From Hyphomicrobiaceae bacterium (GTDB lineage Bacteria > Pseudomonadota > Alphaproteobacteria > Rhizobiales > Hyphomicrobiaceae), in NCBI GenBank assembly GCA_022844275.1, contig JALHMB010000002.1, positions 682,001 to 746,000 on the forward strand: a stretch of 64,000 bases of DNA, in the 5' to 3' direction. A program made the translations under genes and the position numbers. Every line of letters begins with the position of its first letter. Within the stretch, counting starts at the first letter, position 1. Positions 1 through 64,000 of the stretch are shown here, piece after piece. Below the pieces are notes generated by a model. The model made no database searches and was not told the origin of the DNA. It saw nothing but the letters and a program-made list of their open reading frames with translations.

Positions 1-2
1 GC

Positions 3-386
3 GACGCACGCGCGGGCTATACGAGGCTAATCGCCGAGCGCGGCTGGCACATCGACCCTGAGGATCCGCTTGCGCTGGTGCTGCTCCCTGAGATGGACGG
101 CAGCCAGGAGGTTCCCGAGATCAGCGTCGGATGCTGGCAGATCCTCGGCAAGAGCCCGAGTGATCTGATGTGCGCCAAAAGCCGGATGATCGTCAAACGC
201 AAGGGCGAGGAACGGCCGGCCGTCGTGCCTTGTACGCTGCTGCCCTACGAGCGCGCATTCGAGATGGGCGCAACACTCAGCGAGGCGGCGCGCGCCGACG
301 GGGGCATGTTCGAGAGGGGCCACGTCAAGCTCTGCCACCCGCACTGTGCGAAATTCTGCGCGCTGGGTGGCGGAAGCTGTTCTTGA
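3..386 (+). CDS. C-terminal part of a probable radical SAM protein (truncated by window start)
   Basis: Open frame from nt 3 to stop at 384-386; Cys-rich C-terminus ...VKLCHPHCAKFCALGGGSCS resembling radical SAM family C-termini. Confidence 0.45.
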   Translation, partial: DARAGYTRLIAERGWHIDPEDPLALVLLPEMDGSQEVPEISVGCWQILGKSPSDLMCAKSRMIVKRKGEERPAVVPCTLLPYERAFEMGATLSEAARADGGMFERGHVKLCHPHCAKFCALGGGSCS

Positions 387-399
387 CTGGCCGAGACGC

Positions 400-558
400 T
401 CGCGCCTTCGGCGCGAACAGGGCCTCAGGCCCTGTAACCCGATCGGGGGCCCCCCCGAACCCCCGCCTTTTGTGGATTTGGAGCGTGCCGCGAGCGAAAT
501 TGTCATAGAAGACGGGTGGGTCCGGGAGGGTGTCCCTCGTCGCGCCAAAGGCGCGCCA
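400..558. repeat. Composite palindromic repeat, copy A
   Basis: cgcgccttcggcgcg + agggcctcaggccct + cggggg/cccccg palindromes; shares ggtgggtccgggagggtgtccct with reverse complement of copy D. Confidence 0.8.
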
Positions 559-669
559 CATGGATTCGGAGGTGCGGGGTCAAGCCGAAGGCATGCCAGA
601 GGCATGCGCCCCCGTCGCGCCACAGGCGCGAAGCGGATAGGCTGGTATCCGGCCAAGACCGGAGGGCGC

Positions 670-1479
670 ATGAGCGAGGTCACGAGACAGCAGCGTCGTC
701 GCGAGGCGCGGGAGCGGATCAAGGTCGGTCGCCATCTGCTCGGCCACGGCCTGCCTCTGCAACCCAGAACCTCCGAGATCGTGGCCATCGCGCAGGTCGT
801 GAAGGCCAAGCTCGATGAGGCCGGCAACGATCGGCGCGCGAGCGAGGCGGCGGAGCTCGCGCAGACACTGGGAGAGACCTCGCTCGCAGCGCGGCCGTCC
901 ACGCAGCAGAAGATCGCCTGCACGCGGGGGTGTAGCTACTGCTGCCATACGTTCGTCGCGATCACGCCGCCGGAGGTTTTCCGTCTCGCTGCGGCGGTGC
1001 GCGCCGGCCATGCGGCAGGCATGACACCCGATGTCGTTCGAGAGCGCGGGCGCGCGCAAATTGGCGTCAGCCCGGAGGCGCGGATTGGCGGCAAGCTCGC
1101 CTGTCCGCTGCTCGTCGACGGTGGCTGCTCGGTCTATCGATTTCGCCCGCTCGTCTGCCGGCAGGCGACGTCGCTCGACGTTGCCGTCTGCATCGACGAA
1201 TTCGAGGGGCGCAATCTCAATGCGCAGATTCCCATCTCGGGCGTGCATCTCCAGCACGCGAGCAACGCGCACATAACGCTGCTCGGCGCGATGCGGGCGA
1301 TGGGTTATGCGACGGACGCTCTGGAGCTCGCTGCCGCGCTGGACGCTGCTCTCGCACTGCCGGACGCGGAGGCGCGCTGGCTCAAGGGCGAAGACGTATT
1401 CGCGAGCGTGCCGCGGCAGGTCAAGCGCGAGGCGCGATTGGAGCAGGCCATCAGCCACGTCGCAGCGGCGCTAGTGTGA
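670..1479 (+). CDS. YkgJ-type cysteine cluster (zinc/iron-chelating) protein
   Basis: Motif CTRGCSYCCHTFVAITPPEVFRLA...CPLLVDGGCSVYRFRPLVCR; start trimmed from 346 to ATG 670 because the upstream frame runs through repeat DNA. Confidence 0.75.
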   Translation: MSEVTRQQRRREARERIKVGRHLLGHGLPLQPRTSEIVAIAQVVKAKLDEAGNDRRASEAAELAQTLGETSLAARPSTQQKIACTRGCSYCCHTFVAITPPEVFRLAAAVRAGHAAGMTPDVVRERGRAQIGVSPEARIGGKLACPLLVDGGCSVYRFRPLVCRQATSLDVAVCIDEFEGRNLNAQIPISGVHLQHASNAHITLLGAMRAMGYATDALELAAALDAALALPDAEARWLKGEDVFASVPRQVKREARLEQAISHVAAALV

Positions 1480-1525
1480 GATGCCAGCACCGAAGGCTGC
1501 GCGAACTTCGGAATCGGGACACTAG
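1471..1525. repeat. Short palindromic repeat (second family), copy 1
   Basis: Terminal inverted repeat ctagtgt...acactag and inner ccgaag...cttcgg; same layout as 8982-9033. Confidence 0.6.
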
Positions 1526-1531
1526 CATCCT

Positions 1532-1560
1532 AAAGGGGCTCAGCGGCTGCCGAGCCCCTG
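1532..1560. terminator. Candidate hairpin terminator between convergent genes
   Basis: aggggctc-agcggctgcc-gagcccct inverted repeat. Confidence 0.5.
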
Positions 1561-1569
1561 AGAACGCGC

Positions 1570-1980
1570 CTACTTCTTGACGAGCGCGTCGCGGATTTCC
1601 TTGAGGTACTGCTCGGAGGGCGGCGGGGGAGGTGGCGGCGCGGCAGCCTGTTCCTTCTCGAAGCGCTGGCGGAGCATGTTGACGCCCTTGACCAGCATGA
1701 AGACCGCCCAGGCGATGATCACGAAGCTGATCACGTTGTTAAGGAAGACGCCGATATTCATGGTCACGGCTTCGCGACCGGCCTCGGCAGCGCGCAGCGG
1801 AATCTTGATGTCGGAGAAGTCGACGCCGCCCAAGACCATGCCGATCGGCGGCATGATGACGTCTTTGACCAGCGACGACACGATAGTGCCGAAGGCGCCA
1901 CCGATGATGATACCAATAGCCATGTCGAGGACGTTGCCCTTGAGGGCGAATTCCCGGAATTCATCGAGCAGTTTCTTCAT
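1570..1980 (-). CDS. mscL: Large-conductance mechanosensitive channel MscL
   Basis: [47 protein letters not shown]; start set at ATG 1978-1980 preceded by GGTGGGTCC-like leader. Confidence 0.97.
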
Positions 1981-2347
1981 AGGTGGGTCCTCCACGTTGG
2001 CCCAAGCTGCCGCGACTGTCCGTATGCCAGTCATCCGGCACCGTTTCATCGCGCTCGACGGCATAACTATTTCATCCGCCGAGCGCGAATCACGCCTCGC
2101 ACGATAGGGGCTGCCATCCATCGCGGTAAAGAGGCGCGTACGGAATAGCCTTGGCCAGATCGGGTCCCGGCGCTGAACCCGGCACATAAACCGCTTTGGC
2201 GAACGGCCTGTTGCGCCCACCCGCGGCGCAAAGCAAGATGGCGCACGTACACAGCGAGAGCATCAGAACGGTCGCTGGCACGCGTCGCCCCGCAAATGGA
2301 GGTGGCAGGGAAACGTCAGCCCTGAGGGGCGCACCGCGGCTTGAGGC

Positions 2348-5300
2348 ATGATCGAAGCCTGGCAGGTCCTGACCCTGGCGCTTGGCTATGTCGGCCTGCT
2401 CTTTGCCGTGGCATGGTTCGGCGACCGCGTCATCCGCTCGCGCAAGGGCGGTAGCGGACGGCCAATCACTTACGCCCTGTCGCTCGCGGTCTACTGCACG
2501 TCCTGGACATTCTTCGGCAGTGTCGGCCTCGCCGCCTCGAGCGGCTACGACTTTATCCCGGTCTATCTCGGACCGATCCTGATGTTCGTGTTTGGCGTGC
2601 CGTTGATCCTGCGCATCGTGCGGATCGCGAAAAGCCAGAACCTGACCTCGGTCGCCGACTTCATTGCCGCGCGCTACGGCAAGAGCCAGGCCGTCGCTGC
2701 GATCGCAACGGTCGTCTCGGTGCTCGGCGCGCTTCCCTACATCGCGCTCCAGCTCAAGGCCGCGTCGATCTCCATCGAGACTTTGCTCGGACCAACCCCG
2801 TTCAAGGATCTCGCGGTATTCGGCCTCGATACGGCTCTCGTCATCGCGCTCGCGCTCGCCGTCTTCGCCGTGCTCTTCGGCACCCGCCACATCGATGCCA
2901 CTGAGCATCAGGACGGACTCATGCTGGCTATCGCCGCGGAGTCGCTCGTCAAGCTCACGGCCTTCCTTGCCGTCGGTGCCTTCGTGATTTTCGTGATGTT
3001 CGGCGGGGCGTCTGGCTTCCTCAGCCATGTACGCGCCAACAGCGAGGTTGCGAACATCTTCGCGAAGGGGCCGAGCGGTAGCACCTGGGTAACGGTAACA
3101 ATGCTGAGCTTCGTGTGTATCATTCTGCTGCCACGCCAGTTCCATGTCACGGTCGTCGAGAACAACGCGGAATCCGAGATCCGTCGTGCCTCATGGCTGT
3201 TCCCGACGTACCTCGTGCTCATCAATATATTCGTGGTGCCGATCGCGATCGCAGGGCTGCTGTTCCTGCCGCACTTCAGCGTCGCACCGGACATGTTCGT
3301 GCTGGCGCTGCCCATGTGGGCCGGTGCCGACTCGCTCGCCATGATCGCCTTCATCGGCGGACTTTCAGCGGCGACCGCCATGGTGATCGTCGAGTCCGTC
3401 GCGCTCGCCATCATGGTCTGCAACGGTCTCATCGTGCCGTGGCTGCTGCGGCGACGGTACGATGCCATGGCGGCGGACGTGGACATGAGCCGCGACCTGC
3501 TCCTGATCCGGCGTGTCTCGATCTTCGCCGTGATCCTGCTCGGCTACATGGTGCATCGGGCGCTGGGCCAGGTGCAGGCGCTGGCTGCGATCGGCCTCAT
3601 TGCCTTCGCGGCAATCGCTCAGCTCGCGCCGGCCTTCTTCATGGGCCTCATCTGGCGCCGTGGGACGGCGCGCGGCGCCATTGCGGGCATTCTCTTAGGC
3701 TTTGCCATCTGGGCCTATACGCTGCTGCTGCCCTGGGTGGCGCGGGCCGGCTGGCTCCCCATGAGCCTCGTCGCGGACGGACCTTATGGTTTGGGCTTCC
3801 TGCGTCCGCAGGCTCTCTTTTATCTTCAGTTCGAGCCGCTCACGCATGGCGTGCTCTGGAGCCTCATCGCCAACGTCACGGCTTATGTGTTCGTCTCGCT
3901 CCTGCGCGCGCCCGAGCCGATCGAACGCATGCAGGCGCAGATCTTCGGCGCCGCCGATCCTCCGCTCGCCGAGCCGAACCCTTCGTTCCGCCTGTGGCGC
4001 ACCGCCGTCACGGTCGGCGATCTCAAGCACACGGTCGTGCGCTATCTTGGAAGCGAGCGCGCCGAGCGCTCCTTCGCCGAGTACGAGGCCTCGCGCGCGA
4101 CACCCCTGGTCCCGCAGGCGGAAGCCGACATCAACGTCCTGCGATTCACGGAGCACCTGCTGACGAGCGCGATCGGCGCCGCCTCGGCTCGGCTCGTGCT
4201 GTCGCTGCTGCTGAGGCGCGGCAACGTCTCGGGACAGTCCGCGCTGCGGCTCCTCGATGATGCCTCCGAGGCATTGCAATACAACCGCGACCTGCTGCAG
4301 TCCGCGCTCGACCAGGTCCGCCATGGTCTCGGTGTCTTCGACCGCGACATGCGGCTCATCTGCTGGAACCGGCAATATCGCGAGCTGCTCAATCTGCCGG
4401 AGGACCTTGTCGCGGTGGGCGTGCCGCTCGAGCGCATACTGAGGGCACGCGCGTCGCGCGGCGACTTCGGGCCGGGAGCGCCGGAGGACCATGTCAAGGA
4501 CCGCTTCACGCGGCTCGCCGTGACGCGCGAGACCTTCCTCGATCATCTCGCCCCCATGAGGCGCATCATCGAGATCCGAACTTCGTCCATGCCGCAGGGC
4601 GGCATCGTCACGACCTATCTCGACATAACGGATCAAGTCGCGGCCTCCGAAGCGCTCGCCCGGGCGAACGAGACGCTGGAGCGGCGGGTCGCGGAGCGCA
4701 CGGCCGAGCTCGTCAGAGTGAACGAAGCCCTGAGCGAGGCCAATCTCACCAAGGCACGCTTCCTCGCAGCCGCCAGCCACGATCTCCTGCAGCCGCTCAA
4801 CGCCGCCCGCCTCTATGCGTCGAGCCTCATCGAGCGAACGTTGCCGGAGGAAGACCAGCGCCTGGCGCACAATGTCGACACCTCACTCGATGCCGTCGAG
4901 GAAATCCTCGGTGCCTTGCTTGATATCTCGCGGCTCGATGCCGGCAAGCTCGAGCCGGAAATGCGCTCGGTCGCGCTTGGCGAGCTCATGTCGCAACTCG
5001 CGCTCGCCTTCGAGCCCGTGGCACGCGCAAAGGGATTGGAGCTCCGCGTCGTTCCGTCCCGCGCGCTCGTGCATTCGGATCCGCGGCTCCTGCGGCGCGT
5101 GCTGCAGAACCTGCTTTCCAATGCGATCAAGTATACGCCCCGCGGCAGGGTGTTGTTCGGCGTGCGGCCGCGCGGGAACCGCGTCGAAATCCAGGTCTGC
5201 GATACGGGGCCTGGCATCGAACCCGCCCAGCAGGCGCTCGTATTCAAGGAGTTTCATCGTCTTGCGGAGACGGCGGCCACGGAGCGCGGGCTCGGTCTCG

Positions 5301-5848
5301 GGTTATCTATCGTCGAGCGCATGGGGCGCGTGCTCGAAGCTCCCATAAGACTTCGCTCGACGCCGGGGAAAGGATCGCTCTTCTCAGTCAGCCTGCCTCG
5401 TGCATACGGCGTCGCGGTCCGCCGCCGCGCCGCGGACATGCCGCTCGCCGTCGGCGATATCCGTAATCTGCGAGTCCTCTGCATCGACAATGAGAGTGAT
5501 GTTCTCGACGGCATGCGCACGCTGCTCGATGGCTGGGGCTGCCGGTCTGTGATGGCGGCGAGCACCAACGAGGCACTGGCGCGGCTCGCGGAGATGGATC
5601 TGCCGCCGAGTGTGATCCTCGCCGACTATCATCTCCACGCTGAGACCGGCGTCGAGGCGGTAAAGGCCATCGCGGGGGCACTCGGCCGCGATGTACCGGG
5701 CGTCATCATCACCGCGGATCGCTCGCTGGAAGTGCAGCGCGAGGTGCGCGCGCTCGGTCTCGTCCTGCTGCGTAAGCCATTGAAGGCCGCCCAGCTCCGC
5801 GCCATCCTCTCGCGCATCTCGACACAGACGCGGGTCGCCGCAGAATAA
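2348..5848 (+). CDS. Hybrid sensor histidine kinase with N-terminal sodium/solute symporter (SSF) module, PAS, HisKA, HATPase, REC (CrbS-like)
   Basis: Multi-TM N-terminus with SSF features, FLAAASHDLLQPLNAARLY (HisKA H-box), NLLSNAIKYTPRG (N-box), C-terminal receiver VLCIDNESDVLDGM...VILADYHL. Confidence 0.9.
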   Translation: MIEAWQVLTLALGYVGLLFAVAWFGDRVIRSRKGGSGRPITYALSLAVYCTSWTFFGSVGLAASSGYDFIPVYLGPILMFVFGVPLILRIVRIAKSQNLTSVADFIAARYGKSQAVAAIATVVSVLGALPYIALQLKAASISIETLLGPTPFKDLAVFGLDTALVIALALAVFAVLFGTRHIDATEHQDGLMLAIAAESLVKLTAFLAVGAFVIFVMFGGASGFLSHVRANSEVANIFAKGPSGSTWVTVTMLSFVCIILLPRQFHVTVVENNAESEIRRASWLFPTYLVLINIFVVPIAIAGLLFLPHFSVAPDMFVLALPMWAGADSLAMIAFIGGLSAATAMVIVESVALAIMVCNGLIVPWLLRRRYDAMAADVDMSRDLLLIRRVSIFAVILLGYMVHRALGQVQALAAIGLIAFAAIAQLAPAFFMGLIWRRGTARGAIAGILLGFAIWAYTLLLPWVARAGWLPMSLVADGPYGLGFLRPQALFYLQFEPLTHGVLWSLIANVTAYVFVSLLRAPEPIERMQAQIFGAADPPLAEPNPSFRLWRTAVTVGDLKHTVVRYLGSERAERSFAEYEASRATPLVPQAEADINVLRFTEHLLTSAIGAASARLVLSLLLRRGNVSGQSALRLLDDASEALQYNRDLLQSALDQVRHGLGVFDRDMRLICWNRQYRELLNLPEDLVAVGVPLERILRARASRGDFGPGAPEDHVKDRFTRLAVTRETFLDHLAPMRRIIEIRTSSMPQGGIVTTYLDITDQVAASEALARANETLERRVAERTAELVRVNEALSEANLTKARFLAAASHDLLQPLNAARLYASSLIERTLPEEDQRLAHNVDTSLDAVEEILGALLDISRLDAGKLEPEMRSVALGELMSQLALAFEPVARAKGLELRVVPSRALVHSDPRLLRRVLQNLLSNAIKYTPRGRVLFGVRPRGNRVEIQVCDTGPGIEPAQQALVFKEFHRLAETAATERGLGLGLSIVERMGRVLEAPIRLRSTPGKGSLFSVSLPRAYGVAVRRRAADMPLAVGDIRNLRVLCIDNESDVLDGMRTLLDGWGCRSVMAASTNEALARLAEMDLPPSVILADYHLHAETGVEAVKAIAGALGRDVPGVIITADRSLEVQREVRALGLVLLRKPLKAAQLRAILSRISTQTRVAAE

Positions 5849-5853
5849 GCGCA

Positions 5854-6507
5854 TTAAGCCTTGTGGCTGCGCCAATCGCCCTCGATGCGATTGATGGCGA
5901 TCACGGCTTGCGTGCGGCTGTCGACGTCGAGCTTCTGGAGGATAGCCGAGACGTGGGCCTTGATCGTCGCTTCCGAAACGCCGAGCTGAAAGGCGATCTG
6001 CTTGTTGAGCAGGCCCTGGCCGAGCATCATGAGGACGCGGACTTGCTGCGGTGTCAGGGTTGAAAGGCGCGCCACCACGTCGTCCGCGTCGGGATCGGCA
6101 GGGCGGGAAAGCTCGATGTCCGACGGCACCCAGATGCCGCCGCCGAGGACGGTTTCAACGGCCGTGCGGATCTCGTCGACGGAGAGCGACTTCGGCACAT
6201 ATCCGGATGCGCCGAACTCCATACACTTGCGGATGATCTCAGGATCGTCATGGGCCGAGACGACGACAACGGGAATGTCGGGATGCTGGGCGCGCAGGAG
6301 AAGCAGACCCGACAGTCCGCGGACACCCGGCATGGCGAGATCGAGCAGCACGAGGTCCGTGTCGGACCGCTCAGCAATGAGCGCCTCGAGATCGGCGAGG
6401 GAGGCGGCCTGGTCGAAGCGCGCGTCGCGGATGGCCGAGTGCAGCGCCTGGGTGAGGGCGCCACGAAACAGCGGATGATCATCCACGATGATAATGCGGT
6501 GTGCCAC
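5854..6507 (-). CDS. NarL/FixJ-family response regulator (CrbR-like)
   Basis: VAHRIIIVDDHPLFRGAL...LVLLDLAMPG...LTPQQVRVLMMLGQGLLNKQIAFQLGVSEATIKAHVSAILQKL (LuxR HTH); likely GTG start at 6507. Confidence 0.88.
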   Translation of the reverse strand: MAHRIIIVDDHPLFRGALTQALHSAIRDARFDQAASLADLEALIAERSDTDLVLLDLAMPGVRGLSGLLLLRAQHPDIPVVVVSAHDDPEIIRKCMEFGASGYVPKSLSVDEIRTAVETVLGGGIWVPSDIELSRPADPDADDVVARLSTLTPQQVRVLMMLGQGLLNKQIAFQLGVSEATIKAHVSAILQKLDVDSRTQAVIAINRIEGDWRSHKA

Positions 6508-6796
6508 CGACCCAGCCTCGATCGAGGTTGCAACGCACCGGACGACTGCCTTGCGCTGCCCGGTCCGCGGCATCTTCAACAGGAGCGAGGTGAAGAACTA
6601 GCGCGTTTCCACGGTCTTGGCTAACATTTGCGGGGATGACGGCGCCATCGTAAGCGATTGTCGGGCGTATCTCAGGGCGGCTTGTGCAACCTTAGTCGCC
6701 GTATCCCGACCACAATGGGGGAACATCTCTCGGTTCGCGAGTTTCTGCGGTGCATATGGCTTCCGCGATCGGGGGACACCAGATGGAGATTGGCGC

Positions 6797-7057
6797 ATGA
6801 TCGAGCGCAAGGAGCGTCGACCCTACTGGCGGCACACCAAATGGCAGATGATGGCGAGCCTGCTGCCCTTTCTCCTCGTTGTTCTCGTGCTTCCCTTTTA
6901 TGCCGAGCAACTCAATGGTACCCGCGTGATCGGCTTTCCATGGGGCTACTTCCTTCTTGCGCACGGTGTCGGCGTCCTCGCCTTGATCACTGTCGCCTCC
7001 TTCGCGAACCGCCAGGACGTCATCGATCGCTGGCACGGGGCCCATGAGGACGGCTGA
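6797..7057 (+). CDS. DUF4212 small membrane subunit associated with Na+/solute symporters
   Basis: YWRHTKWQMMASLLPFLLVVLVLPFYAEQLN...GFPWGYFLLAHG; directly upstream of symporter. Confidence 0.85.
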   Translation: MIERKERRPYWRHTKWQMMASLLPFLLVVLVLPFYAEQLNGTRVIGFPWGYFLLAHGVGVLALITVASFANRQDVIDRWHGAHEDG

Positions 7058-7143
7058 GGACGGGGGGAGCGCCCGCTCTCCATCTCAAGGCTAGGACCAG
7101 CGGCGGGCTGTGCGCCCGCTCCAAGAGCCGATCCGGATCGCCG

Positions 7144-8985
7144 ATGTCCCTCACGCCAAGCCGCCATCTCGTCAATCCGCTGCTGGGTGTCTATTTCGGC
7201 ATCTTCTCGAGCCTCCTCATCGGCATCGTGCTGATGGCACTCATGCTCGAGCAACTTGGCATCGAAGACCATATGCTGCGCCTGCTTATCGCAGGTGGAC
7301 TTGCCACGCTGGTTTCCGGGCTCGCGCTTGCGACGCGCTCGAATACCGTCTCCGAGCTGCTCTTTGCGGGCCGGCGGGTGCCGGCTGTGTTCACCGGCCT
7401 CACGCTCACGGTGACGTTGCTTGGTGGCACGACGCTCGCGGCACTGCCCGGACTCTTCTATCTCATAGGTTTCGACGCGCTCTTTCTGACCGTCGGAATG
7501 ACGACCGGGCTCGTCGTTTTCGCCATCCTCATCGCGCCCTATATGCGCAAGTTTGGCGCCTACTCCGTCCCGGCCTATCTCGGATTGCGCTTTGCAAGCC
7601 CGATGCTGCGCGTCGTCGCGGCAGCCGTTGCGAGCGTGCCGCTCCTCCTGCTCATCGTCGCCGAGCTAAAGGTCGCGTTGATGGCGGGGAGCTGGCTTAC
7701 CGAGCTTTCGCCGTTCGCGCTGACCATCTCGATATCGTTCGTGCTGGTGCTCGTGCTGGCGAGCGGGGGCCTGCGCTCTGTGAGCTGGACGAGCGCCGCT
7801 CAGGCCATCGTCATGCTGCTCGCCGTGCTGATCCCCGTGATGATCATCGCGATACTCATGTCGCATTTGCCCGTTCCGCAGCTCAGCCACGGACGGATCA
7901 CGCGGGCGCTGCTGCGCGCCGAGATCACGCAGAACATCCCCGAGATATTTGCCGATGCCTTCGCTTTCGATCTGCCGGGGGCCGGCTTCGAGGCGGCAAC
8001 GCGTCGCTTCGCCACACCCTTCGCCAACATCGGGCAGGGAGCGTTCGTTCTGTCGGTCCTGTCGATCATGGCGGGCGTTGCGGGACAGCCATCGCTCATC
8101 TCACGGATCGGCGCGACCCCCGGCGTTTATGCAACACGAAAGTCCGTTGCCTGGGCCATCTGCATTGCCGGACTGATTTTCCTGACGATGTCGGCCGTCG
8201 GTGTTTTCCTGCGCGAGACGGCGATGACGAATATCGCAGGATTGCCGGCGGGCCAGCTACCGGGCTGGATGTCCACTCTCGTCGGGCACGAGTGGGCGAG
8301 CATTGATACGGGGACGGCGCGGCTGACCATGTCGAGCTTCGCCATACGCCGCGATGCCGCGCTCGTCGTGCTGGCGGTTGCCAACGAAGTACCGGCGGCT
8401 CTCGTCTATACGATCATAGCCGGCGTGCTGGCGGCAGCACTCGCTGCTGCCGCAACGGGCCTCGCCACGCTCGGCACGATCCTGGCGGAGGATATCGTCA
8501 ACGGCCTGAACAGCGAGTTGGTGGCCGACGGCCCGCGCGGGATGATCCTGCGCCTCTCATTCGTCGCCCTCGTCGTCTTCGGCGCCTGGCTGGCCCTCGT
8601 GGCCCCTGGCGATCCGCTGGAGTTGCTCATGTGGTCGCTGGCGCTCAGTGGCTCGACGCTTTTTCCGGTGCTGCTATTGTCCATCTGGTGGAAGCGCGGC
8701 AATGGCTGGGGCGCGATGGCCGGGCTCCTCGCGGGGTTTACCGCCGCCATCCTAGGCATATTGAGCGGCGATCTCGCCCAGTACGGGCTTGTCGGGCCGA
8801 TGGCGGCTGCGGTCGGAGCGCCGGTCGCCTTTATAGCGATGGGGGCCGGCAGCCTGCTCACGCCGCCGCCGGGGCGCCACGTGCTGGAGCTGGTCAGGGA
8901 TTTACGCGTGCCGGGCGGCGATACTCTTTATGATCGCGAAATGCGCCAGATGCTCGTGGAGCGGCGCCGCAATACCGGCGGCTAG
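7144..8985 (+). CDS. Sodium:solute symporter family protein (DUF4212-associated type)
   Basis: ~613 aa, multi-TM SSF features (GGRRVPAVFTGLTLTVTLLGGTTLAALPG; YSVPAYLGLRF). Confidence 0.85.
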   Translation: MSLTPSRHLVNPLLGVYFGIFSSLLIGIVLMALMLEQLGIEDHMLRLLIAGGLATLVSGLALATRSNTVSELLFAGRRVPAVFTGLTLTVTLLGGTTLAALPGLFYLIGFDALFLTVGMTTGLVVFAILIAPYMRKFGAYSVPAYLGLRFASPMLRVVAAAVASVPLLLLIVAELKVALMAGSWLTELSPFALTISISFVLVLVLASGGLRSVSWTSAAQAIVMLLAVLIPVMIIAILMSHLPVPQLSHGRITRALLRAEITQNIPEIFADAFAFDLPGAGFEAATRRFATPFANIGQGAFVLSVLSIMAGVAGQPSLISRIGATPGVYATRKSVAWAICIAGLIFLTMSAVGVFLRETAMTNIAGLPAGQLPGWMSTLVGHEWASIDTGTARLTMSSFAIRRDAALVVLAVANEVPAALVYTIIAGVLAAALAAAATGLATLGTILAEDIVNGLNSELVADGPRGMILRLSFVALVVFGAWLALVAPGDPLELLMWSLALSGSTLFPVLLLSIWWKRGNGWGAMAGLLAGFTAAILGILSGDLAQYGLVGPMAAAVGAPVAFIAMGAGSLLTPPPGRHVLELVRDLRVPGGDTLYDREMRQMLVERRRNTGG

Positions 8986-9033
8986 TGTGGTAATTCCGAA
9001 GTCCGCCACCACTTCGCGATCGGGACACTCGAG
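8982..9033. repeat. Short palindromic repeat (second family), copy 2
   Basis: ctagtgtgg...ccgaagtccgccaccacttcgcgatcgggacactcgag; same arms and layout as 1471-1525; contributes the symporter stop codon. Confidence 0.6.
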
Positions 9034-9145
9034 TACAATCGCCTTACATGGGCGTCCGCTGACGTTCATGCTCTAGCGCGATGGTGCCTCCATATGGAAT
9101 GTTATGTCCCGCCGTGCCGTGCACGGGTGCGATCGAGGATCAGGG

Positions 9146-10108
9146 ATGTCGGCACGCGAGCAATTCGGATTCTATGCACCGATCGAGCCCTACCGTACCG
9201 GCCGCCTGCAGGTCGGCGGCGGCCATGAGATCTATTTCGAGGAATGTGGCAACCGCGACGGCAAGCCCGTTCTCGTGGTGCATGGGGGGCCGGGCGGCGG
9301 CAGCAATCCGACCATGCGCCGCTATCACGATCCCGCCCGCTACCGCATCATCCTTTTCGACCAGCGCGGCTGTGGGCGCTCGACGCCCAACGCGAGCATT
9401 GAGGAGAACACCACCCCGCACCTGCTTGCCGACATGGAGCAGCTACGCCGCCACCTCGGCATCGAGCGCTGGCAGCTCATGGGCGGCTCCTGGGGCGCGA
9501 CGCTCGCCATAGCCTACGCCGAGCGCCACCCCGAGCGCGTGCTCGAACTCATCCTGCGAGGCGTGTTCCTGCTCAGAGAGGCGGAGATCCGCTGGTTCTA
9601 CGAGGACGGCTGCAGCTGGCTTTTTCCCGAGGCCTACGAAGCCTTTCGCTCCCTGCTGTCCGCGGAGGAGCGCCTCGACCCAATCGCGTCCTATCACCGC
9701 CGCCTCACCCATTCGGATCCGCGCATTCAAGTCGAGGCGGCGCGGGCGTGGTGCATCTGGGAAGCTTCGACGATGGCCTTGCGGCCCGATCCCATGCGGC
9801 TGCGCGCCTTCGCGTCGGACTCCTACGCGCTCGCCTTCGCGCGCATCGAGTGCCACTATTTCGTGAACCGCGGCTTCCTCGAGGTCGACGGTCAGCTGCT
9901 GCGGGATGCGCACCGTCTCGCCGGTATTCCCGGCACCATCGTCCAGGGACGTTATGACGTGGTCACGCCAGCGCGGAGCGCAGTCGAGCTGCACAAGGCC
10001 TGGCCCGGCTCAACGCTGCACGTCGTGCCGGATGCAGGCCACGCCATGACAGAGCCCGGCATCGTGCACGAACTGGTTGCCGCAACGCGGGCATTTGGCA
10101 GGCACTAG
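9146..10108 (+). CDS. pip: Prolyl aminopeptidase (alpha/beta hydrolase)
   Basis: VVHGGPGGGSNPTMRRYHDPARYRIILFDQRGCGRSTP; GGSWGATLAIAYAERHP nucleophile elbow. Confidence 0.93.
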   Translation: MSAREQFGFYAPIEPYRTGRLQVGGGHEIYFEECGNRDGKPVLVVHGGPGGGSNPTMRRYHDPARYRIILFDQRGCGRSTPNASIEENTTPHLLADMEQLRRHLGIERWQLMGGSWGATLAIAYAERHPERVLELILRGVFLLREAEIRWFYEDGCSWLFPEAYEAFRSLLSAEERLDPIASYHRRLTHSDPRIQVEAARAWCIWEASTMALRPDPMRLRAFASDSYALAFARIECHYFVNRGFLEVDGQLLRDAHRLAGIPGTIVQGRYDVVTPARSAVELHKAWPGSTLHVVPDAGHAMTEPGIVHELVAATRAFGRH

Positions 10109-10127
10109 CTGGAAAGCTCAAAAGGTC

Positions 10128-10508
10128 CTAGCTCAAGCGAGCGTCGCCGGCGTCACGGTCAACGCGACGCGAACGATCACCGCCGCGCTCATCGGCAGTT
10201 GCGGCCACTTCGAGCTCTGCAAGGGCCTCGTCGCGAACAGCAACGGCGTGCTCGAGCTTCTCACGCAGGTCCGCAACCGAAGCGCGGAGATTGTCGCGGC
10301 GCTGGGCAGCGGCGCGCGCAAATGTGGAATAGGCGAAGTGCGCTTCGTTACGGATGCCCGTGCGCTCTTCCTCGCTGCTGATCTGGCGCTCGAGGTCGAC
10401 AGCCATGTGCTCGAACTCGTGGATCATCGCTTCGATGTCCGCCACCTTCCGCCGCTTTTCATCGGCCTCGAAGCGCTTCAGCTTCAGCGCACTGTCGCGA
10501 GACTTCAT
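10128..10508 (-). CDS. fliJ: Flagellar export protein FliJ
   Basis: Short coiled-coil protein MKSRDSALKLKRFEADEKRRKVADIEAMIHEFEHMAVDLERQI; next to ctrA as in related alphaproteobacteria. Confidence 0.8.
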   Translation of the reverse strand: MKSRDSALKLKRFEADEKRRKVADIEAMIHEFEHMAVDLERQISSEEERTGIRNEAHFAYSTFARAAAQRRDNLRASVADLREKLEHAVAVRDEALAELEVAATADERGGDRSRRVDRDAGDARLS

Positions 10509-11247
10509 GACCGTCTACCCCCTACTAACTAACGAGCATCGGCGACCTCGACGAAAAAGGCGCCGTTGATACACGCTCAACGTCCGGCCCGTTCGCGACA
10601 TGCGCGGCGTGACCCTACAAACCATATGCTCCGACCGCATATTACATGATCCCGCGTAAAGCACCTTAGGTCCAGCCGCTTTGAAGCTCGCGATGCTGAT
10701 GTCCTGTGATGCCGCAAGATATGTGCCGGCGCAGGATCAGTATCCGACGAACGCATTAAGTTGCCGTTTCGCAACGCCTGAATCGGATCAGACTACAGCG
10801 TGCCATTTTCGATCACTGAGCGAGCACTGTACGCTTCAGCAACCTGTGCAAATCATGTACTAACCAATTTAGGGGGTTGCATGCGGACAAACAAGTCACG
10901 GCAACGGCTTGAGTGATCTGCATGGTCGGCGTGAGGTTCGCGATCTAGCGACATCTCTGAGCTACCAAGTACGGCTAGGATGGCCTGCCGCACCGAGTAT
11001 TTGCGTGCGCGGTTACTTGGTACTACTGGGTCTCGTAACCTGTTGGCAACTTGTCATCGATGGGCGATGAGCGGTTGTCATGGCAACACAGGGAATGTGT
11101 CCCAGGAAAAGCATTCATGTAATCGACCATTAGGTTTTGTTAACCTCTCGGAAGTAATGTGCAAGTTATGAACTTGCTGAGTGCAATAGCGTACTCTTCA
11201 CAATTGGGGCAGCGGACTCTATACAGGGTCATGGAAGAGAGGTTGGC

Positions 11248-11946
11248 ATGCGAGTCCTTCTCATAGAGGATGACAGCGCCACGGCACAAAGCATCGAACT
11301 GATGCTTCAGTCGGAAGGCTTCAACGTATACACGACGAGTACCGGTGAAGAGGGCGTCGATCTCGGCAAGATTTATGACTACGATATTATTTTGCTCGAT
11401 ATCAACTTGCCTGACATGAGCGGATACGAGGTTCTCAAGACGCTCCGTGTCAGCAAGGTGCAGACGCCGATCCTGATCCTTTCGGGATTGGCCGGCATTG
11501 ATGACAAGGTGCGCGGCCTGGGCTTCGGCGCCGACGACTATATGACCAAGCCGTTTCACAAGAACGAGCTTATCGCCCGCATCCAGGCAATTGTGCGCCG
11601 CTCGAAGGGGCACGCCCAGTCGGTCATCGAGACCGGCGAGCTGCGAGTCAATCTCGACACCAAGACAGTCGAGGTTAATAATCAGCGTGTGCATCTGACG
11701 GGTAAGGAATATCAGATGCTGGAGCTGCTCTCGCTCCGCAAAGGCACGACCCTCACGAAGGAGATGTTTCTCAATCATCTGTATGGCGGGATGGACGAGC
11801 CGGAGCTCAAGATCATCGACGTATTCATCTGCAAGCTGCGCAAGAAGCTGCAGACGGCAACTGGTGGTAAGCACTACATCGAAACCGTCTGGGGCCGCGG
11901 CTATGTGCTGCGAGAACCGGGCGATGGCAAGACCGCAGCGGCCTGA
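11248..11946 (+). CDS. ctrA: Cell-cycle master response regulator CtrA
   Basis: [63 protein letters not shown]; OmpR-type winged helix. Confidence 0.98.
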
Positions 11947-12005
11947 TTAGGGGCATCGACGGGGCGCCAACCACCGGCGGATGCGCCAATTTGGCTCAGG
12001 TTAGA

Positions 12006-12027
12006 GGGCGCCGACAGGCGCCCTTTT
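12006..12027 (+). terminator. Rho-independent terminator of ctrA
   Basis: gggcgcc-gaca-ggcgccc followed by TTTT. Confidence 0.85.
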
Positions 12028-12146
12028 GCTTGCCGGGTTTTCGAGCGCCCTGCCTTGCTGCAAGAGTGCCTTTCTGCGATACTTTCGACAAAACCGGCAG
12101 CAGCGGTCGTTCGACTGCGCCGCCGCCCCCCAAGGAGTTCTGTAGG

Positions 12147-12398
12147 ATGGGTACATTCAGCGTCTGGCACTGGCTGATCTTCCTGGTCATCGCCTTGCTG
12201 CTCTTCGGCGGCAGCGGGAAGATCTCGTCGATCATGGGCGACGTGGCCAAGGGTATCAAGAGCTTCAGAAAGGGCATGTCCGAGGAGGACGATGCCTCGC
12301 CGGCGGCAGCACCGGCTGATGCGCCGAAGAAGCTCGAGGGCAAGCCATCCGAGCCCCAGACGGCGAGTGGCACGACCACCGGCACGAAAGTCGGCTGA
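12147..12398 (+). CDS. tatA: Sec-independent protein translocase TatA
   Basis: [44 protein letters not shown]; start trimmed to 12147. Confidence 0.95.
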
Positions 12399-12584
12399 CA
12401 GCTTGTCGGCGCCACCGGTGGCATTTCATATTCCGTCGCTGTGCCTGCCAGTGCGGTCGGCACACTGAGCCTCGCAGAAGCTTCGCGCTATCGGCGCTGG
12501 AGTAAGGCAGGCTCACTGAAGGTAGAAGGTCAGTCGCTGCTGCAACTGTGACGCAACAGTGAGGCTGCACTACAGAAAGCGATT

Positions 12585-13199
12585 ATGTTCGATCTCACGT
12601 CAGGCAAGCTGCTGCTCCTGGGCATCGTGGCCCTGATCGTGCTCGGCCCGAAGGATTTCCCGATCCTGCTGAGGACTATCGGGAAGTACATGGGCATCAT
12701 CAAGAAGCAAGCTGACGAGTTCCGCGCCCAGTTCGACGAGGCCATGCGGGAGAGCGAGCTCGACCAGATCAAGAAAGATGTCGAGGGGCTCGGCCAGGAT
12801 CTCGATCAGTCCATGCGCGAGACCCAGCAGTCGATCGCGAGCGACCTTGGCAGCGTCACGAAGGATATCGACGGCCTCAAGTCCGACGTCGAGGCTCAGC
12901 TCAACGATCCCTTGCGGCCGACCCCACACACGACCGGTTATACCCCGGAGGAGATCCGCGATGGTGCGAGCAGTGTAACGGCGGCTACAGAGCCGGCCAG
13001 TCCCGATCACGACGCGCACGACGCCAATGGCGTTCCCGCGCAGCAGTTGGCGGAGACGCCTCTGGTTGCACCCGGGATGCCCAATATTGCCGAGCCGGTG
13101 CCGGTTCCCCAGAGCGATCGCGCAAGCCTGAACGGTACGGGAGCCCATGCGGCGCCGGGTGGTTCGGGCGCAGAGACCTCACCGAAGAGCGGGGCCTGA
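12585..13199 (+). CDS. tatB: Sec-independent protein translocase TatB
   Basis: MFDLTSGKLLLLGIVALIVLGPKDFPILLRTIGKYMG; between tatA and tatC. Confidence 0.95.
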   Translation: MFDLTSGKLLLLGIVALIVLGPKDFPILLRTIGKYMGIIKKQADEFRAQFDEAMRESELDQIKKDVEGLGQDLDQSMRETQQSIASDLGSVTKDIDGLKSDVEAQLNDPLRPTPHTTGYTPEEIRDGASSVTAATEPASPDHDAHDANGVPAQQLAETPLVAPGMPNIAEPVPVPQSDRASLNGTGAHAAPGGSGAETSPKSGA

Positions 13200-13205
13200 G
13201 GCGTC

Positions 13206-14063
13206 GTGACCGATACACTGCAAAATCCGGACAAGGGCGTGGACGTGCCGGCGGTGAAGGTCGGCACCGAAGACAATGGACAATCGGAGATCGATGCGTC
13301 GCGGGCGCCGCTAATCGAACACCTGACCGAGCTGCGCCAGCGCCTTATCTATTCGCTGCTCGCTTTCTTCGGGACGTTCGTCGTCTGCTTCTTCTTCGCG
13401 AAGCCGATCTACAACGTTCTGGTGTGGCCGTTCGTGCGCATCGTCGGCGCCGAGAACGCCAAGCTCATCGCAACGCACTTCCTCGAGCAGCTCTTCACGA
13501 ACATCAAGCTCGCCATGTTCGGCGCCGCGTTCCTCTCGTTTCCCGTGGTGGCCGTGCAGATTTACAAGTTCGTGGCGCCGGGGCTCTACAAGAACGAGCG
13601 CGGCGCTTTCGTCCCATATCTCATTGCGACGCCGGTGCTGTTTATCCTTGGATCGCTGGTCGTCTACTTCGTTGTCCTGCCGCTGCTCATTCAGTTCTCG
13701 CTCGATATCACGCCTCAATTGGGTGGTGACGGCAAGGCGACGATCGAGCTGCTGCCCAAGGTCTCGGAATACCTGTCGCTGGTCATGACGCTGATCCTTG
13801 GCTTCGGCATCATCTTCCAGCTCCCGGTCATCGTGACGCTGTTGGCGAGGGCAGGGGTCTTCGGTGCGGCTGGGATGCGCTCCGCCCGACGCTATGCCAT
13901 CGTGGGGATTGCTGGCGCCTCCGCGGTTCTTTCGCCGCCAGATCCGTTCAGCATGCTGGCTATGATGATGCCGACCATCTTGCTTTACGAAGCCTCCATC
14001 TTGATCGTCGATCGCATCGAGAAGGACGCTGCCGCCAAGCAAGCCGAGGCGGAGAGCGACTGA
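13206..14063 (+). CDS. tatC: Sec-independent protein translocase TatC
   Basis: APLIEHLTELRQRLIYSLLAFFGTFVVCFFFAKPIYNVL; SFPVVAVQIYKFVAPGLYKNER. Confidence 0.97.
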   Translation: MTDTLQNPDKGVDVPAVKVGTEDNGQSEIDASRAPLIEHLTELRQRLIYSLLAFFGTFVVCFFFAKPIYNVLVWPFVRIVGAENAKLIATHFLEQLFTNIKLAMFGAAFLSFPVVAVQIYKFVAPGLYKNERGAFVPYLIATPVLFILGSLVVYFVVLPLLIQFSLDITPQLGGDGKATIELLPKVSEYLSLVMTLILGFGIIFQLPVIVTLLARAGVFGAAGMRSARRYAIVGIAGASAVLSPPDPFSMLAMMMPTILLYEASILIVDRIEKDAAAKQAEAESD

Positions 14064-14337
14064 GCGCCTGGCGCCCTAAAATACTCTAATCATGACATTT
14101 CAGGCGAGCGGGTGCCCGTGTGGCTTTCGCTCAATCACGCCCGCTCGCAGCGTGGGGTGGCATGGCTTCGTGCTGGACACGGCAAGTGTTAACCAGAATT
14201 AGCATCTATCGCCAAAATATTGTTAAGGCGTGATAAAAATGGAACATGAAAGTATTGGCACGTTCACCGCGCGCCTTAGATCGATATTAAGACGGCTCGG
14301 TTAGTGTGTCCGAAGTTCAGAGAGAGTAACGCGTATC

Positions 14338-14616
14338 ATGACCGACCAGCAATTCAGAACGCGCTCGCGCTACGTCATCGGGCCGGACGGTAGTCCCCTC
14401 ACGGTAGCTGACCTTCCGCCGCGCGACACCAAGCGCTGGGTCATCCGCCGCAAGGCAGAGGTAGTTGCCGCCGTGCGTGGTGGCCTGCTGAGCCTCGAGG
14501 AGGCCTGCGAGCGCTACAAGCTGACCGTTGACGAGTTCCTGTCCTGGCAGCGGACCATCGACAAGCACGGCCTGCAGGGCCTGCGCGCGACCCGCCTCAA
14601 GGATTACCGGAATTAG
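14338..14616 (+). CDS. sciP: DUF1153 family protein / CtrA inhibitor SciP
   Basis: YVIGPDGSPLTVADLPPRDTKRWVIRRKAEVVAAVRGGLLSLEEACERYKLTVDEFLSWQ. Confidence 0.92.
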   Translation: MTDQQFRTRSRYVIGPDGSPLTVADLPPRDTKRWVIRRKAEVVAAVRGGLLSLEEACERYKLTVDEFLSWQRTIDKHGLQGLRATRLKDYRN

Positions 14617-14811
14617 TCACTACGCCTCGTGGATGCCTGCGAGAACTGCCGTTAGCTGACGGCGGCATCCCGAGCCGTTGCCGGCCTAATGGCGGCATGA
14701 TCTTCGTCCTGGCCGCCCTTCCAAGGGTCGCCGTGGGGCGCGGCCATCGTAAATCCTATTGTCCTTAAGTAAGCCGCCAAGTTGTCCGCCGCTGGGAAGC
14801 ACCGAACGCGC

Positions 14812-16194
14812 TCAGCCCGTTGCGCCCCAGCGCGTGCGCCACACGAACAATCCCGTCGATACGCCGTACGCTGCCATGGCGATGGTGACGAGGAGCGCGA
14901 AAGCTCGGAAGTCGCCACCTTGCTGCATCAGCAGGATGCCGCCGACAAGCACGACCAGCAGTCGAACCGTGCCACCGAGCACCGGCCCGACGATGCGCCC
15001 CGAGCCCTGCGACGCGAAATAGAGGCATAGCCCGAAGCCATAAGCGGCAAAACCGAAGCCGGCGATGCTCAGATAGTCGTCGGCGGAAAGCTCCACTGCC
15101 GGATCGGTCGTGAAGATCGTGGCCCAAAGCGCGGGATTGAGAGCCGCGAGGCACCCGATGCCGCCGATGATGACAGCCGAGGCCGTCGCCGCGATCCACG
15201 CCACCCGGCGTGCGCGCGCGACATCGCCGGCGCCGATGGCCATGCCGACCATGGGTACCGAGGCTGATCCTATGGAAAAGGCGATGGGCACGAGCAGCAA
15301 CTCGAGACGTACGCCGATGCCGTAGCCGGCCAGTGCGGTCGTCCCGAAGGCCGCAACGAACTTGGCGAGGATGATGACGGTCAGAATCGACTGAAGGGGG
15401 GAGAGGCAGGAAACGGCGCCGACTTTGAGAATATCCCAGAAGAGAGCACGGTCGAGGCGGATACCCGTAAAGTCAAGGCGCAGGCGCGTGTGACGGGAAC
15501 GGAGATAGGAGAGAAGGGCAATCGTCCCTGCGAGGAATGCGAGTATCTGGCCGGCCGCGATGCCGGTGAGACCGAAGCGGGGAATAGGACCGAATCCAAG
15601 GCCCATCAGCCCTCCGAGGACGATCTGCAGTAAAGCGACAACGATAACCGTCGAGGATGGCACGCGCATGTTGCCGGTCCCGCGAGTAATCGAGGCCAGA
15701 ATATTGAAGAACCAGATGATCGAAGCTCCCGCGAAGAACATCCCCGAGTATTGCAGAGCAAGCGGTAATACGGCGGCATCACCGCCGAGAACCGTGTAGA
15801 TGGCGGGGCCGGCAATAAGGAAGACGGCCGTGAACAGGGCACCGGCGAGCGCGGCGACGATAAGAGCATGGAAGGCTAGCGCCCTAGCGCGCCGCTCATC
15901 GCGAGCGCCGATGGCGCGGCTGATGGCCGAGGAAACGCCGCCGCCCATGGCTCCCGACGACATCATCTGAGTCAGCATGATCATGGGAAACACAAGCGCC
16001 ATGGCGGCGAGCGATTCAGTTCCCAGGATGCCGATGTAGGAGGTCTCTGCGATCGCGACGAGCGATTGCGTACCGAGGGCGAGAAGGTTCGGGAGCGAGA
16101 GCGCGGCCAGGGTTGGCAGAATGGGCGAGGTCAGCAGCGATCCGTAAGCGGCCGCCGTCCGATCGCGGGGTAGCAGAGGGGTGCGTTCCGACAA
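14812..16194 (-). CDS. MATE family efflux transporter
   Basis: ~460 aa, 12-TM; LSLPNLLALGTQSLVAIAETSYIGILGTESLAAMALVFPMIML. Confidence 0.9.
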   Translation of the reverse strand: MSERTPLLPRDRTAAAYGSLLTSPILPTLAALSLPNLLALGTQSLVAIAETSYIGILGTESLAAMALVFPMIMLTQMMSSGAMGGGVSSAISRAIGARDERRARALAFHALIVAALAGALFTAVFLIAGPAIYTVLGGDAAVLPLALQYSGMFFAGASIIWFFNILASITRGTGNMRVPSSTVIVVALLQIVLGGLMGLGFGPIPRFGLTGIAAGQILAFLAGTIALLSYLRSRHTRLRLDFTGIRLDRALFWDILKVGAVSCLSPLQSILTVIILAKFVAAFGTTALAGYGIGVRLELLLVPIAFSIGSASVPMVGMAIGAGDVARARRVAWIAATASAVIIGGIGCLAALNPALWATIFTTDPAVELSADDYLSIAGFGFAAYGFGLCLYFASQGSGRIVGPVLGGTVRLLVVLVGGILLMQQGGDFRAFALLVTIAMAAYGVSTGLFVWRTRWGATG

Positions 16195-16552
16195 AACAAA
16201 TCCCTTCCGCCAAACGGCTCACTATCTCATCAACAATAGCAGCCGGACGCAATGCAGCGCGTCAATTTGAATGACGTCCAAGGCTATAGGCGAAGCCAAC
16301 CCGGCCGTCCAGCGCTCAGTCCAATGATGAAAAAGTAGTCGTGAATTGGAAGGGGACACGTCACGGACTGGCTTACGGCTTTCGCCCGATCAAGCGGCAA
16401 ACAGGTCCTTAAGAAGGTCGGATAGATGTCCTGTAGAATTAAACGGGACTTTCAGTCTTCTCTGCCATTTTGAGCATGGCGAGTGGGAGCCTGCTGGACG
16501 CCGGGGGAGCGGTGTCGAGCAAAGTGCTGTGGCGTAGGGGGAGAGTTCCGTC

Positions 16553-17005
16553 ATGTCGAGTAAAGCAACCTTGACCATCGTAATCGCAGACGACGACGCC
16601 GACGACAGGATGTTGGTCGAAGATGCGTTCATGGAGAGCCGCCTCGCTAATCCGCGGGTCTACGTGGAGGATGGCGAGGAGCTGCTCGCGTATCTGCGCG
16701 GAGAAGGCAAGTTCGCGGGCCAACCGCGCCGCCTGCCGGGGCTGATCCTGCTGGATCTCAACATGCCCCGCATGGACGGCCGCACCGTACTCAAGCACAT
16801 CAAGGACGATCCCGAGCTCCGCCGAATCCCCGTGATCGTTCTGACAACATCGAAGGCCGAGGAAGATATTCTGCGGACGTACGACCTGGGCGTCAGCTCT
16901 TTCATCACCAAGCCCGTCAGTTTCGAAGGCCTGGTCGATGTCGTTCGTACGCTCAATCATTACTGGATCGAGATTGTCGAACTGCCGGCCAGCGAGGCCG
17001 CCTGA
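16553..17005 (+). CDS. Stand-alone receiver-domain response regulator (Rcp1/CheY-like)
   Basis: IVIADDDADDRMLVEDAF...LPGLILLDLNMPRMDGRTVLKHIK...VIVLTTSKAEEDI. Confidence 0.92.
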   Translation: MSSKATLTIVIADDDADDRMLVEDAFMESRLANPRVYVEDGEELLAYLRGEGKFAGQPRRLPGLILLDLNMPRMDGRTVLKHIKDDPELRRIPVIVLTTSKAEEDILRTYDLGVSSFITKPVSFEGLVDVVRTLNHYWIEIVELPASEAA

Positions 17006-17036
17006 TTGAATGATTTTGCGTTAAGGCGGCCTTTCG

Positions 17037-19316
17037 ATGACGCTTCCTACTGCACAGAACGAGACTGTCGTCCTTCTCGTCGAGGATGACCGCGACGATT
17101 TCTTCCTGACGCAGGATGTTCTGCAGTGCGTGCCGAACCACAAATATTCGGTGGTTTGGGCCGGCTCCTACGAGCGTGCGACATTCGAGCTTCTCGAGCG
17201 CTCGTACGACGTAGCCCTCGTCGACTATCGCATCGGCGAGCGGACCGGGCTCGAATTCATCCGCGAGGCCGGCCGGCGCTTTCCCGACACGCCCATGATC
17301 CTCCTCACGGGCGTCATCGATCCGCATATCGACCGCGAGGCCGAGGAAGCAGGCGCTGCCGATTTCCTCGAGAAGGGCGCCATAACGCCTGAGCTTCTCG
17401 ACCGCTCCATCCGTTACGCTATCAAACACACGCGCCGACGCGCCATTCTGGACGCCGTGCTTTCGAATTCGGCCGCGGGCATCGTAGCCTTGGACCGGTC
17501 GGGCGTTCCGATCCTCTGGAACAAGCAAGCCCTGCGCGCGCTTGCCATTGACGGCTATGTCGCAGGCGCTGTGACCGCCGAGGTTGTCAGCGCCGGGCTC
17601 GCACAGATCCGCACCGGGGGCCGTCTGCCCCAGCAGTTCGCCGCCCCCTCGGGAGAGGTCTTCGAGACGGGCATCGGCAGCGTGCCGAGCGACGGTGAGG
17701 TCATCGTCTTCCACGAAATCACGCACCGTATCCGCGCCGAGGAGCTGCTGCGCAAGTCGGTCATCGAGGCCGAGGCGGCCAATATGGCCAAGTCGAGCTT
17801 CCTCGCGACGATGAGCCATGAGCTGCGCACGCCGATGAACGGCATTCTCGGGATGGCGCGCGTGCTTTCGAATACGCCTCTCGACAACGAGCAGGGTGCT
17901 TATCTCGACACGATCCGCGTCTCGGGCGAGAGCCTGCTCGGCATCATCAACGATGTGCTCGACCTCTCAAAGATCGAGGCTGGGCGAATGGAAATCGAGA
18001 ATGTCGAGTACCGGATCTCGGACCTCGCCCACGAAGTGACGGCGCTGCTGGCACCAACAGCGCGCGCCAAGGGTATCGACCTCGCGGCCTTCGTCGATCC
18101 GCAGTTGGCAAGCACCATGCGTGGCGATTCACTTCGCGTGCGCCAGATCCTTACGAACCTCATCGGCAACGCCATCAAGTTCACCGAGGAGGGTGGCGTT
18201 TCCCTGTGGATCGACAGGGTCGAGAGCGAAGGTCGCCCGCACCTGCGCATTCGCGTCAGCGACACCGGCATGGGCATTCCGGAGAGCAAGCGGGAGCGCC
18301 TGTTCAAGCGTTTCTCCCAGGTCGATGCGTCGACCACGCGCACGCACGGCGGCACCGGGCTCGGCCTGGCGCTCTGCCGCGAATTCGTCTCGCTCATGAA
18401 TGGTTTCATCGATTGCGAGAGCACGCCCGGCGCTGGGAGCACGTTTGTGGTGCTGCTGCCGCTCGTTGAAATGGGCGTAGAAACGCAGGATCGCAATCGC
18501 GCGCGCCAGCTCGCGGGCTGGCGGATCGCGCTCATCGGTCGCGAAGGGCCGCTCGCCAATGTCATGCGGGCCTATGCGGTAAGCTGCGGCGCGACGATGG
18601 AGGTGCTCGCCTGCGGCCCCAATGTCCTTCAGCGCCTGGGATCGACGAACTGTACGGCCGTCGTCATCGACTGCAGCACACCGAAGTCGGGCCGGGAAGA
18701 GATCATCCGCCAGATTGCAGCGGGGTCGGGCGGCCAGTCCATGCCGTTCTTCGTGATCGCGGATTCGATCTCCGACGCCGGTGGCATCGACATCGAGCCC
18801 GATCTTCTTCTCTCGCGACCATTCGGGAGCCAGTCTTTCGAGCGCATCTGCAACCGATTGCGCCGCCCGACATCGAGCGGTGGTGCACGGGCAACGATCG
18901 CCGCGGCAGCCATTCCCCCGCGCCATCTGCGCGTTCTGCTCGCCGAGGACAACGAGCCCAATCAGCGCGTGGCACGAGCCATCCTGCGCGGCGCGGGTTA
19001 CTCGATCGACATTGCCGGCAATGGCCACAAGGCCATCGAGCTCGTCGGCCAGAAGCCCTATGACGTCGTGCTCATGGACGTGAACATGCCGGCCATGGAC
19101 GGGCTTGAGGCAACGCAGATCATTCGCCAGACGGATGCGGGGCGCGCGCTGCCGATCATCGGTCTGACGGCGAGTGTCATGGACGGTGATCGCCAGCGCT
19201 GCCTCGCAGCGGGCATGAACGACCACCTGGCCAAGCCCATCGACTGGGACTGCCTGATTGCCCTCCTGAACCGCATGGAAGGTGAAGTCTACGGCGGACA
19301 AGCCCTGGCTTCCTGA
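17037..19316 (+). CDS. Soluble hybrid histidine kinase REC-PAS-HisKA-HATPase-(degenerate REC)-REC
   Basis: VLLVEDDRDDFFL (REC1), FLATMSHELRTPMNGILGMARVL (H-box), NLIGNAIKFTEEGG, RVLLAEDNEPNQRVA (C-terminal REC). Confidence 0.92.
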   Translation: MTLPTAQNETVVLLVEDDRDDFFLTQDVLQCVPNHKYSVVWAGSYERATFELLERSYDVALVDYRIGERTGLEFIREAGRRFPDTPMILLTGVIDPHIDREAEEAGAADFLEKGAITPELLDRSIRYAIKHTRRRAILDAVLSNSAAGIVALDRSGVPILWNKQALRALAIDGYVAGAVTAEVVSAGLAQIRTGGRLPQQFAAPSGEVFETGIGSVPSDGEVIVFHEITHRIRAEELLRKSVIEAEAANMAKSSFLATMSHELRTPMNGILGMARVLSNTPLDNEQGAYLDTIRVSGESLLGIINDVLDLSKIEAGRMEIENVEYRISDLAHEVTALLAPTARAKGIDLAAFVDPQLASTMRGDSLRVRQILTNLIGNAIKFTEEGGVSLWIDRVESEGRPHLRIRVSDTGMGIPESKRERLFKRFSQVDASTTRTHGGTGLGLALCREFVSLMNGFIDCESTPGAGSTFVVLLPLVEMGVETQDRNRARQLAGWRIALIGREGPLANVMRAYAVSCGATMEVLACGPNVLQRLGSTNCTAVVIDCSTPKSGREEIIRQIAAGSGGQSMPFFVIADSISDAGGIDIEPDLLLSRPFGSQSFERICNRLRRPTSSGGARATIAAAAIPPRHLRVLLAEDNEPNQRVARAILRGAGYSIDIAGNGHKAIELVGQKPYDVVLMDVNMPAMDGLEATQIIRQTDAGRALPIIGLTASVMDGDRQRCLAAGMNDHLAKPIDWDCLIALLNRMEGEVYGGQALAS

Positions 19317-19327
19317 GGACGGCGCGC

Positions 19328-21586
19328 TCAGCGGAACAGGTAGATCGGGCTCGACCACGCGCGGTGGCCGTCCTCCTCAGTCACGCGGACCAGGAGACGT
19401 GTGTCGCGTCCTTTCGCGACGGCGATGCGGCGACTAAGGCGGAGGCGCGTCTCGCTCATCCGCTCAGGTAGGCGCGCGAGTGTCACCTCGCGCCCAAGCC
19501 CGCCACCGGGAAAGATATCGGCCTCCACGCCGAGTTTTCCGATATCGCAGGCGCCGCGGCAATGCTTCGTCTCGAATCTGATGGCGCCGGCATTTGCTTC
19601 CTCGAGCCATAGATCGATGCCGCCGAAGTTGCCGGTGGTGACCGCTTTCCATGAAAGGCTTGCCGCCGTCTGATCGCGGATGCCGCGGTCGAGGTTCCAG
19701 TTGTTGAACATGCGCGCCTCGGCAATGGCATTGTCGCTGACGGTAAGGCTGCCGTCCCAGACGGTTGTCCGCGCACGGCCGCGATACTCGGCGCCCGCAT
19801 AGGTCAGGCGCGCCCGACGGCCGAGATCCGCCGGCCCGTACGTGCGGACAGTTTCGATGAGGTTCGGGCCGTCGAAGATATCGAGACGCTCGATCGGCGC
19901 CGAAGCAACGACCTCGATATGCAACTCGATGTCCTCATCGGCAATGCGCGCGATGTCGCCCATGATGGCGCGGCGCGTCGTCTCGGTCGTGGCGTTCTCG
20001 AAGACTGCGGGATCGCGGACGAAGAGCGTCGCATCGCTCTTTGTTGTGGCTTCGACCGAGAGCAGCATTCGATTGCCGGTCGTACCGTAGTGATGGCGTC
20101 GGCGCATGGCCTCGAAGATCGCGTCGCGATCGAGGCGCGGTGCGAGATAGCAGGTGAGGCCACCTTGTGCGCCGAAGAACGACGCGCCAGGATACGAGGC
20201 GCCAGGCCGCCCCTTGTGGCCGTCCGAATTGCACACAACTCCGACGCGATAGTTCTTGGCGAAGGCATCGTGCAGGATCCACTCGAACGTACCCCAGTCG
20301 GAGTGCACCTCGACGGCCGTCTCCAGCTTACCGTCATGTGCGTAGGTGATGTCGGCATAGCGGCCGCCGACATGAGCCATGACCACGCACTCCTTGCCCG
20401 CGAGCTTCTCGAATAGGGCGCCTGCCTCGTGCGCGTCGGCAGCCTCGTCGGCCATGTCGCCGCCTTCGGTGATCTGCGCGTGGCTCGATCGGTGGATGCT
20501 CTCGCCCTCGCGGCGGTACATGACATTGCGATCGCCGCCGACGGCTGTATTGGCGCTCCACTCGTAGCCCGGAATGCAGACGAAGCGGCCCGGCTCGTCG
20601 AATTCGGCGGTCGCGACGTTAAGGTCGCGCCAGAAGGCGCCGGTGATCTGAAAGTCATTGCCCTGGTGGCTCATGATATCGATGAGTGCGCGGTCGCGGC
20701 CGAACGCGAAGTACTCCCTCGCCGAGTTCGTGCCGAGCGTCTCGTCGGACTGGCCGTGCGTGTCGGCCCAGAAGTGGACAGTCGGCGCATCGCTCGCCGT
20801 GATCCGCAGCGGATTGCTGCACGCAAGTAGGGCACCGTTCTCGTCCAGCACATCAACGGTGAGATCGCCGGGTTCGAGCACGGCGAGGCCTTCGAGCGTT
20901 GCGCCAAATTGGCCGCTCTTCAACTCGACAGTCTGAGGCAGTCCGGCGATTGGCCGGCTCGAAACGAGGCGAACTGCCCGCGCCGCCCGATCCGATGGAT
21001 TGCCCCAGGCATCGTCGATCTTGATGCCGAAGCGGAAAGGCGCGCCGGCGCGCACCAGGGTCGGCAGCAGCGCCTGCCAGGTGATGCCCGGGCCCGGTCC
21101 AATCTCGATAGTGGGGCTTACGGGAAGCGCGACGTAGTCGTAGGTCGCGATCGCGTCGACGAGAACGTGGAACTCGAAGATTTTCTCGCAATAGGTCTGT
21201 AGGCGCACGCCCGGTGATCCAAAGCGCTGGTCGCCGAAGCGCACGGTGATCGTGTCGCCGGGTTTCAGGAAATGCTTCATCACGCCGATGTAGAGCGAGC
21301 GGCTCCAAGGGCGGATATTGCGCTTGAACTCCCAGCGCGCTTCGAGCGTGGCGCCGTTCGAGGCTTCGAGTGTGGTGTAGCCGGGCGCCTTCGGGTCGTC
21401 GAACTGCACGGGTCCGAGATCCGTCGCGAAGCGGAAGGCGATCTTCAGGCTGCCTGTGTCGTCGATGCCGAATGCGCCTGCCGTGTAGACCAGAGTGAAG
21501 GACTGCCAGGAACCTGCCTCGAACCTTCCGGATGGAGACAACGTAGCGCTGCCCATAAGCTCGGGGCGAAAGGTAGAATAGGGCAT
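19328..21586 (-). CDS. DUF3604 domain-containing protein
   Basis: HFWADTHGQSDETLGTNSAREYFAFGRDRALIDIMSHQGNDFQIT...IPGYEWSANTAVGGDRNVMYRREG; start trimmed to ATG at 21586. Confidence 0.8.
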   Translation of the reverse strand: MPYSTFRPELMGSATLSPSGRFEAGSWQSFTLVYTAGAFGIDDTGSLKIAFRFATDLGPVQFDDPKAPGYTTLEASNGATLEARWEFKRNIRPWSRSLYIGVMKHFLKPGDTITVRFGDQRFGSPGVRLQTYCEKIFEFHVLVDAIATYDYVALPVSPTIEIGPGPGITWQALLPTLVRAGAPFRFGIKIDDAWGNPSDRAARAVRLVSSRPIAGLPQTVELKSGQFGATLEGLAVLEPGDLTVDVLDENGALLACSNPLRITASDAPTVHFWADTHGQSDETLGTNSAREYFAFGRDRALIDIMSHQGNDFQITGAFWRDLNVATAEFDEPGRFVCIPGYEWSANTAVGGDRNVMYRREGESIHRSSHAQITEGGDMADEAADAHEAGALFEKLAGKECVVMAHVGGRYADITYAHDGKLETAVEVHSDWGTFEWILHDAFAKNYRVGVVCNSDGHKGRPGASYPGASFFGAQGGLTCYLAPRLDRDAIFEAMRRRHHYGTTGNRMLLSVEATTKSDATLFVRDPAVFENATTETTRRAIMGDIARIADEDIELHIEVVASAPIERLDIFDGPNLIETVRTYGPADLGRRARLTYAGAEYRGRARTTVWDGSLTVSDNAIAEARMFNNWNLDRGIRDQTAASLSWKAVTTGNFGGIDLWLEEANAGAIRFETKHCRGACDIGKLGVEADIFPGGGLGREVTLARLPERMSETRLRLSRRIAVAKGRDTRLLVRVTEEDGHRAWSSPIYLFR

Positions 21587-21629
21587 GCGGAATTCCTGCT
21601 GGCGTCGAGTGGCGGGCCGTGTTGCCGGC

Positions 21630-22010
21630 TCAGAAGAACGCGATGATGCAGTAGAGCGAGGTGATCCCGAGGACCGAGAGCGTCCCGATCGTCCCGAACA
21701 TCCTGAACGCCAAGATCTCGTTCGGTTGGCTGATGCCGTAGGCGTGCGCAATACGCGCTGCGAGCAGGATCAGCCCGAGGATATGGATGAACAGCGTGCC
21801 GAGGCCGAGGTGTTCGCTGAGGGCGAGCAGCAGCACCGTCAGCGGCACGAATTCGGCAAAGTTTCCGTGCGCGCGAATACGCCGACGGAGAAACTCATCG
21901 CCGCCATCCCCAATCGAAGCCCTCACACTACGCCGCGCCATTGAAACGCTCATGGAGAGCGCGATCAGGATGAGGCCGAGTAGTCCCGCATAGAGTGCCG
22001 CTGTGCGCAT
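21630..22010 (-). CDS. MAPEG family membrane protein
   Basis: RIRAHGNFAEFVPLTVLLLALSEHLG...GLILLAARIAHAYGI. Confidence 0.9.
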   Translation of the reverse strand: MRTAALYAGLLGLILIALSMSVSMARRSVRASIGDGGDEFLRRRIRAHGNFAEFVPLTVLLLALSEHLGLGTLFIHILGLILLAARIAHAYGISQPNEILAFRMFGTIGTLSVLGITSLYCIIAFF

Positions 22011-22057
22011 GTCTTCCCCTGTACTGCAGTGATGGCGTCTGGTGATGCAACTTGAGC

Positions 22058-22837
22058 TCAGCGAGTCAGGCCCATCTCGGTAAGCGGAACGATCTCGACG
22101 CCAGCATTCTCGAGTGTGTCTCGAACGCCGCGGGCCACCACGACGCCTGTTGCCTCGTCTCCGTGGACGCAGAGCGTGTCGATATTCGCCTTGATCACCT
22201 TGCCATTGATGGAGACGACCTCGCCCTCCTGGACGAAGCGCAGGGCCTGGGTAGCTGCTTTCGCCGGATCCTTGAGAACGGTGCCCGGCAGCGAGCGTGA
22301 CGCGAGCATGCCGTCATCGGCATAGACGCGGTCGCAGAAGCCTTCGAGGGCGATGGGCAATTCGAGTTTCCGCGCTGCCTTCTCGAGCTCGGAGCCGAAA
22401 AGCACGACGTAGATCATGTCCGGGTCGATCGTCTTGATGGCGCGCCCTATGGCCATGGCGTAGTCCGCTTCCACGCTCGCCATGTTGCTCAATGCGCCGT
22501 GCGTCTTGAGGTGCGTGACCTTGAGCCCGCCGTAGGCTGCAATGCCCTGCAGGGCGCCGATCTGGTAGGCGACGAGGTATTCGAGCTCGGTCGGCGACAT
22601 GCGGATCTGGCGACGGCCGAAGCCCCAGAGATCGTTGAAGCCCGGATGTGCGCCGATGCTCACGCCCTTGTCGCGGGCCAGCATGACGAGGCGGTGCATG
22701 GTGTTGGCGTCGCCTGCGTGCAGGCCACATGCGACGTTCGCCGACTTGACGATGTCCATCATCGCGGCATCGTTGCCGATGTCGTAGGCGCCCCAACCTT
22801 CGGCAATGTCCGCATTGAGGTTGACTTTGGTGGCCAT
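22058..22837 (-). CDS. pxpA: LamB/YcsF family protein, 5-oxoprolinase subunit A
   Basis: VNLNADIAEGWGAYDIGNDAAMMDIVKSANVACGLHAGDANTM. Confidence 0.93.
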   Translation of the reverse strand: MATKVNLNADIAEGWGAYDIGNDAAMMDIVKSANVACGLHAGDANTMHRLVMLARDKGVSIGAHPGFNDLWGFGRRQIRMSPTELEYLVAYQIGALQGIAAYGGLKVTHLKTHGALSNMASVEADYAMAIGRAIKTIDPDMIYVVLFGSELEKAARKLELPIALEGFCDRVYADDGMLASRSLPGTVLKDPAKAATQALRFVQEGEVVSINGKVIKANIDTLCVHGDEATGVVVARGVRDTLENAGVEIVPLTEMGLTR

Positions 22838-23007
22838 TGTTCGCTTCCTCAAGGACTTCGGGGAATCGGGGCGCAGGACCGGGCGACGCGAGATCTTGCG
22901 GGGAGTTGGATTGGTAGCAGCGACGGGCTGGCCCGCCAAGCATCCATGGCGACATGGGAGCCATGGAGAGTGATGGCGCCTCCACGGATGCTGAGAAAGA
23001 GTTGGTG

Positions 23008-23754
23008 ATGTCAAAGTCAGGGCTTGCGGTCGCGCCGCGCTTCCTGCCGAGCGGCGATACCGCGCTCGTCGTGGAATTTGGTGACCGCTTGGACCGCCAC
23101 ATCTCGGCGCTGGTGCTCAATCTGCGCCGCCGCGTGCAGGAGGCGAATATCGCCGGCATCAGCGAGGCCGTGCCGACCTTCCGGTCTCTGATGGTGCACT
23201 ACGACCCGCTGGTCGTGCGCGCGCGCGAGCTCGAAGCGCGCCTGATGCCCCTCATCGATGGCCTCGAGGCCGAGGCGCTTGTCGGCCAGCGCTGGCTCTT
23301 CCCGACCTGCTATGAGGGCGACGATTACGCGCCCGATCTCGCCGATGTCGCGTCGGCGGCCGGTCTCAGCACGGCAGAGGTCGTCGCCATGCACGCCTCG
23401 GTCGAGCATCTCGTCTATGTGATCGGATTTCTGCCGGGACAGGCCTACATGGGCGATCTCCCGAGCGCGCTCAATCTGCCGCGGCGCACGAGCCCGCGCA
23501 TCAAAGTGACGGCCGGCTCCGTCGCCATCGCCATCGGCCAGACCACTGTCTACACCTTCGACAGTCCCGGAGGCTGGCACATCATCGGCCGCTCGGCCGT
23601 GCCTCTGTTCGTGCCGGACCGCGACCAACCCGCGCTTCTCTCGCCGGGCGATACCGTGCGCTTTGTCGCCGTCGGCCGTGCGGTCTATGACGACATGATT
23701 GCCGCCAGCGCCGAAGGGGCTTTCGACATCGACACGCTCAGGGCTCCGGAATGA
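23008..23754 (+). CDS. pxpB: 5-oxoprolinase subunit B (KipI/allophanate hydrolase subunit 1 family)
   Basis: FLPSGDTALVVEFGD...GFLPGQAYMGDLPSALNLPRRTSPRIKVTAGSVAIAIGQTTVYTFDSPGGWHIIGRS. Confidence 0.93.
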   Translation: MSKSGLAVAPRFLPSGDTALVVEFGDRLDRHISALVLNLRRRVQEANIAGISEAVPTFRSLMVHYDPLVVRARELEARLMPLIDGLEAEALVGQRWLFPTCYEGDDYAPDLADVASAAGLSTAEVVAMHASVEHLVYVIGFLPGQAYMGDLPSALNLPRRTSPRIKVTAGSVAIAIGQTTVYTFDSPGGWHIIGRSAVPLFVPDRDQPALLSPGDTVRFVAVGRAVYDDMIAASAEGAFDIDTLRAPE

Positions 23755-24791
23755 GCGCGTATCTGCGTGTTATCGCTGCCGGTCTCGGCACGTCGGTCCA
23801 GGATGCGGGCCGCTTCGGCTATCAACGCTTCGGCGTGCCGACGGCCGGCGTGCTCGATCGCGTCGCCATGGCGGCGGCCAACACGATCGTCGGCAATGCC
23901 CCGGATACGGCCGTCCTCGAAATGCTGTACCTCGGCGCGACACTCGAGATCGCGGCGGAGAGCGTCCGCGTCGCGTGTGTCGGCCTCGGTGCGAGCCTCG
24001 CGGTGACGGAAGAAGGTACCACGCGGAATATTGCAGGCGCGGAGAGCGTTCGCCTCCAGCGAGGCGCCCGCGTGCGCGTGCTTGTCGGCCGCAGTGCCCT
24101 GTCCTGTGTGCTCGCCATCGAGGGTGGCATTGCGCTTCCTGCCGTCATGGGCAGCTTGTCGACGTTTGTCCGCGCCCATATCGGCGGTGTGGAGGGGAGG
24201 GCCCTTGCCGACGGCGATCTTCTGCCGCTTGCGCGCGAAGACACCGATCCGCGCGACGAATTGAGACTCTCGGGCCTCGATCTTGCCGTACCTGAGCGCT
24301 TCCGCCTCGTGCTCGGACCGCAGGACGACTATTTCACAGCCGAAGCCATCGAGACGTTCCTCTCAGGAACTTACGAAGTCACAAGCGCCGCCGATCGCAT
24401 GGGGATGCGGCTCACAGGAACGCCGCTCGCACACGCCAAAGGTTTCAACATCGTCTCTGACGGTATTGCCTCCGGCTCGATCCAGGTCCCGGGCGATGGC
24501 CAGCCCATCATTCTTCTCGCCGACCGACAGACCACCGGCGGCTATCCGAAGATCGCCACGATCGCCAGCGTCGATCTGCCGGCCCTTGGCCGCGTCGGCC
24601 CCGGCGCCAAGCTGCGCTTCGAGGCCGTCAGCATCGACGTCGCGGAGGATCTGAGACGTGCTCAGGACCGCATCGAGGCTGGCTGGCGCGACGCGCTCGA
24701 GCTTGCGACGGCGGGCAAGGGACTTCGCGAGGCCTCGCTCTACGATGCGAACCTCATCAGCGGCGTCGCGGATGCCTGGATGGGCGATTAG
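23751..24791 (+). CDS. pxpC: 5-oxoprolinase subunit C (biotin-dependent carboxyltransferase-like, KipA family)
   Basis: GLGTSVQDAGRFGYQRFGVPTAGVLDRVAMAAAN; ATGA overlap with pxpB. Confidence 0.93.
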   Translation: MSAYLRVIAAGLGTSVQDAGRFGYQRFGVPTAGVLDRVAMAAANTIVGNAPDTAVLEMLYLGATLEIAAESVRVACVGLGASLAVTEEGTTRNIAGAESVRLQRGARVRVLVGRSALSCVLAIEGGIALPAVMGSLSTFVRAHIGGVEGRALADGDLLPLAREDTDPRDELRLSGLDLAVPERFRLVLGPQDDYFTAEAIETFLSGTYEVTSAADRMGMRLTGTPLAHAKGFNIVSDGIASGSIQVPGDGQPIILLADRQTTGGYPKIATIASVDLPALGRVGPGAKLRFEAVSIDVAEDLRRAQDRIEAGWRDALELATAGKGLREASLYDANLISGVADAWMGD

Positions 24792-24946
24792 CCCAAAAGA
24801 GCCATCAGCAGCAGCACGACGAAAACAATGCCCAGCACCATGCCGACCGGACCGGTCCAGGCCGTGCGCGTCTGTTCTCTATACGGCGGCGCGGTAGTGT
24901 CCACCGGGCGGTCGGTCACTGGACGGTCGTAGTCACTACTGGCCAT
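24788..24946 (-). CDS. Small single-TM hypothetical protein
   Basis: MASSDYDRPVTDRP...WTGPVGMVLGIVFVVLLLMALLG; start codon after aggaggactt-like SD. Confidence 0.65.
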   Translation of the reverse strand: MASSDYDRPVTDRPVDTTAPPYREQTRTAWTGPVGMVLGIVFVVLLLMALLG

Positions 24947-24997
24947 GGGGAAGTCCTCCTGGCTTGTCACTTGGTGACACAACCCGGGGCATCCCGC

Positions 24998-25975
24998 TTA
25001 TGTTCCCTCGAGCAGGCGCTTTGCAGCCTCATCGAGGCTGAGCCGGCCTTCCATGAGATCGTCCGCGAGCGGCCCCAGGCGGTCAATCTCGCCGGAACGC
25101 ACGCGACGCGCCAGCATCTCCGCGGCGGCGCGAGCAATGAGCGTCCGGGCGCGGCGCCGGCGTCGGATTTCCGGCGGGACCTCCAAGGCCGCTTCGGCGA
25201 GAGGGGATGCGATGTCCCAGAGCGCCTTGATGCCGTCGCCCGTCGTCGCGGTGCACTTGAGGACAGGTACGCGCGACGAGCGGATCGCGGCCACGCTCTT
25301 GAGTTGGGCGAGCGTTGCGTCGGCATCGGGCCGGTCACCCTTGTTGACGACCAGGATGTCGGCAATTTCGAGCAGACCCGACTTCATGGCCTGGATGTCG
25401 TCGCCCAGGCCGGGCGCGTTGACGACGATGCGGACGTCGGCGACCTCGGCAATGTCGATCTCGCTCTGGCCGGTGCCGACCGTCTCGATCAAGATGACGT
25501 CGAAGCCCGCGGCATCGAGCGCATCCACAACCCGGACCGCCGCGGGTGAGAGGCCGCCGAGCGCGCCACGGCTCGCAACCGAGCGAACGAACACGCCGTC
25601 GTCGTCCAGCGCGGCCGTCATGCGCACGCGATCGCCGAGGATGGCGCCGCCCGAGATCGGGCTCGATGGATCGACGGCAATGACGCCGACCGTCACACCG
25701 ATCGAGCGCATGTGAGCGATGAGTGCATTCACGAGCGTCGACTTGCCGGCGCCTGGCGGCCCCGTGATGCCGATGAGCCGAGCCTGGCCGAGGTACGGCT
25801 GCATGGCTTGCATCAGCGCGCCGAGGCGGGCGCTCGGTCGGACGCCGGCCCGTTCGCACTCGGTCGCGACCTCGGCAATGGCGCGACGCTCGCCGGCACG
25901 CATCCGCGCGACGAGGTCGCCCACGTCATCGGGTGAGGCTTGTGTTGCAGGCGCTGCCGGAGCGTCGGTGGTCAT
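24998..25975 (-). CDS. meaB: Methylmalonyl-CoA mutase-associated GTPase MeaB
   Basis: IGITGPPGAGKSTLVNALIAHMRSIGVTVGVIAVDPSSPISGGAILGDRVRM. Confidence 0.96.
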   Translation of the reverse strand: MTTDAPAAPATQASPDDVGDLVARMRAGERRAIAEVATECERAGVRPSARLGALMQAMQPYLGQARLIGITGPPGAGKSTLVNALIAHMRSIGVTVGVIAVDPSSPISGGAILGDRVRMTAALDDDGVFVRSVASRGALGGLSPAAVRVVDALDAAGFDVILIETVGTGQSEIDIAEVADVRIVVNAPGLGDDIQAMKSGLLEIADILVVNKGDRPDADATLAQLKSVAAIRSSRVPVLKCTATTGDGIKALWDIASPLAEAALEVPPEIRRRRRARTLIARAAAEMLARRVRSGEIDRLGPLADDLMEGRLSLDEAAKRLLEGT

Positions 25976-26212
25976 TGAAGAGACATACGGTTGCGGAGGT
26001 CGTCCTGGCAACGCGGGTGGCGCTGCCGGGGTGAATTTGCCCATGTTTGATTGTGGGAGCCGCAGGCTCGACCGGCCAGCGATCTAGGGCCAAATGAGGC
26101 CCATCACGTGGCCTCCTCAGGCTATTATATTCCATAATATATATTATGCGAATGACTTGAGGCTGGAGCTGGACCTGGAAAATCGGATCTAGCTACGGCC
26201 GACCTAGACCTC

Positions 26213-26656
26213 TCAACCGCCCCCGACGCTCAGCTTGTAGGCGCGCCTGATGATGTCCTGGGCGCCCGGCGTCATGCGGTAGCCGTCGACTTCGCTGACC
26301 GGCACGAAGCGCGCGTCACGCACGTCCGTAGCGGCGACCGGATCCCCCTCCTCCGAGCGACCCCAGAACACCGAGAGCACGTAGTGCGCCCTGAGCGTAC
26401 CTTCGCCGTCCCGGAAGATCGCATCGTGGACGTCGACCAGCCCCACGAGCGTTACCGCCAATCCGGTCTCCTCGAAGAGCTCCCGCGCGGCCGCTTCGCG
26501 CGCCTTCTCTCCCGGCTCGATGTGGCCGCCGGGCAGGCTCCACGTACCGGGCAGCGCCCCCTTCCCCCGCTCGACGATCAGCACGCTGGCGCCACGGAAG
26601 ATGATGGCGCTCGCAGCGGGGCGCGGCCACTCCGGTCGCTTGAGGACTTCAGGCAT
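26213..26656 (-). CDS. NUDIX hydrolase
   Basis: Nudix box GGHIEPGEKAREAAARELFEETGL. Confidence 0.95.
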   Translation of the reverse strand: MPEVLKRPEWPRPAASAIIFRGASVLIVERGKGALPGTWSLPGGHIEPGEKAREAAARELFEETGLAVTLVGLVDVHDAIFRDGEGTLRAHYVLSVFWGRSEEGDPVAATDVRDARFVPVSEVDGYRMTPGAQDIIRRAYKLSVGGG

Positions 26657-26667
26657 GGCGGCGGGTC

Positions 26668-27573
26668 TCAGCTTGCGGCGCCACTCGGGAAGTCATAGAG
26701 GCGCGCTGGGTTGTGCGAAAGGATCCGCGCGGTAACCTGCTCATCCTCGGTCCACTCCGGAACTAGGCTCAGCAGACGGCCGTAGTCGATAGGATGGTAC
26801 TCAATCGGCGGCGGCTCGGCGGAAGCAATCCGATTGTGATTGGCGAGATGCGGCCAGTCCGTACCCCAGACCATGCGTTCAGCGTTGAGTGCGATCAGCG
26901 CCCGCGCGAGCGCCGTCACATCGGTATTGTCATAGTAGTCCGGCGAAACGCGATAGGTCCCAGAGAGCTTGACCCAGAAGCGCCCGGTTTCGACGAGCCG
27001 CCCAAGGACCGGGAACTGCGGATGCGCGGCGCCTTTTGTTGCATCCACCTTGGCCATGTGGTCGAGCACGATATCGACGCCGAGCCCCTGCAGGAGCGCG
27101 GCGTTCTCCGCGACCACGTCGAGGTCCGTGTAGATCTGGATGTGCCAGCCGAGCGGACGGATGCGCGCGGCGACCCGCGTCAGCAGCTCCGCAACCGTCG
27201 TCCCGCGCGGCCCGCCTGCACTGATCAGATTGAGGCGGACGCCCCGCGCGCCCTTCCCGTGCATCGCAAGAAGCGCCGTATCGCTCTCCGTGCCATCGAT
27301 GACGGCGACGGCACGCAAGCGGTCCGGATACGCCGCCACGGCATCGAGCGTCCGGCGGTTGTCCGTGCCATAGCCACTGGGTTGCACGATCACGGCGCGG
27401 CCAAGGCCCGTCGCATCGAGTCGCGCGATGAGATCCTCGACGGGTGCCGGCGGCGGCGTGTAGCTGCGCTCACGCGCAAGCGGGTAGCGATCGAAAGGGC
27501 CGAAGACGTGCGTGTGGCAGTCGCAGCCCCCTGCTGGCGGCCTGAAGCTTGCCGGCGTTGGGTCCAGGTACAT
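26668..27573 (-). CDS. Amidohydrolase family protein (PDC lactonase-like)
   Basis: GGCDCHTHVFGPFDRYPLARERSYTPPPAPVEDL...IVLDHMAKVDA...MVWGTDWPH; start trimmed to ATG at 27573. Confidence 0.88.
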   Translation of the reverse strand: MYLDPTPASFRPPAGGCDCHTHVFGPFDRYPLARERSYTPPPAPVEDLIARLDATGLGRAVIVQPSGYGTDNRRTLDAVAAYPDRLRAVAVIDGTESDTALLAMHGKGARGVRLNLISAGGPRGTTVAELLTRVAARIRPLGWHIQIYTDLDVVAENAALLQGLGVDIVLDHMAKVDATKGAAHPQFPVLGRLVETGRFWVKLSGTYRVSPDYYDNTDVTALARALIALNAERMVWGTDWPHLANHNRIASAEPPPIEYHPIDYGRLLSLVPEWTEDEQVTARILSHNPARLYDFPSGAAS

Positions 27574-27625
27574 AAACCGCGCCCTCCCATGGTTTATTGG
27601 GCCGAGCATACACGACGCGGGTGCA

Positions 27626-27662
27626 GTTCGCGCCTCCGGCGCGAGCAAGTCTGCCGCCCCAT
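27626..27662. repeat. Probable remnant of composite palindromic repeat (copy F)
   Basis: gttcgcgcctccggcgcgagcaagtctgccgcccc resembles the head module of copy B. Confidence 0.5.
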
Positions 27663-27875
27663 CCCCCTTGTCGTGCTTAAGGCGGGTCTTATCGACACGG
27701 CGGACACCCCGCCCCGTATTGATTTGGTGCTCCAATCGCAACCTGTCCGCATGGCGGCCGCGGGCACAGCACGACGATCGAAGGCGATAGCACCCCTTCC
27801 CAGCAGCCCGGGGCACTAACAAAATTCCCCGGCTTCTGCTATGTGAGCGCCTCCCAGAGGATCTGAAGCCGTGCC

Positions 27876-29066
27876 ATGCCCGCCGCCCGGAAAGAAACAT
27901 CGACTGCCGCCGTCCGGCCCGAGTGGCGCGATGCCCGCCGCATCGTGGTCAAGATCGGCTCGGCCCTGCTTGTCGATCATGCGACCGGCCTTCTGAGGAC
28001 GGCCTGGCTCAATTCCATCGCCGACGATGTACAGTCGCTCGCCGCCGAGGGGCGTGAGATCATCCTCGTCTCGTCAGGAGCCATTGCCCTCGGCCGGCAC
28101 GTGCTCAAGTTACCGCGGGGACCGCTGGCGCTGGAGCACTCGCAGGCAGCGGCCTCCGTCGGCCAGATCAGTCTTTCGAGCGCCTATCAGGACGCCTTCA
28201 AGACCCGTAACCTGATCGCGGCACAGATCCTGCTCACGCTCCAGGATACAGAGGAACGCCGCCGCTATCTCAATGCGCGCCAGACCATGGCGACACTGCT
28301 CGCGCGCGGTGCTGTTCCCGTCGTCAATGAGAACGATACGGTCGCGACGGCGGAGATCCGCTACGGCGACAACGACCGTCTCTCCGCACGCGTCGCCTCC
28401 ATGATGAGCGCCAATTGTCTCGTGCTGCTCTCGGACATCGACGGGCTCTATACCGCGCCGCCCGCGAAGGACCCCAAGGCAAAGCGCCTCGATGTCGTGC
28501 ACGAGATCACGCACGAGATCCTGGCGATGGCCGGCGATGCCGGAACCGAGCTCTCCAAGGGCGGCATGGTGACGAAGCTCGAAGCCGCCCGCATTGCCAT
28601 GGGTTCGGGCACCGACATGGTGATCACCGAAGGCGGCGGGCTCAATCCCCTGCGCCGGCTTGCCGAAGGCGCGCCTTGCACGTGGTTCCTCGCGCCATCC
28701 GATCCGGTCGCGGCGCGCAAGCGCTGGATTGCCGGCAATCTCGAACCGCGTGGGGCGATCGTCGTCGATGCCGGTGCGGAGAAAGCGCTGGGACAAGGCA
28801 AGAGTCTGCTCCCCGCCGGCGTGGTCCGCGTCGAGGGCACATTCGACCGCGGCGACGCCGTGACGATCCGCGCACTCGATGGTCGTGATCTGGGGCGCGG
28901 CCTCATTGCCTATCCTCATGACCAGGCTGCGGCTATCCTGGGCAAGCGGTCGAGCGAGATCGCGGCGATCCTCGGTCACGCCGGACGCACCGAGCTCATT
29001 CACCGCGACGACATGGCCCTGAGCAAGGCCCTGTCCAAGGCAGGGCCTGAGAAGGAGCGGACATGA
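27876..29066 (+). CDS. proB: Glutamate 5-kinase
   Basis: [14 protein letters not shown]...[16 protein letters not shown]...[27 protein letters not shown]-terminal PUA-like domain. Confidence 0.97.
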
Positions 29067-30361
29067 GCCGTCCCGAACGTGTTGATCAGCCGAAGGCAGC
29101 CGACATCGAGCGTCTCATGCTCGATCTTGGCGCCCGCGCGCGTGCTGCGGCAGCCGATCTGGCACTTGCTCCGACGGATCAGAAGAACAAGGCGCTGCAC
29201 GCCATGGCGGCGGCGCTCCGTCACTCGGCCAATGCCATTCTCGACGTGAATGCGCTCGATGTCGCCGACGTGAAGGCCGCCGGCCAGGCATCGTCATTCG
29301 TGGATCGCCTGACGCTCACGCCCGATCGCATCGAGGGCATCGCCAAGGGTCTCGAAGATATCGCCGCCCTCGATGATCCCGTCGGTGCCGTCATCGCCGA
29401 CTGGAAGCAGCCGAACGGCCTGCACTTCGAGCGCGTGCGCGTGCCGATTGGCGTCATCGGCATCATCTACGAAAGTCGGCCGAACGTGACGGCCGATGCC
29501 GGCGGGCTCACGCTCAAGTCTGGCAATGCTGCGATCTTGCGCACGGGCTCCGACGCCCAGCGCTCGGCGACCGCCATCCATGAATGTCTCGTCGCCGGGC
29601 TCAGCGAGGCAGGCCTTCCCGAAGCGGCTATCACTCTTGTCCCGACGACCGATCGTGCTGCTGTCGGTCACATGCTCGCAGGGCTCAATGGTGCCATCGA
29701 CGTCATCGTACCACGCGGTGGCAAGGGCCTCGTTGGCCGCGTGCAGCAGGAAGCGCGCGTGCCCGTGTTCGCGCATCTCGAAGGCATCTGCCACACATTC
29801 ATCGACCGCGACGCCGATCTCGACATCGCAATTCCCCTCGTGATCAACGGCAAGCTCAGGCGTACGGGCGTCTGCGGCGCGACAGAGTGTCTGCTCGTCG
29901 ATCGGCATGCCAAGACCGATCATCTCTCGCCGCTCGTGAAGTCACTGCTCGATGCGGGCTGCGAGGTGCGCGGTGACGCAACGACGCAGAGGGTCGATTC
30001 TCGCGTCGTAGCGGCGAAGCCTGACGACTACGGCCGCGAGTTCCTCGATGCGATCATCGCCGTGAAAGTTGTAGACGGCATCGACGAAGCCATCGCCCAC
30101 ATCGCGCACTACGGCTCGCAGCACACCGACAGCATCATCACCAAGGACAGCGGCACGGCCGAGAAATTCCTCAGCCGCGTCGACAGCGCCATCGTGCTGC
30201 ACAATGCCTCGACGCAGTTCGCGGACGGCGGCGAGTTCGGTTTCGGTGCCGAGATTGGCATTGCCACCGGACGCCTGCACGCGCGCGGCCCCGTCGGTGT
30301 CGAGCAGCTCACGACCTTCAAATACAAAGTGCGCGGGAGCGGCCAGATCCGGCCGAAATAG
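29063..30361 (+). CDS. proA: Glutamate-5-semialdehyde dehydrogenase (gamma-glutamyl phosphate reductase)
   Basis: [43 protein letters not shown] overlap with proB. Confidence 0.98.
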
Positions 30362-30385
30362 CCGCGCTTTCACAGGGAGAGCGCC

Positions 30386-31054
30386 ATGCGTGTCATCGAT
30401 CTTTCCATGCCCATTGCCGGCGGTCATCCGCGCTGGCCAACCGAGGTCACCGCCACCGGCGATCTCGCCAAGGGCGATCTCGCGCAGGTGACATGGCTCA
30501 AGGTCTCCTGCCACGCCTTCACGCACGTCGATGCGCGCCGCCACATGTTCATCGACGGGGCGACGATCGAAGCGACGAAGCTCGATGATCTCGTCGGACG
30601 CTGTGCCGTCGTCGATCTCATGGACGTGCAGCCGAACGAGGCCATCGGCGCGGAGAAGCTCGCGGCGCGCGGAAAGCACATCAAGCGCGGCGGCATGGTG
30701 CTGCTGAAGTCGAACTGGGATCGTCAGCGCTCGCCTACGACGAAGGAATTCTGGCTCGACAGCCCCTACATCACGCGCGACGGCGCCGAGTGGCTGCTCG
30801 CGACCGGGATCCGCACGATCGGGTACTCCTTTCCGCAGGACTATCCGATCCGCCTCATGCTCAAAGGCGAGGTACGTCCTCTCGCTGAGCAGGTTACGCA
30901 CGACGTGCTGCTCCGCGCCGGCGTGCACATGGTCGAGTATGTGGCGAATACCGCGGACATCCGTGAGCCGGAGGTTTTCTTGTCGGCAGCGCCGCTGAAA
31001 ATTCCCAGCGGTGACGGCGCACCTGCGCGCGTCTATTGCATCGAGGGGTTGTAG
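30386..31054 (+). CDS. Cyclase family protein (kynurenine formamidase-like)
   Basis: VIDLSMPIAGGHPRWP...VSCHAFTHVDARRHMFIDGATIE. Confidence 0.88.
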   Translation: MRVIDLSMPIAGGHPRWPTEVTATGDLAKGDLAQVTWLKVSCHAFTHVDARRHMFIDGATIEATKLDDLVGRCAVVDLMDVQPNEAIGAEKLAARGKHIKRGGMVLLKSNWDRQRSPTTKEFWLDSPYITRDGAEWLLATGIRTIGYSFPQDYPIRLMLKGEVRPLAEQVTHDVLLRAGVHMVEYVANTADIREPEVFLSAAPLKIPSGDGAPARVYCIEGL

Positions 31055-31055
31055 G

Positions 31056-31155
31056 TCGCGCCTCCGGCGCGAACAGGGCTGCCGCCCTATGACCCGCTCG
31101 GGGGGACACCCCCGAAACCCCTGTCTTTGTTGGACTTGGAGTTCGCGGCAAGCGC
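31056..31155. repeat. Composite palindromic repeat, copy B
   Basis: cgcgcctccggcgcgaacagggctgccgccctatgacccgctcggggggacacccccgaaacccctgtcttt; closely matches reverse complement of the right half of copy D. Confidence 0.85.
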
Positions 31156-31164
31156 GACGCAATC

Positions 31165-31280
31165 CCCTCTCCCCGCTCTTGCGGGGAGAGGGTTAGGGTG
31201 AGGGGCGGCGGCATACGCCGACGTCGAGCGAGCTCCCGCCCCTCATCCCGACCTTCTCCCCGTGAAGGACGGGGAGAAGG
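31165..31280. repeat. Triple-hairpin repeat of the CCCTCTCCCCGC...GCGGGGAGAGGG type
   Basis: 12-bp stem 31165-31176/31181-31192; ~10-bp stem tgaggggcgg/ccgcccctca; 11-bp stem 31252-31262/31270-31280. Confidence 0.85.
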
Positions 31281-31298
31281 AGAAGATCGCGAAGCGAC

Positions 31299-33119
31299 CT
31301 AAACCACCTCTTTCGAGCGCTCCATGCGCTTGCGCACGTTCGGATCGAGCCAGCGCTTCCTTAGGCGGATCGACTTCGGCGTCACCTCGACGAGCTCGTC
31401 GTCGGTGATGTAGCTCATTGCGCGCTCGAGCGTCATGCGCAGCGGCGGCGTCAGGATCATCGCTTCGTCCTTGCCCGAGGCGCGGACGTTGGAGAGCTTC
31501 TTGCCCTGGATGACGTTGACGACGAGATCGTTCTCGCGGCTGTGCTCGCCGACGATCATGCCCTCATAGACGCGCGTCTGCGGGTCGATCATCATCGATC
31601 CGCGCTCCTGGAGATAGAACAGCGAGTACGCCGTCGCTTCGCCCATGGCATTGGAGATTAGGACGCCCTGACGGCGGCCGGCGACCTCGCCCTTGTGCGG
31701 CGCATAGGCATGGAACAGGCGGTTCATAACCGCGGTGCCGCGCGTATCGGTCAGCAACTCGCCCTGGTAGCCAATCAGGCCGCGCGTCGGAACGAAGAAC
31801 ACGAGACGCGTGCGTCCGCCGCCGGACGGGCGCATTTCCTGGAGCTCGCCCTTGCGCTCGGAGAGCTTCTGCACGACGACGCCGGAATGCTGCTCGTCGA
31901 CGTCAACGATCACTTCCTCGATCGGCTCGAGGCGCTGGCCGGTCTCTTCGTCCGTTTTGTAGACGACTCGCGGGCGCGACACGGTGAGTTCGAAACCCTC
32001 GCGGCGCATGTTCTCGATCAGTACGCCGAGCTGCAGTTCACCGCGCCCCGAGACGTCGAAGGAATCCTTGTCGGGATTTTCGACGATCTTGATCGCGACA
32101 TTGCGCTCCGTTTCCTTCATCAGGCGATCGCGGATGACGCGGCTCTGGACTTTGTCGCCCTCAAGGCCGGCGAACGGGCCGTCGTTGATGCGGAAGGTCA
32201 TGGTCAGCGTCGGCGGATCGATCGGCTGGGCCGGGATCGGCGTATCGACGGAAGGATCGCACAGCGTATCGGCGACCGTGGCCTCGGTGACGCCGGCAAT
32301 GGCCACGATGTCGCCGGCCTCGACGAGATCAACGGCGGTGCGCTCGAGCCCGCGGAAGGCGAGCACCTTCGTCACGCGCGTCGTCTCGATCAGCTTGCCC
32401 TCGCGCGAGATGGCCTTGATGGTCTGGTTCGGCTTGAGCGTGCCTGAAATGATGCGGCCCGTCAGGATACGGCCGAGGTAGGCATCGGCTTCGAGGGTCG
32501 TCGCCAGCATCCGGAAAGGCCCTTCCTCGGCGACCGGCGGCGGAACGTGCTTCAGGACCAGCTCGAACAGAGGTTTCAGATCCTCTTTCGGCCCCGCTGG
32601 ATCGACCGCCATCCAGCCATCGCGGCCGGACCCATAGAGGACGGGGAAATCAAGCTGTTCGTCGGTCGCATCGAGACCAGCAAAAAGATCGAAGATCTCG
32701 TTGAGGACCTCGTTGTGGCGCTCGTCCGGACGATCGATCTTGTTGATCACAACGATCGGCCGGATGCCCTGGCGCAGCGCCTTCGAAACGACGAACTTGG
32801 TCTGCGGCAGCGGACCTTCCGAAGCATCGACGAGCAACACAGCACCATCGACCATATTGAGGATGCGCTCGACCTCGCCGCCAAAGTCGGCGTGGCCCGG
32901 CGTGTCGACGATATTGATGCGCGTGCCGTTCCACAGGATCGACGTGCACTTCGCTAGGATCGTGATCCCGCGCTCGCGCTCTTGGTCGTCGGAATCCATG
33001 ACCATCTCCGCGACCTTCTGGTTCTCGCGGAAGACGCCGGATTGCTTCAGGAGCGCATCGACGAGCGTCGTTTTGCCATGGTCGACGTGGGCGATGATCG
33101 CAATATTGCGGATATTCAT
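31299..33119 (-). CDS. typA: Translational GTPase TypA/BipA
   Basis: [54 protein letters not shown]. Confidence 0.98.
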   Translation of the reverse strand: MNIRNIAIIAHVDHGKTTLVDALLKQSGVFRENQKVAEMVMDSDDQERERGITILAKCTSILWNGTRINIVDTPGHADFGGEVERILNMVDGAVLLVDASEGPLPQTKFVVSKALRQGIRPIVVINKIDRPDERHNEVLNEIFDLFAGLDATDEQLDFPVLYGSGRDGWMAVDPAGPKEDLKPLFELVLKHVPPPVAEEGPFRMLATTLEADAYLGRILTGRIISGTLKPNQTIKAISREGKLIETTRVTKVLAFRGLERTAVDLVEAGDIVAIAGVTEATVADTLCDPSVDTPIPAQPIDPPTLTMTFRINDGPFAGLEGDKVQSRVIRDRLMKETERNVAIKIVENPDKDSFDVSGRGELQLGVLIENMRREGFELTVSRPRVVYKTDEETGQRLEPIEEVIVDVDEQHSGVVVQKLSERKGELQEMRPSGGGRTRLVFFVPTRGLIGYQGELLTDTRGTAVMNRLFHAYAPHKGEVAGRRQGVLISNAMGEATAYSLFYLQERGSMMIDPQTRVYEGMIVGEHSRENDLVVNVIQGKKLSNVRASGKDEAMILTPPLRMTLERAMSYITDDELVEVTPKSIRLRKRWLDPNVRKRMERSKEVV

Positions 33120-33295
33120 TTTGGGGTCCGGGTGCGGGCCGCATTGTGCGGCGCAAAAAAAAGGGTTGCGGGTGCCTAGCACAGCCGGGGCCAGATGTCA
33201 TGCCGCGCACGGGTGCGGCATCTCCATGCAAAGGATTAACGCAGCGCAATAAACGCGCTAGGGATGACGAAACGGCGACACAGGATTACCCAGAG

Positions 33296-35194
33296 ATGAC
33301 CGAATTGAGCTTGATGGAAGGGTTCTCCGTCCCCGAGCGGGTGCAATGGCTGGCGCTGGTCGAAAAGGCGCTCAAAGGCGCCGATTTCGAGCGTCGGCTG
33401 GTCGCGCGGACCGCGGACGGCCTTCGGATCGCCCCGCTGTACGGACGCGAGGAGGCGCCGGACGGCCTTGCCAGGCAGCAGCCGGGTGCAGCCCCCTATC
33501 TGCGCGGAGCTAGTGCGGCCACCATTTCTCCCGCCTGGGACATCCGCCAGATCCATGCTGGACCTGACGCGGCGACAGCCAACGCCGCCATTCTGGAGGA
33601 CCTCGAAGGTGGGGCTACCTCACTGAAACTCCTGATTTCCGCGCCGGGCAGGCTCGGCCTGACGCCGGACACCGAGACGCTCGCGGCGGCCCTGAAAGGC
33701 GTCATGCTTGACGTGTGCCCGATCTCGCTAGAGACCGGAGAGGATGTTGTTGTCGCGGCGGAGAGCCTTGGAGAGCTGTGGCGGGCCGCGGGCATTAGCG
33801 AGAAAGCCCGGCTCGGCGCCTTCAATGCCGATCCGCTCGCTGCGCTTGCCTTGACCGGAACACTGAGACAGCCGCTCGATGCAGCGTTGAGCGAAGCCGC
33901 GGCGCTGGCGAAGAGCGCGCTGGGGGCTCCCCACCTGACGGCCCTCGTGGCGGACGGCCACCCTTATCATGCGGCTGGCGCCAGCGAGGCGCAGGAACTC
34001 GCGATCGTGCTGGCGACGCTCGCTGCATACCTTCGCGCCCTCGAAGCTGCCGGAATTGCACCCGACCAGGCGCTGCCGAAGATCGCTATAAACCTCGCCG
34101 TCGATGCCGACCAGATCCTTGGCCTCGCCAAGCTGCGCGCCGCGCGCCGGTTGGTCTGGCAGGTTGCAGACGCCTGTGGCTCGGGTGACGCCGTCGCGCA
34201 CATGACATTCGGCGCTGAGACATCGCTGCGCATGATGGCCAAGCACGACCCGTGGGTGAACATGCTGCGCACGACGATCGCGTGCGCGACGGCAGCCATG
34301 GGCGGCGCGCAATCGATCACCGTCCTCCCCTTCACATGGGCGCTTGGGCAGCCGGACGGGTTCGCGCGGCGCATGGCGCGCAACACTCATCTCGTCCTGC
34401 AGGAGGAAAGCGGGCTCGGCCGCGTTCTCGACCCGGCCGGCGGTAGTTTCGCCATCGAAACACTCACCTCCGAACTCGCCGCGACCGCGTGGAAGCTCTT
34501 CCAGGAAATCGAAGCGGCGGGCGGCATGGCAGCAGTCCTCACCAGCGACCGCATTCAGGACGACATTGCCAAGGTTGCAGAGACCCGCGCCAGACAGCTC
34601 GCTACGGGGCGCATTGAAATGACAGGCGTGTCGGCATTTCCGAAACTCGGCGACGACGGCGTGAAGGTCGTGCCCTGGCCCGCAACATCCGGCTCTGCCA
34701 ACGGCGGCGCGGTCCGCATCAAACCGCTCGCTGTTCGCCGCCTCGCCGAGCCATTCGAGGAGCTGCGCGCGGCTGCCGAAGCACACGCGGTCACGACGGA
34801 GACGCTCTCGAAGGTGTTTCTCGCGTGCGTCGGCGATCTCGCCTCTTATGGCGCGCGCGCGACGTGGATCACGAACTTCCTCGCGGCGGGTGGCGTCGGT
34901 GCGATCCAGTCGGCGCCTTTGAGCGATGCTGCTGCCATCGCCGCGGCCTTCAAGGACAGCGGCACAACGATCGCCTGTATCTGCGGTGCGGACGCGACCT
35001 ACACCGACCTTGGCGCACCTGCTGCTACGGCATTGAAGTCTGCGGGCGCCCAGCGCGTGTACCTGGCCGGGCGACCGAAGGATCTCGAGCCGGCATTGCA
35101 AGCGGCAGGTGTCGATGCCTTCATCTTCGCCGGTTGTGATGCGCTCGCGATGCTCGGCGACTTGCATAAGGCGCTGGGTATCGAGAAGTCGTAA
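33296..35194 (+). CDS. mutA: Methylmalonyl-CoA mutase small subunit (beta)
   Basis: VQWLALVEKALKGADFERRLVARTADGLRIAPLY; FTWALGQPDGFARRMARNTHLVLQEESGLGRVLDPAGGSFAIETLT; no cobalamin-binding DxHxxG in C-terminal domain. Confidence 0.88.
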   Translation: MTELSLMEGFSVPERVQWLALVEKALKGADFERRLVARTADGLRIAPLYGREEAPDGLARQQPGAAPYLRGASAATISPAWDIRQIHAGPDAATANAAILEDLEGGATSLKLLISAPGRLGLTPDTETLAAALKGVMLDVCPISLETGEDVVVAAESLGELWRAAGISEKARLGAFNADPLAALALTGTLRQPLDAALSEAAALAKSALGAPHLTALVADGHPYHAAGASEAQELAIVLATLAAYLRALEAAGIAPDQALPKIAINLAVDADQILGLAKLRAARRLVWQVADACGSGDAVAHMTFGAETSLRMMAKHDPWVNMLRTTIACATAAMGGAQSITVLPFTWALGQPDGFARRMARNTHLVLQEESGLGRVLDPAGGSFAIETLTSELAATAWKLFQEIEAAGGMAAVLTSDRIQDDIAKVAETRARQLATGRIEMTGVSAFPKLGDDGVKVVPWPATSGSANGGAVRIKPLAVRRLAEPFEELRAAAEAHAVTTETLSKVFLACVGDLASYGARATWITNFLAAGGVGAIQSAPLSDAAAIAAAFKDSGTTIACICGADATYTDLGAPAATALKSAGAQRVYLAGRPKDLEPALQAAGVDAFIFAGCDALAMLGDLHKALGIEKS

Positions 35195-35270
35195 AAAGGC
35201 GGGGGCTCCGGGGGTGTCCCCCCGGTCGGGGTGTGGGGCCGAAGCCCCACTCGCGCCGCAGGCGCGAACC
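35195..35270. repeat. Composite palindromic repeat, copy C (half element, inverted)
   Basis: Reverse complement reads cgcgcctgcggcgcgagtggggcttcggccccacaccccgaccggggggacacccccggagcccccgccttttt. Confidence 0.8.
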
Positions 35271-35298
35271 AACTCTCTGAACGTCGGCGGATACCATC

Positions 35299-35760
35299 AT
35301 GCCCAAGATCGACATCAATGCCGTGCCGAAGCGCAAGGGCGCGCCCTATCCGCCGCCATTCGACGCGCCCTGTGCCGAGCGCGTGCGGCAGCGGCTTGGA
35401 GATGCAGGCGGCCTAACGGATTTCGGCGTCAACCTCATGCACCTTCCACCGGGCAACTGGTCGAGCCAGCGCCACTGGCATTCGCATGAAGATGAGTTCG
35501 TCTACGTGCTCGAAGGCGAACTCTTCCTGGTCGAGGATGGCGGCGAGACCGTGCTGCGCGCGGGCGACTGCGCGACCTTTCCGAAGGGCACCGGCAACGG
35601 CCACCACATGATCAACAGATCAAACGCGATGGCGGTCTATCTCGAAGTCGGCTCACGCCAGTGGGACGACCTTACGACCTGCTCCGACATCGACATTATG
35701 AGCTCGAATGCTGACGGCAGGTTCGTGCACAAGGACGGCACGCCCTACCCTGAGCGCTGA
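35299..35760 (+). CDS. Cupin domain-containing protein
   Basis: GNWSSQRHWHSHEDEFVYVLEGELFLVEDGGETVLRAGDCATFPKG. Confidence 0.93.
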   Translation: MPKIDINAVPKRKGAPYPPPFDAPCAERVRQRLGDAGGLTDFGVNLMHLPPGNWSSQRHWHSHEDEFVYVLEGELFLVEDGGETVLRAGDCATFPKGTGNGHHMINRSNAMAVYLEVGSRQWDDLTTCSDIDIMSSNADGRFVHKDGTPYPER

Positions 35761-35774
35761 TTGGAGCGCTGCCC

Positions 35775-36689
35775 TCAGATCTCGATCATGCCTTCGCTGA
35801 CACGGACGGCACTGCCGCCGATGCGCACGGTCTCGAGCTTACCGCGTGACGCGACCTCGAACGAGAGCGCGATGAGGCTCGGGCGGCTCATCTCGAAGCC
35901 TTGTTCGATCATGCGTTTGTGCGTGCCCGCCGGCAGCTGGTCGAAGGCATTGACGACGCCTGCGAAAGCGGCTGCTGCACCGCCCGTTGCCGGATCCTCG
36001 ACGATGCCTGCGCCCGGCCCGAACATGCGGGCGTGGTACGACGAGGTCGTGTGCACTGTCTCACCTGTGTAGAGGAAGGCCTTGCCTGCACGCGCGCTGC
36101 CGAACGCGGTCGCCCAGTGCGTCGAGACGATCTCCGCGCGGCCGATAGCCGCCAACGATGCGACAGGTACGAAGGTGAAGGGCACGCCCGCCGACCACTG
36201 CGAGGGACGGTGATTGGCAAAGCCGATCTCCGACGGCGTTAGCCCAAGCGCTGCGGCCAGTCGCTCGCTGCTTGGAGGATCGCCTGCGGGCTCGGGCAAC
36301 TTGGGCGCATCGAACTCGGCATGGGCAGCCTTGCCGGCGCGCATGCGGACGCCGACACGGACGGCGCCTATCGTCTCTTCGAGCACGACGAGGGCGTCCT
36401 GATCGGTGGTGGGATCACCCGCCTGAAGCTGGGCAAGCAGAATGCCGGTGCCGATGGTCGGATGCCCGGCAAAAGGCAGCTCCACGGCGGGCGTGAAGAT
36501 GCGCACGCGGGCGGATGCCACAGGGTTCGTCGCCTTCTGGACGAAGACGGTCTCGGAGAGATTGAGCTCGCGCGCGATGTCCTGCATGAGGCCGGTCGGC
36601 AGCGCATCGGCGTTCATCACCACGCCGAGCGGGTTACCGCCAAAGCGCACTTCAGTGAAGACGTCCAGCGTATAGAATTTGAGCCGCAT
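35775..36689 (-). CDS. PhzF family phenazine biosynthesis-like isomerase
   Basis: YTLDVFTEVRFGGNPLGVVMNAD...ELNLSETVFVQ...FTPAVELPFAGHPTIGTG...EDPATGGAAAAF. Confidence 0.95.
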   Translation of the reverse strand: MRLKFYTLDVFTEVRFGGNPLGVVMNADALPTGLMQDIARELNLSETVFVQKATNPVASARVRIFTPAVELPFAGHPTIGTGILLAQLQAGDPTTDQDALVVLEETIGAVRVGVRMRAGKAAHAEFDAPKLPEPAGDPPSSERLAAALGLTPSEIGFANHRPSQWSAGVPFTFVPVASLAAIGRAEIVSTHWATAFGSARAGKAFLYTGETVHTTSSYHARMFGPGAGIVEDPATGGAAAAFAGVVNAFDQLPAGTHKRMIEQGFEMSRPSLIALSFEVASRGKLETVRIGGSAVRVSEGMIEI

Positions 36690-36959
36690 GATGGGTTCCA
36701 GGTACCGCGCTTTTCAGGCTGCGTTTATGGCGCGCAACCATGCATAGAATTGGGCTTTCGTCCAAGCAACTTCCAGCATCAGGCGCGGCGGGGGGGGCGC
36801 AGGACGGGGTCTATTCCTCGGGTTCGCTCCGGCCCGACGAACGGATAGCCGCCTCAAGCGACGTTCATGTGATTCGGCAATTTGCCTGCTTCGTCACCAT
36901 ATGATGATGCTAAGCAATGCCGGTGGTTGCCATCGGCACCTAAAGGAATTCACACGAAA

Positions 36960-37604
36960 ATGACCAAGAAGAACATTAGCGAGAAGAACTCGGTACAGCG
37001 GCTTGAGGGCCTCTCGGGCATCGCGAACGTCTGCGTATTCTGCGGTTCGGGAAGCGGCCGCGATCCAGCGTTTGTCGCCGGCGCGCGTATTCTAGGGCAG
37101 CAGCTCGCCGAGACCGGAATCGGCCTCGTCTATGGCGGCGGCAGTCTCGGTCTCATGGGCGAGGTCGCCAAGTCCGTGCTCAAGCACAAGGGCCATGTGA
37201 CCGGCATCATTCCTTCGTTCCTGTCGGAGAAGGAGCAGATGCTGCGCGAGGTGGACGAGCTGATCGTCACCGAGGACATGCATCAGCGCAAGCGCCTGAT
37301 GTTCGAGCGCTCCGACGCCTTCGTGGCCCTGCCGGGTGGTATCGGCACGCTCGAGGAACTCGTCGAGCAGCTCACCTGGGCGCAGCTCGGCCGCCATAAC
37401 AAACCGGTCGTGATCGCGAATATCGCGGGGTACTGGGATTCACTCTGCGCGCTGCTCGATCACATGCGTGCGGAGACGTTCATCCGCGCGGGCCTCAATG
37501 TGCCCTATACGGTCGTGGATAACGCGGAGGATATCCTGCCGGCCATTGCAGCGGCGGCCCCGGTCGTTTCCAAAGAACGTACCGAAGTTATTGAGCGCAT
37601 GTAA
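36960..37604 (+). CDS. LOG family (TIGR00730-type Rossmann fold) protein
   Basis: VCVFCGSGSGRDPAFV...GIGLVYGGGSLGLMG...ALPGGIGTLEELVEQLTWAQLG; start trimmed to 36960. Confidence 0.94.
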   Translation: MTKKNISEKNSVQRLEGLSGIANVCVFCGSGSGRDPAFVAGARILGQQLAETGIGLVYGGGSLGLMGEVAKSVLKHKGHVTGIIPSFLSEKEQMLREVDELIVTEDMHQRKRLMFERSDAFVALPGGIGTLEELVEQLTWAQLGRHNKPVVIANIAGYWDSLCALLDHMRAETFIRAGLNVPYTVVDNAEDILPAIAAAAPVVSKERTEVIERM

Positions 37605-37624
37605 GTGCGCGCAATCAGGAACGA

Positions 37625-38500
37625 ATGATGGCTCCGCCCGACCAGCCAGGCTCGCGCCTCACGATTGCCGACCTCCTTGCCGTGATGGCCGCGCTCAGAA
37701 CGCCGGGGTCGGGTTGCCCATGGGATCTCGAGCAGACCTTCGCAACGATCGCACCCTACACGATCGAGGAGGCCTATGAGGTCGCGGACGCGATCGAGCG
37801 CGGGAACCGCGTCGACCTCAGGGAAGAGCTCGGCGATCTGCTGTTGCAGGTCGTCTACCACGCGCGCATGGCGGAGGAGGAAGGCGCCTTCGCGTTCGCG
37901 GATGTCGTGCACGGCGTTACGGAAAAGATGATCCGTCGTCACCCGCACGTCTTCGGCGATGAAAAGGCGAGGTCGGCTCAGCTCGCCAAGGGATGGTGGG
38001 AGAACATCAAGGCCGAGGAGCGGGCGGCCAAGCAGGCGGAAGGTCGATCTGCCGCCCCATCGGAGCCTTCGCTGCTCGCCGACGTGCCCATCGGGTTGCC
38101 GGGCATGACGCGCGCGATAAAGCTTCAAGCCAAGGCGGCGCGTGTCGGCTTCGACTGGCCGTCGCTGGCACCAGTGTTCTCCAAGATGCAGGAAGAGCTG
38201 GCCGAGCTCGAAGAGATCGCGGTGCCGGCCGACCCGCGCGGCACCAGTCCCCCGAACGGGCCAACCGATCCGCGCATCGTGGACGAATTCGGCGACGTGC
38301 TGTTCGTGATGGCGAACGTCGCCCGACACCTGGACGTCGACCCGGAGACGGCGCTGCGAACGGCCAATGCCAAGTTCGTGCGCCGCTTCGCCTACATCGA
38401 GCGCCGCCTCGCCGAGCAGGGGAAATCACCCGACAGCGCGACGCTGGAAGACATGGACGCCCTTTGGGTCGAGGCCAAGACCGAGGAGCGCGGTAGCTGA
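37625..38500 (+). CDS. mazG: Nucleoside triphosphate pyrophosphohydrolase MazG
   Basis: LRTPGSGCPWDLEQTFATIAPYTIEEAYEVADAIER...LREELGDLLLQVVYHARMAEE. Confidence 0.96.
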   Translation: MMAPPDQPGSRLTIADLLAVMAALRTPGSGCPWDLEQTFATIAPYTIEEAYEVADAIERGNRVDLREELGDLLLQVVYHARMAEEEGAFAFADVVHGVTEKMIRRHPHVFGDEKARSAQLAKGWWENIKAEERAAKQAEGRSAAPSEPSLLADVPIGLPGMTRAIKLQAKAARVGFDWPSLAPVFSKMQEELAELEEIAVPADPRGTSPPNGPTDPRIVDEFGDVLFVMANVARHLDVDPETALRTANAKFVRRFAYIERRLAEQGKSPDSATLEDMDALWVEAKTEERGS

Positions 38501-38522
38501 GCCGCGCCGCGTCCCCCCGGCC

Positions 38523-38933
38523 TTAGTAAGACATGCCTGCTTCGTAAACGCGGCTCTTTGCGCCGAGCGTCGCCGTGCCCGAGTAGCCGTCGGTGCTGCG
38601 CCAATGGACCTTGTCGCCCTCCAGGCGCAGGCTCACGCAGTGATCCTTCCCGCCGAGCCAGCTCCGCCAGCGATGGCAGATGCGATCGGCGGCGACCCAC
38701 CAGGTGCCCCTGTCGAAAGCTGAGCCCGTGTAGAATTCCAGATCCTTGGCACGGCCAATCATGGTGCCGTTGCCAGAATAGCTGATGGGAAGCGCCCCGG
38801 CGGGCGTGTGAAGCGTCACCGTCCGGTTGGCGACGATCTCGTGAAGATCGACTCGGTTGCTCGCCCCTTGGGCGATGGCCGTACCCATGGCGGCGACAAC
38901 AATGACCCCCGCAAGTGCAAAACTCGAACTCAT
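38523..38933 (-). CDS. Hypothetical secreted protein (possibly DUF995-like)
   Basis: Signal peptide-like N-terminus FALAGVIVVAAMGTAIAQG; W/C-rich mature part. Confidence 0.6.
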   Translation of the reverse strand: MSSSFALAGVIVVAAMGTAIAQGASNRVDLHEIVANRTVTLHTPAGALPISYSGNGTMIGRAKDLEFYTGSAFDRGTWWVAADRICHRWRSWLGGKDHCVSLRLEGDKVHWRSTDGYSGTATLGAKSRVYEAGMSY

Positions 38934-39210
38934 ACAACGTCCCCGTGATTACCGCTGACTGGTTCGCTTGTACCTCTGTCTTGTAGGCCGCAATTGGACG
39001 GCGGCGGAGCTACTTCGAGGCAACGGCTGCCATGCAAAGAGAATGCCCCGTAACAAGGGGGCGAGGCTAAATCGAACTTACCAATAGGTTAACAGCTTGA
39101 AGAAATAACCATTTTAAGCGGCGCGCAGCTCACTGAATATCGCGATGGCGCGTGCGGCTATCGCGCGCAGGCACACCCAGGGAACTGTGGATAACTCCTT
39201 CGCTGCCGGT

Positions 39211-39948
39211 TCAGGAGTCAGTTTCAGCGCACAGGAGCGGCCAAAGTACGGAGAGTCCAACCCCGTAGACGGCAACAATGCCCAGCGCTGCCAGCACTGC
39301 CGCATTGGCCGGGAAGCCGGCCGCGACGGCCCAGATCGCCGCGATCGCCCAGAGAGCGCTCATTGCGAGGTTGATCGGCCGTAGCGCGCGTACCCGCAGC
39401 GGATGCAGCCAGCGCATAGGCACGAAGGTCAGCACGACGCAGACAAGTACGAGCAGACCGGCTGCCCAGCCTGGCAGCGCAAAGGCAAAGATATAGAAAG
39501 CCACGATATTCCAGATCGCGGGGAAGCCGACGAAGCAGTGGTCGTCGGCTTTGTTATCGTAATCGCAGAAGTGGTAGAGCGACGACAACAGGATCAGGCT
39601 CGCCAGTATCCCTCCCCAGACCCCCTGCAAGTAGCCCCCGAGTTGCAGCGCCAGCACGGGTACGAAGACGTACGTAACGTAGTCCACGACTTGGTCGAGT
39701 TTCTCGCCGGAGAAGCGTGGCAGCCGCCGCTTCACGTCGACTGCCCGGGCGAACGTGCCGTCGATGCCATCGACGATCAGCGCTACGCCGAGCCAGATGA
39801 AGGCGGTCTCGAACCCGCGATCCAGCAGCGCATGAACTGCCAGAAGTGCGCAGATGATACCGAGCGCCGTGAAAAGATGGACGGATGCGGCTAGCCAGCG
39901 CCACCCCACGGGCTCAGGGACCTCGAAGCGGTGAGGATCACCGGACAT
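39211..39948 (-). CDS. pcs: Phosphatidylcholine synthase (CDP-alcohol phosphatidyltransferase family)
   Basis: CDP-OH-P motif VDGIDGTFARAVDVKRRLPRFSGEKLDQVVDY; multi-TM. Confidence 0.88.
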   Translation of the reverse strand: MSGDPHRFEVPEPVGWRWLAASVHLFTALGIICALLAVHALLDRGFETAFIWLGVALIVDGIDGTFARAVDVKRRLPRFSGEKLDQVVDYVTYVFVPVLALQLGGYLQGVWGGILASLILLSSLYHFCDYDNKADDHCFVGFPAIWNIVAFYIFAFALPGWAAGLLVLVCVVLTFVPMRWLHPLRVRALRPINLAMSALWAIAAIWAVAAGFPANAAVLAALGIVAVYGVGLSVLWPLLCAETDS

Positions 39949-39969
39949 GGCTCTCCCAAGAACCAGGAC

Positions 39970-39994
39970 AAAAAAAGGAGCGCCTGCGCGCTCC
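39970..39994 (-). terminator. Rho-independent terminator (minus strand) for the 40031-40396 gene
   Basis: aaaaaaa then ggagcgc-ctgc-gcgctcc on + strand, i.e. hairpin followed by T7 on - strand. Confidence 0.85.
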
Positions 39995-40030
39995 TCAATC
40001 GAATCCACTTCCGCTCACAGCAGCCAGCGC

Positions 40031-40396
40031 TCAGAAGCGATGGCGCACAGTGCCACGAACGCCCAAGCTGTCGTCGCTCTGCTCGGGCCGGAGGCGGCGG
40101 TCATCAAAGCTCTGCTCGTTTACACCGTAGAGCAGCTCAAGGCCGAAATCGAGCTTCGGCAGGATCCCGAGTTTGCCGAGACCGGGAATGCGCACCTCGG
40201 TGCCGGCCGATGGCGCCGCCGACGTGCCCGTGCCGCCGAGCTCGAGCGACGAGCCCTTGCCCGCAGGAGCTGCTGCCGCCGGAGGTGCAGCTTGCGACGC
40301 TCCGGTACCACCGCGCGTCTCTTCGAAGGCGAATGCCGACGGGGCTGCGAGCACAAGCGCGCCCATCAGTGCCGGCAGTCCAAGGCGTATCCGCAT
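40031..40396 (-). CDS. Hypothetical secreted Gly/Ala/Pro-rich protein
   Basis: MRIRLGLPALMGALVLAAPSAFAFEETRGG signal peptide; followed by strong terminator. Confidence 0.6.
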   Translation of the reverse strand: MRIRLGLPALMGALVLAAPSAFAFEETRGGTGASQAAPPAAAAPAGKGSSLELGGTGTSAAPSAGTEVRIPGLGKLGILPKLDFGLELLYGVNEQSFDDRRLRPEQSDDSLGVRGTVRHRF

Positions 40397-40590
40397 GACT
40401 TCCCCGAAAGTCCCGATTCCAGTCCAGACAATCTGGCGGGAGGCCCCCTCGAACACAAGGATGTTTCCACCGCTACATCGCGAAACTGTCATTTTCGCGA
40501 GACGAGTGTGGTGCAAATGCAATAGCGCCGGCATCGCAATTTAGGGCCAATATAATAACACAATATCAACACATTAATCCGGCGGGCGGC

Positions 40591-41298
40591 CTAACCGTCT
40601 CCAAGCAATGTGTCTTTTGCCTCATTGATCTTGGCGGCGAGATATGTGGAACCACCCCGGTCGGGATGGAGCTTAAGCATTAGTTCACGGTGCGCCTGCC
40701 GGATGGCGGCTTCATCCGCGCCCGGAGCGAGGCCCAGGATGTCCAGCGCCTCCTCGATACTCATCCGCCCATCCGGCCCGCGAGGCTGCTCCTGCTCCGC
40801 CCGTGCCATGTCCTCGCGCCATGTCGGGTGAATGCGGTCCAGAAATGCCTCGACGAGCTGCGCCGATGCGGGGTCCGTGTACCGGCAGTCCTGCCAGAGA
40901 TGGGCAAGCTCGACGGGTCTCAGATCCTCGATGTCGCGGCCTTTGAAGAAGCCCTTGAGGATGCGGCCGCGCATGGCGCCGCTTGTGTGATCGAGCTCCA
41001 TCTCCAGGTGCTCTGTGACGACGCGAGAGGTCTGGCCGGAGGACGGGCGCCGAAGCGATCCCATGTTCCCCCAGGGAATCACGCCCTGCCCTCCGAGCAG
41101 CCACCAGCCGAGCGCCGCCAGAGGGAAGGCATAGAAGATCGCGCCACGAACCAGGAAAAAGAGCGCGGCGGCGAAGGCTGCGACCGCGGTCGCGATCCGG
41201 ATATGGTGCGCCAGGGCTGCGGGGTTCGCCTGATTGAACAGGCGGACCGCCAGAAGAGCTAACCCAAGCGTGAGCAGCCCGAGCAGGAAATACTGCAT
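40591..41298 (-). CDS. Membrane-anchored J-domain protein
   Basis: C-terminal J domain [53 protein letters not shown] with HPD; N-terminal TM helices. Confidence 0.92.
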
Positions 41299-41304
41299 CC
41301 GATC

Positions 41305-42099
41305 TCAGTCCCGCTTCATCTGGGTCAGCAATAGGCGCGCGCCGGCACCCTCCTTGGTCGTGCTGAGCTGCCGGAGGGCGGCGTGTCCTCCGGAGGCATA
41401 GACCGCCACTGCCCTGAGCAGCGCGCGGAGCTGATCGGCAGATCCCTTATCGAAGGCGCACCACGCACCTTTGGTCAGCCGCGCAATCTCGCGGAAGGCG
41501 CTTTCGGCGGCTTGGTCACGCCCCTCCTGAAACAGGAAAACCGGTACGCCATGCAGCGCCAGCTCGCCCGCGCGGCCGCAGAGATCGTCGACCGCCTCCT
41601 CCATGCAATCTCCGACATACACGAGCCCACTGATCTTGCGCTTCTCCGTCTCCTGCCGCGCATGGGAGAGCACTTTGCCGATCTGGGTGTAGCCGCCCCG
41701 GCAATCGACTGTCGTCATGAGCTGCGCCAGCGCATCGGGATCGGAAACCCACTTCGAGGCACGACACTCGCCGGCACCACGAAAGAACACAAGTTGTACG
41801 TCCAGCCCGCCGACTTCGGCGACGGCATGGAACATTTCCGCCTGCAGGGCGAGCGCCATATCCCATGTGGGTTGGCGGCTCATGGTGGCGTCCATGGCGA
41901 ACACCAGTCGCCCGCGCCCGGTCGTCGCCCTGGGGGCAAGTGCTTTGACCTGCGCGAGAAAGGCATCGACATCGGTCGCGCTCGAAGGCGCCGGCGTCTT
42001 CCCGGACGGCGCGGGACTCGGCACCGACCCAGAGGACATTTTGTCGGCTGGAACGCTGCTGCGTGTCCCCGTGCGCGCTCCCTTCTTGTCGCTGCTCAT
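41305..42099 (-). CDS. VWA domain-containing protein
   Basis: LVFAMDATMSRQPTWDMALALQAEMF; CRGGYTQIGKVL. Confidence 0.75.
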   Translation of the reverse strand: MSSDKKGARTGTRSSVPADKMSSGSVPSPAPSGKTPAPSSATDVDAFLAQVKALAPRATTGRGRLVFAMDATMSRQPTWDMALALQAEMFHAVAEVGGLDVQLVFFRGAGECRASKWVSDPDALAQLMTTVDCRGGYTQIGKVLSHARQETEKRKISGLVYVGDCMEEAVDDLCGRAGELALHGVPVFLFQEGRDQAAESAFREIARLTKGAWCAFDKGSADQLRALLRAVAVYASGGHAALRQLSTTKEGAGARLLLTQMKRD

Positions 42100-42229
42100 G
42101 GTCCGCCACCTTTCGCGCTGGGCCGCACCCTGCGCTTTGCTGCGCACCTATCCTCTTCTAGGATGGCGACCCAAGGGCCGCCTTTCAACGGCGCTTGACC
42201 CAAGATCATCAAAACATTGGGGGTTCGTC

Positions 42230-43114
42230 ATGACTTCCACGTCGGTTGAAGCACCAAAGGGACCCCTGATCGCGACGGAAGCGCTCGCGGGGCTCCTGGG
42301 CGACCCGACGATCCGCATCTACGACTGCACGATGCACCTCGCGCCGCTGGCCGACAACTCCGGACAGCAAGTGACGAGCGGCGAAGCGGACTACCACAAG
42401 GGCCATATTCCCGGCGCCGCCTACATCGATCTCTCCCGAGACCTCTCGGATACCGCTAGTCCGCACCGCTTCTCCGCCCTCGGCCCCGAGGCATTTGCCG
42501 CTGCCGTCAGCCGGCTCGGGATCGGCAACGATAGGAGGGTCGTTCTTTATGACGGCGGCTACAATGCCTGGGCGGCGCGCGTGTGGTGGATGCTAAGGGC
42601 ATACGGCTTCGACAATACGCAGGTCCTCGATGGCGGCCTCATCAAGTGGCGCAAGGAGGGGCGGCCGCTTTCGACGGATCCAATGGCGTACCCGGCGTCC
42701 CGCTTCAAGGTGAGGCCGAGGCCCGGGTACTTCGCCGACAAGACGCGTGTCGCCGGCGCGATCGGCGCAACCGACATACGCATCGTCAATGCCTTGACGC
42801 CTCAGCAGCACGCAGGCAAGGGCGGCGTGCACTACGGCCGCGCCGGCCGCATTCCCGGAAGCTGCAACGTTGCCTCGCGCGGCATCGTCGATCCCGACAC
42901 GAATGCACTGCTGCCCCTGCCCGAGCTGCGTCGCCGCTTCGCCGAAGCGGGTCTGCTTGGCAGCGAGCGTGTCATTGCCTATTGCGGCGGTGGTATCGCC
43001 GCGTCACTGACCGCTCTGGCGCTCGCGGCACTCGGGAAAGAGGATGTCGAGGTCTATATCCACTCCTTGCAGGAATGGGCGAACGATCCCAGCCTGCCCA
43101 TGGAAGTGGATTGA
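42230..43114 (+). CDS. sseA: Tandem-rhodanese sulfurtransferase (3-mercaptopyruvate sulfurtransferase-like)
   Basis: HIPGAAYIDLSRDLSD...RRVVLYDGGYNAWAARVWWMLRAYG...CGGGIAAS active loop; start trimmed to 42230. Confidence 0.92.
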   Translation: MTSTSVEAPKGPLIATEALAGLLGDPTIRIYDCTMHLAPLADNSGQQVTSGEADYHKGHIPGAAYIDLSRDLSDTASPHRFSALGPEAFAAAVSRLGIGNDRRVVLYDGGYNAWAARVWWMLRAYGFDNTQVLDGGLIKWRKEGRPLSTDPMAYPASRFKVRPRPGYFADKTRVAGAIGATDIRIVNALTPQQHAGKGGVHYGRAGRIPGSCNVASRGIVDPDTNALLPLPELRRRFAEAGLLGSERVIAYCGGGIAASLTALALAALGKEDVEVYIHSLQEWANDPSLPMEVD

Positions 43115-43137
43115 GCGCACGCCCGAGGAGCCACCAG

Positions 43138-43527
43138 ATGACGCGACAGCTTCTGACATCCGGATCGAAGTTCGAGGCCGAGATCGGCTACTCGCGCGCG
43201 GTCGTCGACGGCGACATGATCTTCGTGTCGGGGACCACGGGCTTCGACTACGAGAAGATGGAGCTGGCCTCCGGCGTCGTCGCTCAATGCGAGCAGACGC
43301 TGAAGAATATCGAGGCCGCGCTCAAACAGGCCGGCGCCTCTATGGCCGATGTCGTGCGCGTGACGTACATCCTGCCGAACCGCGACGATTTCCCAGCTTG
43401 CTGGCCGACGCTGAAGAAATATTTCGGCGAAGTTCGTCCTGCTGCGACCATGATCCAGGCTGGCCTGCTGACGCCCGAAATCCTCATCGAGATCGAGGTG
43501 ACGGCGAAGAGGCGCAGTTCCGGATGA
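43138..43527 (+). CDS. RidA family protein
   Basis: SRAVVDGDMIFVSGTTGFDY...QCEQTLKNIEAALKQAGASMADVVRVTYIL...RPAATMIQAGLL. Confidence 0.93.
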   Translation: MTRQLLTSGSKFEAEIGYSRAVVDGDMIFVSGTTGFDYEKMELASGVVAQCEQTLKNIEAALKQAGASMADVVRVTYILPNRDDFPACWPTLKKYFGEVRPAATMIQAGLLTPEILIEIEVTAKRRSSG

Positions 43528-43627
43528 CGTACTGACCGCGATGCGCCGTACTCGCGAACTTCCGGCTTGACCCGGCCCCTGCGGCATCCCTCATGAAACT
43601 GGCGTTCCAACAACGACGAGGTGAGTC

Positions 43628-44707
43628 GTGAACGCTACCGCCAAACTCCTGAATGCCTCCGAGGCTGCAGCGCAACTCGGCATCTCCGCAAAAGCACTCC
43701 GTATCTACGAAGAGCGCGGCCTTCTTGCGCCGGCGCGTACGGCCGCTGGTTGGCGCGCGTACGATAACACGCACATGACGCGTGCCGCAGAAATCGTCGC
43801 GCTGCGCGCGCTGGGCCTCAGCCTCGGTGAAATCGGGAAGGTGCTCAGCGGCGATGCCGGCGTGCTGCCGCGCGCCCTTGCCGATCACGAAGCGACACTC
43901 GAAACGCGCCTTCGCGAGTTGATGGCGACGGTCGATAAAGTCCGGCGCCTCCGCGCAGATCTCATGCACGGCAAGCGTCCGATCATTTCAGAAATCGCCG
44001 CCGCCGTGCGCCCGCACCCACCTCTCGGTATCGCCTTCGATTTGCCATGGCCATGGGGCGGCGAAGCTTTCGCGCTTCATGACATCAAAGCCATCAACTT
44101 CATCGTGGGACCGCTCGGCAGCGGCAAGACCCGCCTCGCGATGCGGATTGCGGAGGCGCTACCCAATGGGCATTTCATCGGGCTGGAACGATTTGCGGAG
44201 AAGGGTGCAGCCGCGGCGCGCATCCGTGACGGCGATCCTGCGTTGGGCTCACGCGTCGAGGAGGCCTTGGCCACCATCATCGAGGCCGGCGGCACCAGGT
44301 CCGATGCCCTGCTCGCGTCGTTGACCGCGCTCGAGGCGCAGCCAATCGCAAACATCGTGATCGATACGCCTGAGCAAGGGCTTGATGGGGCAACGCAGGA
44401 GGCCCTCATGAGCTACCTGCGGCGGCGCGCTTCCAAGGGCGGTGTGATCTTCCTGGTCGCGCGCTCGGATGCCATGCTTGATCTGGAGTGCGCACGCATC
44501 GACGAGGCGATCATTCTCTGCCCCGCAAACCACAGTCCGCCCTTCCTGGTCGCGCCCTATCCCGGTTCGCCTGGTTACGAAGCCGTCGCAACCTGTCTGG
44601 CTTCGCCGGAAGTGCGCGCAAGAACGGAAGGCGTCATCGCGTGGCGGCCGGCGACATCATTGGTCGATGCCGCCGCGATTGCCCGCAGCGTTCGCGAAGG
44701 GCGATGA
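43628..44707 (+). CDS. MerR-type HTH fused to a C-terminal P-loop ATPase-like domain
   Basis: N-term SEAAAQLGISAKALRIYEERGLLAPARTAAGWRAYD; C-term Walker A FIVGPLGSGKTRLA and Walker B-like NIVIDTPEQGLDGATQEAL. Confidence 0.85.
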   Translation: MNATAKLLNASEAAAQLGISAKALRIYEERGLLAPARTAAGWRAYDNTHMTRAAEIVALRALGLSLGEIGKVLSGDAGVLPRALADHEATLETRLRELMATVDKVRRLRADLMHGKRPIISEIAAAVRPHPPLGIAFDLPWPWGGEAFALHDIKAINFIVGPLGSGKTRLAMRIAEALPNGHFIGLERFAEKGAAAARIRDGDPALGSRVEEALATIIEAGGTRSDALLASLTALEAQPIANIVIDTPEQGLDGATQEALMSYLRRRASKGGVIFLVARSDAMLDLECARIDEAIILCPANHSPPFLVAPYPGSPGYEAVATCLASPEVRARTEGVIAWRPATSLVDAAAIARSVREGR

Positions 44708-45793
44708 TTACCTCTCGGCACGCTTCTCGCGACTGCCCTTGTCGGTCGCGGCCGCCGTGCCCCAGCCGAGGATCTGGCTGAGCTTGCGCTCGCGCTCGGT
44801 ATCGACGCTGACCGTCGCCGTCATGCCGGCGCGCAGGGGCAGGTCCGTTCCGTTTGCCTCGATGCGCACGCGCACGGGAAGCCGCTGCACGACCTTGACC
44901 CAGTTGCCCGAGGCGTTCTGCGGCGGCAGGAGCGCGAATTCCGCTCCCGTCGCGGGGCTGATGCTCTCGACGCGCGCCTTCCAGGTCACGTCCGGGTAGA
45001 TGTCCAGGATCACCGTCGCCCTCATGCCGGGACGCACGTGCGTCAGCTCGGTCTCTTTGAAGTTTGCTTCGACCCAAGGCTCGGTATCGCTGACGATCGC
45101 GAACAGCGGCGTCGCGGCGCGGATCTGCTCGCCGGGCAGGAGCTTTGCGTTGACGACGCGACCGCTCACCGGCGCCACGATGCGCGTGCGTTCAAGCTCG
45201 AGGCGGGCACGGTCGCGCTGGGCCAGCATCTCGCGCACCATGGCGTGCTCTTCGGTCAGCTTCTCGGGGTTGCCGCCGAGCTGGGTCAGAATGCGCGTGA
45301 TCTTCTGCTCGATGACACTCACGCGGGCGCGAGCCACCGTGAGATTGCTCTCGGCCTCTTCGGCGCGGAAGGCAAAGCCGACACCCTTGTCGCTCAGCTG
45401 TTTCTGGCGACTGTGCTGTGCCTCGAAGAAGGCAATCCGGCTCTTGGCCTCGGCGAGCTCCATCCGCGCTTCGGCATACTCGGCGCGGAAGCCCGCGACG
45501 CGCGAGCGCGTCTGGTCGAGCTCGGCCTCAGCCTTGGCAAGCGCGATGGCATAGGACTCGGGATCGACGGTCAGAAGAACGTCACCGGCCTTGACCTGCT
45601 GATGCTCGCGCACACGCACGTCGATGATGCGCCCCGGCACCTCGGAGGAAACCTGGACGATATCGGCCTTGACGTAGGCATTCTCCGTCGAAACGAAGCG
45701 GCCGCTCCACAGCCACCACAGGCCAGCGCCACCGACGAGGAGCAAGGGGACCAACACGAGCAGAATGGGGCGAGTCAGACGCTTGGCTGTCAT
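44708..45793 (-). CDS. HlyD/EmrA-type membrane fusion (periplasmic adaptor) protein
   Basis: N-terminal TM, FVSTENAYVKADIVQVSSEVPGRIIDVRVREHQQVKAGDVLLTVD, barrel-sandwich and coiled-coil. Confidence 0.95.
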   Translation of the reverse strand: MTAKRLTRPILLVLVPLLLVGGAGLWWLWSGRFVSTENAYVKADIVQVSSEVPGRIIDVRVREHQQVKAGDVLLTVDPESYAIALAKAEAELDQTRSRVAGFRAEYAEARMELAEAKSRIAFFEAQHSRQKQLSDKGVGFAFRAEEAESNLTVARARVSVIEQKITRILTQLGGNPEKLTEEHAMVREMLAQRDRARLELERTRIVAPVSGRVVNAKLLPGEQIRAATPLFAIVSDTEPWVEANFKETELTHVRPGMRATVILDIYPDVTWKARVESISPATGAEFALLPPQNASGNWVKVVQRLPVRVRIEANGTDLPLRAGMTATVSVDTERERKLSQILGWGTAAATDKGSREKRAER

Positions 45794-46314
45794 GGTCTTA
45801 CCACTCGTGTTGAGGCCGCGACGTCGTCGTCGGCGTCCTCGATGCCATCAATTTCGGAAGAATCTGCGCGCGGGTCGGAGGCTGCGAGCATTGTAAGCTG
45901 CGCCTTCACCTTGCCCATCAATGCAACCAGTCTCGCCTGCTCGGCCGGCGTCAGACCCGCCAAGGCATCGCGGACAGTTGTATCAGCGAGCGGCGCAATT
46001 GCGGCGTGTACCCGCGCACCGAGTTCGGTCAGGTAGATGCGGTTGACCCGGCGATCGCTTGGCTCGGGGCGCCGCTCGACCCAGTTCTTTTCCTCGAGCC
46101 GGTCGACGATCCGCCCCGCCGGCGCCTTCTCGATCTCCATCATGTCGGCGAGTTCGGACTGGCTCACGCCGGGACGCCGGTGGATGCGGGTCAGGGCCAG
46201 CCATTGCGCACGCGTCAGCCCCACCTCCCGCACCCGGCGCGCGAAGACGGTGCGCAGCAGACGGGCGGTATCCGCTGTCAGCCAGCCGAATTGCAGATGG
46301 TCCCTATCGGGCAC
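45790..46314 (-). CDS. MarR family transcriptional regulator
   Basis: VGLTRAQWLALTRIHRRPGVSQSELADMMEIEKAPAGRIVDRLEEKNWVERRPEPSDRRVNRIYLTE; GTG start; 4-nt overlap with hlyD-like gene. Confidence 0.93.
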   Translation of the reverse strand: MPDRDHLQFGWLTADTARLLRTVFARRVREVGLTRAQWLALTRIHRRPGVSQSELADMMEIEKAPAGRIVDRLEEKNWVERRPEPSDRRVNRIYLTELGARVHAAIAPLADTTVRDALAGLTPAEQARLVALMGKVKAQLTMLAASDPRADSSEIDGIEDADDDVAASTRVVRP

Positions 46315-46335
46315 TTGGCGCTGCCTCCCCACGCA

Positions 46336-46358
46336 ATAATAGTAATTGCAGTTATTAT
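46336..46358. promoter_or_regulatory. Candidate MarR operator
   Basis: AT-rich inverted repeat ataata-gtaattgcagt-tattat, 21 nt upstream of the marR GTG. Confidence 0.45.
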
Positions 46359-46524
46359 CACCCGGGTCACGGTCGTCAAGACGAGGACAGAACATATGAG
46401 CAATGCAGACGCTGCCGGCATCCGTCGAAGTCGACACGCCCCCCACGGAACCAGAGCTTGTCGCTGCCATATGGCAACGCAATGAGTTAGTGTTTACCCA
46501 ACGCAAAACCAGAGGAGACGCCCA

Positions 46525-47709
46525 ATGGCCGATGCCGTCATCGTTTCGACTGCCCGCACCCCGATCGGGCGGGCCTACCGCGGCGCCTTCAACAATATCC
46601 ACGGAGCGAGCCTCGGCGGGCACGTCGTGGCAGAGGCCGTAAAGCGTGCCGGCGTGGCGCCCGACGACATCTCCGACGTGATGATGGGCTGCGCCATGCC
46701 CGAGGGCGCGACCGGCGGCAACATCGCGCGCCAGATCGCCATCCGCGCGGGACTGCCCGTCTCGGTCGCCGGCGTGACAGTCAACCGCTTCTGCTCGTCG
46801 GGCCTCCAGACGATTGCCATGGCTGCCCAGCGCGTGCGCTCGGATGATGCCGGCATCATCGTCGCGGGCGGTCTCGAATCCATCAGCCTCGTGCAGAACG
46901 AGAATTCCAACAAGTTCCGCACCCGCGACGAATGGATCGTCGAGCACAAGCCCGAACTCTACTGGTCTATGATCCAGACGGCCGATAACGTGGCCAAGCG
47001 CTATGGCATCAGCCGCGAGGCCCAGGACGAGTATGCCCTCGAGAGCCAGCGCCGCACGGCCGCCGCCCAACAGGCCGGCAAGTTCAACGCCGAGATCGTG
47101 CCACTGGCGGCGGAGAAAATCATCTACGATAAGGAAGGCAAGGCTGTCGCCACGGAGATGGTCACGCTGACTCGCGACGAGGGCAACCGGCCCGATACCA
47201 ACATGGAAGGTCTCGCCAAGCTCAAGCCTGTCATGGGCGAAGGCAACTTCATCACGGCTGGCAATGCGAGCCAGCTTTCCGATGGCGCCTCTGCCACCGT
47301 CGTCATGAGCGACAAGGAAGCGCAGAAGCGCGGGTTGAAGCCGCTCGGCATCTACCGCGGTTTCGAAGTTGTCGGCTGCGAACCTGACGAAATGGGTATT
47401 GGACCCGTGTTCGCAGTGCCGAAGCTTCTCAAGAAGCATGGTCTCAAGGTCGAGGACATCGGCATCTGGGAGCTCAACGAGGCCTTCGCGGTGCAGGTCA
47501 TCTACTGCCGCGACAAGCTCGGCATTCCCTGGGAGCGCCTCAACGTGGATGGTGGCGCCGTCTCGATCGGACATCCCTACGGCATGAGCGGCGCGCGGCT
47601 GACGGGACACGCGCTCATCGAAGGCAAACGCCGCGGTGAAAAGTATGCCGTCGTGACCATGTGTATCGGCGGCGGCCAGGGCGCGGCCGGTCTCTTCGAG
47701 ATCGTCTGA
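46525..47709 (+). CDS. Thiolase (acetyl-CoA C-acyltransferase)
   Basis: [19 protein letters not shown]...[19 protein letters not shown]...[20 protein letters not shown]...[13 protein letters not shown]. Confidence 0.97.
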
Positions 47710-47722
47710 GGCGGGGCGACCA

Positions 47723-48367
47723 ATGTCTCTCACCACGCCCGGCTACCTGCATCGCGGACTCGATGAGCTCTTCCGCATGGCGCGCGAGGATCCGCTGACG
47801 CCGCGATGTACGCGCTTCTTCTTCGTGCGCCACGGCGAGACGGACGGCAATCACGCGCGCATCTTCCAGACTGCCGAGCAGCCACTCAATGCGCGCGGAC
47901 TTGCCCAGGCAGAGGCCGCGTCCGAGGTCCTCAAGGGCGAGCGGATCGAGCGCATTGTCTCGAGCACGATGCCGCGCGCGTGGGTCACTGCCGAGATGGT
48001 CGGGCGGCCGCACAGCGTTGCGCCCGAACCCGATGATGGCCTGCGCGAGCGCTGGTTCGGCGACCTTGTCGGCACGTCCTCGGCCGATCATGACTGGCGG
48101 GACGCGCCGCCGAATGGCGAGGCGCTCGATTTCTTCGTGCGGCGCGCGCGTCAGGGCATCGAGCGTGGGCTCAACCTTGCCGATACCAAGCATTCGACGC
48201 TGGTGGCGCATGGCGGCATTCTGTATGTGCTCGGACCGGCGCTAGGCATCGATCTCGAGACGCACCACCTTGCCAACGCGACGCCGCTCCTCTTCGAGCG
48301 CACCGGAACGAAGTGGCGTGCGCGCCGCCTCGCCGATATCGGCGCGGACAGCGACAACGTCTCCTGA
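47723..48367 (+). CDS. Histidine phosphatase family protein
   Basis: RFFFVRHGETDGNHARIFQTAEQPLNARGLAQA. Confidence 0.94.
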   Translation: MSLTTPGYLHRGLDELFRMAREDPLTPRCTRFFFVRHGETDGNHARIFQTAEQPLNARGLAQAEAASEVLKGERIERIVSSTMPRAWVTAEMVGRPHSVAPEPDDGLRERWFGDLVGTSSADHDWRDAPPNGEALDFFVRRARQGIERGLNLADTKHSTLVAHGGILYVLGPALGIDLETHHLANATPLLFERTGTKWRARRLADIGADSDNVS

Positions 48368-48385
48368 GACCAAGGACAACAAGCC

Positions 48386-48895
48386 ATGGATATCACCGGC
48401 GAATACACCATCAACGCACCGCGCGAAGTCGTCTGGCACGCGCTCAACGATCCCGAGGTGCTGAAGCGGACCATACCCGGCTGCAAAGAGCTGGAGCAGC
48501 GCTCGCCGACCGATCTCGCCGCCAAGGTTTCACTCAAGATCGGGCCGATCTCGGCGACCTTCAACGGCAATGTGACGCTCGAGAACCTCGACCCGCCCTC
48601 CTCCTACGACATCGTCGGCCAGGGTCAGGGCGGCGCTGCCGGATTTGCCAAGGGCCGCGCGCGCGTCGAACTCACTGAGATCGATGCCGATACGACGAAG
48701 CTCAGCTACACCGCCAAGGCAGAAGTAGGCGGAAAGCTCGCAACGCTCGGCGGGCGCCTCATACAGGCAACGTCGAACAAGCTTGCCGGTGAGTTCTTCG
48801 GCGCCTTTGTCAAGGAGCTGAACGGCGAGAGCGAGGAAGCTGCCGCCCCAGAGGAGAGGAAGAGCCGCTGGACGAAGTGGCTACGCCGCGGTTGA
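48386..48895 (+). CDS. CoxG/SRPBCC family protein
   Basis: MDITGEYTINAPREVVWHALNDPEVLKRTIPGCKELE. Confidence 0.92.
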   Translation: MDITGEYTINAPREVVWHALNDPEVLKRTIPGCKELEQRSPTDLAAKVSLKIGPISATFNGNVTLENLDPPSSYDIVGQGQGGAAGFAKGRARVELTEIDADTTKLSYTAKAEVGGKLATLGGRLIQATSNKLAGEFFGAFVKELNGESEEAAAPEERKSRWTKWLRRG

Positions 48896-48970
48896 TAAGT
48901 CACCGCGTCGGGCCTTCAACCCATCCCGCGCACCGCCCATACCTCGCACTCCAAAGTGCGGGAACGAGCC

Positions 48971-50359
48971 ATGGATCCCGACGCCCCCATAACTGATGAC
49001 GAAATTCGCGCGCTGTTCGAGCCAATGCTCGGCGCGCCGATGGCGGTTGCCGTATCGGGCGGCGCCGACAGCATGGCGCTCATGCACATCGCCCAACGCG
49101 CGCTTGCGCTCGTGCCGCCGCTGCTCAAGTCCATGGAGCAGCCGGGACGTCCGCGGCTGATCGTGCTGACGGTGGATCACGGATTGCGGACGGGATCGGC
49201 TGACGATGCAGTTTGGGTTGCATCTCAAGCGGAAGCGGCCGGCCTGCCGTGCCGCGTGCTGCGCTGGGAGGGTGAGAAGCCCGCACACGGCATTCAGGCG
49301 GCAGCGCGGGCAGCGCGGTATCGCCTTTTGCATGAAGCACTGATCGAGGAAGCACGTCCCTACGAACGCCTGGAGCGCAATCTGCTCACGGCCCACCACT
49401 ACGAGGATCAGGCCGAGACCTTCCTCATGCACCTCGTACGCGGCAGTGGCATCGATGGATTGAGCGCGATGCAGCGCGTGGCATTTGTTCCCACTACGCC
49501 GATGCCTCAAGGCACCGTTGACGCTCGACTCGAAGTTATCCGTCCCCTTCTCGACATGCCGAAGTCGCGATTGGTCGCGACATTGCGCGAGGCTGGCCTC
49601 ACGTGGCGCGAGGACCCGAGCAACGATCGCGATGATTTCGAGCGCGTGCGCGTGCGCAAGGCACTCGCTTCACTATCGGCGCTGGGTATTACGAGCGAGG
49701 CCATCGCGCGGAGTTCAAGACGTTTGTCACGTGCACGCGCGTCAATCGTGCGCCAAGCCATCGAAACCCCCGAACGACACGTGGATTGGCACGGCGGCCA
49801 GTTCGGCTCGATCGCGCTCGATACGCTCAACAATCTCTCGGAGGAGATCTCGATCCGGGTTCTGAGGTATCTGATTGCAGCCTACGGCGGAGAGTCGCCA
49901 GCCCCGCGGCTGTCGGAAATCGAAGCCCTGGCCGAGCGCATCCGCGCGACGTCCGAGCGCCCATGGCCCGCGCGCGCCGCGACGCTCGGCGGCTGCCGGC
50001 TCGACTGGCGGCCAGGAGGAGATCTGCGGGTATGGAGGGAAGCAGGTCGCGCGGGACTTCCCACGCTTAATTTCATGCCGGGCGCGAATTCAATCGTTTG
50101 GGATCGCCGGTTCGAGATCAGCGCGACGGCTGAGTTGCATGACCCTATCGAGGTCAGGCCGCTGGATGCATCGACGTGGCGCAAGCTGAAAGCGGAGCTG
50201 CCGAACCTCGGCAAACTCCGTCTGCCCCCCGGCGCGGTGACCACATTGCCCGGATGCTGGCACAGCGTGGAACTACTAGCGGTACCGGGTATGCCGGTAC
50301 CGTCTTCACCGCTGCTCCGAGCAAAATTCGTCGGCGGACGCGACCTCAATGCCCTCTGA
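48971..50359 (+). CDS. tilS: tRNA(Ile)-lysidine synthetase
   Basis: PP-loop VAVSGGADSMALMHIA...GIQAAARAARYRLL...AHHYEDQAETFLMHLVRGSGIDGL. Confidence 0.95.
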   Translation: MDPDAPITDDEIRALFEPMLGAPMAVAVSGGADSMALMHIAQRALALVPPLLKSMEQPGRPRLIVLTVDHGLRTGSADDAVWVASQAEAAGLPCRVLRWEGEKPAHGIQAAARAARYRLLHEALIEEARPYERLERNLLTAHHYEDQAETFLMHLVRGSGIDGLSAMQRVAFVPTTPMPQGTVDARLEVIRPLLDMPKSRLVATLREAGLTWREDPSNDRDDFERVRVRKALASLSALGITSEAIARSSRRLSRARASIVRQAIETPERHVDWHGGQFGSIALDTLNNLSEEISIRVLRYLIAAYGGESPAPRLSEIEALAERIRATSERPWPARAATLGGCRLDWRPGGDLRVWREAGRAGLPTLNFMPGANSIVWDRRFEISATAELHDPIEVRPLDASTWRKLKAELPNLGKLRLPPGAVTTLPGCWHSVELLAVPGMPVPSSPLLRAKFVGGRDLNAL

Positions 50360-50391
50360 GGGCGCCGCGTCCGTCGAGCTGCCCTGTGGGC

Positions 50392-50592
50392 TTACTCGTA
50401 GTGCTTCTCGAAGGCCTTGGAGGCGGCAACGCTGTGCTCGACGCCGCTCGTGCGCAGGCGCTCGTACTCGCGCCAGGCCTCGAGACCGGCATTGAGGGCC
50501 GACATGTACTCCTTGAAGCGGGCATAGAGGCTCGGCTTCTTGGCTTCGCCTGGCATGTAGTCCAGGGCGGCATCATAGGACTTCGTGCTCAT
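50392..50592 (-). CDS. Small hypothetical protein
   Basis: MSTKSYDAALDYMPGEAKKPSLYARFKEYMSALNAGLEAWREYERLRTSGVEHSVAASKAFEKHYE; good composition and isolated position. Confidence 0.6.
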   Translation of the reverse strand: MSTKSYDAALDYMPGEAKKPSLYARFKEYMSALNAGLEAWREYERLRTSGVEHSVAASKAFEKHYE

Positions 50593-50874
50593 GATCTTGT
50601 CCTTTGCTCATCTCGGCATCGCCCCTGTTTCCGGCGCGTATGCTCTGGTATGCCATATACCGCCTATTGTGCGTCGCAACAAGAATGGTGCGCCGCGATG
50701 CCGATATGCATTTTTGCATAGCACGTGCAAAGGGGTCTTCTCGACCTCATTGCGAGCCACCCAGATAGGCTCCTCCGACCCTTGATTGGGGCTCAGCTTT
50801 CATGATCGGATGAAATCCGCAGAACGTCCCTTTCCGGGGCGTCCCATCACAACATTCAGGAGAGGAACGCCGGC

Positions 50875-51630
50875 ATGGCAACGAACAAGGTCGCGATCAT
50901 CACCGGCGGCGGTACCGGCATCGGCCGGGCTGCGGCGCTCCATCTCCAGGCCGACGGTTGGGACGTGGTCGTGACCGGCCGGCGCAAGGCCGAGCTGGAT
51001 GGCACTGTCGCGCTCGCCAAGAAGGGCGGCGGGCGGATGCTGGCGGTTCCCGCCGACGTTACCAAGCAGGACGAGGTGAAGAAGCTCTTCGCCGAGACGG
51101 TGAAGAGCTTCGGTCGTCTCGACTTCCTCTTCAATAATGCCGGCCGCGGGCTGCCAGCTGGTCCCATGGAGGACATCAAGCTCGAAGACTGGCAGAGCAT
51201 CGTGAACGTTAATCTGACAGCCAGCTTCCTCTGTGCGCAGGAAGCCATCCGCCAGTTCAAGGCGCAATCACCGCAAGGCGGCCGCATCGTCAACAACGGC
51301 TCGATTTCCGCCCATACGCCGCGGCCCATGTCGGTCGGCTACACGTCGACGAAGCACGCCATTACGGGCCTCACGAAGTGCATCGCGCTCGATGGGCGGC
51401 CGTTCAACATCGCCTGCGGTCAGCTCGATGTCGGCAATGCCGACACCGCCATGGGTGGACGCATGAAGGCGGGCGTGCCGCAGGCGCGTGGAGATATACA
51501 GCCGGAGCCGGTCATGGATGTCGAACATTGCGGCTCGGCCATCCGCTACATGGCGAGCCTGCCGCTCGACACGAACGTGCTCACCATGACGATCAAGGCG
51601 ACGAACATGCCCTTCGAGGGGCGTGGCTGA
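50875..51630 (+). CDS. SDR family oxidoreductase
   Basis: VAIITGGGTGIGRAAALHLQADGW (TGxxxGxG); YTSTKHAITGL (YxxxK). Confidence 0.94.
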   Translation: MATNKVAIITGGGTGIGRAAALHLQADGWDVVVTGRRKAELDGTVALAKKGGGRMLAVPADVTKQDEVKKLFAETVKSFGRLDFLFNNAGRGLPAGPMEDIKLEDWQSIVNVNLTASFLCAQEAIRQFKAQSPQGGRIVNNGSISAHTPRPMSVGYTSTKHAITGLTKCIALDGRPFNIACGQLDVGNADTAMGGRMKAGVPQARGDIQPEPVMDVEHCGSAIRYMASLPLDTNVLTMTIKATNMPFEGRG

Positions 51631-51631
51631 G

Positions 51632-51822
51632 CTTCGCGCCTGCGGCGCGACGGGGCTTTCGCCCCTGACCCCAACCGGGAGGGACGCCCTCCCGGACCCA
51701 CCCGCTTTTATAAGTTTGCAGAACGCCGGCCGCGCATTCCCAGATTGTAAAAGACGGGGGTACGGGGGTGTCCCCCGCGCGGGTTATAGGGCGGCAGCCC
51801 TGTTCGCGTCGAAGACGCGACT
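51632..51822. repeat. Composite palindromic repeat, copy D (full, near-symmetric)
   Basis: Left and right halves are inverted relatives around core ttataagtttgcagaacgccggccgcgcattcccagattgtaaaa. Confidence 0.88.
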
Positions 51823-51850
51823 GCACGCAGTGACCGGGCTGAGGCGCGAT

Positions 51851-52933
51851 CTACCCTCGCCGAAGTGCGCGGCCTGTGGTGGTATCGAAGACGTGCACGC
51901 GGTTCGCTGGCACGCGAAGCCCGAGCGCACGGGTCCCGAGATCGGGCATGGACGAGGCCACGGAGAGCACGAGCGGCTCACCGCCTGCGGTGCCATGCAC
52001 GAGCCGGTTCGGCCCGAGTTCCTCGACGAACTCCGGCTTGATGACGAAGCCCGTGTTTTCGTCCGGCGTCGCGACGGTCATATCCTCCGGACGGATGCCG
52101 ACTTCGACCGCCGTCCCCTCCGCAACCTCGAACGTGTCCGGATCGAAATCCAGCGTGCCCGATCCTGGGATCTCGACCTTGCCGCGCCCGATCACACGGC
52201 CCGGCGCGAGATTCATGGCCGGCGAGCCGATGAAGGTCGCGACGAAGCGCGTGGCCGGCCGGTTGTAGACTTCCGTCGGTTTGCCGACCTGCTCGATGCG
52301 CCCCTGGTTCATGACGACGACCACATCGGCAAGCGTCATGGCTTCGACCTGGTCGTGCGTGACGAAGATCGATGTTGCCTTGAGGCGGTTGTGCAGGCGA
52401 CGGATCTCGATGCGCATCTGTACACGCAGCTTGGCGTCGAGATTGGAGAGCGGCTCGTCGAAGAGAAAGGCCTGAGGCTCGCGCACGATCGCGCGGCCCA
52501 TGGCAACGCGCTGGCGCTGGCCGCCGGAGAGTGCGCGCGGGCGACGTTCCAGAAAGTCCTCGATGGCGAGCATCTTCGCGGCTTCTCGTACGCGCCTCTC
52601 GATCTCGGGCTTCGGTGTGCCGCGATTGCGCAGGCCGTAAGCCATGTTGTCGTACACGCTCATGTGTGGATAGAGCGCGTAATTCTGGAAGACCATGGCG
52701 ATGTCGCGCTCGGCCGGCTCGACCTCGTTCACGACCCGATCGGCGATCCTGCAGGTGCCGCTGGTGATGGTCTCGAGACCGGCGATCATCCGCAACAGCG
52801 TTGACTTGCCACAGCCCGAGGGCCCGAGCAAAACGGTGAACGATCCATTCGGCACGTTGAGCGAGATGCCTTTCACGGCCTCAACGCCGCCCGGATAGAC
52901 CTTTTTGACGTTGTCCAGAACTACCGAAGCCAT
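51851..52933 (-). CDS. ugpC: ABC transporter ATP-binding protein, UgpC/MalK type
   Basis: [25 protein letters not shown]...[19 protein letters not shown]...[15 protein letters not shown]. Confidence 0.93.
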
Positions 52934-52937
52934 GCGG

Positions 52938-53792
52938 CTACTTCTCCGTCTCCACCAGTCCTTTGATGAACCAGCGCTGCATGAGGAGGACAACCGCCAC
53001 GGGCGGCAGCATTGCGAGGATCACGGCCGCCATAACGAGCGGCCACTGCGGATCGGTATCGGCGACGTTGATCATGCGCTGAATGCCCATGACCACCGTC
53101 AGGTATTGGCGATCCGTCGTCATGAGGAGCGGCCAGAGGTACTGGTTCCAGCCGAACGTGAACATGATCACGAAGAGCGCCGCGAGGTTCGTGCGCGAGA
53201 GCGGGAGCAGGATGTCTTTCATGAACTTGACCGGTCCGGCGCCGTCAATGCGCGCGGCTTCCGCGAGTTCATCCGGCACCGTCAGGAAGAACTGCCGGAA
53301 TAGGAAGGTCGCCGTCGCCGAGGCGATGAGCGGGATCGTAAGGCCGGCGTAGGAGTTCAGGAGACCGAGATCGGCGACGACTTTGAAGGTCGGTACGATC
53401 CGCACTTCCACGGGCAGCATCAGGGTCATGAAGATGATCCAGAACACGGCCATGCGGAAGGGAAAGCGGAAGTAGACGATCGCGAACGCGGCGATGAAGG
53501 AGACGAAGATCTTTCCGAGCGCGATGATCATGGCCATGATGAAACTGTTCGTCATCATGCGCCAGAGCGGGACACCGCCCGCGATCGGATTGATCAGTCC
53601 GTCGAAGAGGAGCGTTCGATAGTTCTCGATGAGTTGCGTGCCGGGCCATAACGGGATCGGCGCCGTCATGATGTCTTTGGCGTGGTGCGTCGACGCGACG
53701 AACGTAACCCAAATCGGGAACGCAACGACCACGATACCGAGAATCAGCACCAAATGTGCCAGGAAAGTCGCGAGAGGACGGCGCTCGACCAT
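52938..53792 (-). CDS. ugpE: sn-glycerol-3-phosphate-type ABC transporter permease UgpE
   Basis: [79 protein letters not shown]; start trimmed to 53792. Confidence 0.93.
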
Positions 53793-54673
53793 CAGTAGGA
53801 CACCTTGCGCTCGATATAGCGGAACTGGACGACGGTGAGCACAATCACGATGAACATGAGGATCACCGACTGCGCCGCGGAGGCACCGAGATCGAGGCCT
53901 ATGAAGCCGTCGTTGAAGACCTTGTAGACGAGAATCTCGGTTGCCTTGGCAGGGCCGCCGCTCGTCGTCGCGTGCACGATGCCGAACGTATCGAAGAAGG
54001 CATAGACGATGTTGACGACGAGCAGGAAGAAGGTGGTCGGCGACAGCAGCGGGAAGACGATGGTCCAGAAGCGCTTCGCCGGACCGGCACCATCGATGGC
54101 TGCGGCCTCGATCAGCGAGCGCGGAATGGCCTGAAGACCCGCAAGGAAGAACACGAAATTGTAGCTGATCTGCTTCCAGACCGCCGCGATCGTGATCAAT
54201 GCGAATGCATCCTGTCCGCGGATCTGATGGTTCCAATCATATCCGATGCTGTGCATCACGTAGGCGACAATACCGATGCGCGGATTGAACATGAAAACCC
54301 ACAACGCACCAGCGACGGCCGGCGCCACGGCATACGGCCACACGAGCATGGTCTTGTACCCGGTCGCGCCCTTGATGATCCGATCAGCCATGACGGCGAG
54401 GAGCAATGCGAGGCCCATTGCGAAGCCGGCGACAAGCAGGCTGAAGACGGCGGTACGATTGAAGGATTCCAGATAGTCGCGATTGCGGAACAGAGCGGTG
54501 AAGTTGTCGAACCAGACGAACTGGCTCTTGAGGCCGAAGGGATCCTCGAGAAGTACCGACTGATAGAGCGCCTGACTTGCAGGCCAGACGAAGAACACGA
54601 ACGTGATGATGAGCTGCGGCGTGACGAGCGCGAGCGGCAACCACGAGGATCGGAAGACCGCGCGCTTCTCCAT
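53792..54673 (-). CDS. ugpA: sn-glycerol-3-phosphate-type ABC transporter permease UgpA
   Basis: [71 protein letters not shown]. Confidence 0.93.
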
Positions 54674-54776
54674 GCGTGTGCAGTTCCGCCATTAAGAAGC
54701 TCCGGCCAAGATCGACCGGAGCGGTCAGGATAGGGTGAAAGGGCGGATGCGCCAGGCACCCGCCCTCGTATTTTGG

Positions 54777-56096
54777 CTACTTGTTGGCAGCTTCAAAGCG
54801 GCGGAGCAGCTCGTTACCGCGCGAAACCGCGGCGTCGAGGGCCTCCTTGGCCGTCTTCTTGCCCGACCATACGCCTTCCAGTTCCTCGTCGATGATGTCG
54901 CGGATCTGGACGAAGTTGCCGAAGCGCAGGCCCTTGGAGTTGGCCGTAGGCGGGTTCAGCGTCATCTGCTTGATCGAGACGTCCGTGCCCGGATTCTTGG
55001 CGTAGTAGCCCTGCTGCTGGCTGAGCTCGTACGATGCCGTCGTGATCGGCAGGTAGCCCGTCTCCTGGTGCCACTTGGCCTGGACCTCGGGCTGCGAGAG
55101 ATAGTTGAAGAACTGTCCAACGCCCTTGTAGGTCTCCTTCGGATGACCGGCGAGAACCCAGAGCGTGGCGCCGCCGATGATCGAATTCTGCGGCGCGCCC
55201 TTCACGTCGGGCCAATACGGCAACATGCCTACGCCGAACTCGAAGTCCTTCGCATTGGCGCGCACACCCGCCTGCGAGGCCGATGAGTTCATGTACATCG
55301 CGCACTCCTGCGTATAGAACTTCGGCGCGCTGTCGGCGCGGCGTCCGCCATAGTCAAAGATCTTCGACTTCTGCCACTCGCCCATGGCCGCGATATGCTT
55401 GACGTGCAACGGCGAGTTGAACTGGAATTCGGTGTCGAGACCGTCGAAGCCATTGGACTTCGTTGCGATGGGTACGTTGTGAAGCGCAGAGAAGTTCTCG
55501 ATCACCACCCATGACGGCCAGCCAATGGTGAAGCCGCACTTCACGCCTGAGGCCTGAAGCTTCTTGGCCGCAGCCTCAAGTTCCGGCCATGTCTTCGGCG
55601 GGCTCTCTGGATCGAGACCGGCCTTCTTAAAGAGGGTCTTGTTGTAGAACATGACCGGCGTCGAGCTGTTGAATGGCATCGAAAGCATGTTGCCGGCGCT
55701 GTCGCTGTAGTAGCCGGTGACGCTCGGCAGATAGTTCTTCGGATCGAACGGAAGGTTCTGATCCTTCATGAGCTGGTAGACGGGATAGACGGCGCCCTTT
55801 GCCGCCATCAGCGTCGCCGTGCCGACCTCGAAGACCTGGACGATGTGGGGATGCTGCTTGGCGCGGAAGGCCGCAATCGCGCCAGTCATCGTCTCGGTGT
55901 AGTTCCCCTTGTAGATGGGAACGATCTTGTAGTCCTTCTGCGTGGCATTGAAGCCGGCCGCGATCGCATCGACCTTCTGGCCGAGTTCGCCGCCCATGGC
56001 GTGCCACCACTGAATTTCGGTCTGAGCAGAGGCCGGGTTCGCAAATACAAGGCCAGCCGCCACGCCCACGAGGGCGTGCTTCACACGTCGCAACAT
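54777..56096 (-). CDS. ugpB: Extracellular sugar/glycerol-3-phosphate-binding protein UgpB
   Basis: Signal peptide; QTEIQWWHAMGGELGQKVDAIAAGFNATQKDYKIVPIYKGNYTETM. Confidence 0.94.
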   Translation of the reverse strand: MLRRVKHALVGVAAGLVFANPASAQTEIQWWHAMGGELGQKVDAIAAGFNATQKDYKIVPIYKGNYTETMTGAIAAFRAKQHPHIVQVFEVGTATLMAAKGAVYPVYQLMKDQNLPFDPKNYLPSVTGYYSDSAGNMLSMPFNSSTPVMFYNKTLFKKAGLDPESPPKTWPELEAAAKKLQASGVKCGFTIGWPSWVVIENFSALHNVPIATKSNGFDGLDTEFQFNSPLHVKHIAAMGEWQKSKIFDYGGRRADSAPKFYTQECAMYMNSSASQAGVRANAKDFEFGVGMLPYWPDVKGAPQNSIIGGATLWVLAGHPKETYKGVGQFFNYLSQPEVQAKWHQETGYLPITTASYELSQQQGYYAKNPGTDVSIKQMTLNPPTANSKGLRFGNFVQIRDIIDEELEGVWSGKKTAKEALDAAVSRGNELLRRFEAANK

Positions 56097-56211
56097 ATTA
56101 GGACCTCCCATCGGTCACCGCTTGGATGCGGATGCTCTTATTGGAGTTTTATGACAGCCTAACGAAAACATCCAGCACAAGAATTCTGCCCGCGGAGCAG
56201 GTTGAAGATGT

Positions 56212-58014
56212 TCAGTTTTCTTCCATCTTGAGCGCCGCGATGAAGGCCTCCTGCGGGATCTCCACGGAGCCAAACTCGCGCATTTTCTTCTTACCCTTCT
56301 TCTGCTTCTCGAGAAGCTTGCGCTTACGCGTGATGTCGCCGCCATAGCATTTGGCGAGCACGTCCTTCCGAAGCGCCCGGATGGTCTCGCGCGCGATCAC
56401 CTTGGCGCCGATCGCGGCCTGGATCGGGATCTGGAATAGATGCGGCGGGATCAGCTCCTTGAGCTTCTCGCACATGGCGCGCCCGCGCTGCTCGGCCCGG
56501 CTCTTGTGGACGATGATCGAGAGGGCATCCACCGCATCGCCATTGACCAGGATCGAGAGCTTGACGAGATCGCCCTCCTCGTAGCCCACGATGTGGTAGT
56601 CGAACGAGGCATAGCCGCGCGAGACGGACTTCAGCCGATCGTAGAAATCGAACACCACCTCGTTGAGCGGCAGCTCGTACACGAGCATTGCGCGCGTGCC
56701 GACATAAGTCAGGTTCTTCTGGCGGCCACGGCGGTCCTGGCAAAGCTTGAGAACCGCGCCGAGGTACTCGTCCGGCACGAGGATCGTCGCCTCGATCCAC
56801 GGCTCCTCGATGTGATCGATGCGCACGGGATCCGGCATGTCGGCCGGGTTGTGCATCTCGATCATTGAGCCGTCATTCATGTGCAGATGATAGATGACCG
56901 ACGGCGCGGTCGTGATGAGATCGAGGTTGAACTCGCGCTCCAGCCGCTCGGTGATGATCTCGAGATGCAGCAGACCGAGAAATCCGCAACGGAAGCCAAA
57001 GCCCAGCGCCGCCGAGCTTTCGGTTTCAAACGAGAAGCTCGCGTCATTCAGACGAAGCTTGCCCATAGCCTCGCGCAAATCTTCGAAGTCGGCTGCGTCG
57101 ACTGGAAAGAGGCCGCAGAAAACGACGGGCTGCGCAGGCTTGAAGCCCGGCAATGGCTCCGTGGTGGGATTCTTCTCGTCCGTAATTGTATCGCCGACGC
57201 GCGTATCGGCGACCTGCTTGATCGCGGCAGTGAAGAAACCGACCTCGCCCGTCGAGAGCTCGGACAGCATTTCCTGCTTCGGGCGGAAGATGCCGACGCG
57301 ATCGGCCTGATAGCTCGTATCCGTGGCCATCAGCTTGACGCGCTGACCCTTCTTCAAGACACCGTCGATGACGCGCACGAGCACGACCACGCCGAGATAC
57401 GCATCGTACCAGCTATCGACCAGCAGCGCCTTGAGCGGTTTCGTCTTGTCGCCCTTGGGCGGCGGCAGGCGCGTGACGATGGCTTCGAGCACATCGGCGA
57501 CACCCAGGCCCGTTTTGGCCGAAATGGGGACAGCCTCGGAGGCATCGATGCCGATTACGTCCTCGATCTGCTGCTTCACGCGATCCGGATCGGCCGCGGG
57601 CAGGTCGATCTTGTTGAGGACCGGCACGATCTCCAGGTTGTGGTCGATCGCCTGATAGACGTTGGCCAGGGTCTGCGCTTCGACGCCCTGGGAGGCATCG
57701 ACGACGAGCAGCGCCCCCTCGCAGGCCGCGAGCGAGCGCGAGACCTCATAGGCGAAATCCACGTGCCCAGGCGTGTCCATCAGGTTGAGCTGATAGGTCT
57801 TGCCGTCCTTGGCCTTGTAGTCGAGGCGTACGGTCTGCGCCTTGATGGTGATGCCGCGCTCGCGCTCGATGTCCATCGAATCGAGGATCTGATCCTGCAT
57901 TTCGCGGTCGGAGACGTTACCGCAGAGCTGGATCAGCCGGTCGGCCAGGGTGGATTTACCATGGTCGATGTGGGCGATGATGGAGAAGTTGCGGATCAAA
58001 TCGGTGTTGGTCAT
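56212..58014 (-). CDS. lepA: Elongation factor 4 (LepA)
   Basis: [64 protein letters not shown]. Confidence 0.98.
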
Positions 58015-58139
58015 GGCGCGCTAGATAGCATCGCCTTCTGCACCGCAAAAGGGCTGTATGGCGAATTCGCGGAGTTACAGGGTTTTCAAGCCGATTGCGG
58101 CAGTGGCGGGCACCTGTTCAGAGCCCGGTCAGATGCGCG

Positions 58140-58169
58140 AAGGCCCGACTACGGGCGCAGCCGGGCCTT
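58140..58169 (-). terminator. Candidate hairpin downstream of the 24-aa ORF
   Basis: aaggcccg-actacgggcgcagc-cgggcctt inverted repeat. Confidence 0.45.
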
Positions 58170-58190
58170 AGATAACTTCTGGACGGTCGG

Positions 58191-58265
58191 TCAGACCGCA
58201 CCCACCAGCATCAGAACCAGAACGACCGACAAGGGAACACCAAGCAACCAGAGAACGACGGGCAT
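58191..58265 (-). CDS. 24-aa hydrophobic small membrane protein (not in supplied ORF track)
   Basis: ATG-CCC... encodes MPVVLWLLGVPLSVVLVLMLVGAV; SD GGAGGT 4 nt upstream of this ATG. Confidence 0.6.
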   Translation of the reverse strand: MPVVLWLLGVPLSVVLVLMLVGAV

Positions 58266-58323
58266 AACGACCTCCATGTTTGTCGTCTGGAGAACGCCTG
58301 CCTCGCATTGGAGGTTCCGTAAC

Positions 58324-59280
58324 TCACACGCCTCTGAATGCCTTCACCTTGCGCTCCACTGCATCCCAGATCATGGCCGCGATATCGTTGCCGCCGAAGT
58401 TCTTCACCTGACGGATGCCGGTTGGCGAGGTGACGTTGATTTCCGTCAGATAGGGCCCGATCACGTCGATCCCAGTGAAGATGAGGCCGCGGGCCTTGAG
58501 GTGCGGGCCGAGCCGGGCGCAGATCTCGAGGTCGCGCGGCGTAAGCTCGGTCGGCGTCGCCTGTCCGCCGACATGCATGTTCGAGCGCGTTTCGTCTGCC
58601 GCCGGCACGCGATTGATGGCGCCTGCCACCTCGCCGTCGACGAGGATGATGCGCTTGTCGCCCGCGCGTACTTCAGGGCGGAACTCCTGCACCATGAAGG
58701 GTTCGCGAAACACTGTCTGGAACAGCTCGATGAGCGAGTTCAGATTCGTGTCGTCCTCGCGCACGCGGAACACGCCCGAGCCGCCGTTGCCGTACAGCGG
58801 CTTGAGAATGATGTCCTTGTAGCGCGCGCGGAACTCCTTCACGTCCTCCGGATTGCGCGTGACGAGCGTCGGCGGCATGAGGTCCTGGAATTCGAGCACC
58901 CACACCTTCTCGGGCGCATTGCGCACGTGCGCGGGATCGTTGACGACGAGCGTACGCGGGTGAATGCGCTCCAGGAGATGCGTCGTCGTGATGTAGGCCA
59001 TATCGAACGGCGGATCCTGGCGCAGCAGCACCACGTCCCACGTGCCGAGATCGATCTTGCGGGCGTTCGACAGCTTGTAGTGATCGCCGATCTTGTCCTC
59101 GACCGTCAGCGTCTCGCCGCGCGCGATGAGCTTGTCGCCATCGAGCGCGATATTCTGCGGCGTGTAGTAGAACAGCTCATGCCCGCGCTTCTGGGCTTCG
59201 AGCAGCATCGCAAAAGTGGAATCGCCGCGAATATCGATGCGGTCGATCGGGTCCATCTGACAGGCAATCTTGAGAGCCAT
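58324..59280 (-). CDS. gshB: Glutathione synthetase
   Basis: [82 protein letters not shown]-like ATP-grasp. Confidence 0.97.
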
Positions 59281-59384
59281 GGGCGTATCGTCTCCAGCGC
59301 AAGCGCGCGGCCATTCTCGTTCGGCGCCCATGCAAACGGGCCGGGAGGCGGGAAGTCAATCGGTATGTCGGATGGGCTGCTCAC

Positions 59385-59554
59385 TCGCGCCTCCGGCGCG
59401 ACGGGGACCAGTCCCCGAACCCCTTCCGCGGGGGCACCCTCCCGGCCCCTCCCGCCTTTATGTATTTGCTGAACGCCGGCCGCGACCTCCAAGCATCAAA
59501 AAGAAGGGGTTCGGGGTCTCGTCGTCTCGACGGCACGCGCCGCAGGCACGAAGC
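59385..59554. repeat. Composite palindromic repeat, copy E
   Basis: cgcgcctccggcgcgacggggaccagtccccg...cctttatgtatttgctgaacgccggccgcg core shared with copy D; ends 1 nt from GMC stop. Confidence 0.85.
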
Positions 59555-59555
59555 G

Positions 59556-61160
59556 TTACGCCGCCCGCGCATCCTCGCGGATCATGGCCGCGCCCTTCTC
59601 GGCGATCATGATGGTCGGGGCATTGGTATTGCCGGTCGTCACGATCGGCATGATCGAAGCATCGATCACGCGCAATCCGCTGAGCCCGCGTACGCGCAGG
59701 CGTGAGTCGACGACGGCTTGTGGATCCTCGCCCATACGGCAGGTCCCCACGGGATGATAGAGCGTGCCGCCCACCTTGCGTGCGAAGGCGGCGAGGTCGG
59801 CGTCGGTCGCTACGTCTTTGCCCGGCACAATCTCGCCGACGACGTAGGGCGCGAAGGAAGGCGCGGCGAAGATACTTCTTGCGTGCTTGAGCCCGGCGAC
59901 GGAGACAGCGAGATCGTTCTCGACAGCGAGATAGTTCGGGCGAATGGCCGGGCGCGCCAGCGGATCGCGCGACGTCGCCATGATCGTGCCACGGCTTTCG
60001 GGACGCGCGACGGAGACGGCGATCGTCATGCCGGGCGGCTTCTCGAGCGTGCCGAACTTCTGCTCGTCGTAGCTGGCGGGCGAAAAGAGAAGTTGTATGT
60101 CCGGGCTCGCGAGGCCTTCGCGGCTTCTACAGAAGACCTGCGCGCTCGATACACCGAACGTCAGCGCGCCGCGCCCTGTCGTCACCCAGCGCGCGACTTC
60201 GCCGGCAAGGCGTACGCCACGCGCGAGCTGGTTGATGGAGACAGTATCGCGTACGCGCTGGGAAATGCGCACGGCGTAGTGATCGGAGAGGTTGGCGCCG
60301 ACGCCCGACAGATCGTGACGCACCTCAACGCCGATCGACTTCAGATGCGCGGCCGGACCAATTCCTGACACCTGCAGTAGATGCGGCGAGTTGATCGTGC
60401 CGCCGGAGACGATGACCTCGCGGCGCGCTCGCACAGTGCGATCGCTGCTGCCCTGGCGGAACGTGACGCCCGTGCAGCGTCGGCCGTCGAGCATGAGGCC
60501 GGTGGCCTGCGCATTGGTCTCGATCCTCAGGTTCGGCCGACCGCGGGCCTCGGCGAGAAATGTCTGCGCCGTCGAGCCGCGGAAGCGCCCGTTGCGCGAC
60601 ATCTGCGAGTAGCCGACACCTTCCATTTGCGCGCCGCTCAAGTCTGGCGTGTAGGGAAAGCCCGCTTCCTGCGCGGCTTTCACGAAGAGGTGGGTGAGTG
60701 GCAGGATCGTGCGGTAGTCCTCGATCAGCAGCGGCCCACTTTTGCCGCGATGCGCGCTGTCGCCGGGTGCATAGCGCTCGATGCTCTTGAAATATGGGAG
60801 CACGTCCTCGTACGACCAGCCGCGGCAGCCGGCCTGCGCCCAGCCGTCGTAGTCGGCAGTATTGCCCCGGACGAACAGCATCCCGTTGATGGAGCTCGAG
60901 CCGCCGAGCACGCGCCCACGCGGCCAATGGATGGAGCGGTTGCCCGTCGCGGGCTCCGGCTCGCTCTTGTACATCCAGTTGACGCGCGGGTTGTAGAGGA
61001 GCTTGAGAACGCCCGCCGGAATATGGATCATCGGATGCCAGTCGCGTGGACCGGCTTCGAGCAGCACGACGCGCGCGCCATCGGCACTCAGACGGTTCGC
61101 GAGCACACAGCCCGCCGAACCCGCGCCGACGATGACATAGTCGGCCTCATCCTCGGCCAT
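59556..61160 (-). CDS. GMC family oxidoreductase (choline dehydrogenase-like)
   Basis: [59 protein letters not shown]. Confidence 0.96.
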
Positions 61161-61271
61161 GCCGCTTCCTCTCCACAAACTGCTGTTGTCGCGCGGAGTA
61201 TGCAGCGGCCGCTCGTGCGGGCAAGTGGTCTATCAGCGCGCTCGACGCATAGCGCGTCCGCGCCGATGGTC

Positions 61272-61484
61272 TTAGCCGACCAGAAGGGTCGGACGCTCGC
61301 CGTTGCGCAGTTTGTGCACGCGCCAGATGTCGTCGTTGGAGGCGCCGATATCGCGCAACTGGAAGTCATCCAGCCCGCGCAGGACGCTCATGCGCCCGCC
61401 GCCGATTAGGCGGCGCAGGACCGCGAGCGCGCTGGTGTCGATCCGGGTAGAGGAATTTGTGTCTGATATTGCGGGAATAGTCAT
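61272..61484 (-). CDS. DUF1127 domain-containing small protein
   Basis: LRGLDDFQLRDIGASNDDIWRVHK motif. Confidence 0.8.
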   Translation of the reverse strand: MTIPAISDTNSSTRIDTSALAVLRRLIGGGRMSVLRGLDDFQLRDIGASNDDIWRVHKLRNGERPTLLVG

Positions 61485-61535
61485 GGTCGGTCTCGTTGGG
61501 TGGTCTTCAGTTCGCTGGCGCCTCCGCAAAGAAGA

Positions 61536-61565
61536 GGCGGCCGGCCCCTAAAGGCGCCGGCCGCC
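61536..61565 (-). terminator. Hairpin terminator downstream of the second DUF1127 gene
   Basis: ggcggccggc...gccggccgcc 10-bp stem, T-rich tcttcttt on the - strand side. Confidence 0.75.
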
Positions 61566-61588
61566 AATGCCATTGCCTGGGACTGAAT

Positions 61589-61840
61589 TCAGCTCCAGTA
61601 CACGGCCTGCACGTAGTGGCGCTCGCGCAGCTTCTCAATGTCGCTGCTGGTGAACCCGAGGTCCTTGAGACGGTCGTCGCTCATCTTGGCGAGGTACGGC
61701 TGAATCTCGCGCTCTGCACGCTGGATCCGCGCCTGGATAAGGCTCTCGAAGAAGCGCGCAAAGAAGCCCTGCTTCGCAGGAGTAGCTTCGCCGCGTACGG
61801 TATCAGCCGCAAAACTGGCGGGTGTGGTGGTCGTGGCCAT
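61589..61840 (-). CDS. DUF1127-like small protein
   Basis: IQPYLAKMSDDRLKDLGFTSSDIEKLRER. Confidence 0.75.
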   Translation of the reverse strand: MATTTTPASFAADTVRGEATPAKQGFFARFFESLIQARIQRAEREIQPYLAKMSDDRLKDLGFTSSDIEKLRERHYVQAVYWS

Positions 61841-62118
61841 GATCGCTCTCATCTCTTAGTGTCCCGGAGAACCGGGAGTGCTCATTTGTTAGGTCTGCAG
61901 GGCCGACCCTCTCTTCGGAGGATCTTTGTGCACTGCGATATGGCGAACATAGTGAGTCCTTCGCACTTGCAGTACCTCCGCCTTCCAGAAGCAGATATGC
62001 GTTTCATGCATGGATTTAAAGACAGTGTTACAATGAGTTATATATCACATTTCAAATAGTGCGGCGCACAACAGCGAGGCGCTTTGCAGTGTGATCAACC
62101 CCGACTACTAAGGTGAGC

Positions 62119-63936
62119 ATGTTCCAGGATTTTTCCTCATCGGCAGATCCCGCGCTCGGGGCCGAACGAGTTGCGCGGCTGCGCAAGCGGCTCGCTTCGT
62201 TAGGCGTGGATGCGGTTCTCATCCCCCGCTCCGACGAGCACATGGGCGAGTATGTCCCGCCCTCCGCCGAGCGCCTCACATGGCTGACTGGCTTCACTGG
62301 CTCGGCTGGCCTTGCGATCATCGGAGCAAAGAAGGCAGCCCTGTTTGTCGACGGCCGCTATACGCTCCAAGCCGCCGACCAGGTCGATACAGGCACCTTC
62401 GACATCATCCAGATCCCGGAAAACGAACCGCGCCAGTGGTTTGCGGAGAACCTGCCCAAGGGTGCGCGGATCGGCTACGATCCATGGCTGCACACCCGCG
62501 CCGCAATCGCGCGCTTCGAGGACGGGCTCGCCAAGACGGAGCTCGTGCTCAAGCCGCTACTACGCAATCCCGTTGATCTCGTATGGGGTGCCGAACGACC
62601 GGCTCCTCCCAAAGGCCCTCTCTCGGTCCAGCCAATAGAATGGGCCGGTGTCGCTGCCGCCGACAAGATCAAGGCTCTGCAGAAGCAGCTCAAGGCGGCG
62701 GGCGAGGATGCCGTCGTGCTGACGCTCCCCGACTCGATCGCATGGCTCTTCAATGTCCGCGGCTCGGACGTAAAGCACAATCCGACACCGCTCGCGTTTG
62801 CCATCGTCCCCGCCGGCAGTAAGCCCGAGTTGTACATCGACAAGGCGAAGATTGGCCCCGAAGTCCGGAAACATCTGAGCGGCGTCGTGCATATCCGAGC
62901 GCCCGACGCCCTCGCCGATCGGCTGACCGCGCTCCGCAACGAGAAGAAGCGCGTGCGCCTCGATACGGCGACGGCTGCCATGTGGATCTGGCAGCGCCTC
63001 GGCGGCGCGCGCGGCAACATCAGCGATGCCTCCGATCCCTGCATTTTGCCCAAGGCGCGCAAGAACGACTCCGAGATCCGCGGGGCGCGTATCGCCCACG
63101 AGCGCGACGGCATTGCCGTGACCCGTTTCCTCGCCTGGCTCGACCGCGAGGCACCGAAGGGCGGCATCGATGAGATCACCGCCGTGCGCACGCTCGAAGC
63201 CATGCGCGCGGAAACCCAGGCGCTGAAGGAGATCAGCTTCGATACGATCTCAGGTTCCGGCCCCAATGGCGCGATCGTGCACTATCGCGTGACGGAGGCC
63301 ACCAACCGTAAGCTCCGCCCTGGCGAGCTCTTTCTCGTCGACTCCGGCGGACAGTACATCGACGGAACGACCGACATCACACGCACAGTCGCCATTGGCA
63401 CGCCGACAGCAGAAATGCGCGACCGCTTCACACGCGTCCTCAAAGGACACATCGCAATCTCGGAGCTGCGCTTTCCCGCGGGCACGACCGGCGCGCACAT
63501 CGACGTGCTCGCGCGCCACGCGCTGTGGCAGGCCGGCCTCGATTTCGACCATGGTACGGGCCATGGCGTCGGCAGCTATCTTTCCGTGCACGAAGGTCCG
63601 CAGTCGATTTCAAAACGCGGGCATGTCACGCTCGAGCCCGGCATGATCCTCTCGAACGAGCCCGGCTACTACAAGACCGGTGCGTACGGCATTCGCATCG
63701 AGAACCTGCTGCTCGTTGGGGGCGCCGCGCCTATTCCCGGTGGCGACCGACCAATGCTCGGCTTCGAGACTCTGACGCTCGTGCCGATCGACCGGCGGCT
63801 CGTCGATGTAGCGCTGCTGAGCCCCGGCGAGCGCCAATGGCTAAATGCCTATCACGCACGCGTCGCAGCTGTGGTCGGCCCGCATCTCAATGAAGCCGAC
63901 AGAACGTGGCTGACACAGGCGACAGCCGCAATCTGA
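62119..63936 (+). CDS. pepP: Aminopeptidase P family protein (Xaa-Pro aminopeptidase)
   Basis: ERLTWLTGFTGSAGLAIIGAKKAALFVDGRYTLQA; VDSGGQYIDGTTDITRTV; DHGTGHGVGSYLSVHEGPQ. Confidence 0.96.
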   Translation: MFQDFSSSADPALGAERVARLRKRLASLGVDAVLIPRSDEHMGEYVPPSAERLTWLTGFTGSAGLAIIGAKKAALFVDGRYTLQAADQVDTGTFDIIQIPENEPRQWFAENLPKGARIGYDPWLHTRAAIARFEDGLAKTELVLKPLLRNPVDLVWGAERPAPPKGPLSVQPIEWAGVAAADKIKALQKQLKAAGEDAVVLTLPDSIAWLFNVRGSDVKHNPTPLAFAIVPAGSKPELYIDKAKIGPEVRKHLSGVVHIRAPDALADRLTALRNEKKRVRLDTATAAMWIWQRLGGARGNISDASDPCILPKARKNDSEIRGARIAHERDGIAVTRFLAWLDREAPKGGIDEITAVRTLEAMRAETQALKEISFDTISGSGPNGAIVHYRVTEATNRKLRPGELFLVDSGGQYIDGTTDITRTVAIGTPTAEMRDRFTRVLKGHIAISELRFPAGTTGAHIDVLARHALWQAGLDFDHGTGHGVGSYLSVHEGPQSISKRGHVTLEPGMILSNEPGYYKTGAYGIRIENLLLVGGAAPIPGGDRPMLGFETLTLVPIDRRLVDVALLSPGERQWLNAYHARVAAVVGPHLNEADRTWLTQATAAI

Positions 63937-63952
63937 CTGTCATAAAGGCAGG

Positions 63953-63972
63953 GCTCGGGGTTGTTCCCGAGC
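63953..63972 (+). terminator. Candidate terminator downstream of pepP
   Basis: gctcggg-gttgtt-cccgagc inverted repeat. Confidence 0.5.
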
Positions 63973-64000
63973 GCGCCATAAGGTGTCGTACTGGAAGCGC

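Follow-up and report, generated by a model that had tools for sequence, protein, structure and literature searches.

The fusion gene and its distribution

The window, a stretch of 64,000 nucleotides from the 6.1 Mb genome of a Hyphomicrobiaceae bacterium, contains at positions 43628-44707 of the forward strand a single intact open reading frame with a GTG start codon. It encodes a protein of 359 amino acids, in which a MerR helix-turn-helix (HTH) domain and a predicted coiled coil are followed by a P-loop domain of about 215 residues. The following features lie at its 5' end or cover the whole gene:

43618-43624, forward strand: ribosome-binding site GAGGTGA, before the GTG start and recurrent in relatives
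43628-44707, forward strand: gene for the MerR-ABC-like NTPase fusion, 359 aa, from the open reading frame and full-length relatives
43655-43969, forward strand: MerR winged-HTH DNA-binding domain and predicted dimerisation helix, residues 10-114, from Pfam, the CueR structures and the helix of the AlphaFold2 model

An earlier note had described the N-terminus as a canonical MerR HTH, and this was borne out. The N-terminal half matched the Pfam families MerR_1 (3.5e-16) and MerR (7.9e-11), both above the cut-offs, and among the curated MerR models CueR ranked first and ZntR next for the DNA-binding half. CueR structures could be aligned to residues 6-110. The AlphaFold2 monomer model places a single long helix (residues 80-113) after the HTH, which is a candidate for the dimerisation coiled coil.

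The fusion of a MerR and a P-loop domain, also claimed in the earlier note, is genuine and widespread, with full-length relatives in many alpha- and betaproteobacteria. A chance fusion is excluded because the whole two-domain reading frame is conserved across both classes at 45-70% identity. Among 60 related genomes, 10 encode the full-length protein (the own genome included, the nine others at 46-70% identity), and 48 have a match at E <= 0.001, mostly via the MerR half alone. The closest named relative is from Hyphomicrobium (70% identity). In a scan of one genome per species, covering 84,980 species, 374 pattern stretches proved to be relatives, a number in which one gene may count twice owing to the use of two patterns. 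The 80 loci kept from the scan were all from alpha- and betaproteobacteria.

The spread is patchy. The gene was found in 6 of 289 genomes of a class-wide sample, and three full-length copies were present among 399 genomes across the phylum, the own genome being counted in both cases. In a tree of 96 rows, the betaproteobacterial rows require three changes and thus do not form one clade, which makes a transfer of the gene between the classes likely, albeit not proven. Full-length relatives also occur in seven plasmid records, on large replicons of Variovorax, Burkholderia, and Caballeronia. Plasmid cargo was discarded as a functional clue, as the annotated replicons of these genera had no cargo in common. 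No phage-borne relatives of the fusion were found. The fusion appears to be uncharacterised: neither a MerR-NTPase fusion nor a MerR protein with an NTPase effector was described in the libraries and open papers searched.

A divergent ABC-like P-loop domain

Conservation of the C-terminal half was quantified with an alignment of 96 family rows. Five segments stand out:

44036-44065, forward strand: family block FDLPWPWGGE at the start of the C-terminal domain, residues 137-146; L139, P140, P142, W143, and E146 invariant (96/96)
44108-44134, forward strand: Walker A GPLGSGKTR, residues 161-169; G161, L163, G166, K167, and T168 invariant (96/96)
44354-44386, forward strand: Walker B and D-loop-like IVIDTPEQGLD, residues 243-253; position 247, that of the catalytic Glu, not Glu; E249 invariant
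44459-44479, forward strand: ARSDAML, residues 278-284; R279-S280 invariant (96/96) at the H-loop position, not His
44516-44632, forward strand: family-specific block LCPANHSPP...CLASPEVRARTEG, residues 297-335; C298, P299, N301, P305, C323, R330, and R332 invariant, H302 in 95/96; also present in the short members L203 and L205

The two nucleotide-binding motifs named in the earlier note could thus be confirmed, Walker A at residues 161-168 and the Walker B-like motif with D246, E249, and L252 invariant and D253 in 91 of 96 rows. The stretch LRRRASKGGVIFLVARSDAML, which the note had flagged after Walker B, is the next helix-strand pair and ends in the invariant R279 and S280. The consensus of the family-specific invariant block is CPANHxxP...CLxxPxVRxRT. 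Further residues invariant in the 96 rows are R188, G221, Q257, L284, V308, G313, G316, E318, L324, and A338, and position 187 is acidic in 94 rows.

The AlphaFold2 model, built with 46 sequences, has a mean pLDDT of 80 and a pTM of 0.74. It comprises an alpha/beta core with strands at residues 156-160, 181-184, 242-246, 274-277, and 293-297; residues 324-345 form a tail that is conserved and yet modelled with low confidence. In Foldseek searches with the full chain as well as with the C-terminal domain alone, nucleotide-binding domains of ABC proteins (CbiO, EcfA, FtsE, CcmA, BtuD) were at the top. For the C-terminal domain alone, the best match was CbiO (5x40, E 2.5e-5); the ABC chains had E-values from 2.5e-5 to 1e-3 at modest TM-scores of 0.33-0.49.

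Profile searches did not yield a family. Neither Pfam nor NCBIfam has a family that covers the C-terminal domain. In the Pfam scan nothing in this half was above the cut-off, and the sub-threshold matches were generic P-loop families. ABC families were absent from the Pfam matches shown and from those above the cut-off, and the NCBIfam ABC matches were far below it. Three other assignments were dropped. Weak matches to methyltransferases in the PDB search did not extend beyond the P-loop region of the profile, PADLOC matches to defence systems were weak and concerned generic HTH and ATPase pieces, and a search for stand-alone relatives of the domain in the 60 related genomes returned as strong matches only the fusions themselves and as weak ones P-loop noise.

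The resemblance to an ABC/SMC-type ATPase core, proposed in the earlier note, therefore holds in part. The fold comparison points to ABC-type nucleotide-binding domains and the Walker motifs are kept, but the ABC catalytic core is incomplete. In ABC ATPases, the Walker B Asp is immediately followed by the catalytic Glu. In the family, this position (247) is occupied by Met in 82 rows, Leu in 7, Thr and Val in 3 each, and Tyr in one. The place of the LSGGQ signature is taken by the consensus EDGATxS with one invariant Gly, and the H-loop His is absent. In L203 and L205 the helical/signature segment, about residues 190-225, is missing, while Walker A, D246, E249, R279-S280, CPANH, and C323 are still present. 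Because of these absences the domain is best called ABC-like and not a member of the ABC family, and for the same reasons ordinary hydrolysis and an ABC-type sandwich dimer appear doubtful. As naturally shortened members, L203 and L205 could serve structural studies as minimal forms of the domain.

That Gly-Lys-Thr and Asp are strictly conserved speaks for nucleotide binding by the P-loop domain, and that the catalytic residues of ABC proteins are lost speaks against ordinary hydrolysis, although the acidic residue 187 or E249 could stand in for the absent Glu. The nucleotide may act as a signal or as a cofactor, or it may be a vestige. A pseudo-ATPase would be a different reading of the same alignment: the nucleotide chemistry would be lost, the domain would purely bind or sequester a ligand in the manner of TipA or AlbA, and the P-loop would be structural or bind a phosphorylated ligand. 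The absent Glu, signature, and His would fit, as would the fact that the strongest conserved blocks (LPWPW, CPANHxxP, CLxxPxVRxRT) are specific for the family and not generic for NTPases, and that the same slot holds TipAS or DUF3471 in sister proteins. Nevertheless, none of the 96 rows deviates at Gly-Lys-Thr or at the Walker B Asp, and Walker A is kept even in the members that lack the helical segment; both observations favour a domain that still binds Mg-nucleotide. We regard this reading as rather improbable.

A predicted self-promoter of a solitary gene

The earlier note had named positions 43528-43627 as a candidate target region, and this region indeed holds a predicted MerR-type operator in what would be the regulator's own promoter:

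43566-43597, forward strand: predicted MerR-type self-promoter, common to the upstream regions of 94 family genes; 24 of 32 consensus matches in the window

In the window the element reads CTTGACC CGGCCCCTGCGGCATCCCT CATGAA. The -35 box TTGACC (43567-43572) and the -10-like CATGAA (43592-43597) are separated by a 19-bp spacer with the imperfect dyad CGGCCCCTGCGGCAT. The 32-base consensus of the 94 family genes is TTGACCCGGCCCCTGGGGCCGCCCCGATAAGG, with the -35 box TTGACC, the 19-bp spacer with palindrome CGGCCCCTGGGGCCGCCCC, and the -10 box GATAAG. The right arm and the -10 box of the window element are degenerate, and this weakening is common to the closest Hyphomicrobium. MerR-family regulators bind palindromes in promoter spacers of 19-20 bp (PMC1526738), and the layout of the family element is the known geometry of MerR promoters (PMC1526738, PMC9909328).

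The element is located about 60 bp before the start codon, and 92 of the 94 sites lie at 57-65 bp. The sites score 20-32 of 32 against the consensus, compared with 13-21 for shuffled regions. Column information reaches 2 bits within the element and is mostly below 0.3 bit upstream of it; apart from the element, the upstream regions of the relatives look unrelated. In the 5' leader, 35-45 bp after TTGAC, a stretch resembling GCGGTCAGCAA recurs in the family, and its GGTCA mirrors the TGACC of the -35 box.

The second target candidate of the earlier note, the sseA-ridA unit, was not upheld: the operator is oriented towards the gene of the regulator itself, and conservation of the sseA-ridA neighbours ends with the closest Hyphomicrobium relative. 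More generally, the upstream gene is on the same strand in 45 loci and on the opposite strand in 32, and the downstream gene in 40 and 39, respectively. Common neighbours were restricted to close relatives (by eye, a LysR-like gene in Bradyrhizobium and an OsmC-like gene in Mesorhizobium), and an assignment of function from operons or neighbours was therefore abandoned. As the neighbours are not conserved and their orientation is mixed, the predicted promoter and the gene were taken as a self-contained unit, and the fusion gene appears to be a solo gene with its own promoter and predicted autoregulation. In the window, positions 44708-47736 of the reverse strand encode a MarR-like regulator and an EmrA/HlyD-like periplasmic adaptor, convergent to the fusion gene; the stop codon of the adaptor abuts that of the fusion gene, and no EmrB-like pump gene follows the adaptor.

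Additional operator sites were searched with a degenerate 25-base pattern, allowing up to two mismatches. A site was found at the family gene in 9 of the 10 family genomes among the relatives (in the tenth, G052, it is degenerate). The other matches were one site before a gene with the DNA-binding domain only (G043), one extra site in one of the family genomes (G003), and five sites in genomes without a family gene. In the class-wide sample, 5 of 6 family genomes had a strict site, versus 10 matches in the 283 others. When up to three mismatches were allowed in 12 genomes, 12 extra sites were obtained, all of them within long open frames, among which were secD-like and gamma-glutamyltransferase-like genes. 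They were rejected as a regulon, and no other close intergenic site was present in these 12 genomes.

These results bear on the idea that the self-promoter serves only for feedback and that the physiological targets are distant genes with diverged operators. It is common for MerR regulators to act on a gene or operon other than their own, and the window's own operator has already diverged (24 of 32), so that other sites could have done so as well. However, the three-mismatch searches of 12 genomes uncovered no other site outside long open frames, no neighbour is conserved, and the orientation of the neighbours is mixed. A regulator of distant genes thus seems unlikely.

A search with the DNA-binding half alone led to proteins with E-values of 1e-20 to 1e-30 and differing C-terminal halves. 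Nineteen of the proteins read carry the ABC-like domain, and the self-promoter precedes every one of them (22-30 of 32). The C-terminal domain is TipAS in L185 (Pfam, 1.1e-11) and DUF3471 in L182 (Pfam, 5.1e-12), and it is missing in L193 and L223. Most of the sisters with TipAS, DUF3471, or no C-terminal domain have a CTTGA self-promoter at a similar distance, CTTGACC/CTTGAGCC in those with TipAS or DUF3471; upstream of L182 the variant element CTTGAGCCGGACC...GGTCATAG is found. By eye, L181, L213, and L232 also have TipAS-looking domains; L181, L185, and L213 have a self-promoter of the CTTGACC type and L232 a weak one. L012, L182, L183, L210, L211, L220, and L221 have a DUF3471-type domain (confirmed with Pfam for L182) and an upstream element of their own, CTTGAGCCGGACC...GGTCATAGC, about 50-90 bp before the start, with L012 as a variant. 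This element is a second self-promoter specificity. Because TipAS or DUF3471 takes this place in sisters that share the DNA-binding domain and have similar self-promoters, the NTPase-like domain is seen to fill the sensor/effector slot of a TipA-style MerR chassis with predicted autoregulation.

A proposed self-activating switch and its relation to known systems

The fusion, the conserved P-loop, the predicted self-promoter, the lack of other close intergenic operators in the genomes searched, and the swapped effectors of the sisters are read from the sequence; autoactivation by spacer distortion, nucleotide binding, a ligand, and an output are what we infer. The reading we prefer, with a probability of roughly 0.55, is a solitary self-activating one-component switch in which the P-loop domain is the sensor and probably also the output. 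A MerR dimer would sit on the over-long 19-bp spacer upstream of its own gene. The C-terminal domain would receive the signal, most likely by binding a nucleotide and, at the CPANHxxP...C block, a small molecule or a metal, and the signal would switch the dimer so that the promoter, held silent before, is twisted into its active form. The switch may be thrown by ATP, as the earlier note had thought plausible, or by a different ligand. Such effector-dependent activation by DNA distortion, as in the MerR family, would lead the cell to make more of the same fusion protein. Since the genomes searched yielded no second operator, the C-terminal domain probably serves as the output as well as the sensor; it may bind, sequester, or process the ligand like proteins of the TipA/AlbA type, with the ABC-like fold in place of the TipAS pocket.

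That the MerR domain is gated by a metal or redox site made up of the invariant C298 and C323 (96/96) and H302 (95/96), with the P-loop domain as a scaffold, is quite unlikely: the closest curated DNA-binding domains are indeed those of the metal sensors CueR and ZntR, but this likeness is limited to the DNA-binding half, no metal-transport neighbour is conserved, and the segment adjoins a low-confidence stretch of the model.

Beyond the switch itself, we tentatively propose, at somewhat less than an even chance, a previously undescribed MerR class that uses a divergent ABC-like NTPase as sensor and effector. The twist of the own promoter would be set by the state of the nucleotide, or by a ligand whose loading depends on nucleotide, and the result would be a one-gene self-amplifying response module across alpha- and betaproteobacteria.

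The MerR effector domains covered by a review are metal or redox loops and larger drug-binding domains (PMC9909328). The present family, with several hundred sequence matches and a near-invariant self-promoter, has a P-loop domain in this slot. Its sisters with TipAS, DUF3471, or no domain point to a MerR chassis with predicted autoregulation in which the sensor domain is exchanged, which may be a route to further ligand-binding domains.

Three known systems are closest. The TipA class (TipA, SkgA, AlbA) shares the combination of a MerR domain and a large C-terminal domain, and the literature presents its members as autoregulated resistance systems of a minimal kind (PMC7762955); L185, a sister that shares the DNA-binding domain and has a comparable self-promoter, carries the Pfam domain TipAS. 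In contrast, the window protein has no match to TipAS (PF07739) at E <= 1, and its C-terminal domain combines a P-loop, an ABC-like fold, and a family-specific tail. The metal sensors CueR and ZntR have the most similar DNA-binding domains in the curated models and likewise have a palindrome in a 19-bp promoter spacer, but the fusion lacks their short C-terminal metal loop, and its operator belongs to its own gene and not to that of an adjacent transporter. The ATPase domains of ABC proteins (CbiO, FtsE, EcfA, CcmA, BtuD) are the best fold matches and share Walker A, the Walker B Asp, and mostly the GLD of the D-loop, whereas the fusion is devoid of their catalytic Glu, LSGGQ, and H-loop His, has no ABC match in the Pfam scans, and is joined to a DNA-binding domain.
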